The position numbers and the translations under genes were made by a program. From an uncultured Gemmatimonadota bacterium (GTDB lineage: Bacteria; Gemmatimonadota; Gemmatimonadetes; Gemmatimonadales; Gemmatimonadaceae), in assembly GCA_903882745.1 (NCBI GenBank), contig CAIRYG010000011.1:248001-312000 (forward strand): DNA of 64,000 bases. Reading direction: 5' to 3'. Positions 1 through 64,000 of the stretch are shown piece after piece. The notes beneath the pieces are model-generated. The model worked only from the letters and a program-made list of their open reading frames with translations. It was not told where the DNA came from and made no database searches. How positions within the stretch are numbered: the stretch's first letter is position 1; every line of letters starts with the position of its first letter.

Positions 1-1
1 T

Positions 2-751
2 CATATACGCCGGCCAGTTCTCGCCCCCTGGGCGGTCCTCTGGGGCCAACCGGAGCTCGGGATAGGCCTCGTGGACCAACACGTCCGCTCCGCGTGCGGC
101 AGCCCGCAGCGCGGCGCTGGAGCGGGTATCACCCGAAATCACGAAACTGCGCCCGCCGGCATCAATCCGGTAGCCGTAGGCCTCCTTCCAGTCGCCATGG
201 TCCACGGGAATCGCCGTCACGCGGACTCCCCCACTGTCGTACACGACCCCGGCCGCGATTTCACGCACCTTCACCTTCCACCCGCCCACCACCTCACGCT
301 CCAGGCCGTCGGTGCGAATGGATATGTCCTCGCGCCAGGCCGCGGTGATGTGATTGGTCATCGCCCGCAATCCATGGGGGCCATACAGCGCCATGGGCTT
401 CTGACGCCCCATCACCCAGCTCGTAAAAATCAGATCGGGCAACCCCAACGTGTGGTCGGAGTGCAGGTGCGTCACGAACACCGCCGTGGCTCCTTTGATC
501 GAAAGCCCTGCGGCCGCCAACTGGCGCATGACCCCCGGTCCGGCATCAAGCAGAAAGAGTCGATCACCAAGCACCACAGCCGTGGCGGGCCCCGAGGCCT
601 CCGGGTTTGGCCGCGGCATCCCGGTGCCGAGCAATACCAGCTCGGCGCGCGGCGCCTGCGGCTGCGCTTGGGCCTGCGGCTGCGCCTGTGCTGCGGCGGC
701 GACACTCCAACACAGAGCAATCGCTCTGATCACTGCACGTAGTGCTGTCAT
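2..751 (-). CDS. Exported MBL-fold metallohydrolase (3' part outside window)
   Basis: Reading the minus strand from ATG at 751 gives 250 uninterrupted codons that run off the left edge, so the C-terminus is missing. The first ~22 residues are a signal peptide (hydrophobic IAL...AAAAQA), followed by a Q/A/P-rich linker. The zinc motif THLHSDH lies at residues 94-100, preceded by LLGTGMPRPNP and FLLDAGPG, and followed by ISGDTR (D208) and HEAY (H227). This order is that of the ribonuclease Z/arylsulfatase branch of the metallo-beta-lactamase superfamily. The export signal argues against a tRNase role and for a periplasmic hydrolase. It begins 75 bp after the SusD gene on the same strand, beyond a terminator. 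The substrate cannot be told from sequence. Confidence 0.85.
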   Translation of the reverse strand, partial: MTALRAVIRAIALCWSVAAAAQAQPQAQAQPQAPRAELVLLGTGMPRPNPEASGPATAVVLGDRLFLLDAGPGVMRQLAAAGLSIKGATAVFVTHLHSDHTLGLPDLIFTSWVMGRQKPMALYGPHGLRAMTNHITAAWREDISIRTDGLEREVVGGWKVKVREIAAGVVYDSGGVRVTAIPVDHGDWKEAYGYRIDAGGRSFVISGDTRSSAALRAAARGADVLVHEAYPELRLAPEDRPGGENWPAYM

Positions 752-762
752 ATGCCTTGAAT

Positions 763-805
763 AAAAGGCGATGGGCCCGGATCGCAACCGCGACCCGGGC
801 CCATC
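763..805 (-). terminator. Rho-independent terminator after the SusC/SusD pair
   Basis: GATGGGCCCGG (770-780) pairs perfectly with CCGGGCCCATC (795-805), and the inner bases extend the stem. On the minus strand it is followed by CCTTTTATT. It lies 22 bp beyond the SusD stop codon. Confidence 0.8.
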
Positions 806-826
806 GTCGTACCGCTGAGCAGCCGA

Positions 827-2227
827 TTACGCCTTACGGTCGGTGCAACCCTTGTAGTTCGGGTTGTTGTACTCGTCCGTGGTGATCGGGAAGTTCACGT
901 CCGTGCCGTACGCACCACCCTTGAAGAAGGTGCCAGTCGGGAAGACCTGGTCCTGGGTGAAGCCGTACTGACGGACCATGCGGCGGAGGTCGCCCAAACG
1001 CTGGCCGCGGCCGAACGTCCAGAAGGCCTTCTCACGGAAGAACAGCTTGGCAGCATCCGAGGCCGTTGCCGGCGTCGTGCTGAGTGCTGCCATGGCCGTC
1101 GGCGTGAACGCCGTCGTCACGTTCGTCGCCGTCAGCTTCGGCGGCGCTGTCCGAAGACCATTGAGGATCGTCATCATCCCCGCATAGTCCGCGGCCTTGA
1201 GCTTCACTTCCGCTTCAATCAAGCGTGCGTCGAGTCCCGAGGCGATGATCGCCGCGTCACTGCGCGCCCACAGATTGTTCGTGATGAAGTTCGTCGCGCC
1301 ATCAAAGCCCTTGCCGCCGGCGCTCGTGCCGAGCGTCGAGCCGGTGATCTTGAGCCGTGCGTCACCCGACGACGCGAACGGAAGCGAGTTGCCAATGAGG
1401 CCGGCGGTATCCATGCTGTCGCCAACCGTCCAACGCTTGGCGCTCGTGTTCAACGACCAGATCTGATTATCGCCCGACGTCAGCGAGTAGGTCATGACCT
1501 GATCGGAGTACGCGGTCGCGACCGTCGACACCACCGCTGCCGCGGCCGTGTGCTGGCCGAGGTTGAGCAGGATGCGTCCCTGCAGAATCTGCGCCGTGGT
1601 CTTGAGCGTCACGGCGTTCGCATCTGCCACTGGCAGTGCGTTCGCGATGGCCGTATCAAGATGCGCCTTGGCCAAGTTGTACAAGTCGGCGTTGGTCAAC
1701 GGCGAGCCGTACACAATCGCGCCGCGCGCGGCGTCCGACAACGGAATGCCGTTGCAGAACGTCTCGGCAAGCTCGATCTCGGCAATCGCCTGGGCCAAAT
1801 ACATCGTGCCAATCTTGTACTGCTGCGTGCTCGGCGGCGCGTACGCCGCAAGCGCGATCAGCGCTTCCTGTGAGCTGTTGCGCACACGATAGATCTCGCG
1901 GAGCATCGACTGCACATTGGCGTTGCTCTCCTGCACCGAGCGCTGGTCGGTTTCGTTGCGCTGGGAGAAGGTGTCGCTGGACTTCCATTCGTCGGTCAGG
2001 AGTCCACCGAGCATCCACGCCCCTTCGCCGCCCGCCGTGATGTTACGCACACGGCTGAGGGCACCGACGCGCAGTGCCTCGGCCTGCTCAACCGAGCTGA
2101 CCGTCGACGGGATGACGTCGGGAAGGGTGACGCTGAGCAGTTGCTTCTGTGTTGAGTCGCAGGCCCCAAGCGCGAGAGCCATAGCGAGCCAGGTCGCGCG
2201 ACGCGCGCGCTTTCTGATGATCGTCAT
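827..2227 (-). CDS. SusD/RagB-family outer-membrane lipoprotein
   Basis: SusD-like surface lipoproteins capture nutrient and act as a lid on the partner SusC channel. The 466-residue protein starts at ATG 2227, where AGGA lies 9 bases upstream. The first residues are a lipoprotein signal with lipobox ALGAC. The helical body carries TPR-like segments (GRILLNLGQHTAAA), and the C-terminus has the family's REKAFWTFGRGQRLGDLRR segment and ends with a tail NNPNYKGCTDRKA. The start is 16 bp after the SusC stop, so the pair is one operon. A longer reading upstream would run into the SusC gene and would lose the lipobox at the N-terminus. The ligand is unknown; no glycoside hydrolase neighbours point to a glycan. 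Confidence 0.9.
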   Translation of the reverse strand: MTIIRKRARRATWLAMALALGACDSTQKQLLSVTLPDVIPSTVSSVEQAEALRVGALSRVRNITAGGEGAWMLGGLLTDEWKSSDTFSQRNETDQRSVQESNANVQSMLREIYRVRNSSQEALIALAAYAPPSTQQYKIGTMYLAQAIAEIELAETFCNGIPLSDAARGAIVYGSPLTNADLYNLAKAHLDTAIANALPVADANAVTLKTTAQILQGRILLNLGQHTAAAAVVSTVATAYSDQVMTYSLTSGDNQIWSLNTSAKRWTVGDSMDTAGLIGNSLPFASSGDARLKITGSTLGTSAGGKGFDGATNFITNNLWARSDAAIIASGLDARLIEAEVKLKAADYAGMMTILNGLRTAPPKLTATNVTTAFTPTAMAALSTTPATASDAAKLFFREKAFWTFGRGQRLGDLRRMVRQYGFTQDQVFPTGTFFKGGAYGTDVNFPITTDEYNNPNYKGCTDRKA

Positions 2228-2243
2228 GAGAGTCGGTCCTGGG

Positions 2244-5200
2244 TTAGTAGTTGATGTTGATACGGAACTGGAAATACGTCGGCGGGCCAGCCGTGAGCAA
2301 CGTCGACTGCGTGTTGCTCTCGCCATAGTTCGCTTCCGGATCCACTGCCGTGTAGCCAGTCCACACCTTCACGTTACGGACGGCCAGGTTGATCGAGGCG
2401 CCACGTGCGCCGCCGAAGAGCTTGGCCGCCATCTTCTCTTCGAAGTTGTACGTCATGCCGAGCTCACGCAGACGCCAGAACTGCAGGGGCTCGATGAATC
2501 CCCACGCAGTGTTGAGCGTGCCCTTGTCGGTCGTGGCCACAGCGCGCGCCTGATCGCCGAGCGACGCCTTGGTGTTCGCGTTGAAGGCGCAGGACGAGGT
2601 GTTCGGGCAGAGGAAGCCGGTCTCGTTATTGAAGAGATTCGAGCCGCCCTTGCCGTCGACGAGAATATTGAAGCGCACGCGGCGGCGGAACAGATCGATG
2701 CCCGTCGTGAGTGCGAACTCGTCGCGCGGCTGCGAGTAGCCGCGGAAACGCCACAGCGTGTCGACGGTCACTTCGGCCGGCGAGAGGTACTTGTTGTTGT
2801 CGGCATCCGCGTAGGTGTAGGAGCGGCTCCAGTAGCCGTTCAGCGGATAGCCTGGCACCTGCTGGACCGTCGTGTTCAGACCGACGATCGGGATCGGACG
2901 CCCACCCGGATCAGTGCCGAGCGAGATCAACTTGTTGCTGTTGTGCGTGGCGCTGAAGGTCATGTCCACGCTGACGACGCGCGACTCAAAGACCTGCGCG
3001 TTGATCAGCGCTTCGACGCCCGTGTTCTGCACGCCGCCCAAGTTGGAGCGAACCGCGGTGGCCGCGGTGCCGGCCGACGGAGCGATCGTCAAGTTGAAGA
3101 GCGCGTCCTGCGTGCGCTTGTTGTAGTACGTGAGTTCGACGTTCAAGCGCTGCTTGAGCATCTTCACGTCAAAGCCCGCTTCGAACTCCGACGTCCGCTC
3201 GGGGCGGATGTCCGGGTTGCCCGGGAGGCTCGAGCGAAGGCCGGCGATGTCCGTGCCGGCGATCGACGTGGTGGCGGTGCCGAAGGTGCGCAACGCGTCC
3301 GTTGGGCCCGGCTGGGCGCCAGACGAACCGAACGCCGAACGGAAGCGAACCTCGTCAAGGAAGCGCGTCTTCGGGAACCAGCGCTCGTCGGTCATGACCC
3401 ACGAGACGGAGAACTTCGGGTAGTACACGCGCTGGAAGTTCGTACCGAAGGCGCTGTTCTGGTCGGTACGGATGGCAGCGGTCAGCCACAAGCGATCGTT
3501 GATAGCGGCCGACTCTTCAACGAAGGCACCCAGCGTGCTCTGCGGAGACGTCGCGTTCGAGATCGACGGCGTCGTGCCGTCACCCGGCGTCTGCGCGCCC
3601 GGGGGCAGCGTCGCGCCGCGCGCGGTCACGCGCTGGCTGAGGAAGTTCACGTACTGCATGCCGAACGTGGTCTTGCTGTTCAGCCACGACACCGGGTTGA
3701 CGTTGATCGTCCCGCTCGTGTTCCAGGTGAAGTTGCGGATGTTGGTGCGCGCATCGGTCGCGAAGCCGAGACGGTTCGTGCTGAAGTTGTTGCAGGTGGC
3801 GAACATGCAGATGTTGAAGTCGATACGATCCGTGAGGTCATACCCAAGATCGGTACGGCCCTGGAACCAATCGAGCGGACGCCAGTTGGCCTGCACGCTG
3901 CCGATGAAGCGCTGCACATTCTGCGTGGTGACCTGCTGGAAGGTCTCGCCCGGGGTGTAGCCAGCCCACCCATTGAGCGGGGTTCCCGTGGAGCCAACGT
4001 TGCCAACGACGCCCGGCATCACACCCGTGAAGCCCGGGCCAGTCATGCCGTTGTACCAGATGCTGTTGACGTTATTGTCGACCTGCGGCAAGCGCGTGTC
4101 GTTACGCGTGAAGCCGAGCGAAGCCGACACGTCGAGCTTCGGGTTCACGGCCGCGTTGACGTTGGCGCGGAACGACGCCTGACCCAGCGCGTTCGGGCGG
4201 ATCCACTCGCCCTTGTTCAGTACCTTGGTCGAGTCCAAGCGACGCTGGTCGAACGCCGGCGTGCCAAACGGGCCGGTTTCCTTCTGCACGCCAAAGCTCA
4301 TGAAGTAGCGGACCGACTCGGTGCCGCCCGACAGCTGCGCGCCGTAGTTGTCGCGCGCGCCGAGCTTGATCGGCGTGAGGTCCTGATTGCTGAACAGGTT
4401 CAGGCTGGTGGTGCTGTCCACGGTGCAGGTGCCGAGCGCGAGCTGCGTGAGCTTGCACTTGGTCTGGGTCGTGGCACCCGTCAGCTTGCCCCAAATCGCA
4501 TAGGTGCTCGGATAGTCGTTGCGGTCACGGATCTGGCCGTGCTCCGCGAACACCGTCCAGCGCGCCGAACCCGCACGGCCACGCTTGGTGGTGATCACGA
4601 TGACGCCGTTCGAGGCGTCGGTGCCGTACAGCGTGGCGGCCGACGGGCCCTTCACGATTTCGATGTTTTCGATTTCTTCCGGGCTCAGATCGTTGGCGCG
4701 GTTCTGCGTCGTGCCACCAACGCCGATCGCGGCGCCGTTGCCCGACGTCATACGCACGCCGTCGATCACGTAGATCGGATCGTTGCTCAACGTAAAGGAG
4801 TTGGTCCCGCGAATACGCACGCGGCTACCACCGCCCGTCATGTTCGACGGAAGCACCTGCACGCCAGGATTCTTGGCGGCCAGAAGGTCGCCGAGGTTCT
4901 TAACTGGCGCTTCGGCCATACGGGAGGCGACGTCGAGCGTCGCGACCGCATTGCCCAGCTCCACGCGGCGCTGTTCGCCGGTCGCGGTCGTGACGACCGA
5001 CTGGAGCTTCACCACCGACTCGGTCAGCGAGATGTCGCGGTTGAGGGTCTGGCCCGCGGCAACGGTCACCGTGAACTTCGACTCGCCGTAGCCCACGCGC
5101 AGCACGCGGAGATCCGACTTGCCAGCCGGCACCTTGAGGGTGTAACGGCCTTCGGCGTTGGTGGTGGCGTAGGCGTTCGACGCCGAGATGACGACCACAC

Positions 5201-5357
5201 GTGCATCGCCAATGGCCGCTTTGGTCACGCTGTCCTGCACGCGACCGGTGATCGTTCCAGTGCCGCCTTGCGCGAACGCAATCGACGCAGTGGCCACAAG
5301 GGCCACTCCCGTCATTGCCAACGCGCGCAATCGGCTCCAACTCGCTCTGACATCCAT
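2244..5357 (-). CDS. SusC/RagA-family TonB-linked outer-membrane transporter
   Basis: A 1037-residue TonB-dependent transporter that would import the ligand bound by the adjacent SusD protein. The signal peptide (ALAMTGVALVATASIAFAQ) is followed by a carboxypeptidase-D-like domain (GTITGRVQDSVTKAAIGDA), then a plug domain with RIRGTNSFTLSNDPIYVIDG, typical of SusC proteins, and a long beta-barrel ending in an aromatic residue (ININY). The start at 5357 was chosen because AGGGAG lies 9 bases upstream and it opens directly into the signal peptide; 76 upstream codons in frame have no such logic. It transcribes into susD with a 16 bp gap. Two Cys pairs in the barrel (CMFATC, and CPNTSSC near residue ~900) may form disulfides. 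Confidence 0.93.
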   Translation of the reverse strand: MDVRASWSRLRALAMTGVALVATASIAFAQGGTGTITGRVQDSVTKAAIGDARVVVISASNAYATTNAEGRYTLKVPAGKSDLRVLRVGYGESKFTVTVAAGQTLNRDISLTESVVKLQSVVTTATGEQRRVELGNAVATLDVASRMAEAPVKNLGDLLAAKNPGVQVLPSNMTGGGSRVRIRGTNSFTLSNDPIYVIDGVRMTSGNGAAIGVGGTTQNRANDLSPEEIENIEIVKGPSAATLYGTDASNGVIVITTKRGRAGSARWTVFAEHGQIRDRNDYPSTYAIWGKLTGATTQTKCKLTQLALGTCTVDSTTSLNLFSNQDLTPIKLGARDNYGAQLSGGTESVRYFMSFGVQKETGPFGTPAFDQRRLDSTKVLNKGEWIRPNALGQASFRANVNAAVNPKLDVSASLGFTRNDTRLPQVDNNVNSIWYNGMTGPGFTGVMPGVVGNVGSTGTPLNGWAGYTPGETFQQVTTQNVQRFIGSVQANWRPLDWFQGRTDLGYDLTDRIDFNICMFATCNNFSTNRLGFATDARTNIRNFTWNTSGTINVNPVSWLNSKTTFGMQYVNFLSQRVTARGATLPPGAQTPGDGTTPSISNATSPQSTLGAFVEESAAINDRLWLTAAIRTDQNSAFGTNFQRVYYPKFSVSWVMTDERWFPKTRFLDEVRFRSAFGSSGAQPGPTDALRTFGTATTSIAGTDIAGLRSSLPGNPDIRPERTSEFEAGFDVKMLKQRLNVELTYYNKRTQDALFNLTIAPSAGTAATAVRSNLGGVQNTGVEALINAQVFESRVVSVDMTFSATHNSNKLISLGTDPGGRPIPIVGLNTTVQQVPGYPLNGYWSRSYTYADADNNKYLSPAEVTVDTLWRFRGYSQPRDEFALTTGIDLFRRRVRFNILVDGKGGSNLFNNETGFLCPNTSSCAFNANTKASLGDQARAVATTDKGTLNTAWGFIEPLQFWRLRELGMTYNFEEKMAAKLFGGARGASINLAVRNVKVWTGYTAVDPEANYGESNTQSTLLTAGPPTYFQFRININY

Positions 5358-5703
5358 GCACGGACTCCCTGCTGGGCACGGCGAGCCGCGGTGGGGAATC
5401 CACGCGCGTGCTACGCACTGACCGTGCGGTGAGAATGGGGGGGGAGTAACGAAACGGTACCAACAACAAACAAATCCTACGGACTGCCGCAATGAGGCGC
5501 AATACGTAGAAATCCTGAGCCAGCGCAAGAGGCGATCTCGCGAACTCAGGGAGCCAAGATTATCGGGGAAGCCGCACGCCATCAAGTCATTATGGTGTCT
5601 AGCTTTATCCTACGCCATCCGCCGCCCGCCAAGCGCTTCCGCCCCTCCCGCCGCGCGATTTGTGGCGTAGCTTACCATCTATAACCAGAACGAGACCGCT
5701 TAC
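5358..5703. promoter_or_regulatory. Divergent intergenic region, SusC versus acylase
   Basis: This 346 bp stretch holds no gene. It must carry the promoters of both divergent units. Visible features are a run of eight G at about 5439-5446, and an imperfect inverted repeat with arms ATGGT...TACGCCA (5592-5617) and TGGCGTA...ACCAT (5663-5678) just upstream of the acylase start. No consensus promoter is convincing. Confidence 0.4.
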
Positions 5704-8250
5704 ATGACCCGCCGCGGATCAACCGCCAGCACCAACACCACCAGCACCACCACCAGCACCGCCACCGCCCTCCTGGCCGGCGGCCTGCTGCTCGGACTCC
5801 TCTGGGTAGGCGCGCGCACCACCGGACCGCTTCCCCCGCTCGGACGGCTGCTCGACCCGGTCCACGGCGCCTGGGCGCTAGCGGCGCGCGCCAATCTGCC
5901 GGCCACCGAATCGCACACGATCGCAGGCCTGAGCGCGGCGGTCGACGTGCGCTTCGACGACCGCAGCGTCCCGCACATCTTTGCCCCCACCGTTGCCGAC
6001 GCCTACCGCGCCCTGGGCTGGGTGCACGCGCGCGACCGACTCTTTCAGATGGAACTCCAAGCGCGCGCGGTGGCGGGAACACTCGCCGAGCTCGCGGGCC
6101 CACGCACCAAGGAGCTGGACCGTGAAGCTCGCGCCATAGGGCTTGCATGGGGCGCGGAAAAAACGTTTGCCGCTCTTGATCCGCAGTCGCCGGCCGCGCG
6201 CGCCATCAACGCCTACGCCGACGGCGTGAACGCCTACATCGCGCAGATGTCCCCCGGTGACCTGCCACTCGAATACCGCCTCCTCGGCGCCACTCCGCAG
6301 CCCTGGAAGCCGGTGTACACCGCCTATCTGCAGGCGCGCATGGGGTTGACCCTCGCCTACAGCGACGGCGAACTGCGCCGCGAACAAGTACAGGCGCTCA
6401 TTGGCAAGGCCGCGACCGCCGCGCTCTTTCCGGTTGATGCCCCGCTGCAGGAGCCGATTCAGCCCAACGGACAGCATACGACGCGCGCCGACTGGCAGCG
6501 CATCCCCGCCCCGCAGCCCGCAAGCGCCGAGAAGTTAGCGCAGGCGCTCGAACTCGACGGCGCCATCGCCAAGTTCGCCAGCCTGCCGCGCGACGCCGGT
6601 GAAATCGCCGTCGGAAGCAACAACTGGGCCGTGTCTCCCGCGCGCACCGCCGCAGGACACGCGCTGCTCTCGGGTGATCCCCACCTCGCGCTCTCACTGC
6701 CCTCGATCTGGTACGAAGCACACCTCGTCGTCCCCGACACACTCGACAGCTACGGGGTGACGCTTCTGGGATCCCCGCTCGTCCCAATCGGCTTCAACAG
6801 AAACGTGGCGTGGACAGCCACCAACACCGGCGCGGATGTGGCCGACTACTACGTCGAGACGGTCGACAACGCCACGCACCCCACCACCTACAAACTCGAC
6901 GGCGCGTGGAAGCCACTGCTCGTGCGCATCGAGACGGTCCGCGGCCCGCACGGTGAGCCGCTCGCGACCGACACGATCTATCACACGCATCGCGGGCCCA
7001 TGGTGCACTCCGGCGCCCGATGGATCTCGCGTCGCTGGACCATTCTCGACGCATCGGTGGTCACTGCGCTCAGCGCCTTCGGCCAAGCCAATCAAGCCGC
7101 GAGCGTGTCCGACCTCATGCGCGGCATCGCGACCTACGAAGGCCCCGCGCAAAACTTTCTCGCCGCAGATCGCGGCGGGCACATTGGCATTCGCTCCACC
7201 GCCAAGTATCCGATTCGCCCCGCCAGCGCCGCTCGCGGTGACGAAATCGCCGACGGCGCCAGCAGCGCCAACGATTGGCAAGGCTGGTGGCCGGTCAGCG
7301 ACTTTCCGCAATCGTTCGATCCCGCGCAGGGCTACATCGCGAGCGCGAATCAACAGCCGAAAGATCCCAAGGTCGACGGCCGCTACTTCGGATGGGATTG
7401 GCCCGCCCCCTGGCGCGCCATGCGCATCAATGCCCTGCTCCGCGCCGATTCGGTAGTCACTCCGGACGCGATGCGCCGCTACCAAACGGACCCGCGCAGC
7501 GCAGAGACCGACATTTTCGTTGACGCCTTCCTCGCCTCAGCCGCCGGATCCCCCGCCAACCCAAGCTTCGAGCAAGGGATCCGCCACCTGCGGAAATGGG
7601 ACCGCACGTTCACCAAGGAAAACGAGCAGGCCGTACTCTTTGAGACGGCGCTCGACGAACTCACGCGCCGCACCTGGGACGAACTCTCGGTCACCGGCGC
7701 GCCCAGTGAGGACCGTCCGCGTCGCGTCGCGACACCGAACTCGATGATCCTCGCCGAACTGTTGCAGGATCCCAAGAATCCCTGGTGGGACGATCGCTCC
7801 ACGCCGAGTGTCGTCGAGGACCGCGACATGATCCTGCGCGCCGCACTCGCCGCCGCCTACGACCGCACCGTGAAAACCCTCGGCAACCCGGGCCCCGCCT
7901 GGCGCTGGGACCGCAACCGCTTTGCGAACATCTATCATCTGCTGCGCCTCCCCGCACTCTCGCGCCTCCGCATCCCAATGCAGGGAGGCCCTGGCACGCT
8001 GAGTCCCTCGGCGGGCGACGGCACACACGGCGCCAGCTGGCGGATGGTGGTTGAGCTTGGCCCTGAGGTGCGCGCGTGGGGCACCTATCCAGGCGGCCAG
8101 AGTGGTAACCCAATGAGCGCACGCTACGCCGATCGACTTCCGCAGTGGGCAAGCGGCACACTCGACACCCTCCGCTTTCCACACACAGCCGCTGAGCTTC
8201 GAGGCGCCACGCTGAGCTCGGTCCTGACCTTCACGCCGGGAGGACGCTAA
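5704..8250 (+). CDS. Penicillin acylase-family Ntn hydrolase
   Basis: These enzymes are made as a precursor, cleave themselves before a serine, and hydrolyse amide bonds of acylated compounds (beta-lactam side chains, acyl-homoserine lactones, acyl amino acids). The 848-residue protein has a Ser/Thr-rich start and an N-terminal hydrophobic segment (residues ~20-36), so it is exported or anchored. The A-chain motif GWVHARDRLFQMELQARAVA lies at 105-124. The self-cleavage site is GSNNW, with the nucleophile at S305, and SGDPHL follows. The late region contains the GGPGTLSPSAGDGTHGASWR segment typical of the family. The downstream small membrane gene overlaps its stop by one base (TAATG). Substrate preference cannot be read from sequence. 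Confidence 0.92.
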   Translation: MTRRGSTASTNTTSTTTSTATALLAGGLLLGLLWVGARTTGPLPPLGRLLDPVHGAWALAARANLPATESHTIAGLSAAVDVRFDDRSVPHIFAPTVADAYRALGWVHARDRLFQMELQARAVAGTLAELAGPRTKELDREARAIGLAWGAEKTFAALDPQSPAARAINAYADGVNAYIAQMSPGDLPLEYRLLGATPQPWKPVYTAYLQARMGLTLAYSDGELRREQVQALIGKAATAALFPVDAPLQEPIQPNGQHTTRADWQRIPAPQPASAEKLAQALELDGAIAKFASLPRDAGEIAVGSNNWAVSPARTAAGHALLSGDPHLALSLPSIWYEAHLVVPDTLDSYGVTLLGSPLVPIGFNRNVAWTATNTGADVADYYVETVDNATHPTTYKLDGAWKPLLVRIETVRGPHGEPLATDTIYHTHRGPMVHSGARWISRRWTILDASVVTALSAFGQANQAASVSDLMRGIATYEGPAQNFLAADRGGHIGIRSTAKYPIRPASAARGDEIADGASSANDWQGWWPVSDFPQSFDPAQGYIASANQQPKDPKVDGRYFGWDWPAPWRAMRINALLRADSVVTPDAMRRYQTDPRSAETDIFVDAFLASAAGSPANPSFEQGIRHLRKWDRTFTKENEQAVLFETALDELTRRTWDELSVTGAPSEDRPRRVATPNSMILAELLQDPKNPWWDDRSTPSVVEDRDMILRAALAAAYDRTVKTLGNPGPAWRWDRNRFANIYHLLRLPALSRLRIPMQGGPGTLSPSAGDGTHGASWRMVVELGPEVRAWGTYPGGQSGNPMSARYADRLPQWASGTLDTLRFPHTAAELRGATLSSVLTFTPGGR

Positions 8251-8603
8251 TGCGCCCCATGCGATTTGCGTTGCTCACGACCGCAATGACCGCTGGAACG
8301 ATGGCCGCGGGCTGGTGGACCGTTGCGGTGATCGCCGCGAGTTGGTCGTTGCTCACGCGCGCCGAACGCGCGCATCACCTGACCGTCGCCACGAGCGCAG
8401 CGCTCAGCTGGGCGCTGCTGCTCGGGGTTATGTCGCTGCGAGGCCCGGTCGCGCGCGTCTCCGAGGTACTCGGTGGCATTATCCCCGTGGGGACGCTCGG
8501 AATCTTTGCCGTGACCTTAGTCTTCCCCGCGGTGCTCGCGGGGTCGGCGTCGGTCGTGACCAGTGCGCTCGTTCGCCGCTTACCGGCCGATCTTCCCCGG
8601 TAA
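8250..8603 (+). CDS. Small integral membrane protein, unknown function
   Basis: A 117-residue protein with about four hydrophobic segments (near residues 8-30, 45-63, 72-92 and 90-108), few charged residues and a short basic C-terminus. ATG shares its A with the last base of the acylase stop codon, so translation is probably coupled. Its last 24 bp overlap the 3' end of the convergent M28 peptidase gene. No family is recognised. Confidence 0.65.
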   Translation: MRPMRFALLTTAMTAGTMAAGWWTVAVIAASWSLLTRAERAHHLTVATSAALSWALLLGVMSLRGPVARVSEVLGGIIPVGTLGIFAVTLVFPAVLAGSASVVTSALVRRLPADLPR

Positions 8604-9950
8604 GTCGGCGGCGATATACGACAGCACGGCCATAATCGCCACGCACCGCTGCATCTCGGCGGGGTCCAGCTTGTCCACGGTGTCGGCGTCCGTGTGGTGG
8701 AACCAGAAGTAGCGCGACCCGTCGACTTCAAAGCCCACGCCCGGCACTCCCAGCTGCATCATTGGGCCAATATCGGCGCCACCACCGGAGGCCCCAATCT
8801 CCACGGGGCCCACGCTCTTCACGAGCGCCGCAATCTGCTGCATGATCGCACGGCCCGACTCGGAACCCGAGAAGCCGAGCTGCGTGGGCTGGAAGACACC
8901 ACCATCGCTCTCGATCATGAGCACATGATTGGCGACTTCATTCTTATGCGCCTCGGCGTATGCGCGCCCACCGCGGCTTCCGTTCTCTTCGTTGGTCCAA
9001 CCGACCACGCGGATCGTGCGCTTCGGCTTGAGACCGAGCTTCTTCATGAGCTTGAGCGCTTCCCAGGCAACAATCACACCGCCGCCGTCGTCCATGGCGC
9101 CCTGCCCCACGTCCCACGAGTCAATGTGACCACCGAAGGCAATAATCTCGTCGGGCTTCTCTGAACCGCGGATCTCGCCCATCACGTTGCGCGACATCAC
9201 ATCGGGGAGCGTCTGCGCTTCCATCTCGAGCTTGACCACAACCGGCTCGCCACGGGTCACCATGCGGTGGATCATCATCGCATCTTCCACGGTGATTGCG
9301 GCGGTTGGAATCTTGGCGACGGTGGTGTCGTAGTTCATCGCGCCGGTGTGCGGGGTGCGCATGGAGTACGGTGTGACCGAGCGAACGAGCGCCGCGAGCG
9401 CGCCGACTTTCGCCGCCGCCGACGCACCTCCACTGCGATACGCAACCGTCGCGCCGTAGTTGGTGAAGGGCACGTCGAACAGCACGATCTTGCCCTTGGC
9501 TTCCGCAGCGCGTGCGGTGAGTTCGTCAAAGCTTCCCACCACCATCACCGGTGCGGTGATTCCACCCTTTGGCGTAGCAATCGACCCGCCGAGCCCGAGC
9601 ATGGGGAGGTTGGCCACGCGCGGCTGCACGAGTGTGGCGGACTCCTTGCCACGCACCCAGTGCGGCACCATCGCCGGCTCGGTGTGGACGTTCTCGAGCC
9701 CGTCCTTCTTCATCTCGGCCACCAGCCAGTCAATGCCGCGTTCGAGCGCGGGCGATCCCGAGAGGCGATTGCCCGAGTAGTCGGTAAAGCGCGCGAGGGT
9801 GTTCCAGGCAGCGCTCTTGTCGGCCGTGGCCGCGGAGATAATCCGCTCGGAGGTCGCCTTGTAGGCGACGGCGACATCCGGCTGTCCCTGCGCCACAAGG
9901 GCGACAGGGAGCAGCGCGGTAGTGAGGGCAAGAGCGAGGCGAGCGCGCAT
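8580..9950 (-). CDS. Exported M28-family zinc metallopeptidase
   Basis: A 456-residue peptidase of the carboxypeptidase Q/aminopeptidase type, exported to the periplasm. The signal peptide ends near VALVAQG (~residue 21). A PA-like insert lies around residues 115-245. Zinc ligands fall in the classic M28 order: H275 (GGHIDSWD), D287 (MDDGGG), E321/E322 (TNEENGSRGG), D349 (ESDGG) and H419 (FHHTDADT). The complete ligand set suggests an active enzyme releasing amino acids or dipeptides. It starts 39 bp after the TonB-dependent receptor stop on the same strand, so read-through from the riboswitch-controlled promoter is possible. Only a weak hairpin (GCGCTTCGCG then TTTT) separates them. Confidence 0.92.
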   Translation of the reverse strand: MRARLALALTTALLPVALVAQGQPDVAVAYKATSERIISAATADKSAAWNTLARFTDYSGNRLSGSPALERGIDWLVAEMKKDGLENVHTEPAMVPHWVRGKESATLVQPRVANLPMLGLGGSIATPKGGITAPVMVVGSFDELTARAAEAKGKIVLFDVPFTNYGATVAYRSGGASAAAKVGALAALVRSVTPYSMRTPHTGAMNYDTTVAKIPTAAITVEDAMMIHRMVTRGEPVVVKLEMEAQTLPDVMSRNVMGEIRGSEKPDEIIAFGGHIDSWDVGQGAMDDGGGVIVAWEALKLMKKLGLKPKRTIRVVGWTNEENGSRGGRAYAEAHKNEVANHVLMIESDGGVFQPTQLGFSGSESGRAIMQQIAALVKSVGPVEIGASGGGADIGPMMQLGVPGVGFEVDGSRYFWFHHTDADTVDKLDPAEMQRCVAIMAVLSYIAADLPGKIGR

Positions 9951-9989
9951 GATGATACTCCGCGAGGGAGAGAGGAAAACGCGAAGCGC

Positions 9990-12140
9990 TTAGAAGGCGA
10001 TTCGCGCGGTCAGCAATAAGCTACGTCCCGCGATCGGAAAGAACGAGCGTCCGCCATTTTCCTCGTACCCACTGCTGTAGGCGCGAATGTCGCCAAGGTT
10101 CTGAATCTCACCGCGCCAGTCGATCCCCGCCACGTGCCAGCTGAGGCCGGTGTCGAACATCCAGAACGCGGGGGTGACCATGGCGGCGTTGCCGTCGTTG
10201 GCCAGGCGCCCGCGATCCTGATAGCGGGTGCCGAACTCCCACGAGAGGGTGCTCGACGCGCGATAGACAAGACGGTCGTTGAAGGTCACGGGCGGCGTCG
10301 CGACCGGCTCCACGTCGAGATAGGTCTTGGCGGCTGCGTCGTCGCGATAGCTCGCAATGCGCGCTGTCATGACAGTCAGGTTCGCCGTGGTGGACCACTG
10401 GTCGGCGAGGCGCCATTCGCCGTCGAGCTCAATACCGCGGCGCGCGCTCCGATCGACATTCTTCCGCAGCGGATTCCCCGTGAGGCTGATTGTGCCGATC
10501 GCGAGCACTTCGTTATGGAACTCCATATCGAAGAGGTTCACCGTGAGCGACGACGTCGCCGTCCGCCAGCGGACGCCCGCTTCGAAGTCATCGAGTTGCT
10601 CGGGGTGCACGCGTGTCAGCGGCAGCACCGAGCCGGCGGTGGTGGCGTCGATGTCGTCGGCGCCGGCAAAGAGATCGGCACGTGCTGGCTCGCGGCCGGT
10701 GCGTCCCCAGCTGCCGAACAGCTCAACACCCGGCTGGAGTGTGTAGGCCAGCGAGAGCTTGGGATTGAGGAAGGTCCAGTCGGTGCCGAACGGAGCAATG
10801 CCTGCCGCCACCGAGGGATGGTACTGAAAGGCCGCGCGCCGGAGCTGCAGGTCCGCCGCAAAGCGCCAGTCGCCGACGGTGTAGCCAAGCTTCGTGAAGG
10901 CGCTCTGCTCCTGCTTGTAGCCGACGTTGTCGTACAGGCGCGCGCTGAGCGTGGGGCGCATCGCGAGCGCGTGCTCGCGATGGTAATCGCTGGCGTGGAA
11001 TCCGGCGTCGAGTGACCAGGCGCCGCGCGACACTTGCAGGGTGCCGATCGCGCCGAGCCAGACGTGCGCGAGTGCGTAGTTGGCGTAGGGGCCGGAGCCG
11101 AAGTTTACGTCGTAGCCACCCGCCGCCGAGTTGCGATAGGTGGTGAGGGTTGTGCGGATACCGTCGGTGAAGGCGTGCGTCCATTGGAGGCTCGCCATCT
11201 CCTGATGAAAGAGATCGCCGTCGGCGGTGCTCAGTGGATTGTCCTGCGGGTCGGTGCGCACCACCGATTCGGAGGAGGCGTAGTAGGCCATGTGCGTGCC
11301 CGAGAGCCCGGCGAAGCCCGAGAACTTGAGGGCGTCGCGATCGCCGAACCATCCTGCGCTCAGGTAGGTGGACTTAGCTTCGTTGCCGGAGTGGTGGCGG
11401 TAACCGTCGGTCCGCTGCGCGGTGACGCGGCCATAGGCGGCGAACCCGCTCGGCGTGATCCCGGTGGCGTACTGTGCGGTGATCCCTTGGGTATTGAACG
11501 AACCGCCGACGAACTGCACATCCCCGCCCTGCGGCGTGGTGGCGAGCGAGAGCGACTGGAAGTTCAGCGCCCCTGCGTACGACGCCGTGCCAAAGCTACT
11601 GGCGCCAACACCGCGCGAGATTTGCACCGACTGCACGCTCTGCATGAAACCGGCGACGTTGGAGAAGTAGAGGACTTGGTCTTCGGGATCGTTCAGTGGA
11701 ACGCCGTCGAACGTGATATTGAGGCGCGTTTGATCGATGCCACGGAGTCGGATGTAGCTATAGCCCGAGAAGCTTCCCGATTCCGAATACGAGGTGACGC
11801 TCGGCGCGCTGGTGAGAAAGAGTGGCGCGTCCTGCCCTGCGTATCGGAGTCGGATCTCCTCCCGTTGCATGGTGTGCTGCGCGCCCGGCGCGGGCGTCGC
11901 GGCGCGCACGGCACGGATGGCCACGGCCTCAAGGGTGTCGCGGCGCGCGGCGCTGGAGTCGGCTGCTGTTTGGGCCTTGGGTGTCGCCTGCTGCGCGGCC
12001 TGCTGCGCGGCCTGCTGCGCACCGAGTGCCGAACCGAATGCCGAACCGAATGCCGAACCAAAAACCGAACTCCCTCCTGGCGCCGCCACGAGGGTACATA
12101 CTGCGAGCGCAAAATTGCGCATGTGCTGAACACTGGGCAT
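9990..12140 (-). CDS. TonB-dependent receptor, probably for thiamine compounds
   Basis: A ~716-residue outer-membrane TonB-dependent transporter. The plug domain contains YIRLRGIDQTRLNITFDGVP and the barrel ends with the aromatic LLLTARIAF. Start 12140 was chosen because GGAG lies 10 bases upstream; ATG at 12122 is the alternative and fits a signal peptide equally well. Between signal peptide and plug there is a low-complexity stretch of FGSA and QQAA repeats. The strongest functional clue is the TPP riboswitch and terminator in its leader: such receptors in thiamine regulons were described in Bacteroidetes as candidate thiamine-compound transporters. The barrel alone would not reveal the substrate, so that assignment rests on the regulatory element. 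Confidence 0.88.
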   Translation of the reverse strand: MPSVQHMRNFALAVCTLVAAPGGSSVFGSAFGSAFGSALGAQQAAQQAAQQATPKAQTAADSSAARRDTLEAVAIRAVRAATPAPGAQHTMQREEIRLRYAGQDAPLFLTSAPSVTSYSESGSFSGYSYIRLRGIDQTRLNITFDGVPLNDPEDQVLYFSNVAGFMQSVQSVQISRGVGASSFGTASYAGALNFQSLSLATTPQGGDVQFVGGSFNTQGITAQYATGITPSGFAAYGRVTAQRTDGYRHHSGNEAKSTYLSAGWFGDRDALKFSGFAGLSGTHMAYYASSESVVRTDPQDNPLSTADGDLFHQEMASLQWTHAFTDGIRTTLTTYRNSAAGGYDVNFGSGPYANYALAHVWLGAIGTLQVSRGAWSLDAGFHASDYHREHALAMRPTLSARLYDNVGYKQEQSAFTKLGYTVGDWRFAADLQLRRAAFQYHPSVAAGIAPFGTDWTFLNPKLSLAYTLQPGVELFGSWGRTGREPARADLFAGADDIDATTAGSVLPLTRVHPEQLDDFEAGVRWRTATSSLTVNLFDMEFHNEVLAIGTISLTGNPLRKNVDRSARRGIELDGEWRLADQWSTTANLTVMTARIASYRDDAAAKTYLDVEPVATPPVTFNDRLVYRASSTLSWEFGTRYQDRGRLANDGNAAMVTPAFWMFDTGLSWHVAGIDWRGEIQNLGDIRAYSSGYEENGGRSFFPIAGRSLLLTARIAF

Positions 12141-12205
12141 TGCCGGGTCGCTCCAAAAAAGGAATTGACGATCCGGAGTGCGCTCGCCTGAGTGGTGCGG
12201 TTCCT

Positions 12206-12245
12206 GAAATAGGAAACGCGCCACCCAGACGAGCGGGTGGCGCGT
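12206..12245 (-). terminator. Leader terminator of the TPP riboswitch
   Basis: ACGCGCCACCC (12216-12226) and GGGTGGCGCGT (12235-12245) form a perfect 11 bp stem with an 8-base loop, followed on the minus strand by TTTCCTATTT. It lies between the aptamer and the receptor start codon and is therefore the likely expression platform: TPP binding would favour termination. Confidence 0.8.
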
Positions 12246-12266
12246 GACGAGAACGGCACGCGACAC

Positions 12267-12360
12267 GCCGCACTCCCTACGCCGGTATAAACCGGGTCAG
12301 GTTCCAAGAGATTCTCTCAACCCCGCATACGCATGGCGTGCGCGGAGTACCCCTGGCGGC
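12267..12360 (-). ncRNA. TPP riboswitch (THI element)
   Basis: The minus strand carries the THI-box core: GGGGU, a P3 stem, UUGAGA (canonical CUGAGA), then GAACCUGACCCGG, UAUACCGGCGUAGGGA. The outer P1 helix is formed by GCCGC (12356-12360) and GCGGC (12267-12271). It lies in the leader of the TonB-dependent receptor, with a terminator between the two. The one departure from consensus is U for C in the UUGAGA box. The divergent MFS gene is on the other strand and is not controlled by it. Confidence 0.93.
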
Positions 12361-12436
12361 TGTCCCCGAATAGTTATGCCGCGCGCACACCTCGCGCCAG
12401 TGGACGACCATCACGCGACACGCACATATTCCTGCT

Positions 12437-13801
12437 ATGGCCTTTGACTTCCTCGACCGCTCGCGCTCCATTGCGCCCGCCAACTACGACCGCTGGCGCG
12501 TGCCGCCCGCCGCACTCGCGATTCACCTCGCGATTGGGCAGGCCTACGCCTTCAGTGTGTTCAACCTTCCGCTCTCCACCCTGCGCGGCATTACCGCCAG
12601 CGCGCCGGACGACTGGAAGCTCTCGACAATCGGCTGGATCTTCTCCGTCGCGATCGCCTTTCTGGGGATCTCCGCCTTTACCTTCGGCCGCTGGCTCGAA
12701 GCCGCAGGGCCGCGCAAAGCAATGTTCGCCTCGGCCTGTTGCTTTGCCGGCGGATTCTTTGTCGCCGCGCTCGGCGTGCAGACACACGCCTTCTGGCTCG
12801 TGATTCTTGGCTACGGTGTGATTGGTGGGATTGGCCTCGGGCTCGGCTACATCTCGCCGGTGAGCACGCTGATCAAGTGGTTCCCCGATCATCCGGGCAT
12901 GGCCACCGGACTCGCCATTATGGGGTTCGGTGGTGGCGCCATGATCGGCTCGCCGCTCGCCGTCGCGCTGATGGAGCACTTCAAGAGTGCCACCGATGTT
13001 GGCGTCGCGCCGGCTTTTATGGCCATGGGCGCGCTCTACTTCGTGTTCATGATGTTCGGCGTGTTCACCGTGCGCCTTCCAGCGCCGGGGTGGACGCCGG
13101 CGCAGCCGCGTGATGCGTCGGGCACTCGCCGCACCGTGCTCGCGCCTGCTCCCGACGTACATGTGAACAGCGCCATCCGGACGCGCCCCTTCTGGTTGCT
13201 GTGGGTGGTGCTCTGCCTGAATGTCACTGCGGGGATCGGTGTGCTCGGGCAGGCCTCGCCGATGATTCAGGAGATGTTCCCTGGGGTGATTGGCCCGGCA
13301 GCGGCGGCAGGCTTTGTGGGCTTGCTCAGCCTCGCGAACATGACAGGACGCTTTTTCTGGTCGTCGCTGAGCGATGTGATCGGGCGCCAGCGCACCTACA
13401 TGATTTTCTTCGCTGCAGGAGCCGCGCTGTACGCCGGCGTTCCCTTCACGGGGCGCGCGGGGAATGTAGTGCTCTTTGTGGCCTTCTATGTGCTCATTAT
13501 GACGATGTACGGCGGTGGATTTGCGACCATTCCCGCCTACCTGCGTGATCTCTTCGGCACCATGCACGTGGGGGCGATCCATGGTCGACTGCTCACCGCC
13601 TGGAGTGTGGCCGGCGTCGCGGGGCCTGTGCTGGTGAACTACATCCGCGAATATCAGCTCGCGCACGGCGTGCCCAAGGCGGAAGCGTATTCGGTCACCA
13701 TGTATCTGATGGCGGGGCTGCTCCTGGTCGGCTTTGCCGCCAACTGGTGGGTGAGCCCCGTGGACCCCAAGTACCGGTTCAAAACTGGAGATACCGTATG
13801 A
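12437..13801 (+). CDS. OFA-family MFS transporter
   Basis: A 454-residue major facilitator of the oxalate/formate antiporter type with about 12 membrane segments. Recognisable pieces are the N-terminal AIHLAIGQAYAFSVFNLPL, the GLGLGYISPVSTLIKWFPD loop after helix 4, and NMTGRFFWSSLSDVIGRQR between helices 8 and 9. These proteins exchange or take up small carboxylates; the actual substrate here is unknown. The stop codon overlaps the next start by ATGA, pairing it with a 41-residue membrane protein known to accompany this family. It is divergent from the thiamine-type receptor, about 75 bp from the riboswitch. Confidence 0.9.
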   Translation: MAFDFLDRSRSIAPANYDRWRVPPAALAIHLAIGQAYAFSVFNLPLSTLRGITASAPDDWKLSTIGWIFSVAIAFLGISAFTFGRWLEAAGPRKAMFASACCFAGGFFVAALGVQTHAFWLVILGYGVIGGIGLGLGYISPVSTLIKWFPDHPGMATGLAIMGFGGGAMIGSPLAVALMEHFKSATDVGVAPAFMAMGALYFVFMMFGVFTVRLPAPGWTPAQPRDASGTRRTVLAPAPDVHVNSAIRTRPFWLLWVVLCLNVTAGIGVLGQASPMIQEMFPGVIGPAAAAGFVGLLSLANMTGRFFWSSLSDVIGRQRTYMIFFAAGAALYAGVPFTGRAGNVVLFVAFYVLIMTMYGGGFATIPAYLRDLFGTMHVGAIHGRLLTAWSVAGVAGPVLVNYIREYQLAHGVPKAEAYSVTMYLMAGLLLVGFAANWWVSPVDPKYRFKTGDTV

Positions 13802-13923
13802 GCAACAACACGACGCCTGATCGCAACCTGATCGCGTTGGCACTGACCTGGCTGGTGGTGTTACTTCCCGCCGCCTGGGGTGTATCACAGGTAGTTCTGA
13901 AGTCAGCAGCGCTCTTTCGCTGA
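13798..13923 (+). CDS. MFS transporter small subunit (41 residues)
   Basis: A very short gene whose ATG overlaps the MFS stop by 4 bp. The product has a polar N-terminus (MSNNTTPDRNL), a single membrane helix (IALALTWLVVLLPAAWGVSQ) and the C-terminal LKSAALFR. The LPxAWGVxxxxxKxAxLF pattern matches the short proteins annotated as MFS transporter small subunit next to OFA-family permeases. The role is presumed accessory or stabilising; experimental support for the family is thin as far as I know. Confidence 0.8.
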   Translation: MSNNTTPDRNLIALALTWLVVLLPAAWGVSQVVLKSAALFR

Positions 13924-13947
13924 AACATTTTCAACACAGGAGGCATC

Positions 13948-14619
13948 GTGCGTAAGCAATCGTGGCTGTTGGCGGCACTCGTGTTAGTGGTGGTTCCTCA
14001 GTTCGTAAGCGCCCAGCGTGGTGGGATGGGCGGCATGGGTGGCATGGGCGGCATGGGAGGGATGGGTGGTGGCGGTGGAATGAGCAGCGGAGGGCGGCGC
14101 GGTGGCGGGCGCGAAGGCGGGTCGCGCGGCGAGCCCAAGGAGATTGCGTATCCAGCGGCCAAGGAGCTCCAGCACTTCAATCCCGCCGAGCTGTTGATCG
14201 ACAAGAAGCGGAAGCTGTCGCTCACCGACTCTCAGGTCACCGCGCTCACGGCCATGCGCAGCAAGTTCTTTGAGCGCACGGGCGCGCTCTTGGCGCGCTA
14301 CGACTCGGTGCGGGCCGACTACAAGCCCGCCAAGTACGATCCGCGCGAAACGCCGTCCGCCTGGACCGACTCCCTGCGCCGCGCGGAGGCGGTGCAGCAG
14401 CGATTGCTCAACACCCGCCTCGACACGCTCATGAACTGGCGCCACGAGGATGTTCGGGCGACCCTCGATTTCTTTACCGACGACAAGCAGAAGAAGACTG
14501 CCGCCGAGTTGATCGACAAGCAGGAGGAGGAGTTCCTGAAGTCGATTCCCGCCATTCCCCCCTCCGGTGGAAGAATGGGCGGGCGCGGTGGGCGGCCTGG
14601 GGACGACCGGACACCGTAG
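13948..14619 (+). CDS. Exported Gly/Met-rich Spy/CpxP-like protein
   Basis: A 223-residue exported protein. The signal peptide runs to VVPQFVSAQ, then come five GGM-type repeats and a Gly/Arg-rich linker (residues ~24-62). The helical body (~70-200) begins with KRKLSLTDSQVTALTAM, which resembles the LTxxQ motif of Spy/CpxP-type periplasmic proteins, and is rich in charged helices. The C-terminus returns to Gly/Arg. An AGGAGG ribosome site sits 6 bases before the ATG. A metal-responsive or chaperone-like role is possible from the family resemblance and Met content but is not shown. A strong terminator follows. Confidence 0.7.
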   Translation: MRKQSWLLAALVLVVVPQFVSAQRGGMGGMGGMGGMGGMGGGGGMSSGGRRGGGREGGSRGEPKEIAYPAAKELQHFNPAELLIDKKRKLSLTDSQVTALTAMRSKFFERTGALLARYDSVRADYKPAKYDPRETPSAWTDSLRRAEAVQQRLLNTRLDTLMNWRHEDVRATLDFFTDDKQKKTAAELIDKQEEEFLKSIPAIPPSGGRMGGRGGRPGDDRTP

Positions 14620-14638
14620 GAATCATGCGTGCAACGAG

Positions 14639-14675
14639 AGAGCGCCCGACCCTGTAGAGGGTCGGGCGCTCTTTG
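14639..14675 (+). terminator. Strong hairpin terminator between convergent genes
   Basis: A perfect 15 bp stem (14639-14653 with 14658-14672) and a GTAG loop, followed by TTT. It lies between the Gly/Met-rich protein and the convergent YncE-like gene and may serve both strands. Confidence 0.85.
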
Positions 14676-14703
14676 CGTGCGGGCTCGTTGACCGGCGACC
14701 CGC

Positions 14704-15762
14704 TTAGTGGCTCACCGTAATGAACCAGGCACCCACCACCGGACCACGCGGGCCGCCACGTCCACCGCGACCAGCGGCCGGCGCGGGGGCACCCGCTGCC
14801 GGCGCTGGGGCCGGGCCGTACTCGAGGGTGAACACGTACGCGCGATGCTTGACGTCGTCCACCGCGATCGTCTTGGCACCGGCAAAGGTCTTCACGACTT
14901 CCTTCACACTGTACTTGTCGGGCGAATCCTGATGCACGACCGTGATGTTCCCTTCGCGACCCGCCGGAAGGTACAGGAGCTTTTCCGTGGCGTCGTAGCC
15001 CAGCGCGTCCACGCCGTCGCCATTGGTGATCTCGGCGACAATCTTGCCAGTCGCGGCATCAACCACGACCGACTTCTTGCTGCAGCCGGCGAAAATACGG
15101 TTGCTCTTGGCATCAAAGGCAATACCGGTCGGCCCGTCACACACCTCGATCTTCCAGGTGGCGGTGACCTTCATGGTCTTCATGTCCACCACGTCGATCG
15201 CGTTCTTGTCTTCGATGTTGATGAAGATGCGACCCTTGCCGTCGCCCACACCGCCCTCGGGGGCGCCGCCGGAGAGGGTGATCGTGCCCTTCACATCACC
15301 CGACTTGGCGTCCACCACAACGGCAGTGCCGGTCGGGTGGCTGTGGTTGATCGAGAGGATGGTGTTGGACTTCTCGTCAAACATGATGCCATCGGCGCCG
15401 TCGGTGCCGATGTGGACCTTCTTGATGACGGCGAGCGTCTTGAGGTCGAACATCGTGAGGGTGCTGTCACCGGCGTTCGTGGTGAAGCCGTGGTTTTCCT
15501 TGGGGGCAAAGGCAATGCCGTGCACGCGCGGGGTGTCCATGATGTCGCCGACCACCTTGCCGGTCATCCCGTCCACCACCATCACGTGCGTGCTGCGCGA
15601 GACGAAGACGCGTCCCGTGGCGGGGTCAGCGGTGAGGTAGTCGGTGCCCCCCTCTCCCCCGATGTTGAACTTCTCGGTCTTGAACGACTGCGCGGTCCCC
15701 GCGGCGGGGAACGTCAGAAGGGTAGCGGCAAGCACCGCGAGCATGGCACGGGAGCGGGTCAT
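14704..15762 (-). CDS. YncE-like exported beta-propeller protein
   Basis: A 352-residue exported protein with signal peptide MLAVLAATLLTFPAAGTAQ. The body is a series of ~45-residue blades with the YncE/cytochrome-D1-like pattern, for example GRVFVSRSTHVMVVDGMTGK, then LAVIKKVHIGTDGADGIMFD and NTILSINHSHPTG. There is a low-complexity Ala/Pro/Gly tail (~320-340) before the final GAWFITVSH. Proteins of this kind bind surfaces or small ligands in the periplasm; no enzymatic residues are evident. It is transcribed alone, ending just before the shared terminator. Confidence 0.85.
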   Translation of the reverse strand: MTRSRAMLAVLAATLLTFPAAGTAQSFKTEKFNIGGEGGTDYLTADPATGRVFVSRSTHVMVVDGMTGKVVGDIMDTPRVHGIAFAPKENHGFTTNAGDSTLTMFDLKTLAVIKKVHIGTDGADGIMFDEKSNTILSINHSHPTGTAVVVDAKSGDVKGTITLSGGAPEGGVGDGKGRIFINIEDKNAIDVVDMKTMKVTATWKIEVCDGPTGIAFDAKSNRIFAGCSKKSVVVDAATGKIVAEITNGDGVDALGYDATEKLLYLPAGREGNITVVHQDSPDKYSVKEVVKTFAGAKTIAVDDVKHRAYVFTLEYGPAPAPAAGAPAPAAGRGGRGGPRGPVVGAWFITVSH

Positions 15763-16036
15763 CTCAGCCTCAGAGTATGGATGTGTTCACAGCGACAACT
15801 GTTATAAGAGTGGCGCCGATTCTGACGGGACGATGACAGCCCCTGCCCCCCCCAGGGCAAACGGGGGGGGGCTCCCCTGGGAACCCGCGCCCCCGCCGAC
15901 TGGTTCATGGAGCGTAGGCCCTGTCACGGTTTTAGAATTAGGGAGTAAAGCTCTTCCGCATCCCCTTCCCGCGCGTACCTTTGGCGGGTCCCTTGGCCGG
16001 TGGCCATCATGACAACCTTCTGCTCGCTGAACAGAT
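15763..16036. promoter_or_regulatory. Divergent intergenic region with C8/G9 hairpin
   Basis: No gene is seen in these 274 bp between the divergent YncE-like and nitronate monooxygenase genes. A run of eight C (15846-15853) and a run of nine G (15863-15871) lie 9 bases apart and can pair. AT-richer sequence at 15929-15955 (GGTTTTAGAATTAGGGAGTA) is the most promoter-like part for the monooxygenase. Confidence 0.4.
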
Positions 16037-17485
16037 ATGACTGAAGCGATGGCGCTTCCACGGATCATTCAGGGAGGCATGGGAATCGCCGTGTCGAACT
16101 GGCGGCTGGCCAACGCGGTTTCGTCGCGTGGGCAGCTTGGCGTGGTCTCCGGCACGGCCCTCGACACGGTCTTTGTTCGGCGTCTGCAGGACGGTGACAT
16201 TGGCGGCCACATGCGGCGTGCCATGGAGCGCTTTCCGATTGCTGGGGTCGCCGATGCGGTGCTCGAGCGCTACTTCCGCCCCGAGGGGAAGCCGGTCGCT
16301 GAGCCGTACAAGCTGCTCCCGGTCTACAAGCAGACCGTGACGGCCATGCGCACCCAGATCACGATGCTCGCGAACTTCGTCGAGGTCTGGCTCGCCAAAG
16401 AAGGGCATGGAAACCCGGTCGGGCTCAACTTGCTCACCAAGATCCAGATGCCGAACATCGCCTCGCTCTACGGCGCGATGATGGCAGGGGTGGACTTTGT
16501 GATTATGGGTGCCGGCATCCCGCGTGAGATCCCGGGCGTGCTCGACGCGCTCGCCGAGCATAAGCCGGCCACCATGCGCTTTGACGTGGAAGGGCTCGCG
16601 TCGGGCGAGGTGCAGTATTTGACGCTCGACCCCGCCACGGTTGGCGGCGACCCGAGCATCCCGATCAAGCGCCCCATGTTCCTGCCGATCATTTCGGCGA
16701 ACTCGTTGGCCATCACGTTGGCCCGCAAGGCCAATGGGCGCGTGGACGGCTTTGTGGTGGAAGGGTGGACCGCTGGTGGTCACAATGCCCCGCCCCGTGG
16801 CACGCCGACGTTCAATGAGCGCGGCGAGCCGATTTACGGCGAGCGCGACACGGTGGACTTGGCCAAGCTCGCCGAACTGGGCCTCCCGTTCTGGGTGGCA
16901 GGCAGCGAAGGAAGCCCCGAGCGACTCAAGGCAGCACTCGACAATGGCGCCGTCGGAATTCAGGTCGGGACGCTTTTTGCCTTTGCCGACGAATCCGGCT
17001 TCACCGCCGCGCTCAAGCACGACGTGCTCAAGAGCGCGCTCGTGGGCAAAGTCGATGTGCTCACCGACGCGCACGCATCGCCCACGGGCTATCCGTTCAA
17101 GGTCGTGCGGTACGAAGGGGATGCCAACGACGCCTCCAAGCGGAAGCGTATTTGCGACCTGGGCTACCTGCGCAATGCCTACAAGCGTGACGACGGCCGC
17201 CTCGGCTATCGCTGTGCGTCGGAGCCTGTGGACGATTTTGTGCAGAAGGGGGGCGCCGAGTCAGAGACGACCGGCCGCCGCTGCCTGTGCAACGCGCTCG
17301 AGGCCAACATCGGGCAGGCCCAGCATCAGAAAGACGGCATGGATGAGCCGCCCCTCCTGACGAGTGGCGACGATCTGATGTGGATTTCGAAGTATCTCAA
17401 GGGCCGTGATCGGTACACCGCGGGCGAGGTGCTCGACTACTTGCTCTCGCCCGCTGAAGCCGCTGCACCGTCGACGAGCGCGTAA
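16037..17485 (+). CDS. Nitronate monooxygenase-family FMN protein
   Basis: A 482-residue TIM-barrel FMN protein of the nitronate monooxygenase/2-nitropropane dioxygenase family, which oxidises nitronates such as propionate-3-nitronate using O2. Signature parts are IIQGGMGIAVSNWRLANAV near the N-terminus, NPVGLNLLTKIQMP, FVIMGAGIPREIPG, VVEGWTAGGHNAP with the family His, and GSEGSPERLKAALDNGAVGI with VGTLFAFADE in the phosphate-binding region. The C-terminal ~110 residues contain a Cys-bearing block (CDLGYLR, RRCLCNAL) beyond the core barrel, so this is a long-form member; metal binding there is a guess. It converges on the response regulator gene with a 49 bp overlap. Confidence 0.88.
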   Translation: MTEAMALPRIIQGGMGIAVSNWRLANAVSSRGQLGVVSGTALDTVFVRRLQDGDIGGHMRRAMERFPIAGVADAVLERYFRPEGKPVAEPYKLLPVYKQTVTAMRTQITMLANFVEVWLAKEGHGNPVGLNLLTKIQMPNIASLYGAMMAGVDFVIMGAGIPREIPGVLDALAEHKPATMRFDVEGLASGEVQYLTLDPATVGGDPSIPIKRPMFLPIISANSLAITLARKANGRVDGFVVEGWTAGGHNAPPRGTPTFNERGEPIYGERDTVDLAKLAELGLPFWVAGSEGSPERLKAALDNGAVGIQVGTLFAFADESGFTAALKHDVLKSALVGKVDVLTDAHASPTGYPFKVVRYEGDANDASKRKRICDLGYLRNAYKRDDGRLGYRCASEPVDDFVQKGGAESETTGRRCLCNALEANIGQAQHQKDGMDEPPLLTSGDDLMWISKYLKGRDRYTAGEVLDYLLSPAEAAAPSTSA

Positions 17486-18135
17486 CCCACACCGCGCAAC
17501 GTTTCAATTCGGACGTTCGCGCCCGCTCCAGACAGCTTGTTCCGTACCCGACCGATATTGACCTCGACGATGTTCGTGCCGGGGTCAAAGTCGAGTCCGA
17601 ACACGCGGCGCAGCAAATCCCCGCGCGCCACACTCTCGCCGCGACTCAACAGCAAGAACTCAATCAGCGCGAGCTCGCGCGGTGTGACCGGCATCGGCTG
17701 CTCGGCGACCGTCACCACGCGCGACAGGCGGTGGCACCGCAGATTCCCCGCGGAGAGCACGTCGCCGTAGTCGGCCGTGCCACGGCGCAGTAGCGCGCGC
17801 ACTCGCGCGAGAAAGGTGTTCGCGCGCACCGGCTTGGTGACAAAGTCATCGGCGCCCGCGTCGAGGGCGCGCACGGTCACCTCTTCGGCGCTCTCCGCGG
17901 TGAGCATCAGAATCGGCGTCGCAGGGTCGGATCGCCGAAACTCAGCGGCGAAATCAATCCCTGATCCGTCGGGGAGGTTCAGGTCGAGGACGAGCAGGTC
18001 GTAACCCCCGCTGGCGGCCTGCGTGCGCGCTTCAGCGAGACTGAAGGCGACCTCGACGGTCATCCCGATATCACGGAGCAACAGGTCGAGCGCCGCAACA
18101 ATGTTACGATCGTCGTCTACAACCAGAATTCGCAT
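17437..18135 (-). CDS. OmpR-family response regulator, orphan
   Basis: A 232-residue two-component response regulator. The receiver domain (MRILVVDDD...) has acidic residues D7-D9 and the phosphorylation site D51 in VLDLNLPDGSG; the switch residue and Lys are in LMLTAESAEE and DFVTKPVRA. The C-terminal winged helix includes TPRELALIEFLLLSRGE and VEVNIGRVRNKL. ATG 18135 was chosen because it opens the receiver fold; 41 upstream in-frame codons are non-homologous. There is no histidine kinase next to it. Its 3' end overlaps the convergent monooxygenase by 49 bp, which is unusual but both C-termini look genuine (family-typical LRGVGYALV). Confidence 0.93.
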   Translation of the reverse strand: MRILVVDDDRNIVAALDLLLRDIGMTVEVAFSLAEARTQAASGGYDLLVLDLNLPDGSGIDFAAEFRRSDPATPILMLTAESAEEVTVRALDAGADDFVTKPVRANTFLARVRALLRRGTADYGDVLSAGNLRCHRLSRVVTVAEQPMPVTPRELALIEFLLLSRGESVARGDLLRRVFGLDFDPGTNIVEVNIGRVRNKLSGAGANVRIETLRGVGYALVDGAAASAGESK

Positions 18136-18285
18136 GGCGGAATAATAACCGCCACCACCACAACTGGTAACAGGGGGCAACCAGCGCGGGTTCGGTAGCG
18201 GACTCGCGGGTCGGGGTGTCACATTGGGGGCGTGGCATTTCCTCCCCTCTTTGCTCAAGGTCCGACCGTGACCCCTCCCCGTGTG

Positions 18286-21219
18286 ATGTCCCTGCGCGCG
18301 ATTGCTGCGACAGCGCTGACCGCGCTCATCGCCCTCACCCTGCCCTGCACCGCAGCGACCTCGTTCGCGCAGAGCACGGCGCCGGCCGCCCCCGCCTCAC
18401 CTGGGGCCAAACGGGCCATGACCATCGACGATTACGCCAAGTGGCGAACCATCGAAGGGGCGCAAATCTCGAGTGACGGCAAGTGGGTGGCATACGCCAC
18501 GCGCCTCACCAATCTCCCCGCCGCCGACACCAAGCCGGTGCTGCACATCCTGAATCTGCAGAGCAATCAGGATGTCACGGTGGCGGATGGCACGAACCCC
18601 ACATTTTCGTCGGACGCCCGCTGGGTGACGTATCAGGTAGATCCGGCAGCGCCACGCGGCGGGCGCGGCAACGGGGCTCCGCCTGCCCCGCAGCGCCGCG
18701 TAGAGCTGCGCGAACTCGCCACGGGCACCGTGCGTGCCTGGGTCGACGTGGCCTCCAGCAGCTTCTCGCCGACGGCGAGCCATCTGTTGCTGCGTCGCCG
18801 CCCTGCCGGCAACGGCGGTGCGGGTGGCGCGGCCGCGGCCGGCGGAGGTCCAGCGGGCGGTGGTGGACGCGGGGGCGCGGGCGCTGGTCCGGTCACCACC
18901 GCCGGTACCGATGCCCTCCTCCTCGATCTCGCCACTGGCCGCACGCTCTTCCTAGGCAGCGTCAACGACGCCGCCTTCAACCGCAAGGGAGAACTGCTGG
19001 CCTACACGGTGGGTGCCTCGGTCATTGATGGCAACGGGCTTTTTGTGATCGACCTCAAGAGCGGCACCGCCCACGCGCTCGACAACGACGCCAAGCTCTA
19101 CACACGCCTCACCTTCAATGACGACGGCACCGCGATCGCCGTGCTCAAGGGAACTGACGTCGCACGCATGCGCGAGCACGACAATGCGTTGCTCGTGGTG
19201 CCCAACGTCCAATCGGCCATGAGCGGCAGTGCCAAAGCCGTACTGCTCGACCCCAAGCGCACGGCGAACTTCCCCAAGGGATTCGTCGTCAGCGATCGCG
19301 CCACGCTGAGCTGGAGCGACGACAACGCCCGCGTCTTCTTCGGCGTCATGCCGCAGACCGCCGCGCCGGATACGGCGCGTCGCGCGAACCCCGACTCGGT
19401 GGCCAACGTGGACGTGTGGGGCGCGCAGGACGAGCGCGTGCAGTCCCTGCAGATGGCGCGCGCCGACGCGGACCGCAACTTCACCTTCCGCTCCGCCTTC
19501 GACATCGCCTCGGCAAAGTTCGTACCGCTTGCCGACTCGACCCTCAAGGACGTCGACGTCGCGCCTGACGGCAGTTGGGCGGTCGGGCGTGACACGCGCG
19601 GTTTCATTTCCGACTACGAACCAGCGCGCGCCGATCTCTACCGCGTGAATGTTAGCACTGGGGAGCGCACGCTCATTCGGAAGGCTACGCTCATTGGGCA
19701 GCACACCCCAGGCTTCTCGAGCAATGGCAAGCACTACCTGCTGTGGTTCGACGGCAAGTATCAGGACTACGATCTCACCAGTGGCACGCTCAAGACATTG
19801 GGCGCGGCCACCACGCCAAGTTTTGTGAATACGCCGTGGGACTACCCGGGCACCAAGCCGGCATTCGGCGTGGCCGGCTACAGCAAGGACGGGCGCGGCG
19901 TGATTGTGGAGCATCGCTTCGACCTTTGGCTCCTCCCCTACGACAGCTCCGCCCCCACCAACCTCACACTCGGCGTGGGCACCAAGCAGGAGATCAAGTT
20001 CGTACCCGTACGCACGGCTGCGGCTAATCCGATGGCGTCGCGTGCCGAGCGCGATGCGCGCACGATTGACCTGAGCGCGCCGGTCACGCTCTCGGCGTAC
20101 GGGGAGTGGACCAAGAAGGCGGGCTTCTATCAGCTCGCGAGCGGAACGCTGACTGCAGTGATCTACGACGATGCCGTGTTCAGCACCCCGGTGAAGGCGG
20201 CCAAGGCGGATCGGTATTTGTTCACGCGACAGACGTTCGCCGAGTTTCCGGATTTGCGGGTGGGGGGCGCGGCGTTGACCGACGCCAAGAAGATCAGCGA
20301 TGTGAACCCGCAGCAGGCGGAGTTGCTCTGGGGGCATCGCGTGCTCTTTGACTACAAGCTCAAGGATGGGCAGCGTGCGCAGGGGATCTTGGCGATCCCT
20401 GATGATTACACGGCGGGCGAGAAGCGTCCGATGCTCGTGACTTTCTACGAAAAGAACTCGGCAAACCTCCACCGCTATTCGGCGCCGTCGTATGTGACCG
20501 GCATGGGGAGTGTGCCAATGGAGGCGGTGAGCCGCGGCTACTTGACCATGTTGCCCGATGTGTATTTCCACACGGGCATGAGCCACAGCGACATGCTTGA
20601 CGCGGTGGAAGCGGCGACCAAGAAAGTGATTGCGATGGGCTATGCGGACCCTAAGCACATTGGCTTGAACGGCCACAGTTATGGCGGCGAGGGGGCGGGC
20701 TTTATTGCGACGCGGTCGCGGTTGTTTGCCGCGGTGGGCGTTGGCGCGGGGGTGAGCGATCTGTTCAGCGACTTCAACCAGAGTTGGGGGTGGTCGTATC
20801 AGAACATGGCCGGCGCGAGTGGGCAGAACGGGCTCGACTATTACCTCTACGGCCAGGGGCGTTGGGGTTTCAGCCCGTGGGACAAGCCGGAGGTGTACCA
20901 CTTTGAGAGCTCGCTGACGCATGTGCCGGAGACGCAGGCTGCGATCCTGATTATGCATGGCACTGCGGACCCGACGGTCGGTTTCCAGGAAGGGCTCAAC
21001 TTCTACACTGCGCTGCGCTACAACAAGAAGGACGCGACGTTGCTTGCGTACCAGAACGAGCCGCACGGATTACGCGGGATCGCGAACCGTCGTGATCTGA
21101 CGATCCGGTACTTCCAGTTCTTTGATCACTATTTGAAGGGATCGCCGAAGCCGGAGTGGATGTCGAAGGGCATTCCGTTCTTGGTAAAGGAGGCGGCGGG
21201 GGTGGGGGTGCCGAGGTAG
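18286..21219 (+). CDS. Exported S9-family prolyl-oligopeptidase-like peptidase
   Basis: A 977-residue periplasmic serine peptidase. Start 18286 (MSLRAIAATALTALIALTL...) begins directly with a signal peptide ending ATSFAQ; an upstream ATG at 18232 would add 18 residues before it. The N-terminal two-thirds is a WD40/PD40-like propeller (GAQISSDGKWVAYATR and similar), interrupted near residues 180-205 by a Gly/Ala-rich insert. The C-terminal alpha/beta-hydrolase domain has the triad S798 (NGHSYGG), D895 (HGTADP) and H927 (EPHGLRG). The full triad indicates an active oligopeptidase or acylaminoacyl-peptidase. It is divergent from the response regulator, which could regulate it (inference only). 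Confidence 0.92.
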   Translation: MSLRAIAATALTALIALTLPCTAATSFAQSTAPAAPASPGAKRAMTIDDYAKWRTIEGAQISSDGKWVAYATRLTNLPAADTKPVLHILNLQSNQDVTVADGTNPTFSSDARWVTYQVDPAAPRGGRGNGAPPAPQRRVELRELATGTVRAWVDVASSSFSPTASHLLLRRRPAGNGGAGGAAAAGGGPAGGGGRGGAGAGPVTTAGTDALLLDLATGRTLFLGSVNDAAFNRKGELLAYTVGASVIDGNGLFVIDLKSGTAHALDNDAKLYTRLTFNDDGTAIAVLKGTDVARMREHDNALLVVPNVQSAMSGSAKAVLLDPKRTANFPKGFVVSDRATLSWSDDNARVFFGVMPQTAAPDTARRANPDSVANVDVWGAQDERVQSLQMARADADRNFTFRSAFDIASAKFVPLADSTLKDVDVAPDGSWAVGRDTRGFISDYEPARADLYRVNVSTGERTLIRKATLIGQHTPGFSSNGKHYLLWFDGKYQDYDLTSGTLKTLGAATTPSFVNTPWDYPGTKPAFGVAGYSKDGRGVIVEHRFDLWLLPYDSSAPTNLTLGVGTKQEIKFVPVRTAAANPMASRAERDARTIDLSAPVTLSAYGEWTKKAGFYQLASGTLTAVIYDDAVFSTPVKAAKADRYLFTRQTFAEFPDLRVGGAALTDAKKISDVNPQQAELLWGHRVLFDYKLKDGQRAQGILAIPDDYTAGEKRPMLVTFYEKNSANLHRYSAPSYVTGMGSVPMEAVSRGYLTMLPDVYFHTGMSHSDMLDAVEAATKKVIAMGYADPKHIGLNGHSYGGEGAGFIATRSRLFAAVGVGAGVSDLFSDFNQSWGWSYQNMAGASGQNGLDYYLYGQGRWGFSPWDKPEVYHFESSLTHVPETQAAILIMHGTADPTVGFQEGLNFYTALRYNKKDATLLAYQNEPHGLRGIANRRDLTIRYFQFFDHYLKGSPKPEWMSKGIPFLVKEAAGVGVPR

Positions 21220-21231
21220 GGGGCTAACACA

Positions 21232-21282
21232 AACTAGGTGCGCCCCCCTTGTCTGATGTGGACAAGGAGGGCGCACCTAGTT
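21232..21282. terminator. Long inverted repeat between convergent genes
   Basis: Arms 21232-21253 and 21261-21282 pair over 22 positions with one mismatch, around a 7-base loop. No T-run follows on either strand. It lies between the S9 peptidase and the convergent TolB-like gene, so a bidirectional terminator is the natural reading. Confidence 0.7.
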
Positions 21283-21343
21283 CACGAACACCCGCCGCGA
21301 CCTATCGGCGCGAATCAGAATCGGATGAGCCCGCGGAAATGAA

Positions 21344-22348
21344 TTAGCGCCAGGAGCGCACGTACTCGTCGATACTCGGAGTGTTGGTGAGGCGCGTTAA
21401 TCCCGTACCATCGAGTCGCACCGTGTACACATCGCGATTGGCGCCCCCGAAACAGGCGACAAAAGCAACTCGCTTGCCGTCAGGCGAGAAATGTGCTCCT
21501 GATTCTCCAAAGTTCAAGCACGGGTCTGTAACGAGCGCTCGGACGCCGGTACCATCGCTTTTCATCACGAACACTCCCGGCAACGGAAGGACTCTCGTAA
21601 ACAGGATCAACTTTCCGTTTGGCGAATACTCAGGATCGGCCGTCCAGCCGCCAGTCGTCAGCTGCGCGAGGCCTGAGCCGTCAGCGTTCATCGAATAAAT
21701 ATCGTAGGGTCCCGTCCGCTCGCTCATGAACACAATCTTTCGTCCGTCGGGAGACCACTGGCCGACCTCGTCCATACCAGGATTGTTTGTAAGCTGGCGC
21801 ACAGCTGTGCCGTCTGCGTTCATCGTGAAGACTTCCCGAAACGCTCCACCCCAGTTCGTTTCCCGCGTCCAGACTATCTTGAGGTCGTCGCGCGACCAGC
21901 GTGGGACGTACTGGGGGGCTGAGTTCGACGAGATGGCTACCTCGCCTGTACCGTCGATGTTGGACGTCCACAGCGTCTGCGAACCTACGCGCGTGTACAC
22001 CAAGCGACGGCCGTCGTGCGAAAGATCAGCGTGGTACAGTAAGCTTGGTGCCGATGTGCTTCCTGAACCATCGGCACGAATGAGCTTCAAGATTCCACTT
22101 CCAGCTTCGGTCAGAATCACTCCAGTACCACGATCGCCCGGCTCCCACTCGTCATGATCGACGCCGTCGTGCTCTGTTTCCGGCTCACGCTTCTCGAGAT
22201 TACTTGTGGCTATTGCGGTCCGATGGACGCCAGCGGCCATCGGACCGGTGGGAACCTCATTGCCGGCTCCGGAACAGCTTACAGAAAGTACAGATGCAAA
22301 CACGGACAGCAGCAATCGATGGACAGACGTGCGGCGGTGAGTCGACAT
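21344..22348 (-). CDS. TolB-like PD40-repeat lipoprotein
   Basis: A 334-residue lipoprotein; the signal ends at lipobox LSVSC, which fixes the start at ATG 22348. The mature part is a six-bladed TolB-type propeller of ~40-residue blades with the PD40 pattern, such as ADLSHDGRRLVYTRVGS, QWSPDGRKIVFMSERTG and HFSPDGKRVAFVACFGG, each followed by an xxNADGTG-type loop. It has no catalytic domain and probably binds a partner at the outer membrane. Its upstream region is a near-exact copy of the region before the Ig/RCC1 lipoprotein at 25192-30084, so the two are probably co-regulated. Confidence 0.88.
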   Translation of the reverse strand: MSTHRRTSVHRLLLSVFASVLSVSCSGAGNEVPTGPMAAGVHRTAIATSNLEKREPETEHDGVDHDEWEPGDRGTGVILTEAGSGILKLIRADGSGSTSAPSLLYHADLSHDGRRLVYTRVGSQTLWTSNIDGTGEVAISSNSAPQYVPRWSRDDLKIVWTRETNWGGAFREVFTMNADGTAVRQLTNNPGMDEVGQWSPDGRKIVFMSERTGPYDIYSMNADGSGLAQLTTGGWTADPEYSPNGKLILFTRVLPLPGVFVMKSDGTGVRALVTDPCLNFGESGAHFSPDGKRVAFVACFGGANRDVYTVRLDGTGLTRLTNTPSIDEYVRSWR

Positions 22349-22404
22349 TGCGGACCCCAGAGAATAGGTGAACAAATGGGAGGCGCGCTCAACGTTGCTC
22401 GCTG

Positions 22405-22513
22405 ACGTTAACTGCCCGTAATGACCATTTTCGGACAGCGCCCTCACACAACGGCGCAACATGCCGTCAACTAGCGCGACAGAACGCGCCTCGCATTGAC
22501 GCTGAATGAACGC
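22405..22513 (-). repeat. Promoter-module repeat, copy A
   Basis: This segment matches 30143-30251 almost base for base: 22417-22503 equals 30155-30241 over 87 bp with no difference, and the flanks keep most positions. It ends 56 bp before the TolB-like lipoprotein start. It contains the octamer CGTTAACT/CGTCAACT at 22406 and 22465, 59 bp apart, exactly as in the other copy. Same orientation and position relative to a lipoprotein gene suggest a duplicated promoter/operator. Confidence 0.9.
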
Positions 22514-22575
22514 CGACCAAAAGCCTATTCCCGAACACGGATCGCCAGATATGCGATAACGCGACAGCCCCACCC

Positions 22576-22660
22576 GCAATCCGGATGCTGCGCGAATCAA
22601 GCACCTTCTCGGACCAGAACTTCAGCCAAGGCACCTACACCATCCCCTTCTCTGCCTGCG
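22576..22660 (-). pseudogene. Decayed fragment of a SARP-regulator 3' end
   Basis: This stretch aligns without gaps to the 3' part of the SARP regulator gene (30593-30677) at about 70% of bases. In the matching frame it reads KGMV-stop-VPWLKFWSEK, then SRSIRIA, against PGMVRVSWLYCETK, then WRSIPIA in the intact gene. An in-frame TAG shows it is dead. It lies just upstream of repeat copy A, the same order as in the intact locus (regulator, repeat, lipoprotein), and directly abuts the GNAT toxin gene. Confidence 0.7.
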
Positions 22661-22671
22661 TTGACTCTGGG

Positions 22672-23169
22672 TCAGCGAACCAGCACGCGCAGCATGCGGC
22701 GGCGCACACCGGTGGGATCGATGCGTACGAATCCGAATCGTTCGTAGTAGGAGACCAGAGTATCGGACTTCGGATCGACGGCGAGGAAGGCGCCGCCGAC
22801 GTGGGTGATGTGCGCTGCTGAGGTGTGCGCAGCGAGTTCGATCAGTTCTCCGCCGATCCCCTTCCCCTGCCGTGCGCGGTCGACCCCCATGCGGCCGAGG
22901 AGGAATCCGCCGATCTGTGGGTAGGGGAGCCCGTTACGCCCGAGCAGGTGGTGTAGACGACTATCGGCGCGGAGACTCAGCGGGGAAAGGGTGAAGAAGC
23001 CGACGACCGCGTCGTGCCTGTCGACGGCGACGTGAACCGCCGCGAGTCCCTGCGCCTGTTCATTGCGCGCTGCGTGATGGAGATAGTGATCAATCTCCGG
23101 ATCGCCCGTCCTACACGAGCCGAGGCGATGTCCGAGCGAGAGGCGTTCGAGCCGCAGGCGCGCGCTCAC
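22672..23169 (-). CDS. GNAT acetyltransferase toxin (TacT/AtaT type)
   Basis: A 165-residue GNAT-fold protein; members paired with DUF1778 antitoxins acetylate aminoacyl-tRNA and block translation. Features are VGFFTLSPLSL in the central strands, the acetyl-CoA loop RQGKGIGGELI near residue 105, and YYERFGF near the C-terminus with the tyrosine usually needed for catalysis. GTG 23169 was chosen because it overlaps the antitoxin stop by 4 bp (GTGA) and the protein then matches the family's length; the frame stays open upstream but only as antisense-like sequence inside the antitoxin gene. Expressed from the antitoxin promoter. Confidence 0.88.
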   Translation of the reverse strand: MSARLRLERLSLGHRLGSCRTGDPEIDHYLHHAARNEQAQGLAAVHVAVDRHDAVVGFFTLSPLSLRADSRLHHLLGRNGLPYPQIGGFLLGRMGVDRARQGKGIGGELIELAAHTSAAHITHVGGAFLAVDPKSDTLVSYYERFGFVRIDPTGVRRRMLRVLVR

Positions 23170-23477
23170 AGGCCAGCGATGTCTCCGAAGTGTTTGCGCG
23201 CGCGGGTGCGCGCGGCCCGAGAGGCGCGCGTGTCCGCGGGTGGCACCATGAGGAGCCGCATGACCTCGAGAAATTCTGGCGCGCCGAGTTCCCACTCGTA
23301 GGCTTTGCTAATCTCGGCGCTTACGTCCGCGGCGACAACGCGCAGCACGTATTCGTTGACCGATTCACCGTTGGTGCGCGCCACCTGTTGCAGGTGCTCT
23401 TTGAGGACCGCCGGGAGCCGGAGCTCCTGGCGATCATCGGCTTTGAGGGCGAGGTAGTGGGTCGGGGTGTTGGACAT
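23166..23477 (-). CDS. DUF1778-family ribbon-helix-helix antitoxin
   Basis: A 103-residue antitoxin. The N-terminal half has the RHH pattern (ELRLPAVLKEHLQQVARTNG, then SVNEYVLRVV), which binds the operon's own operator. The C-terminal half carries the toxin-binding region with FLEVMRLLMVPPAD, resembling the LDxPxxPN-type segment of DUF1778 proteins. ATG 23477 was chosen over upstream codons since the RHH strand follows directly. The stop overlaps the toxin start. A perfect 15 bp palindrome lies 23 bp upstream and is the likely autoregulatory operator. Confidence 0.87.
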   Translation of the reverse strand: MSNTPTHYLALKADDRQELRLPAVLKEHLQQVARTNGESVNEYVLRVVAADVSAEISKAYEWELGAPEFLEVMRLLMVPPADTRASRAARTRARKHFGDIAGL

Positions 23478-23499
23478 GTACCGGGCGCGAAGAGAGGTG

Positions 23500-23514
23500 C
23501 CGTACAATGTACGG
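23500..23514. promoter_or_regulatory. Palindromic operator of the toxin-antitoxin operon
   Basis: CCGTACAATGTACGG is a perfect inverted repeat with 7-base arms and a one-base centre, 22 bp before the antitoxin ATG. Its place and the RHH product make autorepression likely. Confidence 0.6.
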
Positions 23515-23561
23515 GCTTTGAGGCGACTACGCAATCCAGTCCATGCGTGAGGCTCGTCGGA

Positions 23562-24545
23562 CTAGTCGGGCATCATATCGGCGAGACGATTCCACGCGCT
23601 ATTCCAGTCGGCGGCTTGCAGGTGCCCGAACCACCCGTTCGGCACCTTGGCGTGAGAGCACGGGGTGGAGAGAATCCATGCTGCTGGCCGATGTACACGG
23701 TTCTTGGACTTTGCGAAATTGCGTTGGCGATCGACGAAAGACTGCCAGAGGTCCCATTCAGACTCACTGAGCGATGCGCCGAGCACGAGAATCGACCGAT
23801 TCAACACGAGTTCTACCCACGACTTTGGTGACACCCGAGCGTGCTCCCAGGCATCAGGGTAGCCAAGCTCGCGCTCCAGACGTTTTGCGTCCTTTCGGGC
23901 CTTCTCAATCTGAGGCGTAAGACTCGCGTAGTGCCTTAGGCCTAGTTTGATCGACGTCGGGCGGCGGCGGTCACCATGGGGGTGCCACAAGCGGATGGGC
24001 TCCCCAGCGCCCCCGTCGACTACCTGGGGCTGTTTGGTTCGAATCCACTGAGCCGGAGATTTCCAGTTGCCCAAAATTCGCTCGGTGACGGTATCGAGGT
24101 TCAAAGAAATCACGTCCGTGACCACGCGACTCTTGACCACTCGCTGAACTGGATCAAGGCCACACCTAGCCGAGGCCGTCAGCACGGATTCCGCGTCAGC
24201 GATGAGCTCGGCGGTCGCCTTCTGCAACATGGATTCACGTTTGAGTGCTGCTAAAGTAATCCAATCATTCGGCGTGATTCCAAATTTGTTCCGCACCGCT
24301 CGCGTCGGAACGTCGGCCAGCGTCAACTGCTCCCACAGCATCGGCGGCAACGTGTCAGCCAGCTGCGTTTCCGGGCCTAGGGCTTTTAGGAGTGACGGCC
24401 ACGACGACAGGACTTTCCTGGCGCGCTCCTCGCGATGGGTTGCTGCCGTCCACTGGGCGTGAATTCCAGATCCCACGAGCAGGCAGATATCTGCCTGCGG
24501 TCTACCCAGATGACGGCACAACGACGACCAAGATTTTGAACTCAT
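23562..24545 (-). CDS. SIR2-like domain protein, putative defence effector
   Basis: A 327-residue protein. Segments match the order of SIR2-like (SIR2_2-type) NAD-binding proteins: LLVGSGIHA at 23-30 (dinucleotide loop), VISLNLD at 145-151 in the position of the TTNYD motif (N149, D151), LWHPHGD at 186-192 matching the KLHG motif (H190), an IKLGLRHYASL segment, and ILVLGASLSESEWDLW at 252-267 matching the GYSLSDxN motif. In phage-defence systems such domains destroy NAD+ after infection is sensed. The match is by motif order only and is divergent, so NADase activity is inference. ATG overlaps the stop of the EVE-like gene by 4 bp, so the two are translated together. Base composition is clearly lower in GC than the flanks. 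Confidence 0.72.
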   Translation of the reverse strand: MSSKSWSSLCRHLGRPQADICLLVGSGIHAQWTAATHREERARKVLSSWPSLLKALGPETQLADTLPPMLWEQLTLADVPTRAVRNKFGITPNDWITLAALKRESMLQKATAELIADAESVLTASARCGLDPVQRVVKSRVVTDVISLNLDTVTERILGNWKSPAQWIRTKQPQVVDGGAGEPIRLWHPHGDRRRPTSIKLGLRHYASLTPQIEKARKDAKRLERELGYPDAWEHARVSPKSWVELVLNRSILVLGASLSESEWDLWQSFVDRQRNFAKSKNRVHRPAAWILSTPCSHAKVPNGWFGHLQAADWNSAWNRLADMMPD

Positions 24546-25084
24546 TTCGACTGCTCATTAAAAGGCGGCAGTGAGTACCATCCACTAGGAAACGCCCATG
24601 GTGGCCAAGGTACTGTTGTCACCGAGCGCAGTACGTCTAGGCCGCGTTTGTGGAATGGCATGAAGTACGCTTGGCGAACCCGATTTCCCTTTACAAACGG
24701 GCCGTCCGTGACATGCAAGGCTGGGGCCGATGAGATGAAAAGCTCCTTTCGAATTGGAGCTAGCAGTACGAAATACTCTGCCTCGTAGTACCATCCCGTG
24801 CTGGGCGTTGCCCAACAGTCGCCTCCGCCTGTGATCGGCACGACGCCGTACGTGGGTTCGCTAAGCGCCCGCGATACCGCGACCACGCCGATGCCTGAGC
24901 GATAGTGCACGGCAACGTCACCAATGCTGACATTTTCAACCATCCGTCTGAACTTATTCGCATGCTTCGCCGGTGCCTCGGCTGCGCACACGAGAGAGTT
25001 GGCGGATTCTGTCGACCAACATTTCGTTTGATTACACCACCAGATGTTGCGCTCCACAATCGTCGTCAAATATCGTTGCTCCAC
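24542..25084 (-). CDS. EVE/PUA-like domain protein, putative modified-base sensor
   Basis: A 180-residue protein beginning at GTG 25084. It matches the PUA/EVE-like domain often fused to McrB-type or HNH restriction nucleases: IWWCNQ (14-19) in place of the WWVNQ motif, RRMVENVSIGDVAVHYRSG (46-64) with the GD-v-xxY core, VVAVSRALSEPTYG (67-80), GWYYEAEYFVLLAPI (97-111) and VRQAYFMPF near residue 140. Domains of this fold often recognise modified bases in DNA or RNA. Here it stands alone and overlaps a SIR2-like gene, suggesting sensor plus effector. GTG 25057 is an alternative start. No clear ribosome site is visible for either. Confidence 0.65.
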   Translation of the reverse strand: MEQRYLTTIVERNIWWCNQTKCWSTESANSLVCAAEAPAKHANKFRRMVENVSIGDVAVHYRSGIGVVAVSRALSEPTYGVVPITGGGDCWATPSTGWYYEAEYFVLLAPIRKELFISSAPALHVTDGPFVKGNRVRQAYFMPFHKRGLDVLRSVTTVPWPPWAFPSGWYSLPPFNEQSK

Positions 25085-25102
25085 ACAGAGTAGGGACGTT
25101 AC

Positions 25103-25112
25103 ATTCGCGAAT
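25103..25112. promoter_or_regulatory. Palindrome upstream of the EVE-SIR2 operon
   Basis: ATTCGCGAAT, a perfect 10 bp palindrome, lies 18 bp before the GTG start in an AT-richer leader. It is short and could be chance, but it is well placed for an operator. Confidence 0.3.
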
Positions 25113-25191
25113 CATTAGTACGGAGTCCCGCTAAATCAGCGAGGGCAATCGTCCTGGTCGGCTGATAGTGCTACCGCGTGCGCAGCCTTTC

Positions 25192-28100
25192 CTATGGACG
25201 GATAACGGCTGCCGGCGTCAGGTGATTCCCAGTAGTGTTGTCGCCGAGCTCTCCATTGGTATTCTGACCCCAGCAGTACACGCGGCCTCCCGTTACCACG
25301 CCACACGAATGACCTGCGCCACCGGCGGAAATCTGCGCAAACGTGAGCGGCGCCCCCCCACCCACGCCTAGCACCGGTACGGGGGTGTAGCGATCAGTCG
25401 TCGTGTTGTCGCCAAGTTGGCCGTAACTATTTTGCCCCCAGCAATACGCGGTGCCCGAAGCAGTGAGGCCGCACGTCATATACGACCCGGAAGAGATCGA
25501 AGCGAACGTCAGCGGGACTCCACCGTCGACGCCCAAGACCGCCACCGGGGTGTAGCTACTGATCGTCGTGCTGTTGCCGAGCGCGCCAACCTGGTTTATT
25601 CCCCAACAATAGGCGGCGCCGCTACTGGTGAGGCCGCACGTATGAGTTTGGCTTGCGGAAATCGAAGTAAAAGCAAGCGGCGCACCACCACCCACACCCA
25701 GCACGGGCGTAGGCAATGAGCGAACGACAGATGCCGAGCCAGTTCCGAGCAGGTCCGTTTCGCCCCAACAGATCGCAGCGCCTGTAGCCGTCAGCCCGCA
25801 TGCGTGCCTGTAGCCCGTAGAGATTGCGGTATACACTAGCGGGGCTCCACCATTCACTCCAGGAACTGCGGTGGGTGTGAAGCGGTCGACGGATGTTCCA
25901 TCGCCAAGGCGGCCATTAGTATTTTGCCCCCAACAGTAGGCGGCTCCCGCCATGGATAATCCGCACGCAAAGCGTGGCCCCACGTCGAGCGCTCTGAATG
26001 TGAGCGATGGACCCCCCGCGACACCGACAACCGGGGCCGGCGTCAGCAACACGGGATCTGTAGTGCTCACGCCCAAGAGTTGCTCATAGCCGCAGCTCAC
26101 CGAGCAGTTTAGTCCCCAGCAATAGGCGGCTCCGGACAAGTCTAGTCCACATTGGCTACTGCTGCCGATTCGCAGCGCACTCAGCACAAGCGACGGTCCT
26201 CCGCTACTCCCCAGCACCGGCATCGGAGTCCGGTGACCCACGGTGGTCCCGTCGCCAAGGTACATACCCATATTGTTCTCTCCCCAACAGTACGCAGCTC
26301 CAGCACTGGTCAGCGCGCACGACGTGAACCCGTTCCGATTGGCTTGCACGGATTGTGCGTAGAACGGCCCACTCGGCGCAAACGGAATGGACTGCGTCAC
26401 TACGGCCAGTCCACTCGACGAGAAAGTGAGCGTATACATATTGGGTGAGGTAGCGCTGATGCCGACGTTCACAAAGGAAGCGACACCATTCACGGCCGTC
26501 GCCGTTGCGGTCCCCACAACGGTCGCACCCGCACTCACCGTGATGGTCACGACGGCGCTGCCCGTGGGGACGGTGTTGCCGCGTGCATCCTGAATTTTGA
26601 CCACCGGCTGGGTGGTGAATGCCGCACCGTTCTCCGCCCCCGCCGCGCTCGTCACTACCGCGAGTTGCGTGGCCTGACTATACAACGAGATGGACTGTGT
26701 TGCGGCCGTCAGGCCCGGTTGGACGAAGGTCAATGTATAGTTCGTCGCGACCGTACCCGTAATCCCAGCCCCGGTGAATTTGGCCACGCCGTTGACGGCA
26801 GTGGCCGACGCATTCCCCACCACGGTCGCACCTGCGCTCACGGTCATCGTAACCGCAGTGTTCGCAGTCGTGACGAGATTGCCGTCGCGATCCTGAATCG
26901 TGACCACAGGCGGCGTGGTGAACGCCGCGCCATTCGCGGCCCCTTCTGCTCGCGTCGACAGCACCAACTGGCTCGCGGTGCCGGCCGTAAGCAAGATTGG
27001 GAGGCCTGTCGACGAAGAGCTTGCACAACAGACAACTCCGGATCCAGAATGAGACAGTCCGAAGCGCAAACGATATTGCGTTCCAACGGCTCCGCTGAAA
27101 CCCACTCCCGTAAAGTTGTACACCGACTGCCCCTCGACCAAGGGGATTGCCCACGTCCCAACCAACTGCGGCTGCCGATCCAGCGATGACGGGGAATCAA
27201 CGACCATGATTACGTCATAGCCCGTGTTACCACTCCCTACGCAATACGGACAGATGTTGGCATAGGTGTTCCCTGCGAAGTCTTGCAACGTAACCTGCGG
27301 CTGTATCGCAAACGCGGCGCCACTCTTGGCTGGCGACTCCGGCGTGCGCGTGACGGACGTTTTATACAGGTCACCCGGTAATACCTTGATCGAGTACGTG
27401 GCTGGACTGAGGCCGAGGGAGCTAAAGGTCAGGACGTAGGTGCCGGCCGTGCCGCTGAGCGATAGGCTCTGATCAAAAGTTGCAACGCCGTTAACGGCGG
27501 TGGCGGTCGCCGTTCCCACGTCACTAATCGTGCCCCCGCTCCGAGCTACCACGGTCGCCCCACTACCGAGGCTCATCGTGACCACGGTCGTCGCGGACGT
27601 AACCGTGTTTCCGCCTGCGTCCAAGATTGTAACCTGTGGCGGCGCGGCGAATCCCTGTGCAACGCGCGCATCCGGGGAGACGCAGTCGGCCGCACTCGCA
27701 CCGTAGGGGCACGATAACGGCGCACGCGTCAGCGTCAAGCGAGTCGCTGGCCCTACCGTCGGCGCGATTGCCTGCGTCACGGCGGGAAGTCCGCTCGCCG
27801 CGAAGGTCAGCGTGTAGTTCGTCCCCGCGATGCCCGCGATGCCGACGGTCGAGAACGTCGCGACACCATTCACGGCACTCACGGTGGCGATCCCGACGAG
27901 GGTCGCCCCAGTACTCACCGTCATGGTGATGCTATGGGTCGCGGTCGTCACGGTATTGCCCGCGCTATCACGAATCGCCACCACGGGCTGGGTGGTAAAG
28001 GCCACCCCGCTCGCTGCGCCAGCCGCACTGGTTGTTAGCACGAGTTGGTTGGCAGTTCCCGCCGTTGGCATAATCGATTGTGTGGCCGAGGCCAGTCCGG

Positions 28101-30084
28101 TTGCCGCAGCGGTCAGCGTGTAGCTCGTGCCCGCCGCGCCACTTACGCCAATGTTCTTAAAGGTCACGACGCCGTTAACAGCACTCGCGGTGGTTGTCCC
28201 AACGAGGGTCGCCCCCGCACTCGCCGTCATGGTGACGAGAGGGGTCGCGCTTGTCACCGTGTTGCCGCTTGCATCTTGCACCGCGACCACCGGTTGCGTG
28301 GCAAAGGCAGCGCCACTCGTTGCACCCGCCGCAATCGTCGTGAGCACGAGTTGGGTGGGGTCCCCCGATACGAGCGTCACGGATTGACTCGCGGTTGCGA
28401 GAGCGCTGGCCGAGAACGTGACGGTGTAGCTTCCTGGTGCGCCGCTTAGGGTCGCGTTGCGCCATGTTGCCATCCCAGCGCTGGTCGTCGCGGTGGTGGC
28501 GCCGCTCAGGGTACCGCCAGCGCTGACTGCCATGGTGATGACAGTGCTGTTGTCGGTAAATACGGTATTGCCATTCGCGTCCTTGAGGGCGACGATGGGT
28601 TGCGTCACGAACGCTGTTCCACTCGTGGCGCCCACGATACTCCGCACGAGCCCAAGCTGCGTTGCGGCTCCTGCTGTAACGGTGACAGAGAGCTGATCGG
28701 TTGTTGCCGCGCTGAGTGTTCCATCGGTTACGCTAAGCTTTGCCGTTTCCGTAGTGTTCAGCACGAGCGGTAGCGTGGCCACTCCGTTGGTGAAGGTTAC
28801 GCTCGTGGCAGTGCCGAACGCCGTACCACCTGCCGTGGGCTTCTGCCCACCCGGCGCCGTGGCTGCGCCGCTAAAGGTCAACGACTTGGCGCCGGTGTAG
28901 GTCGTGGCGGTGTTGCCGTTCGCATCCTTCGCGGTGACTGTAACCGTTTGGGTTGCGCCAGCGACCTGCGTCCCGGTGCCGCTCAGCACAAGCTTCGTGG
29001 CGGCACTAGCGATGCCCGTGGCGGTAATCGTCGCCGCAGTCGCGGACCCAGTCGTCGGTGTCGCGGTCAGCGTTTGTGCGCCGGACGCGGTTCCCAAGAC
29101 CCACGTGCCGGCGAGCGTGGCGACACCGAGATAGTTCGTGGTTGCCGTCGCGGTGCCGCTCAGCGTGCCGTTGCCGGAGGCCACGGCGAATCGTACGGAT
29201 GCGCCTGGCACCGGACGAGAGGATGCATCGAGCACGCGCACACTCAGGGCGGTTGCGGGGGACGTGCCCACCGTCGCCGACTGCGCATCGCCACTGGCTA
29301 CAGCAATCGACGCGGGCGCTGCCGGTTTGATGATCGTATACGAGGAGAAGTGCGAGACCGGCGCAGAAACAACGCCCGTGGTCAAGTCCACCGCACTTCC
29401 CGCAATCGGGGTCGCCACACCGCTCGCATCCACCGACGCGAGCCAGAGCGTCGACTGATCCGCGGTCGCAACGGCGGCCTTATCGTACCGCAGTGCGAGA
29501 GTCAGTGGGCTGCTAAACGTGGTTCCGTCGGGCCCGAACACATAGGTCGTCGCCGGCACCACGCGATTGTCACTCGGCAGTGCGGCTGGGGCGACCGACA
29601 GGGCGGTGCCCGTGGGCACAGCCGTCGGGGGAATCGTCAGCGTAACGGCGCCACCGAGCACGGCCGCGACCGTCGGGGTACTCGCCCCAGCCGGCGGCGT
29701 ACTGATCGGCACGCGCACGGAGAGCGTCGTGCGCCCGACCACGCCGTCGACCGATGCGCTGATCGTCACGGGTCCAGACGCCACACCGACGACGGCTCCG
29801 GCCGCCACCGTCGCGACGGAAGGATCCGAACTGCTCCAGGTGGTGGTCCGGCCACTCACGGTGGACCCGGTCGTGCTGACCGCGGTGGCCGTGAGCGTCA
29901 CACTCCCGCCGACCAGGAGCGCGCCCTCCGCTGGCGTCCCACCCACCGTCACCGAGCCGACCACCACCGGCGCCACAGGCGCGGTCGGGGCATCCTTGAC
30001 GCCACCCGAACAGTTGATAATCAGCGCAATCCCGAGCGCGGCGAACAACAATCGACGGAACGATAGACGAGTCGCGGAAGGCAC
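25192..30084 (-). CDS. Giant Ig-repeat/RCC1-propeller lipoprotein
   Basis: A 1630-residue surface lipoprotein. Start GTG 30084 has GGGGT 7 bases upstream and opens into a signal with lipobox LIINC (C25). Residues ~40-130 are a Big_2 bacterial Ig domain (TWSSSDPSVATVAAGAVVG). Then follow a domain with LTIPPTAVPTGTAL and roughly eight to ten Ig-like units of ~85-95 residues, many with the phrase GAAFTTQPVV-x-I-QD-x-xGNTV. The last ~390 residues contain seven RCC1 repeats (CGLT-x-x-GAAYCWG...LGD-x-TT), enough for one closed seven-bladed propeller; each repeat carries two Cys that could be bonded. The architecture suggests a long stalk presenting a binding propeller. Its upstream module duplicates that of the TolB-like lipoprotein. 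Confidence 0.88.
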   Translation of the reverse strand: MPSATRLSFRRLLFAALGIALIINCSGGVKDAPTAPVAPVVVGSVTVGGTPAEGALLVGGSVTLTATAVSTTGSTVSGRTTTWSSSDPSVATVAAGAVVGVASGPVTISASVDGVVGRTTLSVRVPISTPPAGASTPTVAAVLGGAVTLTIPPTAVPTGTALSVAPAALPSDNRVVPATTYVFGPDGTTFSSPLTLALRYDKAAVATADQSTLWLASVDASGVATPIAGSAVDLTTGVVSAPVSHFSSYTIIKPAAPASIAVASGDAQSATVGTSPATALSVRVLDASSRPVPGASVRFAVASGNGTLSGTATATTNYLGVATLAGTWVLGTASGAQTLTATPTTGSATAATITATGIASAATKLVLSGTGTQVAGATQTVTVTAKDANGNTATTYTGAKSLTFSGAATAPGGQKPTAGGTAFGTATSVTFTNGVATLPLVLNTTETAKLSVTDGTLSAATTDQLSVTVTAGAATQLGLVRSIVGATSGTAFVTQPIVALKDANGNTVFTDNSTVITMAVSAGGTLSGATTATTSAGMATWRNATLSGAPGSYTVTFSASALATASQSVTLVSGDPTQLVLTTIAAGATSGAAFATQPVVAVQDASGNTVTSATPLVTMTASAGATLVGTTTASAVNGVVTFKNIGVSGAAGTSYTLTAAATGLASATQSIMPTAGTANQLVLTTSAAGAASGVAFTTQPVVAIRDSAGNTVTTATHSITMTVSTGATLVGIATVSAVNGVATFSTVGIAGIAGTNYTLTFAASGLPAVTQAIAPTVGPATRLTLTRAPLSCPYGASAADCVSPDARVAQGFAAPPQVTILDAGGNTVTSATTVVTMSLGSGATVVARSGGTISDVGTATATAVNGVATFDQSLSLSGTAGTYVLTFSSLGLSPATYSIKVLPGDLYKTSVTRTPESPAKSGAAFAIQPQVTLQDFAGNTYANICPYCVGSGNTGYDVIMVVDSPSSLDRQPQLVGTWAIPLVEGQSVYNFTGVGFSGAVGTQYRLRFGLSHSGSGVVCCASSSSTGLPILLTAGTASQLVLSTRAEGAANGAAFTTPPVVTIQDRDGNLVTTANTAVTMTVSAGATVVGNASATAVNGVAKFTGAGITGTVATNYTLTFVQPGLTAATQSISLYSQATQLAVVTSAAGAENGAAFTTQPVVKIQDARGNTVPTGSAVVTITVSAGATVVGTATATAVNGVASFVNVGISATSPNMYTLTFSSSGLAVVTQSIPFAPSGPFYAQSVQANRNGFTSCALTSAGAAYCWGENNMGMYLGDGTTVGHRTPMPVLGSSGGPSLVLSALRIGSSSQCGLDLSGAAYCWGLNCSVSCGYEQLLGVSTTDPVLLTPAPVVGVAGGPSLTFRALDVGPRFACGLSMAGAAYCWGQNTNGRLGDGTSVDRFTPTAVPGVNGGAPLVYTAISTGYRHACGLTATGAAICWGETDLLGTGSASVVRSLPTPVLGVGGGAPLAFTSISASQTHTCGLTSSGAAYCWGINQVGALGNSTTISSYTPVAVLGVDGGVPLTFASISSGSYMTCGLTASGTAYCWGQNSYGQLGDNTTTDRYTPVPVLGVGGGAPLTFAQISAGGAGHSCGVVTGGRVYCWGQNTNGELGDNTTGNHLTPAAVIRP

Positions 30085-30142
30085 GGTGGCACCCCAATGG
30101 AACACGTGGCAGTGAGAGCAACGCGCGTAACATCGCGGTGCT

Positions 30143-30251
30143 CCGTCAACTGCACGTAATGACCATTTTCGGACAGCGCCCTCACACAACGGCGCAACAT
30201 GCCGTCAACTAGCGCGACAGAACGCGCCTCGCATTGACGCTCGATGAACGG
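30143..30251 (-). repeat. Promoter-module repeat, copy B
   Basis: The partner of 22405-22513, with 87 identical bases at 30155-30241. It ends 58 bp before the GTG of the Ig/RCC1 lipoprotein. It carries CGTCAACT at 30144 and 30203, the same 59 bp spacing as copy A. On the minus strand these read AGTTGACG, which resembles a -35 element. Confidence 0.9.
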
Positions 30252-30334
30252 TGTTGGCGTGCTGTTGCTACGAGTCGGGAACCCCGCTGTTCGATACCGC
30301 TACACATGCCTGTGCTGTGCAAGCGCTCACGTGA

Positions 30335-30454
30335 ATGGCGCACGTCGACCTCGGCCTAGACGACCTCCGCCGAGCCGAATTACATTGGTACGAAGCCACA
30401 GGAATCGGCCGCCGCGAAATGAAAATCAAACGCTTTCTCGACCTGCACCTATGA
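30335..30454 (+). CDS. Small ORF, 39 residues, possible gene remnant
   Basis: ATG to TGA encodes a charged peptide containing LDDLRRAELHWYEATGIGRR and ending KIKRFLDLHL. A stop codon lies immediately upstream in frame. The stop overlaps the next ATG by 4 bp, the pattern of a real two-gene unit. I do not recognise the family with confidence. The non-random sequence and coupling argue that it is, or was, coding. Confidence 0.45.
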   Translation: MAHVDLGLDDLRRAELHWYEATGIGRREMKIKRFLDLHL

Positions 30455-30567
30455 GCGCTCCTCGGACATCGCTCGCGCTGTGCCTGCAAAACACCGGCTA
30501 TGAGGTTTCGCTCGAACGGCGAAAGCTCTACCGCACCATCCCCGACCGCGCCGCTACGCGCCCCCCC
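30451..30567 (+). pseudogene. Truncated small gene at the SARP 3' boundary
   Basis: Starting at ATG 30451 the frame reads MSAPRTSLALCLQNTGYEVS, then LERRKLYRTIPD, which resembles small proteins with an SLExRKxYxxLPD motif that continue with an acidic C-terminal part. Here the sequence after IPDRAA turns into the antisense of the SARP regulator gene (stop at 30568), so the 3' half is lost. The frame stays open only because it runs through antisense sequence. A run of eight C (30562-30569) marks the junction. Confidence 0.45.
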
Positions 30568-33500
30568 CTACCGCACCTCCACCTTCAGCACCGCAATCGG
30601 GATGCTGCGCCAAACACGCTCCTCCTTGGTCTCGCAGTACAACCAAGACACCCTCACCATCCCCGGATCTGCCGCAGCGCGAATCAGCTGATCCATCGGC
30701 AACGCCATCAGATCATTGCCGTCGCCCCAGCGAGGCGTGCCGCAACGCCAGTTCGTTCCAGACAGCAGCCACGATCCCGTGGGCTCGCCGGTCTGCGTCC
30801 ACGCAATCAGGTAGTCGCCAGTCGTAGTTGGCGCTCGGAGTTTCAGCGTCGATTGCATGCGCGCATCCCTCAGACCGGCAAGCAGCGATCGCACCGTGAG
30901 CGTATCACCGCCGTGCTGCCCCCAACTCGTGCCACGCGCCAGCACGTAGAGCGCCCCGCGGCTGGGCGTCGTATAGCGAAACGCCACCGACCCCGAAATC
31001 TCCCCGCCAGGCGCAACGCGAACGGTATTCAGTCCACCGCGGAGTCGGCGTCCGTTCACAAGACCATCCACAATGCGTAGCGCCTCTGGCCATTTATTCA
31101 CCACGAGATGCACGGGCTCAAGACCCGCCGCGACAAATCGCTGATCTTTCGCGAGCTTTGCCCTCCTGTAGTCCGGATGCCCGCCCTGCTCCGGGTATGG
31201 AATTTCCGCAACAAACAACGAGTCAAACTCGGCGACCCCTCCACGAATCACCGCGACCGTGCGCCCCCGGAGCATCACACCGGAATCCGAGCTCGTGTAG
31301 TGCACCGAATCACCATCGCGCCAGGTGGAGCGGAGGCCGAGTGCGTTGCGTACCTCCACTCGGAGCGGACGCTCGAAGGGCGTGGTGGGGTCAGCCGATT
31401 CCAACGCGTTCAGCTCCGACACATCCACCAATCGTACGGGGCGAAACGGAATTAACACCGCAGCCGCCACAATCGCGATCAGGGCAGCCGCGCCCCCAAT
31501 GAGGCGCGCCAGGTACGAACGCCGTCGCGCGCGCACCAACGCGCGCAAACGCTCCGCGAGCGGCGGATCATCCACCCCGCCAAGGATCACGCGTGCCACC
31601 GTGCTCTCGTCAAAGGCCTCGCGCGGCGTGCGAAGGATCAGCTGCTTCGCAATCGCGAAGGCGCCGTCGCGATCATCGCCGGAGAGCAACAACCGCACCG
31701 CTTGCCGGTACTCCGCGTCCGTTCCCGCCGTGCGCGCAAGCCAGTTCCCGAGTCGCCGAGCGCCAAGCAACCAGTCGCCCTTGGTGAGCAACTCGGCGGC
31801 CGACTCCCGCAACAGCGCATGCGCCACCGACCAGCTGCCGTCGTTGCCACGCGAGGCGAACCCGCCACGCTCCAGCCCCGCGAGCCGATCACCCACAACC
31901 TGCTCCGACACCTGGAGCAGGTTCACCAACGAGGCCACCGAGAGCGCCGACTCGTGCAGCATGAGCGCCACCAAACACTCGCGCTCGTCGGCACTGATCG
32001 ACAAAATGCGCGCTTGGTCAACCGCGGTTCCCTGCAACAGCCGCTCGACCTCAGTTTCGGAATGCACCATCCACTGCCCCGCCGTGACCGACACCGCTTC
32101 ACTCGCAATGGCCGCGCGCAGAAACTGCAACACACCGAAGGGCGATCCGCCGGCGTGCCGTTGAATCGCTTCGGTTCGGGCATCGCTCCAGTGATCTGCG
32201 TTCACAACTGCCATTGACCCAAGCAGCGCGCCCACCTCGGCTACCGTGAGCGGCGGAAGCGCAATCTCCTGCGATGATGATGCGAGCGACGGAATCGAAA
32301 CACGCGACGCGCCGAGTAGCAGGAGACCCGCCCCGGCACCACGGGCGAGGGTGCGCTCAATGCAGTACAGCGAGGAGGCGTCGGCCCACTGCAGGTCATC
32401 AATCAGCAGGGCCCACGCTCCTTCTTCGCTGACGGCACCAAACAGATCCGCAACGGCGAGGCCACGGCGACGTAACTGTTCGTCGCTATTCCCCGTGGAG
32501 ACTTCGGCGGCGACGTGAAAGCGATCCGCGAGCTGCGGCACGATCCCCGCCAGTACGGCGGCCGACGCGGGCGAGATTCCCGCGGCGCCGGGCAATGCGG
32601 CGATTGCGGGCAGAATACTCGCGAGCATGGCATAGGCATCGTCGCGCTCGCGCTGCCGTCCGGTACTCTGCACCAGCGGTGCGCGCTGCACACGCAGACG
32701 GCGCGCGATTTCATGAAGCAAGCGCGTTTTCCCTAAGCCAGGCGCGGCGACCAGGATGCGCACATACTCGTGGGCGTTCTGCGTGCGCGACCAGGCCGCG
32801 ACGAGCTCGGCAAAGAGATCGGTGCGCCCCTGAAACTCGGGGTGCATCGGAACCTGTACTAATGCCCCGGAGCTCCCTGCCACCGCCGGGGGCGTGAGCT
32901 CGGCGCCGGTCGACATGGAGATTTTGGGCCCCGCCTCACGCATCAAGCGCCGCAGCAAAGTTTCCGTCGGCGGCTCGGGCTCGCGGCCTTCGTCAGCTCG
33001 CAGCACGCGCAGCGCCGCCGACTCGAGCGCGACCTCCGCGAACCGCCCGCCAACGCCGAGCGATTCGAACAGCAGGCACCAGTTCTCGTCGTCTTCGGGG
33101 GCGGTGTCGCGCACGCGCGTCGCCACGCGAATGGCGTCGTCGAGCGAGCCCGCGGCCCGGAGCGCGGCGTGGTGACCGCGCGCGGCGGACAGGAAGGCGC
33201 TCCGCAAACGGAAGCGTTCGGCATCGACCCAATGTTCAAACTCGAGGGCGCCGGGGGACGCAAAATCGGGAATGAACGATCCGCCGTACAGGCGGTAGGC
33301 ATCGGCGACCGCTCCGCTGCGGAGGGCCTGCTGGAACTCGTCAACATCCACAGTCAGCCCCGGGGCGAGCGTCAGCCAATCGCCGTCGCCAATCAGGACC
33401 TGGGCGCCGAGGGCTTTCCGGAGACCGAAGACCGCTTGGCGCAGGGAGGCCCGAGCCACCTCGCGCTCCCGTTCGTGCCAGAGCAGTTCCACCAGGGTCT

Positions 33501-33639
33501 CGCGGGACGCTTGCCGATCACGGGCGCAGGCCAGGTAGGCGAGCACGGCCAAGACCTTGGACGGCGGGAGCGCCACACGTCCGTCTTCGTGGCGGAGCTC
33601 GAACCGGCCGAGGAGTTGGAGGCGGAAGGGGAGATTCAT
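30568..33639 (-). CDS. Membrane-spanning SARP/BTAD regulator with AAA ATPase
   Basis: A 1023-residue protein. Residues 1-100 are an OmpR-like winged helix (LPPSKVLAVLAYLACARDR, ASLRQAVFGLRKAL); ~100-240 is the bacterial transcriptional activation (BTAD) helical domain. Then comes an ATPase with Walker A APGLGKTR (299-306) and Walker B ALLIDDLQWAD (410-420). A single strong membrane helix (RLIGGAAALIAIVAAAVLIP) at ~712-731 follows a basic stretch, leaving ~290 residues outside the cytoplasm, including a PTTPFERPLRVEV segment and two Cys near the end. Typical SARPs are soluble, so this looks like a membrane one-component sensor. The gene stands alone, upstream of repeat copy B, and its promoter has a CGTCAATT box. 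Confidence 0.85.
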   Translation of the reverse strand: MNLPFRLQLLGRFELRHEDGRVALPPSKVLAVLAYLACARDRQASRETLVELLWHEREREVARASLRQAVFGLRKALGAQVLIGDGDWLTLAPGLTVDVDEFQQALRSGAVADAYRLYGGSFIPDFASPGALEFEHWVDAERFRLRSAFLSAARGHHAALRAAGSLDDAIRVATRVRDTAPEDDENWCLLFESLGVGGRFAEVALESAALRVLRADEGREPEPPTETLLRRLMREAGPKISMSTGAELTPPAVAGSSGALVQVPMHPEFQGRTDLFAELVAAWSRTQNAHEYVRILVAAPGLGKTRLLHEIARRLRVQRAPLVQSTGRQRERDDAYAMLASILPAIAALPGAAGISPASAAVLAGIVPQLADRFHVAAEVSTGNSDEQLRRRGLAVADLFGAVSEEGAWALLIDDLQWADASSLYCIERTLARGAGAGLLLLGASRVSIPSLASSSQEIALPPLTVAEVGALLGSMAVVNADHWSDARTEAIQRHAGGSPFGVLQFLRAAIASEAVSVTAGQWMVHSETEVERLLQGTAVDQARILSISADERECLVALMLHESALSVASLVNLLQVSEQVVGDRLAGLERGGFASRGNDGSWSVAHALLRESAAELLTKGDWLLGARRLGNWLARTAGTDAEYRQAVRLLLSGDDRDGAFAIAKQLILRTPREAFDESTVARVILGGVDDPPLAERLRALVRARRRSYLARLIGGAAALIAIVAAAVLIPFRPVRLVDVSELNALESADPTTPFERPLRVEVRNALGLRSTWRDGDSVHYTSSDSGVMLRGRTVAVIRGGVAEFDSLFVAEIPYPEQGGHPDYRRAKLAKDQRFVAAGLEPVHLVVNKWPEALRIVDGLVNGRRLRGGLNTVRVAPGGEISGSVAFRYTTPSRGALYVLARGTSWGQHGGDTLTVRSLLAGLRDARMQSTLKLRAPTTTGDYLIAWTQTGEPTGSWLLSGTNWRCGTPRWGDGNDLMALPMDQLIRAAADPGMVRVSWLYCETKEERVWRSIPIAVLKVEVR

Positions 33640-33760
33640 GCCTATCCAATGCTCGCTTGGCGTTAGCTGGGCGTCAATTAGACTGACGACGGGGCGTTTT
33701 CACTGCGTTCGCCACCAATCGGCCCCCATTCTGCCCCCTTCCAGCCCTCACCCCCACCTC

Positions 33761-35063
33761 ATGGGACGCACGACCGCGGCAACGGCGCAGGGGCTCGACT
33801 CCACAGGCAATGTCGTGGGCACGGTCCCCGTGACCTACGCCAGCACGGATACGAGCATCGCCCTTGTGAGTACCAGCGGCGCCATCACGGCCCTCTACGA
33901 AGGCACGGTCACCATTCGCGCGACCTCTGGCGGCACGACCGGCGAGACCACCCTTCGGGTACTCCTCGACCCGACCGTCGCCGCTGCCTACTGGCGTCGC
34001 ACACCGAACGCGGTGCCGGACCTGAGCCCCTACTTCAGCGCCGTCGGAGATGTTGGCATCATCCCACTCGGCGCCGACGTGAACCGCGATGGCAAAAATG
34101 ATTTCATCCTGTACCTCTGGCATCCGCGGACCAAGACCGAGCAACTGCTCCTACCCGCTCTGGGCCGGTGCGGAGTCGCATGGTCGTGCTCCTCGCGAAT
34201 GCCAACGGCACCTTTCGCGACGGAACGCTGGCCACCATGGGAACCCCGGACGTCGATCTTGGCGGTGCGGTGGGTCGCAATGTGCGCGCTTACGATCTGA
34301 ACGGCGACGGTTCCGTCGATTGGATTTACGCGCTGAACAAAGAAGATGGACGCACCTGCATCCAAGGGATCGCCGGCTGTGCGAACTGGGGCGCGCAGAG
34401 TGCGGCGATCCTCTCGCAAGGCAATGGCAAATATCGCGCGGTTCTCTTTGGCGATTCGGTCTACCACCACTCCTTGGCGGTGGTCCCTGGCACTGGTGAT
34501 GCGGACATTCTCTTGGGGCCGGCCGAACAACTGTCCTTCGCCAACGGCACCATCTACCCGATCGCGCTCTCCACTCGGCGCGGTTCGGGGCCGTGGACCA
34601 CGGTCGATTCGCTGCTGCCGAGTGAGACCTTTACGATGGTGGACTGGATTGGGTGGAAGGAGTTGGGATGACCGGTGTGCAGCAGTTGTTGCTGTTCGAC
34701 GTGAGCCACGACAAGCTGGAGCGGCTCTCGGTGATCGACGGGGCAATGACGGCGCCGGGCGATGTGCATTGCCGAGATGTGAATGGCGATGGCTACGATG
34801 ACTTGGTGGCAGACGGGATTGGGGACGGGGTGCGTCCGATTGTGTTTCTGAACAACCATGCCGGTCGGCTGGTGCGAGTGCCGGACAGCGTCTTTCCTCC
34901 GAACCCCAGTGATGGGAGTGGAGGGTGGCAGAGCTATTTCCTGGATATTGACGGCGACGGGATTGAGGATCTGCTGTATTTCCCGCGCGCCTCGTGCGAC
35001 GGCCGAGCCGCCTGTGCAAACTTTCCGGTGTACAAGGGTCGGCGCCCGCTCCGAATCCCGTGA
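33761..35063 (+). pseudogene. Ig (Big_2)/FG-GAP protein, truncated and frameshifted
   Basis: Three successive frames encode one protein. 33761-~34166 gives a Big_2 domain (TYASTDTSIALVSTSGAITA) and GADVNRDGKNDFILYLW. ~34168-34671 gives VVLLANANGTF and YDLNGDGSVDWIYAL. ~34653-35063 gives GVQQLLLFDV, CRDVNGDGYDDLVAD and FLDIDGDGIEDLLYF. The DxNxDGxxD motifs are calcium-binding FG-GAP/VCBS loops. No signal peptide or complete first Ig strand is present, so the 5' end is also lost. Shifts lie near 34150-34170 and 34655-34670. It is divergent from the SARP gene. Sequencing error could explain one shift but hardly two plus a missing N-terminus. Confidence 0.75.
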
Positions 35064-35073
35064 CGTAGGTCAC
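35060..35073. promoter_or_regulatory. CRP/FNR-like palindrome
   Basis: GTGACGTAGGTCAC has half sites GTGA and TCAC six bases apart, the spacing of CRP-type sites. It overlaps the pseudogene stop and lies 220 bp before the acidic repeat gene, which is rather far. Confidence 0.25.
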
Positions 35074-35292
35074 AGCACGGCAGTGGATCCGGAGCTACGT
35101 TGGCCTGTATATCGCTCGGCAATATCCACGGTTCGGTAACTGTTTTCCCTAGGCCGGCTGTTGGGATTGCGCTTCTGCCCGAGTGCCTGCACTTTAGGGG
35201 GCAGATTCCGACGGACCCCGCTCCGCTAGTTGAAGCACCCTGTACCTCCCCCCCCAGAACCTACCGCACGGTAACAGAACAGGAGATAGACG

Positions 35293-35556
35293 ATGAGCCC
35301 GTCAGATCAAGATTCGTTGGATTCCGGTGTAGATTCCGCCGTCGATTCGGGCGTAGACTCGGCTGCGGATTCGGGCGTGGATTCCGCTGCTGATAGCGGC
35401 GTCGATTCGGCCGTGGATTCGGGCGTAGACTCCGCTGCGGATTCGGGTGTGGATTCGGCTGCTGATAGCGGCGTCGATTCGGCCGCGGATTCGGCTTCTG
35501 ATTCCGCCGCTGATGCCGAAGCGGACGACGAAGACGACGACAGCGACGACGACTGA
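35293..35556 (+). CDS. Acidic repeat protein (DSGVDSAA repeats)
   Basis: An 87-residue protein with a good ribosome site (AGGAGA 6 bases before the ATG) and its own terminator. Residues ~9-68 are an eight-residue repeat, D-S-G-V-D-S-A-(A/V), ending in an Asp/Glu-only tail. It contains no Lys or Arg after the N-terminus, so the charge is extremely negative and the chain is probably disordered. There is no signal peptide. I do not recognise a family; it could bind cations or basic proteins, or be an entropic spacer. Codons for the repeated Asp, Ser and Val vary, so the protein repeat is under more constraint than the DNA repeat. Confidence 0.7.
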   Translation: MSPSDQDSLDSGVDSAVDSGVDSAADSGVDSAADSGVDSAVDSGVDSAADSGVDSAADSGVDSAADSASDSAADAEADDEDDDSDDD

Positions 35557-35575
35557 GCCTGTCGTTGAGGAAGTG

Positions 35576-35617
35576 AACGGAGCGTCCACGTGGATACGTG
35601 GACGCTCCGTTTTCTTA
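35576..35617 (+). terminator. Terminator of the acidic repeat gene
   Basis: AACGGAGCGTCCACG (35576-35590) pairs perfectly with CGTGGACGCTCCGTT (35597-35611); loop TGGATA, then TTCTT. Confidence 0.88.
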
Positions 35618-35680
35618 CCGTATTCGTTTATGCGGTGTGCACACCAAGCAACTCGCCAGTGCGGTCGCCGAGCCCCCCCC

Positions 35681-35716
35681 CAAACGCACAAACGGCACCC
35701 CTACCGGGGTGCCGTT
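35681..35716 (-). terminator. Terminator of the elongator tRNA-Met
   Basis: AACGGCACCCC (35691-35701) and GGGGTGCCGTT (35706-35716) form an 11 bp stem with a TACC loop. On the minus strand TGTGCGTTTGG follows. Confidence 0.7.
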
Positions 35717-35740
35717 GTACGTCCTGAAATCGTGATCTAG

Positions 35741-35814
35741 TAGCTGGGGAGGGACTCGAACCCTCGACCCCGGCATTATGAGTGCCGTGCTCTAACCAGC
35801 TGAGCTACCCAGCC
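35741..35814 (-). tRNA. tRNA-Met (CAT), elongator
   Basis: A 74-base cloverleaf on the minus strand starting GGCTGGGTAGCTCAGC. The anticodon loop is CTCATAA, the T-arm is GAGGG-TTCGAGT-CCCTC, and the discriminator is A. The first acceptor pair is G-U. The body, with TGGTTAGAGCAC and CTCATAATG, matches elongator tRNA-Met closely. CCA is not encoded. Confidence 0.93.
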
Positions 35815-35859
35815 ATACCCGCCTGCTCCTACACGCCTGCAATACCCCCACAGCCTCGG

Positions 35860-35897
35860 AAAATAACAACGGCCGGCCCCTTTCGGAACCGGCCGTT
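35860..35897 (-). terminator. Terminator of the initiator tRNA
   Basis: AACGGCCGG (35868-35876) and CCGGCCGTT (35889-35897) form a 9 bp stem with a structured loop. On the minus strand GTTATTTT follows. Confidence 0.8.
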
Positions 35898-35917
35898 GCC
35901 AGCTTTCGCTGAATCTA

Positions 35918-35991
<74 letters not shown>

Positions 35992-36043
35992 TCGATTCCC
36001 TAATAGTAGCCGCTGCACACGCAATTACAAGCGGTCAACAGCC

Positions 36044-36340
36044 CTACGGACGCTTTTTCTCCACTTTCCCCACACTGTCCGCCCCATAAAAACGGTACAG
36101 CACCTCCTTCCCACCCCGAACCATCCCAAACTCCTCGCGCGCGATACGCTCCTGCTCCGCTGAACTGGTGTCCAACATCAGCTTCCGAGCCTTCAGCGCC
36201 GCCACATCCCGCTGCAACGAGTCCACACTGCTCCGCGTCCGCGCCAACTTCGCACGCGCCGTAAACAAATCTGTCGTCCCCCACTCACCACCCTGCACCG
36301 CAAAGGCGATCGCGGCAAACAACACCGCCGCAATCACCAC
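36044..36340 (-). CDS. ftsB: FtsB/DivIC-like septum formation protein
   Basis: About 98 residues: a short cytoplasmic start, one membrane helix (VVIAAVLFAAIAFAVQ), then a coiled coil with heptads (ARAKLARTRSSVDSLQRDVA, then ALKARKLM) and a C-terminal segment REEFGMVRGGKEVLYRF. The phrase REEFGMVRxGE/KxVYRF is characteristic of FtsB/DivIC division proteins. GTG 36340 has GGAG upstream and is preferred; TTG 36376 is possible and would overlap eno. It lies 22 bp after eno on the same strand, a common neighbour pair in bacteria. Confidence 0.8.
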   Translation of the reverse strand: MVIAAVLFAAIAFAVQGGEWGTTDLFTARAKLARTRSSVDSLQRDVAALKARKLMLDTSSAEQERIAREEFGMVRGGKEVLYRFYGADSVGKVEKKRP

Positions 36341-36362
36341 ACGGGTCAGAATGCTCCGAACG

Positions 36363-38495
<2,133 letters not shown>

Positions 38496-38499
<4 letters not shown>

Positions 38500-39446
38500 G
38501 TGCGAAAATGATCGTGCCCCGTAGGGGGCGTTATTACGCGACCGTCGTAGAGAACAATCACATCAGGCCCCGTGGCGGGCGCAATCTCTACGCGCCCCAC
38601 CGCCGTGAGCGGCACACCAAACTCGCGCGCAAACCGGTCGGTGTCGAGCGACGCCGGACCGGTGACCACCAACTCATACTCTTCCCCGCTGCTCGCCCCC
38701 TCAACTTCCGTCACACCATCCACGAGCGTGAGTTGATCTAAATCCAGCACGAGTCGTCGATCGCTCGCTGCCGCAAGGTGCGCGGCATCTGCCACGAGGC
38801 CATCCGAGCAATCCACCGCCGCGGTAGCGCCCTCAGCGGCCAGCCATATGGCTTCACGAATCCGCGGGACCGGATGGGCGAATCGCTGGCGATGCTCCGC
38901 GGCCGGCGTTTCGTCACGCGACAGTGCACGCACGGCCGCCCCAGGGCCACCGAATCGCCCCGTGACGAACACCACCTGCCCGGCGACCGCGCCATCGCGC
39001 CTGAGCAGTTGCTCCGAGCGCGCAGCCCCCAGCACCGTAACTGTGATGGTCAACGTGGCGCCGCTCGTGAGATCGCCACCAATGATGCGCATGCCGGTGG
39101 CGCGCGCGAGCTCCGCCATGCCGTCGGCAAGCTCGAGTGCCTGCGGCCGCCAGGCATCGGGGAGCGTCATAGCGACCGTCATACCGAGCGGCGTGGCCCC
39201 CATCGCGGCGAGATCACTCACCGCGGAGGCAGCGGCGCGATACCCAATTTCCTGCGCGGTCAGCCACTCGCGCTTGAAGTGCACGAACTCCACCGAGCTA
39301 TCGGTGCTCACCACCAACTTCTCGCCGGCGGGCACATCAACAATGGCCGCGTCGTCGCCCGTGCCCTCGGCGAGCGTGCCCCAGCGCGCAAGCAATGCGC
39401 GCACCAAGTCGAACTCAGAGCCGGGGCCCAAGGTGATGTGCGCCAT
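38496..39446 (-). CDS. thiL: Thiamine-monophosphate kinase
   Basis: Phosphorylates thiamine monophosphate to thiamine pyrophosphate, the active cofactor and ligand of the riboswitch at 12.3 kb. The 316-residue protein has the PurM-like fold motifs: GDDAAIVDV near residue 30, STDSSVEFVHF, the SAVSDLAAMGATPLGMTVAM block, IIGGDLTSG, and VDCSDGLVADAAHLA. Its start overlaps the nnr stop by one base, and its stop overlaps plsC by 4 bp. No riboswitch is seen near this gene, so it is probably expressed with the housekeeping operon. Confidence 0.95.
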
Positions 39447-41017
39447 TAGGGCACCGCAGGGAGTTCAGCGAGTACGGCATCGCCGTCCACGACGTCGAGG
39501 TGGCGCGTCGCGTGCGGCCAAGCGTCGGAGAGTGCGTGGATCACGTCGTCGAGCGTCACACCGCGCACGCGCCCCGCGCCGGCAATCTCCGCGGCTCGTC
39601 CATGCACCCACGCGCCGCAACTCGCCGCCACAAGCGCGTGCTCAGTCTGCGCGAGGAGCGTAGCCACAATGCCGCCGAGTACGTCACCACTTCCGGCGGT
39701 GGCGAGCACGGCAGTGCCCGCGGCGACCACCTGTGTGGTCGCACCGTCGCTCACGACGGTGGGAACACCCTTGAGGAGCACGGTGGCGCCGGTGCTCCGC
39801 GCGGTTTCGCCCGCAATCTCGAAGCGGCGCGAGTGGACGTCGCCCGGGCTCACACCCGCAAGCCGAGCCAGTTCCACCGGGTGTGGCGTGAGCACCACCG
39901 CGCGGGCGCCCTCTGACTCGATAGCCGTGCGCAGGGCGTGCACACGCCCCGCGTACGCGTTGAGGGCGTCGGCATCAAGCACCACGGGGCCGCGGAAGGT
40001 GGCGAGCACGCGGGCCGCGAGCTCCTGCGCGGTCGCAGATGTGCCAAGGCCGGGGCCGATGAGCATCACATCGGCGTAGTCGCAGAGCGCAGCGAGCTCC
40101 GCCGCATTGCCCGTAGGCCAGGCCACTGCCGTAGCCACGGGCTCAGCGGCCTGCACGGCGTTGAGGCTCTCGGGGGCGACGCACAGCCTGACCATTCCAA
40201 TGCCACTGCGCGCGGCACCGCGCGCGGCGAGGACTACCGCGCCCGCCATGCCGGGGGCACCGCCAATAATCACCAAGCGCTTGCGCACCCCTTTGTGTGC
40301 CTGGGCGCTGATCCGCGGTACGAGCGCTTCCACCGCGGGCGACGTCACGAGCTGCGGCAATCGCTCCGCCTCGGACACATCGGCCACGCCGATGTCGACC
40401 GCCACAATGACTCCACAGAAGTCGCGATGCGCGAGCAGCCCGCGCTTGACGGTGCCAAAGGTGATCGTGAGATCGGCCCGCACGCACGCCCCTGGCGCGG
40501 CACCGGTGGTGGCATCGAGCCCACTGGGGACATCGAGCGCGACAACACTTGCCCCCGCCGCACGATGTGCGGCGACCCGCGCGATTGCCGCTGCGACGGG
40601 CTCCCGCGGAGCCCCCGCGGTGCCGGTGCCGAGGAGGGCGTCAACCACAATCGCCGGCGCAACGACAACGTCCGACACGTCACCCCCGTGCGACACATCA
40701 GCGCGCGCCGCGAGATACGACGCGCGCGCAGCGATACCGTCAGCCGTTCGCATTGCGCCACATTCCGCAACCTGAACCTGACACCCCGCCTGGTGCAGCG
40801 CGAGCGCCACAACCCAGCCGTCCCCGCCATTGTTGCCGGGCCCCACGTAGATCATCGCGCCGTCGGTCAGCACCTCGGCAAAGCGATCAAGAATCAGCGC
40901 GGCTGCGTGACGCCCCGCACGGTCCATCAGCGCACTCGACGCGACGCCGGACGCAATCGTCGCGGCATCCAGTGCAGCGGCCTGCGCCGCGGTGGTCACA
41001 CGTGCGAGGGTCGGCAT
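39446..41017 (-). CDS. nnr: Bifunctional NAD(P)H-hydrate epimerase/dehydratase
   Basis: Repairs hydrated NAD(P)H: the N-terminal YjeF domain epimerises NAD(P)HX and the C-terminal ribokinase-like domain dehydrates it using ADP. Of 523 residues, the first ~215 include GPGNNGGDGWVVALALHQAG and VALDVPSGLDATTG; the C-terminal half has KRLVIIGGAPGMAGAVVLA, GPGLGTS, a VVLDADALNAY segment, LTPHPVELARLAG and ATAGSGDVLGGIVATLLAQ. ATG 41017 matches the family start; 34 upstream in-frame codons are not homologous. One-base overlap with thiL. Confidence 0.95.
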   Translation of the reverse strand: MPTLARVTTAAQAAALDAATIASGVASSALMDRAGRHAAALILDRFAEVLTDGAMIYVGPGNNGGDGWVVALALHQAGCQVQVAECGAMRTADGIAARASYLAARADVSHGGDVSDVVVAPAIVVDALLGTGTAGAPREPVAAAIARVAAHRAAGASVVALDVPSGLDATTGAAPGACVRADLTITFGTVKRGLLAHRDFCGVIVAVDIGVADVSEAERLPQLVTSPAVEALVPRISAQAHKGVRKRLVIIGGAPGMAGAVVLAARGAARSGIGMVRLCVAPESLNAVQAAEPVATAVAWPTGNAAELAALCDYADVMLIGPGLGTSATAQELAARVLATFRGPVVLDADALNAYAGRVHALRTAIESEGARAVVLTPHPVELARLAGVSPGDVHSRRFEIAGETARSTGATVLLKGVPTVVSDGATTQVVAAGTAVLATAGSGDVLGGIVATLLAQTEHALVAASCGAWVHGRAAEIAGAGRVRGVTLDDVIHALSDAWPHATRHLDVVDGDAVLAELPAVP

Positions 41018-41048
41018 CACAGTCACGGGCCCACGAGCGGCTCCGCCC

Positions 41049-41441
41049 TCAGGCGGAGACAGAGGGATTCCACGGATAGTTCTGGTCGAACGCCTCAGCG
41101 AAGTCGTAGACGCCAACAAAATCTTCCTTCGAATCCTGCGGCTGACTCATCAACAGCCCCAACTCCACCAGCGTGAAGACCACGTCGCCAATATTCTCCG
41201 TGCTCCGCAGCCCCCAGTGTTCCAGCACCATCCGCGCAATGACGCCATAGCGCTGCATGGCCAAGTCGCGACACGCCACCGCCAACTCAGCCCCCGTGAT
41301 ATGCCGACGCTCCGGGAGACGCTGCTGGCAGAGCTCCAGCGCTGCCAGCACAAATAGATACGCCTGTTCGTCGAACCGCGGCTCCTTGAGCCGGATCCGA
41401 TCCATCACGCCATCGCGAAAGGCAAGCTCAGGAGCACTCAT
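41049..41441 (-). CDS. Minf_1886-family protein, unknown function
   Basis: A 130-residue soluble protein containing FDEQAYLFVLAALELCQQ, RHITGAELAVACRDLAMQRY and VLEHWGLRSTENIGDVVFTL, the pattern of the family named after Minf_1886. The mechanism is unknown. It sits 6 bp after glyA and 31 bp before nnr, inside the long housekeeping operon. Confidence 0.82.
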   Translation of the reverse strand: MSAPELAFRDGVMDRIRLKEPRFDEQAYLFVLAALELCQQRLPERRHITGAELAVACRDLAMQRYGVIARMVLEHWGLRSTENIGDVVFTLVELGLLMSQPQDSKEDFVGVYDFAEAFDQNYPWNPSVSA

Positions 41442-41447
41442 CGATCG

Positions 41448-42722
41448 TTAGCGCTCCGGATACAGCGGAAACGCGTTCGTCAGCGCCTTCACGTCGGCCT
41501 TCACCGCCGCATGCACGGCGGCATCGTCCGGCGCCGACAGCACGCGGTCAATCAACCCGGCTATCGTCGCCATGTCGGCTTCCTTCATGCCACGCGTGGT
41601 GACCGCCGGCGTCCCAATGCGAATGCCACTGGTAATAAAGGGCGACTGCGTCTCGCGCGGCACGGTGTTCTTGTTCACCGTAATGCCGGCCTTGTCGAGC
41701 GCCTGCTCGGCGACCTTCCCCGTGAGTCCCTTGGTGCGGAGATCCACGAGCATCAGGTGATTATCCGTGCCGCCACTCACCACGAGGTACCCGCGGTCGA
41801 TCATCGCCGCCGCCAGTGCACGCGCATTCCGCACAATCTGCGCGCAATACTCCGTGAACGCAGGCTCCAGCGCTTCCTTGAACGCCACCGCCTTCCCGGC
41901 GATCACGTGCTCGAGCGGGCCGCCCTGCGAGCCCGGGAACACCGCCTTGTCGATCGCCTTGGCATGTTCGGCCTTGCACAGAATCAAGCCGCCACGCGGA
42001 CCGCGCAGCGTCTTATGCGTGGTCGTCGTGACCACATCGGCGAATGGCACCGGGTTCGGGTAGGCACCGGTCGCCGCGAGTCCTGCAAAGTGCGCCATGT
42101 CCACCAAGAAGATCGCGCCAACTTCCTTGGCCACACGCGCGAAACGCTCAAAGTCGATCGCCCGTGAGTACGCGCTGTAGCCCGCGATAATCATCCGGGG
42201 CTTCTTCTCGCGCGCCAGCGACTCCATCATCTCGTAGTCAATCAGCCCGTCGTCCTTCACGCCGTAGTGAATGGCGTTGAAGATCAGTCCGGAAAAGTTC
42301 ACCGGCGAACCGTGCGTCAGATGCCCGCCCTGCGAGAGGTCGAGCCCAAGCACGGTGTCGCCAGGCTTCAGGAACGCCAAGTACACGGCAAAGTTCGCCG
42401 ACGCCCCCGAATGCGGCTGCACATTCGCGTGCTCCGCACCGAACAGCTGCTTCACACGGTCAATCGCCAACTGCTCCACCCTGTCCACCACTTCGCAGCC
42501 GCCGTAATAGCGCTTTCCCGGCAGTCCTTCGGCGTACTTGTTGGTGAGCGCTGATCCTGTGGCTTCCATCACCGCCGGCGACACAAAGTTTTCGCTGGCG
42601 ATCAGCTCGAGCCCGTCACTCTGGCGCGCGATCTCTTCGGAGATGAGGTGCGCAACTTCGGGATCTGTCTGCTTGAGGGCCGTTCCCGGCTGCGCACGGT
42701 CCCACGCGGGCCATCCACTCAT
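41448..42722 (-). CDS. glyA: Serine hydroxymethyltransferase
   Basis: PLP enzyme that interconverts serine and glycine with tetrahydrofolate, feeding one-carbon units to purine synthesis (purN and purH lie on the other side of the window). At 424 residues it shows [46 protein letters not shown] and the PLP lysine K237 in [16 protein letters not shown]. The start overlaps the rpiB stop by 4 bp. An in-frame N-terminal extension of ~15 residues relative to E. coli ([13 protein letters not shown]) is retained. Confidence 0.97.
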
Positions 42723-43165
42723 GACGCCTCCGGTAGTTCGATCTTTTCAACGCGCCGTTCGTGGCGCCCACCCTCGAAAGGCGTCTCCAACCACGCCTTC
42801 AACGTTGCAATCGCATCTTCTTCCGAGATGAAGCGCGCCGGCAAGACGAGCACGTTCGCGTTGTTGTGCTGACGCGCGAGCGCGGCAATTTCCGGCGTCC
42901 ACGCCACCGCCGCCCGCACATGCGGGTGGCGATTGGCGGCGTACGACATACCCAACCCGGTCCCGCAGAGCAGCACCCCGCGCGCGGCCTCGCCCGTCTC
43001 TACCGCGTGGGCCACCGGATGCGCGTAGTCCGCGTAATCGGTGGATGCGGCAGAATGCGTGCCCATGTCCTGCACCTCGAAGCCGAGGCGCGCGAGCGCC
43101 TCCACAATCTTTCCCTTCATTTCGAAGCCGGCGTGGTCAGCGCCAATCGGGATGCGCTCAGCCAT
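42719..43165 (-). CDS. rpiB: Ribose-5-phosphate isomerase B
   Basis: Interconverts ribose-5-phosphate and ribulose-5-phosphate in the pentose phosphate pathway. A 148-residue protein of the RpiB/LacAB fold: [14 protein letters not shown] at the N-terminus, [20 protein letters not shown], the anion-hole motif with catalytic Cys in [17 protein letters not shown], and [14 protein letters not shown]. The start directly follows the amino-acid dehydrogenase stop (no gap), and the stop overlaps glyA. Confidence 0.96.
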
Positions 43166-44242
43166 TTAGCCCTTCCGCGGCCACTGCGGCCAGGTGCGGA
43201 CCATGCCCTTCACCGACGCAATACGCGCTTCGGCGAGCTTGTCCGCGGCTTCGAAGGTCGGAATCGACTGCTCCTTCGCAATCTTGTACACGCCGAGAAT
43301 CGTGTCGAAAATCTCGTCCGCCTTGTGCAGCGCGCGCTCACGCGTCCAGCCGGCGAGCTCGCTGTACACGTTGATCACGCCACCCGCGTTCGCCACAAAG
43401 TCTGGCGCGTACATGATGCCGCGCGACTCGAGCGCCTCGCCATGCTTGCGAGCTTCGAGCAACACATTGTTAGCGCCGCCGCAGACGATCTCGACCTTGA
43501 GCATCGGGATCGTCTCGTCGTTGATGATCGCACCGAGTGCGCAGGGAGCAAAGATATCGGCCTTGGCGCTGTAGATCTCGTTGCCATCCACCACCTTGGC
43601 GCCAGTCGCGTCCACCACGGCCTTGATCTTATCGGCACGGATGTCGCTCACAATCAGCTTTGCGCCTACCGCGTGCAGTTCCTTGGCCAAATAGGTGCCA
43701 ACGTTGCCGCACCCCTGGATCGTCACGGTCTTGCCATTCAGGTCCGACGAGCCCCACCGCGCCTGCGCCGAGGCCTGGATCGAACGAAACACACCGCGCG
43801 CGGTGACCGGCGAGGGATCACCCGACTTGGTCGCGAGTCCGGCGACGTAGTCCGTCTCCATGTGCACGTAGTCCATGTCGCCCGTGCTCGTGCCAACATC
43901 TTCGGCCGTCACATAGCGCCCACCGAGCGACTCCACAAAGCGACCGTGCGCACGGAAAATCATTTCGCGATTCGCCGTGCGGTTGTCACCCATGATCACC
44001 GCTTTGCCGCCGCCGAGGTTCAGGCCGGCCACGGCGTTCTTGTAGCTCATGCCGCGCGAGAGACGCAGCGCATCGGTCATCGCCTCGTCGTCGTTGGCAT
44101 AGCTCCAGAAGCGCGTGCCGCCGAGGGCCGGTCCGAGGGTCGTGTCGTGAATGGCGATAATGCCGCGGTAGCCGGAGGCTTTGTCGTAGCAGCAGACGAC
44201 CTGCTCGTGCCCGAGGGATTCCAGCGTATCGAAGAGCTTCAT
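43166..44242 (-). CDS. Leu/Phe/Val-type amino-acid dehydrogenase
   Basis: A 358-residue NAD-dependent dehydrogenase that oxidatively deaminates branched-chain or aromatic amino acids. The N-terminal domain has GPALGGTRFW and the catalytic lysine region GLNLGGGKAVIMGD; the Rossmann domain has VTIQGCGNVGTYLAKEL, and APDFVANAGGVINV follows. The length and GGTRFWSY fit the leucine/valine/phenylalanine branch rather than glutamate dehydrogenases. The neighbours (acyl-CoA and hydroxyacyl-CoA dehydrogenases, thiolase) suggest breakdown of branched-chain amino acids; the exact substrate is not decided. Confidence 0.92.
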   Translation of the reverse strand: MKLFDTLESLGHEQVVCCYDKASGYRGIIAIHDTTLGPALGGTRFWSYANDDEAMTDALRLSRGMSYKNAVAGLNLGGGKAVIMGDNRTANREMIFRAHGRFVESLGGRYVTAEDVGTSTGDMDYVHMETDYVAGLATKSGDPSPVTARGVFRSIQASAQARWGSSDLNGKTVTIQGCGNVGTYLAKELHAVGAKLIVSDIRADKIKAVVDATGAKVVDGNEIYSAKADIFAPCALGAIINDETIPMLKVEIVCGGANNVLLEARKHGEALESRGIMYAPDFVANAGGVINVYSELAGWTRERALHKADEIFDTILGVYKIAKEQSIPTFEAADKLAEARIASVKGMVRTWPQWPRKG

Positions 44243-44288
44243 AAGTCAGATATGGTAAAGAGGATGGGGCGTACGCTGCGTGCTGCGG

Positions 44289-45443
44289 TTACTTCCCGAG
44301 CGAACGGCCGATCACGATGCGCTGAATCTCGGACGTGCCCTCGTAGATCTCGGTGACCTTTGCGTCGCGGAACAAGCGCTCCACCGGATAATCCTTGGTG
44401 TAGCCATAGCCACCGAACACCTGGATCGCCTGGGTGGTCACCCACATGGCGGTCTCACTGGCAAACAGTTTGCACATGGACGCCTCTGGCCCCACCGCCT
44501 CGCCACGATCCTTTGCCGCGGCGACGGTATGCAACAGCGCACGCGCGGCGGTCACGCGGGTGGCCATGTCGGCGAGCTTGAACTGAATGCCTTGGAACTC
44601 GCGGATCGGCGTGCCGAACTGCTGCCGTTCGCCCGCGTATGCGATGCTGGCATCGAGTGCGGCCTGCGCAATCCCGATGGCCTGCGCCGCGATCCCGAGA
44701 CGCCCATGCTCGAGCGATTGCATGGCATACTGGAATCCCTTCCCTTCCTCGCCCAGCAAGCGATCAGCGGGCACGCGAAGGTTGTCAAACACGAGCTGCA
44801 CCGTGGGGGAGGCGCGCAGCCCCATCTTGTTCTCCTTCTTGCTCACCCCCAAGCCCGGGAGATCGGGGGTAATGATAAAGGTCGAGATCCCCTTCCCACC
44901 ACGCCGATCCTCGGGGGTGTCCGTGCGCGCCATGGCCATAATCACGCCGGCGTTGCCGCCATTCGTGACCCAGGCCTTGGTGCCATTCAAGATGTAATGG
45001 TCGCCGTCGCGCACAGCCTGCGTGCGCAGCGCCGACGCATCGGAGCCAGCCTCTGGCTCCGACAAGGCAAAAGCGCCGAGCATCGTGCCCTGCGCCATCG
45101 GTGCCAAGAACTGCGCCTTTTGCGCGTCGCTCCCAAAGCGCAACAGCATTTGCGTCGGGAGCGAGTTGTGGACGCTGAGGAGCACGGCGGCCGAGGCATC
45201 GGCCTGTGCAATCTCCTCGAGCGCCAGCAGGTACGAGAGGCTGTCGAGGCCGAGTCCACCGTGCGACTCGGGGATCAACATACCGAGGAACCCGAGCGCG
45301 CCGAGTTTTTCGACGAGCGTATCGTCGAACTTCGACTCAGCGTCGAGTTCTGCTGCGCGCGGCGCGATCTCGCGTTGCGCGAACTCGCGCGCCATCGCTT
45401 GGATTTCGCGCTGTTCTGCGGTGAGAGCGGTGAGTGTCGTCAC
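44289..45443 (-). CDS. Acyl-CoA dehydrogenase
   Basis: FAD enzyme introducing the alpha-beta double bond in acyl-CoA. The 384-residue protein begins at GTG 45443, 7 bp after the hydroxyacyl-CoA dehydrogenase stop; upstream in-frame codons lie inside that gene. Motifs: FALSEPEAGSDASALRTQA, ILNGTKAWVTNGGNAGV, QFGTPIREFQGIQFKLADMA, QVFGGYGYTKDYPVERLFRD and the catalytic glutamate in EIYEGTSEIQRIVIGR. This is the short-chain/branched-chain pattern. It works with the adjacent dehydrogenase and thiolase in beta-oxidation or butyryl-CoA metabolism. Confidence 0.96.
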   Translation of the reverse strand: MTTLTALTAEQREIQAMAREFAQREIAPRAAELDAESKFDDTLVEKLGALGFLGMLIPESHGGLGLDSLSYLLALEEIAQADASAAVLLSVHNSLPTQMLLRFGSDAQKAQFLAPMAQGTMLGAFALSEPEAGSDASALRTQAVRDGDHYILNGTKAWVTNGGNAGVIMAMARTDTPEDRRGGKGISTFIITPDLPGLGVSKKENKMGLRASPTVQLVFDNLRVPADRLLGEEGKGFQYAMQSLEHGRLGIAAQAIGIAQAALDASIAYAGERQQFGTPIREFQGIQFKLADMATRVTAARALLHTVAAAKDRGEAVGPEASMCKLFASETAMWVTTQAIQVFGGYGYTKDYPVERLFRDAKVTEIYEGTSEIQRIVIGRSLGK

Positions 45444-45450
45444 GCGTTGC

Positions 45451-46299
45451 TCAAGCGTAGGCGTAGAAGCCGCGGCCGCTCTTGCGACCCAACCAGCCGG
45501 CGGCGACGTATTTGCGGAGCAGCGGGCAGGCGCGGTACTTAGGATCGCCAAGTCCCGTGTGCAGCACGTCGAGGATCGCGACGCAGGTGTCGAGCCCGAT
45601 CAAGTCGGCCAGCGCGAGCGGGCCCATCGGGTGGTTCATCCCCAGCTTCATCACCGTATCAACCGCTTCCGGCGTGCCGACCCCTTCCATGACGCAGAAG
45701 ACCGCTTCGTTGATCATTGGCATCAGAATGCGATTGGCGACGAAGCCCGGGTAATCGTTCACCTCGACAGGCGTCTTGCCCACCGCCTTCGAGAGTTCCA
45801 CCACGCGGGCGGTGGTGGCGTCGCTGGTGGCGAGTCCGCGGATGATCTCCACGAGCTGCATTACCGGCACCGGATTCATAAAGTGCATACCGATCACCTT
45901 CTCGGGGCGCTTGGTCTGCGCGGCGATTTCGGTGATCGAAATGGAGCTCGTGTTGGTGGCGAGGATCGTGCCGGCGGGCGCCAAGCGATCGAGGTCGGCG
46001 AAGATCTTGAACTTGAGCGTCACATTCTCGGTCGCCGCTTCAATGGCCACCGAGGCATTGGCCACGGCGCCCAAATCGGTGTTCGTGCTCAGGCGTCCGA
46101 GAATCGCATCGCGGGCGGCCGCGTCGAGCGTCCCCTTCTTGATCTGCCGTTCGAGGTTCTTCTCGATCGTGCTCTTGCCCTTCGCGAGCGCGCCCTCGGA
46201 GACGTCAATCATCGTCACGGAGAGCCCCGCCTGGGCGCACACGTGCGCAATGCCGTTCCCCATCTGTCCGGCGCCAATCACCGCGATCATTTCACTCAT
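45451..46299 (-). CDS. hbd: 3-hydroxybutyryl-CoA dehydrogenase
   Basis: A 282-residue NAD(P)-dependent enzyme that oxidises 3-hydroxyacyl-CoA to 3-ketoacyl-CoA. The NAD-binding loop is AVIGAGQMGNGIAHVCAQAG at the N-terminus; then NTSSISITEIA, the catalytic histidine in IGMHFMNPVPVMQLVE, and the C-terminal GFVANRILMPMINEA and NHPMGPLALADLIGLD. The length is that of a monofunctional enzyme, without a hydratase domain. ATG 46299 begins the fold. It precedes the acyl-CoA dehydrogenase by 7 bp; the thiolase is two genes upstream. Confidence 0.96.
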   Translation of the reverse strand: MSEMIAVIGAGQMGNGIAHVCAQAGLSVTMIDVSEGALAKGKSTIEKNLERQIKKGTLDAAARDAILGRLSTNTDLGAVANASVAIEAATENVTLKFKIFADLDRLAPAGTILATNTSSISITEIAAQTKRPEKVIGMHFMNPVPVMQLVEIIRGLATSDATTARVVELSKAVGKTPVEVNDYPGFVANRILMPMINEAVFCVMEGVGTPEAVDTVMKLGMNHPMGPLALADLIGLDTCVAILDVLHTGLGDPKYRACPLLRKYVAAGWLGRKSGRGFYAYA

Positions 46300-46324
46300 A
46301 AATAGTCCTAGCGCTCCAAGTGGA

Positions 46325-47212
46325 TCAGGAGGCGTCCGCCGACACTCGGGGACGCCGCAACAAGAGAAAAATAGCCACGAGCATGCCCACAGCGGCCCCG
46401 CCCCCACCCTCAGGTCCCCAACTGCCACCGGTAAGCCATGCCGGCCCGTGATCGGCCAGCTGGTACCATGGGGTTGGGAGGGCCAGCCCGCTCACTGGTG
46501 CGTGAAGCACCGAGACCTGTGAGAGGTTCCACGCCAGATGCGCCGCCGTCGCCGCATATAGGCTGCCTAACTGCAACCGAACAACGGCCAGGAAAATCCC
46601 TGCCAGTGTTACGCAGGCAATGCTCCAGGCGCTTGGGTCGGGGTTGCCGACATGCATCATCCCAAAAATGATGGCCGTCCCCGCCACCGCCCATTGCTCT
46701 CCCGCGCCCTCAAGAATGGCGGTAAAGAGATACCCGCGCACCAAGAGCTCCTCCGAGAACGCCGACGGAATCAGCTGCGCGCAGGCCACCAGTAGCGCAC
46801 TCTGCCACGACTCCGTGACCGCCGCGGGCTCAATGGAGAATCGCCCAGCCTGTAGCAGCAGTGCCGTGGGCAGCAGAATGGCCACCGACCCCACCGCGAG
46901 CCCCGGGCCAATGCAGCGCCAGCGCAGCGCCGCCCGATCGAGCCCGACGGAGCCCCATCCACTAATCCGATTGCCGTCGAAGATGCGCATGGCCAGCGCG
47001 GTCGCGATCACCACCGCCACCAGGTCCCACCAGCCGGCAATCCCCAAGCGCTCTTCGCGCGCGAGATCCACCAGCGACGTCAGCTGCACGAGCGGCACGA
47101 GAATCGCCCCAACCGCCCCGCTCGCGAGCACCACGAGCCCCGCAAAGCCGAGTGCGCGCCACGGGGCCCGAACGGCACCGGCCTCCGTGTACCACGGCGA
47201 CGGGGTATTCAC
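46325..47212 (-). CDS. CPBP-family intramembrane metalloprotease
   Basis: A 295-residue membrane protein with about eight hydrophobic segments. The CAAX-protease/bacteriocin-processing motifs are in order: SEELLVRGYLF (catalytic glutamates), IIFGMMHVGNPDPSAW (His) and ATAAHLAWNLSQ (His/Asn). Such proteins cleave within membranes; the substrate is unknown. It splits the thiolase from the dehydrogenases of the same pathway yet lies on the same strand with 25-51 bp gaps, so it is probably co-transcribed without sharing function. Confidence 0.9.
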   Translation of the reverse strand: MNTPSPWYTEAGAVRAPWRALGFAGLVVLASGAVGAILVPLVQLTSLVDLAREERLGIAGWWDLVAVVIATALAMRIFDGNRISGWGSVGLDRAALRWRCIGPGLAVGSVAILLPTALLLQAGRFSIEPAAVTESWQSALLVACAQLIPSAFSEELLVRGYLFTAILEGAGEQWAVAGTAIIFGMMHVGNPDPSAWSIACVTLAGIFLAVVRLQLGSLYAATAAHLAWNLSQVSVLHAPVSGLALPTPWYQLADHGPAWLTGGSWGPEGGGGAAVGMLVAIFLLLRRPRVSADAS

Positions 47213-47263
47213 GGAGGCCGTGTCAGAGCCGCGAGTGCGCGAACGCGTCCGAGTGACGTCGTG

Positions 47264-48481
47264 TTAGACGCACTCGATGGACAGAGCCACCGCGTTGCCG
47301 CCGCCCAAGCACAACGTCGCCAACCCGGTGCGCTGTCCGCGGTCCTTGAGCGCATGCAGCAACGTCACCAGCACGCGCGCCCCGCTCGACCCAATGGGGT
47401 GCCCAAGCGCGATTGCGCCGCCATGCACATTCACCCGCGTCGGATCCCAGCCGAGCCCGTCGCCGTCGGCGAGCGCCTGGCTCGCGAAGGCTTCGTTGGC
47501 TTCGATCAGGTCGTAGTCGCCAATGGTCGCGCCGGTCTTCCGCATCAGGTTCTGCACTGCCAGAATCGGCGCAAAGAACAGATCCTTGGGCTCCGTGCCG
47601 CCGCTCGCGTAGCCGGTGATGCGGGCCAAGATCTGCAAGCCGTGCGCCGTGGCGAACGCCTCACTCACCACCACGAGCGCCGATCCACCGTCGCTCAGGC
47701 CTGGCGCGTTGCCGGCGGTGACGGTGAGCTCTTCGGGCTTCATGTCCTTGGGCGCGTCCTTCGGGAACGCCGGGCGCAGCTTGGCGAGCGCCTCGAGGTT
47801 CGTATCCTTGCGCGGGCTCTCGTCGGTGTCGATCACGGTCGCGCCCTTCTTGCCGGCAATCTCCACCGCCGCGATCTCGGCCTTGAACTTCCCACCTTCG
47901 ATGGCGGCAACAGCGTTCTGATGCGACTCGTAGGCGAACTGGTCCTGACGCGCCCGTGTGATGCCGGCCTTCTTGGCGGTGTACTCCGCGTGTCCACCCA
48001 TGTGCACGTGGCCGAAGGCGCACCAGAGGCCGTCCTTGATCAGGCCGTCGGGCATCGCCTGCTCGCCGAACTTCACGCCGTTGCGCAGCCCGTTCACATA
48101 GAAGGGGGCATTGCTCATGGACTCCATGCCGCCGGCCACAAAGGCCTGTCCGTCGCCCGCCTTGATAGCCTGCGCCGCGAGCATCACCGCCTGCAGCCCG
48201 GAGCCGCAGACCTTGTTGACCGTGTAGGCGGGCACATGCGCGGGAACGCCACCCTTCATGGCCGCCTGACGCGCGGGCGCCTGCCCCACGCCGGCCTGCA
48301 CGACATTGCCCATAATGACTTCGTCGATCAGCGACGCATCGATGCCGCTGCGCTGCAACGCCGCGCGGATCGCCACGGCCCCAAGCTCCGGCGCGGTGAG
48401 CGGTGCGAGACCGCCCAGGAAACGGCCGATCGGGGTACGAGCGCCGGAAACGATGACAGGAGTGCGGGAGCTATCGGTCAT
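47264..48481 (-). CDS. Acetyl-CoA acetyltransferase (thiolase)
   Basis: Cleaves or forms acetoacetyl-CoA and other 3-ketoacyl-CoA. At 405 residues it has the full catalytic set: C92 in NKVCGSGLQAV, H361 in NVHGGAIALGHPIGSSGAR and C391 in LCLGGGNAVA. GMESMSNAPF and the NEAFA motif are present. The protein is the biosynthetic/degradative type II thiolase fold. The start overlaps the preceding exported-protein gene by 4 bp. Together with hbd and the acyl-CoA dehydrogenase it makes a short beta-oxidation set. Confidence 0.97.
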   Translation of the reverse strand: MTDSSRTPVIVSGARTPIGRFLGGLAPLTAPELGAVAIRAALQRSGIDASLIDEVIMGNVVQAGVGQAPARQAAMKGGVPAHVPAYTVNKVCGSGLQAVMLAAQAIKAGDGQAFVAGGMESMSNAPFYVNGLRNGVKFGEQAMPDGLIKDGLWCAFGHVHMGGHAEYTAKKAGITRARQDQFAYESHQNAVAAIEGGKFKAEIAAVEIAGKKGATVIDTDESPRKDTNLEALAKLRPAFPKDAPKDMKPEELTVTAGNAPGLSDGGSALVVVSEAFATAHGLQILARITGYASGGTEPKDLFFAPILAVQNLMRKTGATIGDYDLIEANEAFASQALADGDGLGWDPTRVNVHGGAIALGHPIGSSGARVLVTLLHALKDRGQRTGLATLCLGGGNAVALSIECV

Positions 48482-49023
48482 TTGAATCGTCGACTGGAGT
48501 TGAACCCGATCGTCGCACCGATCGAGGGAAGTAGTGAGTTGAGCAGCGTTTGTGCCCAGCGCGTGCGCGATCCGCTGGCGGTATCGTCAATGTCAGAAAA
48601 CAGAGTGCGGTCGAGCACCCACGCCACACCGGCGCCAACACCGGTGCCGAGCATGGTCGCGGAGAACGAGCCCCGCTGGTCACCCATGGAGCCCACGGCG
48701 TAGACCCCACCCGCCGTGGCAAAGGCCGCGCCGGTGTAGGCAAAGCCGGTCGTGATAAAAACAGACGTATGTTCGTTTTGGTCGGGCCATCGACTGGCGA
48801 TATGATTGCCAAGGGCCTGGCCAACAAAGTAGCCGCCGAGCCCGGCGATGTTACCCACGACGACCTCGCCCGTGATGCGGAGGGGGTCGAGGGCGGGGCG
48901 CGGGAGCCGAACAATCGCAGGCATGTCGGCCTGATTGAACGTCTGTGCCTTCACCGACGCCGTCGCCGCCCCCATGCAAGCAAGCACTTGCACACACACC
49001 AGGAGGCGGCGGCCGATGGTCAT
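48478..49023 (-). CDS. Exported protein of unknown function
   Basis: A 181-residue protein with a signal peptide (LLVCVQVLACMGAATASVKAQ) and Gly/Ala-rich hydrophobic segments (VVVGNIAGLGGYFVGQALG, GFAYTGAAFATAGGVYAVG, TMLGTGVGAGVAWVLD) in a pattern like an outer-membrane or glycine-zipper-type protein. No family is recognised. The ATG shares its last base position with the thrS stop, and the stop overlaps the thiolase start, so it is locked between two housekeeping genes. Confidence 0.7.
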   Translation of the reverse strand: MTIGRRLLVCVQVLACMGAATASVKAQTFNQADMPAIVRLPRPALDPLRITGEVVVGNIAGLGGYFVGQALGNHIASRWPDQNEHTSVFITTGFAYTGAAFATAGGVYAVGSMGDQRGSFSATMLGTGVGAGVAWVLDRTLFSDIDDTASGSRTRWAQTLLNSLLPSIGATIGFNSSRRFK

Positions 49024-50960
49024 CAGTCGTTGATCCCGCTGGGCTCCAACGCCCGCGTCCGGATCTGGTCCTGCAGCTGCGCGATGAACGCGTCCACGGA
49101 GAGAATATCCTGCTTGTTCTTCCCCGCCCCGCGCGCCCGTACCGCCACGGTCCCCGCTTCCGCCTCACGGCGGCCAAGCACGGCCATGTACGGCACCTTC
49201 ATCACCTCGGCTTCGCGGATCCGATAGTTCAGCGTCTCGCCACGATCGTCGAGCTTCGCCCGGATTCCCGCCGCACGCATCTTCTTGACCACCTCGGCCG
49301 CCTGAGGGGCCAAGTCGTCCGCGATCGGCAGCACCCGCACCTGCTCCGGCGCCAGCCAAATCGGAAAGGCGCCCGCGAAATGCTCAATGAGAATCGCAAT
49401 GAACCGCTCAAACGATCCGCTCACCGCACGATGGATCACCACCGGACGATGCGCGCTGTTGTCCTCACCGGTATAACTGAGGTCGAAGCGCTCGGGCGCC
49501 GCATAGTCGAGCTGAATGGTGCCCAACTGCCAATGACGGCCAATGGAGTCGGTGACGTCGAAGTCGATCTTGGGGCCGTAGAAGGCACCGTCGCCGGGTT
49601 TCAGCGTATACGGGAGCCCCGTGGCGTCGAGTGCGTTCTTGAGCGCGGACTCGGCGTTGTCCCACATCTCGTCGGTACCAACGCGCGTTTCGGGACGCGT
49701 CGCGAACTTGAGGTTCGCGGTGAGCCCAAAGGTTTTGTAATAGGCGAGAATGAAGTCGGTGAGCCGCTTCACTTCCTCGGCAATCTGCGACTCCATCAAG
49801 AAGATGTGGCAGTCGTCCTGCTGGAACTGCCGCACACGCGTCAGCCCAGAGAGCGCCCCACTCACTTCGTTGCGGTGCAACACGTCATACGTGTTGTAGC
49901 GCAGCGGAAGCTCCTTGTACGAATGCTTTTTGTGCGCGTACATCAGGTAATGCGACGGGCAGTTCATGGGCTTCAACGAGAAGTCGTGCTCGCCGGACTC
50001 GTTGTCGAGCACCAGGAACATGTTCTCCTTGTACTTCCCCCAATGCCCCGAGGTCTCCCACAGCCCCTTGTTATACAGCAGCGGGGTGCGGATCTCGTGA
50101 TAGTCGTCGGCCTGCAACTCACGCAGGAAATCGTTGAGCGTGTTCACGATCGTCGTGCCACGGTCGGTCCAGAAGGCCGCCCCCGGCGCATACGGATGGA
50201 ACATGAACAGGTCGAGCGCCTTCCCCACCACGCGATGGTCACGCTTGCGCGCTTCCTCGATCTGGTGGAGATGCGCGTCGAGCTCCTCCTTCTTGAAGAA
50301 GGCGGTGGCATAAATGCGCTGCAGCATCTGCCGCTTTTCGTCGCCACGCCAATAGGCGCCGGCGGCGCTCAGCAACTTGAAGTGCTTGAGGCGCGAGGTG
50401 TCCGGAATGTGCGGCCCCTTGCACAAATCGATAAACGGGCCGTCGGTGTAGGTCGAAATAATCTCGTCCGACCCCTCAAAATCTTCCAAGCGCTCGAGCT
50501 TGAGCGGATCGTCCACAAAGCGCAGCTTGGCCTCGGCCTGCGAGACCTCCTCGCGCACGAACGGATACGCCTCGGCGCACACCTTGTGCATCTCGGCCTC
50601 AAAGGCCTCGAGATCTTCTGGCCCAAAGGGCTTCTCGACTTCGAAGTCGTAGTAGAAGCCGTCCTCAATGGCCGGACCAAAGCCGATCTTGGCGTCCGGA
50701 CGCAGGCGGCGAACCGCCGTAGCAAGGATATGGGCTCCGGAGTGCCGCAATACGCCAAGGGCGCGCGGATCCTTTTCCGTGATCACCACAAAGGCCCCGC
50801 CCTTTCGGAGCGGGGTCATGAGGTCCTGAATTTCGCCATCCACCGCGACAGCCACGGAGGCCATCAGCAGGCGGGGGCCGATCGACCCCACCACGTCACG
50901 CGGTAGGGTGCCTTCGGGGACCTCTCGGGTCGCGCCGTCGGGGAGAACGAGTGTCAGCAT
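49023..50960 (-). CDS. thrS: Threonyl-tRNA synthetase
   Basis: Charges tRNA-Thr. The 645-residue protein has all bacterial domains: TGS (residues 1-60), an editing domain with HSGAH (H73/H77) and the later CKGPHIPDTSR, a class II catalytic core with FSLKPMNCPSHYLMYAHKK (zinc Cys and motif 2 region LRYNTYDVLHRNE) and VIHRAVSGSFERFIAILIEH (motif 3), then the anticodon-binding domain (LAPEQVRVLPIAD). It heads the 15-gene minus-strand run and is divergent from valS. Confidence 0.98.
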   Translation of the reverse strand: MLTLVLPDGATREVPEGTLPRDVVGSIGPRLLMASVAVAVDGEIQDLMTPLRKGGAFVVITEKDPRALGVLRHSGAHILATAVRRLRPDAKIGFGPAIEDGFYYDFEVEKPFGPEDLEAFEAEMHKVCAEAYPFVREEVSQAEAKLRFVDDPLKLERLEDFEGSDEIISTYTDGPFIDLCKGPHIPDTSRLKHFKLLSAAGAYWRGDEKRQMLQRIYATAFFKKEELDAHLHQIEEARKRDHRVVGKALDLFMFHPYAPGAAFWTDRGTTIVNTLNDFLRELQADDYHEIRTPLLYNKGLWETSGHWGKYKENMFLVLDNESGEHDFSLKPMNCPSHYLMYAHKKHSYKELPLRYNTYDVLHRNEVSGALSGLTRVRQFQQDDCHIFLMESQIAEEVKRLTDFILAYYKTFGLTANLKFATRPETRVGTDEMWDNAESALKNALDATGLPYTLKPGDGAFYGPKIDFDVTDSIGRHWQLGTIQLDYAAPERFDLSYTGEDNSAHRPVVIHRAVSGSFERFIAILIEHFAGAFPIWLAPEQVRVLPIADDLAPQAAEVVKKMRAAGIRAKLDDRGETLNYRIREAEVMKVPYMAVLGRREAEAGTVAVRARGAGKNKQDILSVDAFIAQLQDQIRTRALEPSGIND

Positions 50961-51062
50961 GTGACGTGCAAATTACCCCCCGGCCGCGCCGGTCGCCACT
51001 ATAGGGAAATTCACCCCCGCCGTAGCCCGTACCCCGTTGCGGTGGCTAACTTTGTACCCGAA
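50961..51062. promoter_or_regulatory. Divergent thrS/valS promoter region
   Basis: These 102 bp separate two divergent synthetase genes. A run CACTATAGGGAAA (about 50998) and GGCTAACTTTGTACCC (about 51045) are the most promoter-like pieces. No T-box is present. Confidence 0.4.
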
Positions 51063-53822
51063 ATGACGACCCCAATTACTCCCGACGAGCTCCCGCCGCA
51101 GTACGACGCCGCGGCGACCGAAAAAGCCCTCTACGCCGAGTGGGAAGCTGCCGGCGTGTTCCGCGCCGACGCGGCCCGTTCTGATCGCAACGGCGGCGAC
51201 CGCACCCCGTACACCATTGTGATCCCCCCGCCGAACGTGACGGGAGTGCTGCACATGGGACACGGGCTCAACAACACGGCGCAGGATGTGCTGATCCGCT
51301 GGCGCCGCATGTCGGGCGACGAGGCCCTCTGGGTCCCGGGCACCGACCACGCGGGCATCGCGACGCAGAACATCGTCGAGAAGCAGATCGCCAAGGAGAA
51401 CCTCACCCGCGACGACCTCGGCCGCGACGCATTTGTGGAGCGGGTGAAGACGCACGTGGAGAAGACCGGCGGCGTGATCCTCGAGCAGCTGCGTGCGATT
51501 GGCGCGAGCGCCGATTGGACCCGCACCGCGTACACACTGAGCCCCGAGCTGAGCGTGGCGGTCCGCGAAATCTTCGTGCGCCTCTACGACGACGGCCTCA
51601 TCTATCGCGGCCATCGGGTGATTCACTGGTGCCCGCGCTGCCTCACCTCGCTCTCCGACGAAGAAGCAGAGTTCAACGACGAGACCGGCGCGCTGTGGCA
51701 CATCCGGTATCCGCTGTCCGACGATCCCTCGCGCAGCGTCGAGGTCGCCACGACGCGCCCCGAGACCATGCTGGGCGACGTCGCCGTGGCCGTGCACCCC
51801 GAGGACGAGCGCTACGCCGATCTCGTGGGGAAGACCGTCCGACTGCCCATCAGCAACATCGACATTCCGGTGATTGCCGATACCTATGTCGACCGCGAGT
51901 TCGGCACTGGCGTGGTGAAAATCACCCCGGCGCACGACCCGAACGATTTTGAAGTGGGCAAGCGGCACAACTTGAAGATGCCGGTGATCATGACCCCCGA
52001 GGCGACGATGGCCGACGGGATCGATGCCGCTGGGCGCGTTCCCGCGGATCTGATCGGCCTCGACCGATTCGACGCGCGCAAGAAGATCGTGAAGCAGCTC
52101 GAGAGCAAAGGGCTCTTGGTCAAGAAGCAGGTGCACCAGCATGCGGTGCGCCACTGCTACCGCTGCGACACGGTGGTCGAGCCGCGCCTCAGCGATCAGT
52201 GGTTCGTGAAGATGGCCCCACTCGCTGCCCCTGCCCTGCAGGCGGTGCGCGAGGGGACGGTCCGTATTCTCCCCGAGCGGTGGAACGCGGTCTATGTGAA
52301 CTGGCTCGAGAACATCCGCGACTGGAATATCTCGCGGCAGATTTGGTGGGGACACCGCGTGCCGGTGTGGCGTTGCACCGAATGCCACTTCGAAAAGGCG
52401 TATCGTGTTGACCCGACCACCTGCGAACAGTGCGGCAACGCCACGCTCGCGCAGGACACCGACGTCCTCGACACCTGGTTCTCCTCGCAGCTCTGGCCAT
52501 TCTCTACCCTCGGCTGGCCGAACGAGAAGGCTCCCGACCTGCAGGCGTTCTATCCCACCGACGCGCTTGTCACCGCCCCGGAGATTCTCTTCTTCTGGGT
52601 GGCTCGCATGATCATGAGCGGCTACTACTGCATGGGGCGCTCGCCGTTCCATACGGTGTACCTCACGGGCACGGTGCGCGACATGGAGCACCGCAAGATG
52701 TCCAAGTCGCTCGGCAATGGGATCGACCCGCTCGACGTCGTCGCGCAGTTCGGCGCCGACGCTATGCGCTTTACGCTCCTCCAGGGGATGGGACTCGGCG
52801 TCGATGTGATGCTCGACCCCACCGACCTCGAGAAGTCGTTCGCGCCAGGGCGCAACTTTGCCACCAAGCTCTGGAACATCGGCCGCTTCTTGCTGCTCCA
52901 GGTCGGAAGCGATCCCGTTCGGGACTTTGCCTCGCTCACCGACACCGAGCTCACGAGTGTCGATCGCTGGATTCTCGACCGACTCGCGAGCGGCATCAGC
53001 GATTGCGACGCCGCGCTGGGTCCGGCACGGCCAACTGGCGCCACGTGGACGGAACAGGAACGCACCGCCGGCATGCGACTCGACGCCTACGCCGAAGCCG
53101 CCCGCCGCTTTGTCTGGAACGACCTCGCCGACTGGTACGTGGAAGCGTGCAAGGCGCGCCTGCTGCAGCCCGGCGCCGATCGTGAGGTCGCGCGTGCGGT
53201 GCTGGTGCATGTCTTTGATCAGGCGTTGCGCTTGCTGCATCCGGCGATCCCGTTCATCACCGAATCGCTCTGGCGTCGCCTGCCGACCTACACGGCCGGC
53301 ACCTTTATCGCGCAGGCGCAGTGGCCGAGTCGCGATGCGTCGCACGCGGGCGGGGGCGCGGCCTTTGATCTCGTGCGCGAGGTCATCACCGGGATTCGCC
53401 AGCTCCGCTCCGACTACGGGCTCGCGCCGGGCAAGGAAGTCACGGCGTATGTGGTTGGCCCCGACGCACTCGTACAGCGGGTGCTCGCCGAGTCCACGCT
53501 GCTCGGCCGTATGGCCAAGTGTGCGGTGACCGCCGAGACTGCCCCGGCTGGCCCCGCCGCGCATGTGATGCTCGGCGGCACCGGACTCGAGATCGTGCTC
53601 CCGCTCGCCGGGATTGTGGATCTCGGCAAGGAATGTGCGCGACTCCAGACCGAAGTCGACGCGCTCGACAAGCAACTCGCCGCGCTCCGCGGACGACTCG
53701 GCAACGAGAAGTTCACCGGCAAGGCACCGCCGGAGCTCGTGGAGGCGGAACGCGCCAAGGAACGTGAATGGACCGCTCGCAGCGAACAACTGCACGCGAA
53801 GGTGCGCTCGCTGTGCGGGTGA
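51063..53822 (+). CDS. valS: Valyl-tRNA synthetase
   Basis: Charges tRNA-Val. A 919-residue class I enzyme from ATG 51063. The HIGH motif is HMGH (64-67) within PPPNVTGVLHMGHGLNNT, the KMSKS motif is at 545-549, and the CP1 editing domain contains TTRPETMLGDVAVAVHPED. DTWFSSQLWPF and a Cys4-like pair (CTECHF/CEQCGN) follow. The C-terminal ~65 residues are the valine-type coiled-coil arm (LQTEVDALDKQLAALRGRLG). The stop overlaps the next gene by GTGA. A long open frame on the opposite strand is its mirror. Confidence 0.98.
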   Translation: MTTPITPDELPPQYDAAATEKALYAEWEAAGVFRADAARSDRNGGDRTPYTIVIPPPNVTGVLHMGHGLNNTAQDVLIRWRRMSGDEALWVPGTDHAGIATQNIVEKQIAKENLTRDDLGRDAFVERVKTHVEKTGGVILEQLRAIGASADWTRTAYTLSPELSVAVREIFVRLYDDGLIYRGHRVIHWCPRCLTSLSDEEAEFNDETGALWHIRYPLSDDPSRSVEVATTRPETMLGDVAVAVHPEDERYADLVGKTVRLPISNIDIPVIADTYVDREFGTGVVKITPAHDPNDFEVGKRHNLKMPVIMTPEATMADGIDAAGRVPADLIGLDRFDARKKIVKQLESKGLLVKKQVHQHAVRHCYRCDTVVEPRLSDQWFVKMAPLAAPALQAVREGTVRILPERWNAVYVNWLENIRDWNISRQIWWGHRVPVWRCTECHFEKAYRVDPTTCEQCGNATLAQDTDVLDTWFSSQLWPFSTLGWPNEKAPDLQAFYPTDALVTAPEILFFWVARMIMSGYYCMGRSPFHTVYLTGTVRDMEHRKMSKSLGNGIDPLDVVAQFGADAMRFTLLQGMGLGVDVMLDPTDLEKSFAPGRNFATKLWNIGRFLLLQVGSDPVRDFASLTDTELTSVDRWILDRLASGISDCDAALGPARPTGATWTEQERTAGMRLDAYAEAARRFVWNDLADWYVEACKARLLQPGADREVARAVLVHVFDQALRLLHPAIPFITESLWRRLPTYTAGTFIAQAQWPSRDASHAGGGAAFDLVREVITGIRQLRSDYGLAPGKEVTAYVVGPDALVQRVLAESTLLGRMAKCAVTAETAPAGPAAHVMLGGTGLEIVLPLAGIVDLGKECARLQTEVDALDKQLAALRGRLGNEKFTGKAPPELVEAERAKEREWTARSEQLHAKVRSLCG

Positions 53823-55090
53823 ACCACCGCTCGCTCGCAGGGTGCGCACTCGCCAGCGTTGCGCTGTGGGGGTTTGTTGCCGGGTGCGCGTCGCCCGGCA
53901 TGCCCCCCGGTGGACCGACCGACAAGTTTGCCCCGGAGTTGGTGAAAGTGTCGCCCGACAGCGACGCGCTGAACCTGGCGAAGCTGCGCGAGGTGGTGTT
54001 CACCTTTGATGAAGTCGTGAGCGAACGCCCGAAAGGGGCGGCGAGCCTCGACGCACTGATCACCATTTCCCCCAGCGATGGGTTGATCAACGTCGACTGG
54101 CGCCGCGAATCGATTGCCGTGCGGCCACGAAAAGGCTGGCGTCCGAACACCGCCTACACGGTGACAATCGCGCCCGGCCTCTCGGATCTCGGGACGAACG
54201 CCACGACCGAGCCCATTGAGATTCGTTTTTCCACTGGCCCCACTATTCCTGCTCGCGCGATCCAGGGCGTAGCCTTTGATTGGGTCGCGCAGAAGATTGC
54301 CGTCGGTGGGCGGATTGAAGCGACCGCGGGCAAGGACACCACGCTGCGCTGGGTGGCGCGCGTCGATTCGACCGGCGCGTTCAAGCTCTCAAGCCTCCCC
54401 GACGGCCCGTTGCGCCTGCGGGCGTTTATTGACGCCAACAACAACCGCACCCTCGACCGCACGGAAAAGTGGGACACGGCAACGGTCAGTCCGGCCGACA
54501 CCGCGCGCCGCGAGATCTATCTGTTCGAGCATGATTCACTCGGTCCCGGGATCAGCGAGATTACCCGCACCGACTCGAGTGCCATCCGGATCAAGTTCAC
54601 CCGGCCGCTGCTGCCAGCTGCGGTGCTTGACTCGAACAATTTCCGCGTGATGCGCATCAAGGACTCGTCGCTGATCGCGGTCCGGAACGTGCTCGGCGCA
54701 GGGGCATTTGACACTCTGTTGCAGGCACGCAAAAAATTCACGGCGGACTCGGTGGCGAAATACGACACGACCGCCGCGGGCAAGCGGGCGCGCCTCCGTG
54801 CCGACTCGGTGAGCCTTGCGCAGCGTGAGGATTCCGTCAAACGGGCACAAAACGCCGAGATTGCGAAGGCGCGTGACACGACGCGCAAGATTACCACGGC
54901 AAAAATCACGCGCGCCGCGCCCTTGTCGGAACTCGTGCTGGAACTGCGCGAGCCGCTGCTCGGTAATGTTCCGCTGCAGATCTCGGTGAAGGACGCGGTC
55001 GGGCTCACCGGGGCCAAGCGATCGTCGTCACGGCAGTTCACCTATCGGCCGCCCGCTCCTGTAGACACCCTCGCCAAGAAGCGCCCGTGA
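53819..55090 (+). CDS. Ig-like (Big_5) lipoprotein
   Basis: A 423-residue lipoprotein: GTG 53819 gives a short basic start, a hydrophobic segment and lipobox FVAGC. Then comes PPGGPTDKFAPELVKVSPDS, typical of bacterial Ig-like domains of the Big_5/SbsA type, with TFDEVVSERP, GWRPNTAYTVTIAPGLSDL and a second domain LRLRAFIDANNNRTLDRTEK. A charged Lys/Ala/Asp/Arg coiled segment lies at ~290-360. It is an outer-membrane or periplasmic structural or biogenesis protein; the role is unknown. It overlaps valS and selA by 4 bp each. Confidence 0.82.
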   Translation: MNHRSLAGCALASVALWGFVAGCASPGMPPGGPTDKFAPELVKVSPDSDALNLAKLREVVFTFDEVVSERPKGAASLDALITISPSDGLINVDWRRESIAVRPRKGWRPNTAYTVTIAPGLSDLGTNATTEPIEIRFSTGPTIPARAIQGVAFDWVAQKIAVGGRIEATAGKDTTLRWVARVDSTGAFKLSSLPDGPLRLRAFIDANNNRTLDRTEKWDTATVSPADTARREIYLFEHDSLGPGISEITRTDSSAIRIKFTRPLLPAAVLDSNNFRVMRIKDSSLIAVRNVLGAGAFDTLLQARKKFTADSVAKYDTTAAGKRARLRADSVSLAQREDSVKRAQNAEIAKARDTTRKITTAKITRAAPLSELVLELREPLLGNVPLQISVKDAVGLTGAKRSSSRQFTYRPPAPVDTLAKKRP

Positions 55091-56448
55091 CCGGCGACCG
55101 GCGTCGTGCGTTGCCCGCGGTGGGCACACTCCTTGAGCTCGACGCCGTGCGTACCCTGCTCACACAGGCCCCACGAGATCTGGTGACCGATGTGGTGCGC
55201 AGCGTGATCGACGACGCCCGTCACCGGCTCGTGGATACCCCAGACAACGTCGACTGGGGACAGCTGATTACGGAGCGACTCGCACAACGCCGCACCCCAT
55301 CGCTGCGCCCCGTGATCAACGCGACGGGCGTGGTGCTCCACACGAATCTCGGGCGCGCTCCCCTCGCGCGCGTGGCACTCGACGCCATGCGCGACGTCGC
55401 GAGCGGCTTCTCGAATCTCGAGTACGACATCGACTCCGGCGAGCGCGGCTCCCGGCATAGGCACTGCGCCGATCTTCTCTGTGAGCTGACCGGCGCCGAC
55501 GACGCGATGGTGGTGAACAACTGCGCCGCCGCACTCGTACTCGCCCTGAATACCGTAAGTGACGGACGCGACGCGGTGATCTCGCGCGGCGAGCTGGTGG
55601 AAATCGGCGGCAGCTTCCGTGTTCCCGACATCATGAGCAAGAGCGGAGCGCGGCTGGTTGAGGTGGGGACCACCAATCGGACGCATCTCGACGACTACCG
55701 TCGTGCACTGACTCCTGAAACCGGGGCGATCGTATCGGTGCACCGCAGCAACTTCGCGCTCGAAGGGTTTGTCGCCTCGGTCAGTGCGGCGGCGCTCGCC
55801 CCGCTCGCCCACGCATCGGGCGTCCCCCTGCTGCACGACTTCGGCAGCGGCCTCATGCTCGATCTCTCGGCCTGGGGACTCACCGGTGAGCCCACCGCAC
55901 GCGACGCCGTGCGCGGTGGCGCCGCGCTCGTGATGATGAGCGGCGACAAACTGCTCGGCGGCCCCCAAGCGGGAATCATCGTCGGTCGCGCGGCGATGAT
56001 CGACGCGCTGCGCCGCAATCCGCTGGCGCGCGCCCTCCGCGTGGACAAGCTGACACTCTCCGCGCTCGAAGCCACACTTATGCTCTACCGCGAGCCCGAA
56101 CGCGCGGTGCGGGAGATTCCCGCGCTCGCCATGCTCACGGCAACCGCGGGCTCGCTCGTGGCGCGCGCCGAGGAGCTGGTGACAGCTCTGCAGTCGCGGG
56201 GCATCACGTCCGCCATCGTCGAGACCGAAGCCTCAGTGGGAGGCGGCGCATTCCCGACCGCACGCATTCCATCCATTGCGCTCGCCCTCAGCGCGGCATC
56301 GGCCTCGCGCGTCGAAGCACGGTTGCGTGAGGCGCCCGTCCCGGTGGTTGGACGCATCGCCAACGGCCGTGTGCTCCTCGACCTGCGCGGCATCCTTCCC
56401 GACACTGAACCGCTGTTGCTCTCCGCGATTGAGCGTGCACTCCCATGA
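55087..56448 (+). CDS. selA: L-seryl-tRNA(Sec) selenium transferase
   Basis: PLP enzyme that converts Ser-tRNA(Sec) to Sec-tRNA(Sec) with selenophosphate, so the organism is predicted to make selenoproteins. The 453-residue protein has the N-terminal LPAVGTLLELDAV, PVINATGVVLHTNLGRAPLA, SNLEYDIDSGERGSRHRH, VNNCAAALVLALNT, EVGTTNRTHLDDY, and the PLP lysine K288 in MSGDKLLGGPQAGIIVG. Start GTG 55087 overlaps the upstream stop. selB, selC and selD are not in the window. It sits among genes for tRNA charging and purines, not in a classic sel cluster. Confidence 0.97.
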   Translation: MTGDRRRALPAVGTLLELDAVRTLLTQAPRDLVTDVVRSVIDDARHRLVDTPDNVDWGQLITERLAQRRTPSLRPVINATGVVLHTNLGRAPLARVALDAMRDVASGFSNLEYDIDSGERGSRHRHCADLLCELTGADDAMVVNNCAAALVLALNTVSDGRDAVISRGELVEIGGSFRVPDIMSKSGARLVEVGTTNRTHLDDYRRALTPETGAIVSVHRSNFALEGFVASVSAAALAPLAHASGVPLLHDFGSGLMLDLSAWGLTGEPTARDAVRGGAALVMMSGDKLLGGPQAGIIVGRAAMIDALRRNPLARALRVDKLTLSALEATLMLYREPERAVREIPALAMLTATAGSLVARAEELVTALQSRGITSAIVETEASVGGGAFPTARIPSIALALSAASASRVEARLREAPVPVVGRIANGRVLLDLRGILPDTEPLLLSAIERALP

Positions 56449-57005
56449 CCATCCTACAAACTGGACGCCCTGCCCTCTTCATCGACCGCGATGGTACGCT
56501 GATGCAGGATGTTGGGTACATCAAAGATCCGAACGACGTCGCGCTTCTCCCCGACGCCGCGAGCGCCATTCGGCAAATGAACCTCGCGCGGTGGCCGGTG
56601 ATTGTCGTCACGAATCAGTCGGGCATCGCGCGCGGCATGCTGACGGAAGCCGACTACGTCGCGGTCAAGACGCGCCTCGATGAGCAGCTCCGTGAGGGAG
56701 GCGCGCACATCGACGCGCACTATTACTGCCCGCACCATCCCGAGTTTGGCGGCGATTGCAGCTGCCGGAAGCCGGGCACCGCGTTGTTCGATCGAGCCAT
56801 CACGGATCACATCATTGACGCCTCGCGCTCGGTGTTCGTGGGCGATCGTTGGCGCGACGTTGCGCCTGCGTTGCATTACGCGGCGCTGGGCATTCTCGTG
56901 CCGGGGCCTCATACGCCCGCCGAGGATATTGCGATGGCGCGGTCGAAGGCCGACGTCGTGGCGACGCTGGCCGAAGCGGTACATCGAATCCTCCCCGACG
57001 CATGA
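56445..57005 (+). CDS. gmhB: Heptose-1,7-bisphosphate 7-phosphatase
   Basis: HAD-family phosphatase acting on D-glycero-D-manno-heptose 1,7-bisphosphate for LPS inner-core (ADP-heptose) synthesis. The 186-residue protein has the nucleophile motif FIDRDGTL, VVTNQSGIARG (motif 2), the zinc-binding loop CPHHPEFGGDCSCRKP with its Cys/His set, and VFVGDRWRD (motif 4). Histidinol phosphatase is the close alternative, but the zinc-loop spacing and length fit GmhB. It overlaps selA and purN by 4 bp each. Confidence 0.9.
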   Translation: MTILQTGRPALFIDRDGTLMQDVGYIKDPNDVALLPDAASAIRQMNLARWPVIVVTNQSGIARGMLTEADYVAVKTRLDEQLREGGAHIDAHYYCPHHPEFGGDCSCRKPGTALFDRAITDHIIDASRSVFVGDRWRDVAPALHYAALGILVPGPHTPAEDIAMARSKADVVATLAEAVHRILPDA

Positions 57006-57715
57006 CGCAGGGCATGAGGCAGGGCGTGACGCATCGACTGGCGCTGTTCGCATCGGGGAGCGGCTCGAATGTTCAGGCCATCCTGGACTATCAGGCGGCA
57101 CTCGGCGCGGGTGCGCCCTTTGCCCCTGCGCTCGTCGTGACGGATCGTGCCAATGCCGGCGTGCTCGCACGCGCGGCTGCAGCGGGCGTTCCGAGTGTTG
57201 TGTTGGATGCTCCTGCCGATGGCCCTGCGATGCGTGCGCTGCTCGACGCACACGGCATCACGCTGATCGCGTTGGCCGGCTATCTCAAGTTTGTTCCCGC
57301 TGAGGTGACGGCGCAGTGGCGCGGCACATTGCTCAACGTGCATCCCTCGTTGCTCCCGAAGTTCGGCGGCCCCGGGATGTACGGCCATCGTGTCCACCAA
57401 GCGGTCCTCGCCGCTGGTGAGCATGAGAGCGGCGCGACCGTGCACTTTGTGGATGATGTATATGACGGAGGCGCAGTGATTGGCCGCGCACGCGTGGCCG
57501 TGCAGAGCGACGATTCTACGGATGCCCTCGCGGCCCGCGTGCTGCGCGCAGAACATGCGCTGTACCCGCGGGTCGTGCACGCGGTGGCGCTCGGACTCGT
57601 CTCGCTCACGCGTGACGGGCGCGCGCAACTCGCGCCCGATCTCGCGCATCATACCGCGCTGCTTCCATCGCCAGTCGTCCTTGAGTTCGCGCCTGAGACT
57701 CCCTCGCATTTTTGA
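57002..57715 (+). CDS. purN: Phosphoribosylglycinamide formyltransferase
   Basis: Third step of purine synthesis: formylates GAR with 10-formyl-THF, supplied by the glyA route. The 237-residue protein shows LFASGSGSNVQAILDY, the catalytic Asn/His in LLNVHPSLLPKFGGPGMYG and the Asp in GATVHFVDDVYDGG. ATG 57002 overlaps the gmhB stop (ATGA); the second ATG (57014) could also be used. It is followed by purH after 27 bp. Confidence 0.97.
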   Translation: MTQGMRQGVTHRLALFASGSGSNVQAILDYQAALGAGAPFAPALVVTDRANAGVLARAAAAGVPSVVLDAPADGPAMRALLDAHGITLIALAGYLKFVPAEVTAQWRGTLLNVHPSLLPKFGGPGMYGHRVHQAVLAAGEHESGATVHFVDDVYDGGAVIGRARVAVQSDDSTDALAARVLRAEHALYPRVVHAVALGLVSLTRDGRAQLAPDLAHHTALLPSPVVLEFAPETPSHF

Positions 57716-57742
57716 TTGTTTCCACACCATACACCGCCCCGT

Positions 57743-59278
57743 ATGCCTCGCGCCCTGCTTTCTGTCTCTGACAAATCCGGCCTCGCCGACTTCGCCGCTG
57801 GTCTCCACGCACTCGGATGGGAACTCCTCTCGACGGGAGGCACCGCCAAGGCGCTGCGCGACGCGGGGCTCCCGGTGCGCGACGTCAGTGATGTCACTGC
57901 ATTTCCCGAGATGCTCGACGGCCGCGTCAAGACCCTGCACCCCGCGGTGCACGGCGGCTTGCTCGCACGACGTGACCTGGCCGAACATATGGCCGCGATC
58001 GCCGAACATGGCATCGCACCGATCGACTTGGTGTGCGTGAACCTCTATCCGTTCAAGGCCACCACTCGCAAGCCAAACGTGTCGCCTGAGGATGTGATCG
58101 AGCAGATCGACATCGGCGGCCCGTCCATGATCCGCTCCGCCGCCAAGAACTTCGCCTCGGTCACCTGTGTCGTGGATCCGTCGGATTACGCCGACGTGCT
58201 CGCGACGCTGCGCGAAGGACGCGACGACCTCGACCTGCGCCGCCTGCTCGCCGCCAAGGTGTTTGAGCACACCGCTGCCTACGACGCCGCCATCGCGGCG
58301 TGGTTCGCATCGCAGCGTGGCGAACATTTCCCGGCCCGCGTCACGGTGGCACTCGAACGCCAGCAGTCGCTGCGCTACGGGGAAAATCCGGGGCAGCAAG
58401 CCGCCTTCTATGTAGAAGAGCCGGGCGCAGGGCTCTCGGGGCTCGTGCAGCACGGCGGCAAAAAACTTTCGTTCAACAACTTTCTCGACCTCGAAGGCGC
58501 GTTGCTCGCCTCTGACCCGTACGTGGGAGAGATCTGCTGCGCCATCGTCAAGCACACCACCCCGTGCGGTCTTGCCGTTGGCACCTCGGCGCTCGACGCC
58601 TACAAGAAAGCCCTCGCCTGCGATCCGGTGAGCGCCTTCGGCTCGGTGATTGCCTTCACCGTCGAGGTCGATGCCGCAGCGGCCGCTGCCGTGGCGTCGC
58701 TCTTTGTGGAATGCGTGGTCGCCCCGTCGTTCTCCGACGAGGCGCTGCGCCTGTTGGGTGAGAAGAAGAACCTCCGCGTCCTCGTGGGGAGCGCCCGCCC
58801 CAAGGCCGGCGCGATGGACCTCAAGACGGTGCGCGGTGGGTTCCTGATGCAGGAACGCGCCACGCCGGTGCTCGACGACGACAGCAGCTGGACCGTCGTC
58901 TCCGAGCGTCAGCCCACGGCCGCCGAACGGGCCGACCTGCTGTTCGCCTGGCGCGCCGTGGCGAGTGTGAAGAGCAATGCCATCGTGCTGGCCCGCAACG
59001 GCGCCACGATTGGGATTGGCGCCGGCCAGATGTCGCGCGTGGATGCCGCCTTTCTGGCGGTGCACAAGGCACGCGGCGCCGGGCACACCACCGACGGCTC
59101 GGCGCTGGGCTCCGACGCCTTCTTTCCCTTCCGCGACGGCATTGATCAAGCCGCCACGGCGGGCGTTCGGGCCATTGTGCAGCCCGGGGGGTCGGTGCGC
59201 GACGCGGAGGTCATTGCGGCCGCGAATGAGCACGGCATCGCTATGATTTTCACCGGCCGGCGGACCTTCCGCCACTAA
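57743..59278 (+). CDS. purH: Bifunctional AICAR formyltransferase/IMP cyclohydrolase
   Basis: Catalyses the last two steps to IMP. The 511-residue protein has the N-terminal MGS-like cyclohydrolase domain ([40 protein letters not shown]) and the C-terminal formyltransferase domain ([41 protein letters not shown]). The final GRRTFRH is typical. ATG 57743 begins the MGS domain. It forms a purine pair with purN. Confidence 0.98.
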
Positions 59279-59291
59279 ATCGCGGTAAATG

Positions 59292-59310
59292 GGGGGGCAG
59301 TCTGCCCCCC
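59292..59310 (+). terminator. Possible hairpin after purH
   Basis: GGGGGGCA and TGCCCCCC pair over 8 bp around a 3-base loop, 13 bp past the purH stop. A T-run is missing, so termination is uncertain. Confidence 0.4.
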
Positions 59311-59389
59311 GCCCCCGCTTCCCTCGCTACCTCGGGGAGGCGACATTTCACGGTTGTTCCGGAAGCATTACCAAACACAGCCAGGTCCC

Positions 59390-61684
59390 ATGGCGTCTTC
59401 GACCGCCTCGCACGATCTCGATTATCGCCCGTCATACCTCGCCGCCGGCATCGCCGCGGCGCTGGTCTTCGGGCTCTATGTACTCACCCTCTCGCCCGAC
59501 ACGGCGATGTGGGACACCTCCGAGTACATCACCGCCGCCTACACCCTCGGCATCCCGCATCCGCCGGGCAACCCGTTCTTCGTGCTCATGGGACGCGTCT
59601 TTGCGCTGCTCCCCATTGCGCCGAACGTTGCCATGCGGATCAACCTCATGGCCGCACTGTCGAGCGCGGTCAGCGCCGGCATGTGGTTCCTGATCACCGA
59701 ACGGGTGCTGGTGGGGTGGTTCTCTGAGCGCTGGCAGCGCATCGCTGGCGGCGCACTCGCCGTGATCATCGGCGCCACGGCTTTCACGGTGTGGTCGCAG
59801 TCGGTGGTCAATGAAAAGGTGTACACGATCTCGCTCGCCGGGCTTGCGGTGGCCGCGTGGCTCACCGTGCGCTGGTGCGATGAGCCCGATGGCCCATACG
59901 CCGACAAGACGCTCGTGCTGATCGCCTACACCATTGGGTTGGGCTACGCCGTGCACATGGCCGGTATGTTGGTCGCCCCGGCCGTTGGGCTTGCCGTGCT
60001 GATTCGCCGTCCGTTGTCGATCCTGCGCTGGAAGCTCCTGCTCGCCTGTGCAGCCGCGGTACTTGTCGGAGGGTCGTCGTTCGCGACGCAGCCGATCCGA
60101 GCGGCCCTTTTCCCCGCGATCAACGAAGGAGAGCCCACCGCATGCCGCGATGGACTCAAGGTGTCCTGCACCTTCTCCTCCGGGACGAAGGACGCCTTCA
60201 TGTACAACTTCAATCGCGGCCAGTACGGCAAGCCGGAGCTCAACGAGCGCCAGGCCCCGCTCTCGGCGCAGATTGGCATGTGGTGGCTCTACTTCAAGTG
60301 GCAGTGGGTGCGTGACGCCCACGGCGAACGTCCGGGGCTCCAGAGCGCGCTCGCGGCCGTCTTCCTGGTACTCGGCCTCCTAGGCGGCTTCGTACACTGG
60401 AAGCGCGACCCTCGAAGCTTTGCCTTCTTTGGGCCGCTGATGTTCACGCTCACGTTATTGCTGATCTACTACCTGAACTTCAAGTATGGCGCGAGCCAGG
60501 ACCCAGAGCTCGGCGATTCGGTCAATCGAGAAGTGCGTGATCGAGACTACTTCTATCTCTGGAGTTTCTCAGCGTGGAGCGTGTGGGCCGCGCTCGGACT
60601 GGTGTACGTATGGGAATCCATCGCCGCCGTGATTGGCCGCGAGGAAGTGCTGCTGGGCAAGGAGCGGATCGAACTCCCGACGCGGAACGCGTGGATGGCT
60701 GCGAGCCCCGTGCTCCTGCTCGCCTTCGTACCGCTCTTCGGGAACTGGGAAGCGTCGTCGCGCCGCGGTCAGACCGACACCGGCGACTTCGCCGTCGACA
60801 TGCTCAACTCCGTGGAGCCCTACGGCATCCTCGTGACGGTCGGCGACAACGACACCTTCCCGCTCTGGTACGCGCAGGAAGTGCTCGGCGTCCGTAAGGA
60901 CGTGCTCGTCGCCAACACCTCCCTGCTCAACACCGATTGGTACACCCGCCAGATGATCCGGCGCCCCGTGTACGATTACGACGAAGCCAAGGGACCGGCC
61001 GCGTATAAAGGTCGCGCGTGGAAGAAGCCGACCAAGCCTGTTCTCGCGATGACCATGAACGAAGCGGACGCCGTGCCCCTCGGCACAGAAATCCGTGAAC
61101 CGCAGCTCTTTGTGAAGGACAAGATCCGCGCCATCGTCGCACCGCGCTTCTTGCAGCGCGCCGACATGTTCGTCCTGCGCATGATTCAAGATTCGGATCG
61201 TCCGATGTACTTCAGCCGCACCTCAGGGGGCTACGGCTCCGAGCTCGGCTTCTCGCCCTATCTCCTCACGCAGGGAATGGCGCGCAAGCTGATGCAGGAC
61301 TCGGTGAAGGCCGCCAAGGACACGGTACGCGTGCCGGGCGAGGGCTTTGTGGATGTCGCCACGACCGCGTCGCTCTGGAAGGAGTTCAAGGCCCCCGAAG
61401 CGCTCATTCGGAAGGGCGACTGGGTTGACCGTCCCTCCGTCGGCATTCCGTACCTGTACGTCTCCACGGGCGTGGTGCTCGGCGAAGCCCTCGGCGCACA
61501 GGGAGATGCCAAGGGATCGGCCGAAGCGATGCAGCGCGCACGGCTCGTGGCGCGGGCGACCAAGCTGGAAGACCTCTTTGGGGCGGAACAGCCAGCCGCC
61601 GCCCCCGTGTTTCAGGGTGACACCGCGCTAGGTCCCAAGGCTCCGGCCAAGCGGCCGGTAAAGGCTCCGGCTAAGAAGCCGTAG
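59390..61684 (+). CDS. DUF2723-family multi-pass membrane protein
   Basis: A 764-residue protein with ~10 membrane segments in the first 500 residues and a soluble C-terminal part. The N-terminus has the family hallmark LSPDTAMWDTSEYITAAYTL followed by IPHPPGNPFFVLMGR, as in DUF2723/TMEM260-type proteins, which resemble GT-C glycosyltransferases (TMEM260 O-mannosylates proteins). LNFKYGASQDPELGDSVNRE and VTVGDNDTFPLWYAQEVLG are further conserved segments. A Lys/Pro/Ala-rich tail ends the protein. Bacterial function is unproven. The start at ATG 59390 is the first with a good membrane topology. It overlaps the convergent Hpt gene by 14 bp. Confidence 0.88.
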   Translation: MASSTASHDLDYRPSYLAAGIAAALVFGLYVLTLSPDTAMWDTSEYITAAYTLGIPHPPGNPFFVLMGRVFALLPIAPNVAMRINLMAALSSAVSAGMWFLITERVLVGWFSERWQRIAGGALAVIIGATAFTVWSQSVVNEKVYTISLAGLAVAAWLTVRWCDEPDGPYADKTLVLIAYTIGLGYAVHMAGMLVAPAVGLAVLIRRPLSILRWKLLLACAAAVLVGGSSFATQPIRAALFPAINEGEPTACRDGLKVSCTFSSGTKDAFMYNFNRGQYGKPELNERQAPLSAQIGMWWLYFKWQWVRDAHGERPGLQSALAAVFLVLGLLGGFVHWKRDPRSFAFFGPLMFTLTLLLIYYLNFKYGASQDPELGDSVNREVRDRDYFYLWSFSAWSVWAALGLVYVWESIAAVIGREEVLLGKERIELPTRNAWMAASPVLLLAFVPLFGNWEASSRRGQTDTGDFAVDMLNSVEPYGILVTVGDNDTFPLWYAQEVLGVRKDVLVANTSLLNTDWYTRQMIRRPVYDYDEAKGPAAYKGRAWKKPTKPVLAMTMNEADAVPLGTEIREPQLFVKDKIRAIVAPRFLQRADMFVLRMIQDSDRPMYFSRTSGGYGSELGFSPYLLTQGMARKLMQDSVKAAKDTVRVPGEGFVDVATTASLWKEFKAPEALIRKGDWVDRPSVGIPYLYVSTGVVLGEALGAQGDAKGSAEAMQRARLVARATKLEDLFGAEQPAAAPVFQGDTALGPKAPAKRPVKAPAKKP

Positions 61685-62024
61685 CGATCGCGCGCATCCA
61701 CTCGCGCGCAACCCGATACCGATCCTGGACCACGAGAACGCCGTCGGCAGCTGCCGCGGCGTTCTCGGCTTTTCCGGCCTCTTCCATCTGCTGACAGGCA
61801 TCGCCGAGTGCGAGGGCCCCAAGTTGCCGCGCACTGGCCTTGAGGGCGTGGGCGATGGCCGCGGCCTCACGCAGGCGGCCGGCGGAGACCTCGGTGGCCA
61901 TGGCCGGGACGCGTTCGTCCGCAAACTGGACGAAGGTCGCAAGCATGACCGCAAGCATCTCGTCGCCCCCCACGCTCCGGAGCAGGTCGAGCGCAGGATT
62001 CGCGTCGTCTGGAATCTCAGCCAT
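61671..62024 (-). CDS. Hpt-domain phosphotransfer protein
   Basis: A 117-residue all-helical protein with the histidine phosphotransfer signature IAHALKASARQLGALAL and phospho-accepting H59, followed by a QMEEAGKAENA helix. It would relay phosphate in a multi-step two-component pathway. No hybrid kinase lies nearby; the orphan response regulator at 17.4 kb is too distant to infer partnership. It is convergent with the DUF2723 gene with a 14 bp overlap. Confidence 0.9.
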   Translation of the reverse strand: MAEIPDDANPALDLLRSVGGDEMLAVMLATFVQFADERVPAMATEVSAGRLREAAAIAHALKASARQLGALALGDACQQMEEAGKAENAAAAADGVLVVQDRYRVAREWMRAIATAS

Positions 62025-62173
62025 CGCAAGGGCTCGCGCGTGGAGGTTAGGGAGCGAGGGACGCGCCCGAGCCGAAGCATACCAGCTTTAGGCGGCTTCG
62101 CGCGAGTGTATGCCAGAAAAGCCACGTTTGAGGTTGCGTCCGAGCGCTCCTCCGGCGACATTACGAAACCTTG

Positions 62174-62259
62174 GGAGGGCTGCGCCGAATTGGTAAGGCA
62201 GCGGTCTTGAAAACCGCCGCGGTGAAAGCCGCTTACAGGTTCGAGTCCTGTGCCCTCCG
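62174..62259 (+). tRNA. tRNA-Ser (TGA)
   Basis: An 86-base class II tRNA with a long variable arm. Acceptor GGAGGGC/GCCCTCC, discriminator G, anticodon loop CTTGAAA (anticodon TGA) in the stem GCGGT/ACCGC, and T-arm ACAGG-TTCGAGT-CCTGT. Confidence 0.95.
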
Positions 62260-62323
62260 CTCCGCCGCCAGGTCATCGACGGCGGCGCTACAGAGGCACG
62301 ACAGAAGCATTAGCAGGTGTTGG

Positions 62324-62414
62324 GGAGCGATGGCCGAGAGGCTGAAGGCACCGGTTTGCTAAACCGACATACGGGTTTACGCCTGTATCGAGGGTTCGAA
62401 TCCCTCTCGCTCCG
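62324..62414 (+). tRNA. tRNA-Ser (GCT)
   Basis: A 91-base class II tRNA. Acceptor GGAGCGA/TCGCTCC, discriminator G, anticodon loop TTGCTAA (anticodon GCT), a long variable arm, and T-arm GAGGG-TTCGAAT-CCCTC. It lies 64 bp after the first tRNA-Ser, and the two are probably one transcript. Confidence 0.95.
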
Positions 62415-62417
62415 TGG

Positions 62418-62449
62418 CGCGGGTCCGCCGGATTTCGGTTGGACCCGCG
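62418..62449 (+). terminator. Weak hairpin after the tRNA-Ser pair
   Basis: CGCGGGTCC (62418-62426) pairs with GGACCCGCG (62441-62449) around a 14-base loop, 4 bp past the second tRNA. No T-run follows; it could also be a processing stem. Confidence 0.4.
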
Positions 62450-62483
62450 TCGTGCATTGCGGCTGAAGGTAAACACCCGTTTC

Positions 62484-62500
62484 CCGGTCACGGTGACCGG
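62484..62500. promoter_or_regulatory. Palindrome in the gltX leader
   Basis: CCGGTCACGGTGACCGG has perfect 8-base arms around one base, 35 bp before the gltX start. A dyad this long in the leader is a candidate operator; no regulator is known. Confidence 0.35.
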
Positions 62501-62535
62501 AACGATTCTCCCGTTCTCGCGGTCCTGCATCTGCC

Positions 62536-64000
62536 ATGAGTGCTCCACACAGCGTTGCCTCCGGTGCTCCTGTTCGCGTCCGATTTGCCCCGTCACCGAC
62601 GGGCTACCTGCATGTCGGCGGCGCGCGGACCGCGCTCTTCAACTGGCTCTTTGCGCGCAAACTCGGCGGCAAGTTTCTGCTCCGCATTGAGGATACCGAC
62701 AAAGCGCGAAGCACCGACGAAAGCACCGCCGCGATCTTTGAAGGACTCACCTGGCTCGGCCTCGAGTGGGACGAAGAGGTTGTGTATCAGGGCGGAAACC
62801 TCGAACGCCATCGCCGCGACGCGCACGCGATGCTCGAGCGCGGACTTGCGTATCGCTGCTTCTGCACGCCGGCCGAGCTCGACGAACGTCGCAAAGCCGC
62901 CGAGAGCGCCAAGACCGCATTCAAGTACGATCGCCGCTGTGATCGCCTGAGCAAGGAAGACGTGGAACGCCGCACGGCCGCTGGCGAGCCCTCGGTGGTG
63001 CGCTTTCGCGTTGCTGACGGTGCCACGTCGTGGCCCGATCTCGTGCACGAGACGATCAGCTTCCCGAATAAGGACATCGAGGATTTCGTCATTCTGCGCT
63101 CGGACGGCACGCCGATCTACAACATGGCGGTGGTGTCAGACGACATTGCGATGGGGATCACCCACGTGATGCGCGGCGACGATCATATCTCCAACACGCC
63201 CAAGCAGATTCTGCTATACGAAGCGCTCGGTGCGTCACTGCCAGTCTTCGCGCACTTCCCGATGATTCACGGGCTCGACGGCAAGAAGCTCTCGAAGCGC
63301 CACGGAGCGACGGCGGTCGGCGACTATCAGCATCTGGGCATTCTCCCCGAGGCGATGAACAACTTCCTCGCGCTCATGGGCTGGAGCCCCGGCGGGGATC
63401 TCGAGGTGATGACGCGCGACGACATGATCGCGCGCTTCGATACCGATCACCTGCTGCGGAAAGCGAGCGTCTTTGACACCAAGAAGCTCGAGTGGATGAA
63501 CGGCCAGCATCTGTCGCGGCTCACGGGCGATGCGCTCGTCGCGGCGATGTCGCCGTCGTTTATCGCGGCTGGTCTCTTTGCCGACGCCGCCGCCGTACAC
63601 GCGGTACAGGAATGGTTCGCCACCGTACTCGAAGACTGCAAAGAACGTGCGCGCACCACCGATCAGCTGGTGGAGCTCGCACGCCCCTTCTTCCCCGGCC
63701 AGCCGCTCGTTATCGACGCGGCCGCGGCGGCCAAGCACTGGGCCGACCCCGCCAAGTCCATCGAATGGCTGCAGGCGGTGCGTGCGCGCCTCGCCGCGAT
63801 CACCGATTGGACTGACGCCGGCATCGAAGCCGATCTCAAGGCGCTGGCCACGGAACTCGGCGTGGGTGCGTCCCCGCTCTTCCAGACAGCTCGCGTCGCG
63901 GTCACTGGCCGCGGTGTCGGTATCAGCATCACCAAGACGATCTTCCGCTTGGGACGCGACGTCTCGCTCGCCAACATCGACAGTGCGTTGACCCACCTCG
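62536..64000 (+). CDS. gltX: Glutamyl-tRNA synthetase (3' end outside window)
   Basis: Charges tRNA-Glu. 488 codons are present and the frame runs off the right edge. The class I signature is SPTGYLHVGGARTALFNW with HVGG at 26-29; the KMSKS equivalent is KLSKR (251-255) in GKKLSKRHGA. LLRIEDTDKARSTDES and YNMAVVSDDIAMGITHVMRG are typical of the bacterial enzyme. A Cys pair (CFC) and a Cys in DRRC near residues 109-135 may form the zinc cluster seen in some members. ATG 62536 is the only start consistent with the conserved N-terminus. Confidence 0.97.
   Translation, partial: MSAPHSVASGAPVRVRFAPSPTGYLHVGGARTALFNWLFARKLGGKFLLRIEDTDKARSTDESTAAIFEGLTWLGLEWDEEVVYQGGNLERHRRDAHAMLERGLAYRCFCTPAELDERRKAAESAKTAFKYDRRCDRLSKEDVERRTAAGEPSVVRFRVADGATSWPDLVHETISFPNKDIEDFVILRSDGTPIYNMAVVSDDIAMGITHVMRGDDHISNTPKQILLYEALGASLPVFAHFPMIHGLDGKKLSKRHGATAVGDYQHLGILPEAMNNFLALMGWSPGGDLEVMTRDDMIARFDTDHLLRKASVFDTKKLEWMNGQHLSRLTGDALVAAMSPSFIAAGLFADAAAVHAVQEWFATVLEDCKERARTTDQLVELARPFFPGQPLVIDAAAAAKHWADPAKSIEWLQAVRARLAAITDWTDAGIEADLKALATELGVGASPLFQTARVAVTGRGVGISITKTIFRLGRDVSLANIDSALTHL

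Follow-up and report, generated by a model that had tools for sequence, protein, structure and literature searches.

The window considered here, a 64,000-nucleotide stretch of DNA from an uncultured Gemmatimonadota bacterium, carries two lipoprotein genes on the minus strand, and the same short repeat sequence is found upstream of each. Gene A (21344..22348) has a VSCSG lipobox and encodes a PD40 beta-propeller (Pfam PF07676, 9e-21). The segment that contains it ends with a likely terminator, a 20-bp palindrome followed by a T-rich tail, detected by pattern scan (21234..21280, minus strand). Gene B (25192..30084) has an INCSG lipobox, and Pfam matches reveal Big-like repeats together with RCC1 repeats. 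Upstream of gene B and its copy of the repeat is a gene for a BTAD-AAA transcriptional regulator (30568..33639, minus strand; Pfam Trans_reg_C, BTAD and AAA_16). The translated sequence displays OmpR-type DNA-binding, BTAD and AAA domains, and a hydrophobic segment and a further C-terminal domain are discernible by eye.

Direct comparison confirms that positions 22417-22503 and 30155-30241 are identical base for base over 87 bp, as an earlier note on this DNA had claimed, and chance is excluded as the source of the match. The 87-bp core sits within a 107-bp unit, found at 22406-22512 (copy A) and 30144-30250 (copy B), and the two units are 96.3% identical; the note had put the similarity at ~109 bp. 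Both copies are in the same orientation on the minus strand, with a start-to-start spacing of 7738 bp. From the end of the unit to the start codon, the distance is 57 bp for gene A (ATG, 22348) and 59 bp for gene B (GTG, 30084); the note had given 56-58 bp. Each gene has a GGGG-type ribosome-binding site 6-7 nt before its start codon. The leaders that include these sites occupy 22346..22405 for gene A and 30082..30143 for gene B (both minus strand), and in a three-way alignment with a related genome the leader of A is a diverged homologue of that of B. The whole 3.06-Mb genome, assembled in 14 contigs, has exactly two copies of the element, and both copies and both loci are on a single 643-kb contig, each copy between flanks of its own. 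Within the about 498 kb of the genome examined, no second dispersed pair reaches 60 bp and 90% identity. A repeat of a different type is present at 35320-35535, where thirteen in-phase copies of a 12-bp sequence (GATTCGGSYGTN-like) probably code for a D/S/A-rich repeat stretch.

The similarity between the two loci extends beyond the element on both sides. Upstream of copy A, an 83-bp segment (22574..22656, minus strand) derives from the 3′ end of a BTAD regulator gene and is now a decayed remnant. It shows 76% identity to 30591-30673 and 84% to the related genome, and it has a stop in the former reading frame, read by eye. The homology of this flank to the 3′ end of the regulator gene is firm. 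Downstream, the first ~33 residues of the A and B proteins, comprising the signal peptide, the lipobox and a PTxP linker, align with a score of 67, compared with a mean of 23 and a maximum of 47 for shuffled sequences. At the DNA level the two starts are 54-56% identical in ungapped comparison; the corresponding values are 33% for the median of 26 collected lipoprotein starts, 40-45% for relatives of B and 38% for the best other lipoprotein start. The signal peptides thus look homologous on good evidence, weaker than that for the upstream homology, and convergence of signal peptides could contribute. The mature domains differ, a PD40 beta-propeller vs Big-like/RCC1 repeats. The earlier description of the coding regions as unrelated therefore holds for the mature proteins but not for their amino-terminal ends.

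A search of 99 relatives, and then of 179 family genomes, revealed the element in one further genome, termed G014, of the same genus. Among named genomes, a 22-bp core pattern has its sole match in the G014 record (contig JAPLKT010000109.1, Gemmatimonadetes MAG LacPavin_0818_WC50_MAG_63_9). G014 represents a sister species with a single copy of the element, 89% identical to copy A and 93% to copy B, and this copy precedes the orthologue of lipoprotein gene B. The plasmid and phage collections contain no match to the element, a scan of viral contigs with a 20-bp pattern found none, and a profile built from the three copies detected no additional copy in the collected loci, including those of the B paralogues on contig C10 of the window's genome. 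The genome-wide search that had been proposed with the repeat thus gives three copies in two genomes, all of them (3/3) before lipoprotein genes; the many copies elsewhere that would have spoken for a dispersed repeat are absent.

Read backwards, the window is collinear with the G014 contig, which shows, in order, the BTAD regulator, the element, lipoprotein B, variable genes, a GNAT gene and an S9 peptidase. At the matching G014 site the segment with gene A and its element (21224-22656, about 1.43 kb) is missing; G014 positions 9119 and 9134 correspond to window positions 22657 and 21223 and leave the site nearly empty. An orthologue of gene A was not found in 17 other genomes of the genus (the best match is 48% over 80 residues), so that a gain in the window's lineage is the simpler reading. 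Gene B is orthologous to G014-B over the first ~465 codons only. The C-terminal part is of the RCC1 type in the window (25192-28690) vs Big_2 and laminin-G-like in G014 (L032 5500-6961), a difference that points to a domain replacement between the species.

Other features of this region vary in their conservation. Right beside the gene A insertion, a GNAT acetyltransferase gene adjoins an Arc/TacA1-like antitoxin gene (22672-23534, minus strand); both are conserved in G014 and probably form a toxin-antitoxin pair of the TacAT type. At 23562-25084 (minus strand), a gene whose SIR2-like match is weak (PF13289, E 0.0012, below the cut-off) overlaps an unassigned gene by 4 bp. Both are missing from the matching place in G014, and the two may form a small defence islet. 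A 218-bp segment between regulator and element (30344-30561) shows 99.1% identity to G014, above either neighbouring coding region. Its G014 counterpart lies in a small opposite-strand open reading frame, of which the window has lost about 118 bp beside the regulator stop codon.

The three copies of the element allow their relationships to be followed along the sequence. Each site was classified according to the pair among A, B and G014-B that has the same state, with G014 as the single outgroup. Across the leader and signal peptide, B is paired with G014-B at 66 sites and with A at 5. Within the 87-bp core, B is paired with A at all seven informative sites and by one indel, and at no site with G014-B; the switch in grouping is significant (Fisher p = 3e-7). 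At the edges of the 107-bp unit B again agrees with G014-B, at two sites on each side. A mosaic of this kind, in which the grouping switches at the core and reverts at its edges, is what a short gene-conversion tract should leave, with paralogues in agreement inside the core and orthologues outside. The remnant of the BTAD gene gives a mixed grouping (A with G014 at 10 sites, B with G014 at 7, A with B at 3), and judged from this remnant the flanks have a mixed history too. As the flanks of A match B less well than the core does, a simple recent copy of the whole region does not account for the data. The most suitable reading of copy A is that it belongs to an old, diverged duplicate covering the 5′ part of the regulator/element/lipoprotein locus, which would have been joined to a different mature protein.

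The direction of conversion is most likely from B to A. B differs from G014-B at 8/87 positions in the core and by 8.4% over the 321 bp starting there, about the same extent, so that B was probably the donor. With A as donor, the B core would be as distant from G014-B as the flanks of A are.

We favour, as moderately probable, the following account. The 107-bp element would be the 5′ control region of a locus consisting of the BTAD regulator, the element and lipoprotein B. An older partial copy of this locus, comprising the 3′ end of the regulator gene, the element, the leader and the signal peptide, would have been joined to a different mature protein (gene A); it sits 7.7 kb off, in the window's lineage only. 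After the split from G014, the core of the B element would have overwritten the matching part of A by ectopic gene conversion over a short tract. Conversion of this kind, i.e., homologous recombination without crossover, would leave 87 bp of perfect identity between diverged flanks. Of the three causes listed in the earlier note (copying, gene conversion, constraint), gene conversion is the one supported when A, B and G014-B are compared, as a recent ectopic event.

The main rival is purifying selection alone, whereby both operators or promoters were constrained and have remained identical since the old duplication, and the G014 copy drifted as its regulator was broken. In agreement with this, the window's BTAD gene is intact and that of G014 (L032 262-3331) is interrupted by an in-frame stop and a frame break, as a pseudogene or through an assembly error. 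Selection would nevertheless have to keep 87 consecutive bases unchanged beside a leader in which identity has fallen to about 54%, and the core of B has changed relative to G014-B at the rate of its surroundings, so that no special constraint is apparent in the B lineage. This explanation is considered unlikely. That the element alone was recently copied to its place before gene A, as could happen with a small mobile repeat, is less probable and appears very doubtful. The boundaries of similarity are rather sharp and the ends look faintly like inverted repeats by eye, as such an insertion might produce. However, the genome has only two copies and the sister species one, the old regulator remnant lies upstream of copy A on the expected side and in the expected orientation, a related signal peptide lies downstream, and plasmid and phage sequences give no match. 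A MITE-like dispersed mobile repeat was rejected in view of the copy number of two and the homologous flanks.

The earlier note had also suggested a recombination cassette site that swaps lipoprotein genes behind one promoter. The region from the regulator to the S9 peptidase does differ strongly between the two species, as does the C-terminal half of B, but none of the breakpoints maps to the element: those of the gene A insertion are at about 21223 and 22656 and that of the C-terminal replacement in B at about 28690. In addition, direct repeats 7.7 kb apart would delete the intervening genes and not swap them reversibly, no sequence common to A and B is found downstream, and no silent archive was seen. 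Cassette exchange at the element is thus highly improbable, and the suggestion is not upheld. A comparison with integron attC-like sites, made by eye, showed no matching core sites. Slightly less probable again is an error of assembly by which elements that are only similar came to be identical. The sequence is a draft of 14 contigs, yet a single 643-kb contig holds both copies, each with its own flanks, the separate G014 assembly supports copy B and where it lies, and an 87-bp repeat is shorter than ordinary reads.

The natural reading of the element is that of a putative promoter/operator region, given its position 57-59 bp before the starts with a ribosome-binding site between, and a lipoprotein gene downstream in three of three cases. 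A simple scan for sigma-70 promoters gave no match in either copy. A structured regulatory RNA was rejected as a candidate, with a fold z of -1.6 relative to shuffled sequences and no Rfam match at either copy. A shared coding stretch was likewise rejected: the frame in which the element joins the reading frame of A differs from that for B. Elsewhere in the window, a TPP riboswitch is found at 12256-12364 (minus strand; Rfam RF00059, 58.6 bits).

The BTAD regulator is the obvious candidate activator, and it is hypothesized that it might control the element. The element displays a weak 10-11-bp self-similarity (z about 2.2), and a one-base deletion in the G014 copy alters the repeat spacing; with a periodicity this weak and a spacing so changed, the link to the operators of SARP-type regulators stays hypothetical. 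The closest relative of the regulator outside the pair (42%, in genome G008) is found without the element and with no lipoprotein gene directly downstream, and in G015, a further species of this genus, a BTAD gene and a B-like lipoprotein gene are arranged divergently. The window's own genome (G000) has a second, decayed BTAD regulator on contig C10 (L133 8701-10854), with 29% identity and two internal stops, ~9 kb from a B paralogue. The regulon of surface lipoproteins that had been proposed is not supported, as two genes hardly suffice for one and other lipoproteins on C10, which have related signal peptides, lack the element.

The repeat follows known evolutionary routes and is largely explained, and as one pair in one genome it is of modest reach. 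It does offer a compact example in which a control region has been homogenised between two lipoprotein genes with differing exteriors, and in which a sister species and a near-empty site are at hand for comparison. It also names a testable pair of regulator and target, the gene at 30568-33639 and the element. A broader proposal, which we consider improbable, is that Gemmatimonadota maintain lipoproteins as a modular system, with a constant head (regulator, element and signal peptide) that would be recombined with changing exteriors, the heads homogenised by conversion and controlled by a membrane-tethered BTAD-AAA protein. If correct, this would be a counterpart of Borrelia erp in a non-spirochaete, environmental (lake) lineage.

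Comparable cases found in the literature searched are mainly from spirochaetes. In SARP/AfsR-type operators, direct repeats recur every 11 or 22 bp, and 8 bp separate the last of them from the -10 element (PMC10936776). The neighbouring regulator resembles these systems in its OmpR-type DNA-binding, BTAD and ATPase domains. The element shows a 10-11-bp self-similarity that is weak and altered by the deletion in G014, and its operator role is putative. In the vmp expression site of B. hermsii, a short upstream homology sequence is used in gene conversion (PMC6011951), and there as here a short sequence at the 5′ end of a lipoprotein gene takes part in non-reciprocal conversion. The vmp system differs in having one active promoter fed by some 60 silent genes and in its need for a downstream homology sequence as well. 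Here both copies have the element and only the element was converted; there are two copies only, each directly before an intact lipoprotein gene, and there is no silent promoterless archive.

The closest known case is the shared promoter and leader of the Borrelia erp (OspE/F-related) lipoprotein genes, in which the promoter/operator and the leader are conserved (PMC10016077). The erp genes have a common promoter region and leader peptide with differing exteriors, and recombination among erp loci has shaped them. The present loci likewise share upstream control DNA (87 bp identical, 107 bp at 96%), and their signal peptides align and their exteriors differ, although the leaders are diverged and less conserved than in erp. 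The erp family has many loci on cp32 prophage plasmids and tested repressors, whereas here there are two chromosomal loci and, next to one of them, a BTAD gene with a putative role as regulator. There is no allelic position of the cp32-plasmid kind; both loci are on the 643-kb contig, and the element is absent from plasmid and phage records. The present case belongs to neither Borrelia system but, by analogy, appears to work like a two-member family of the erp type with homogenisation of its control region.
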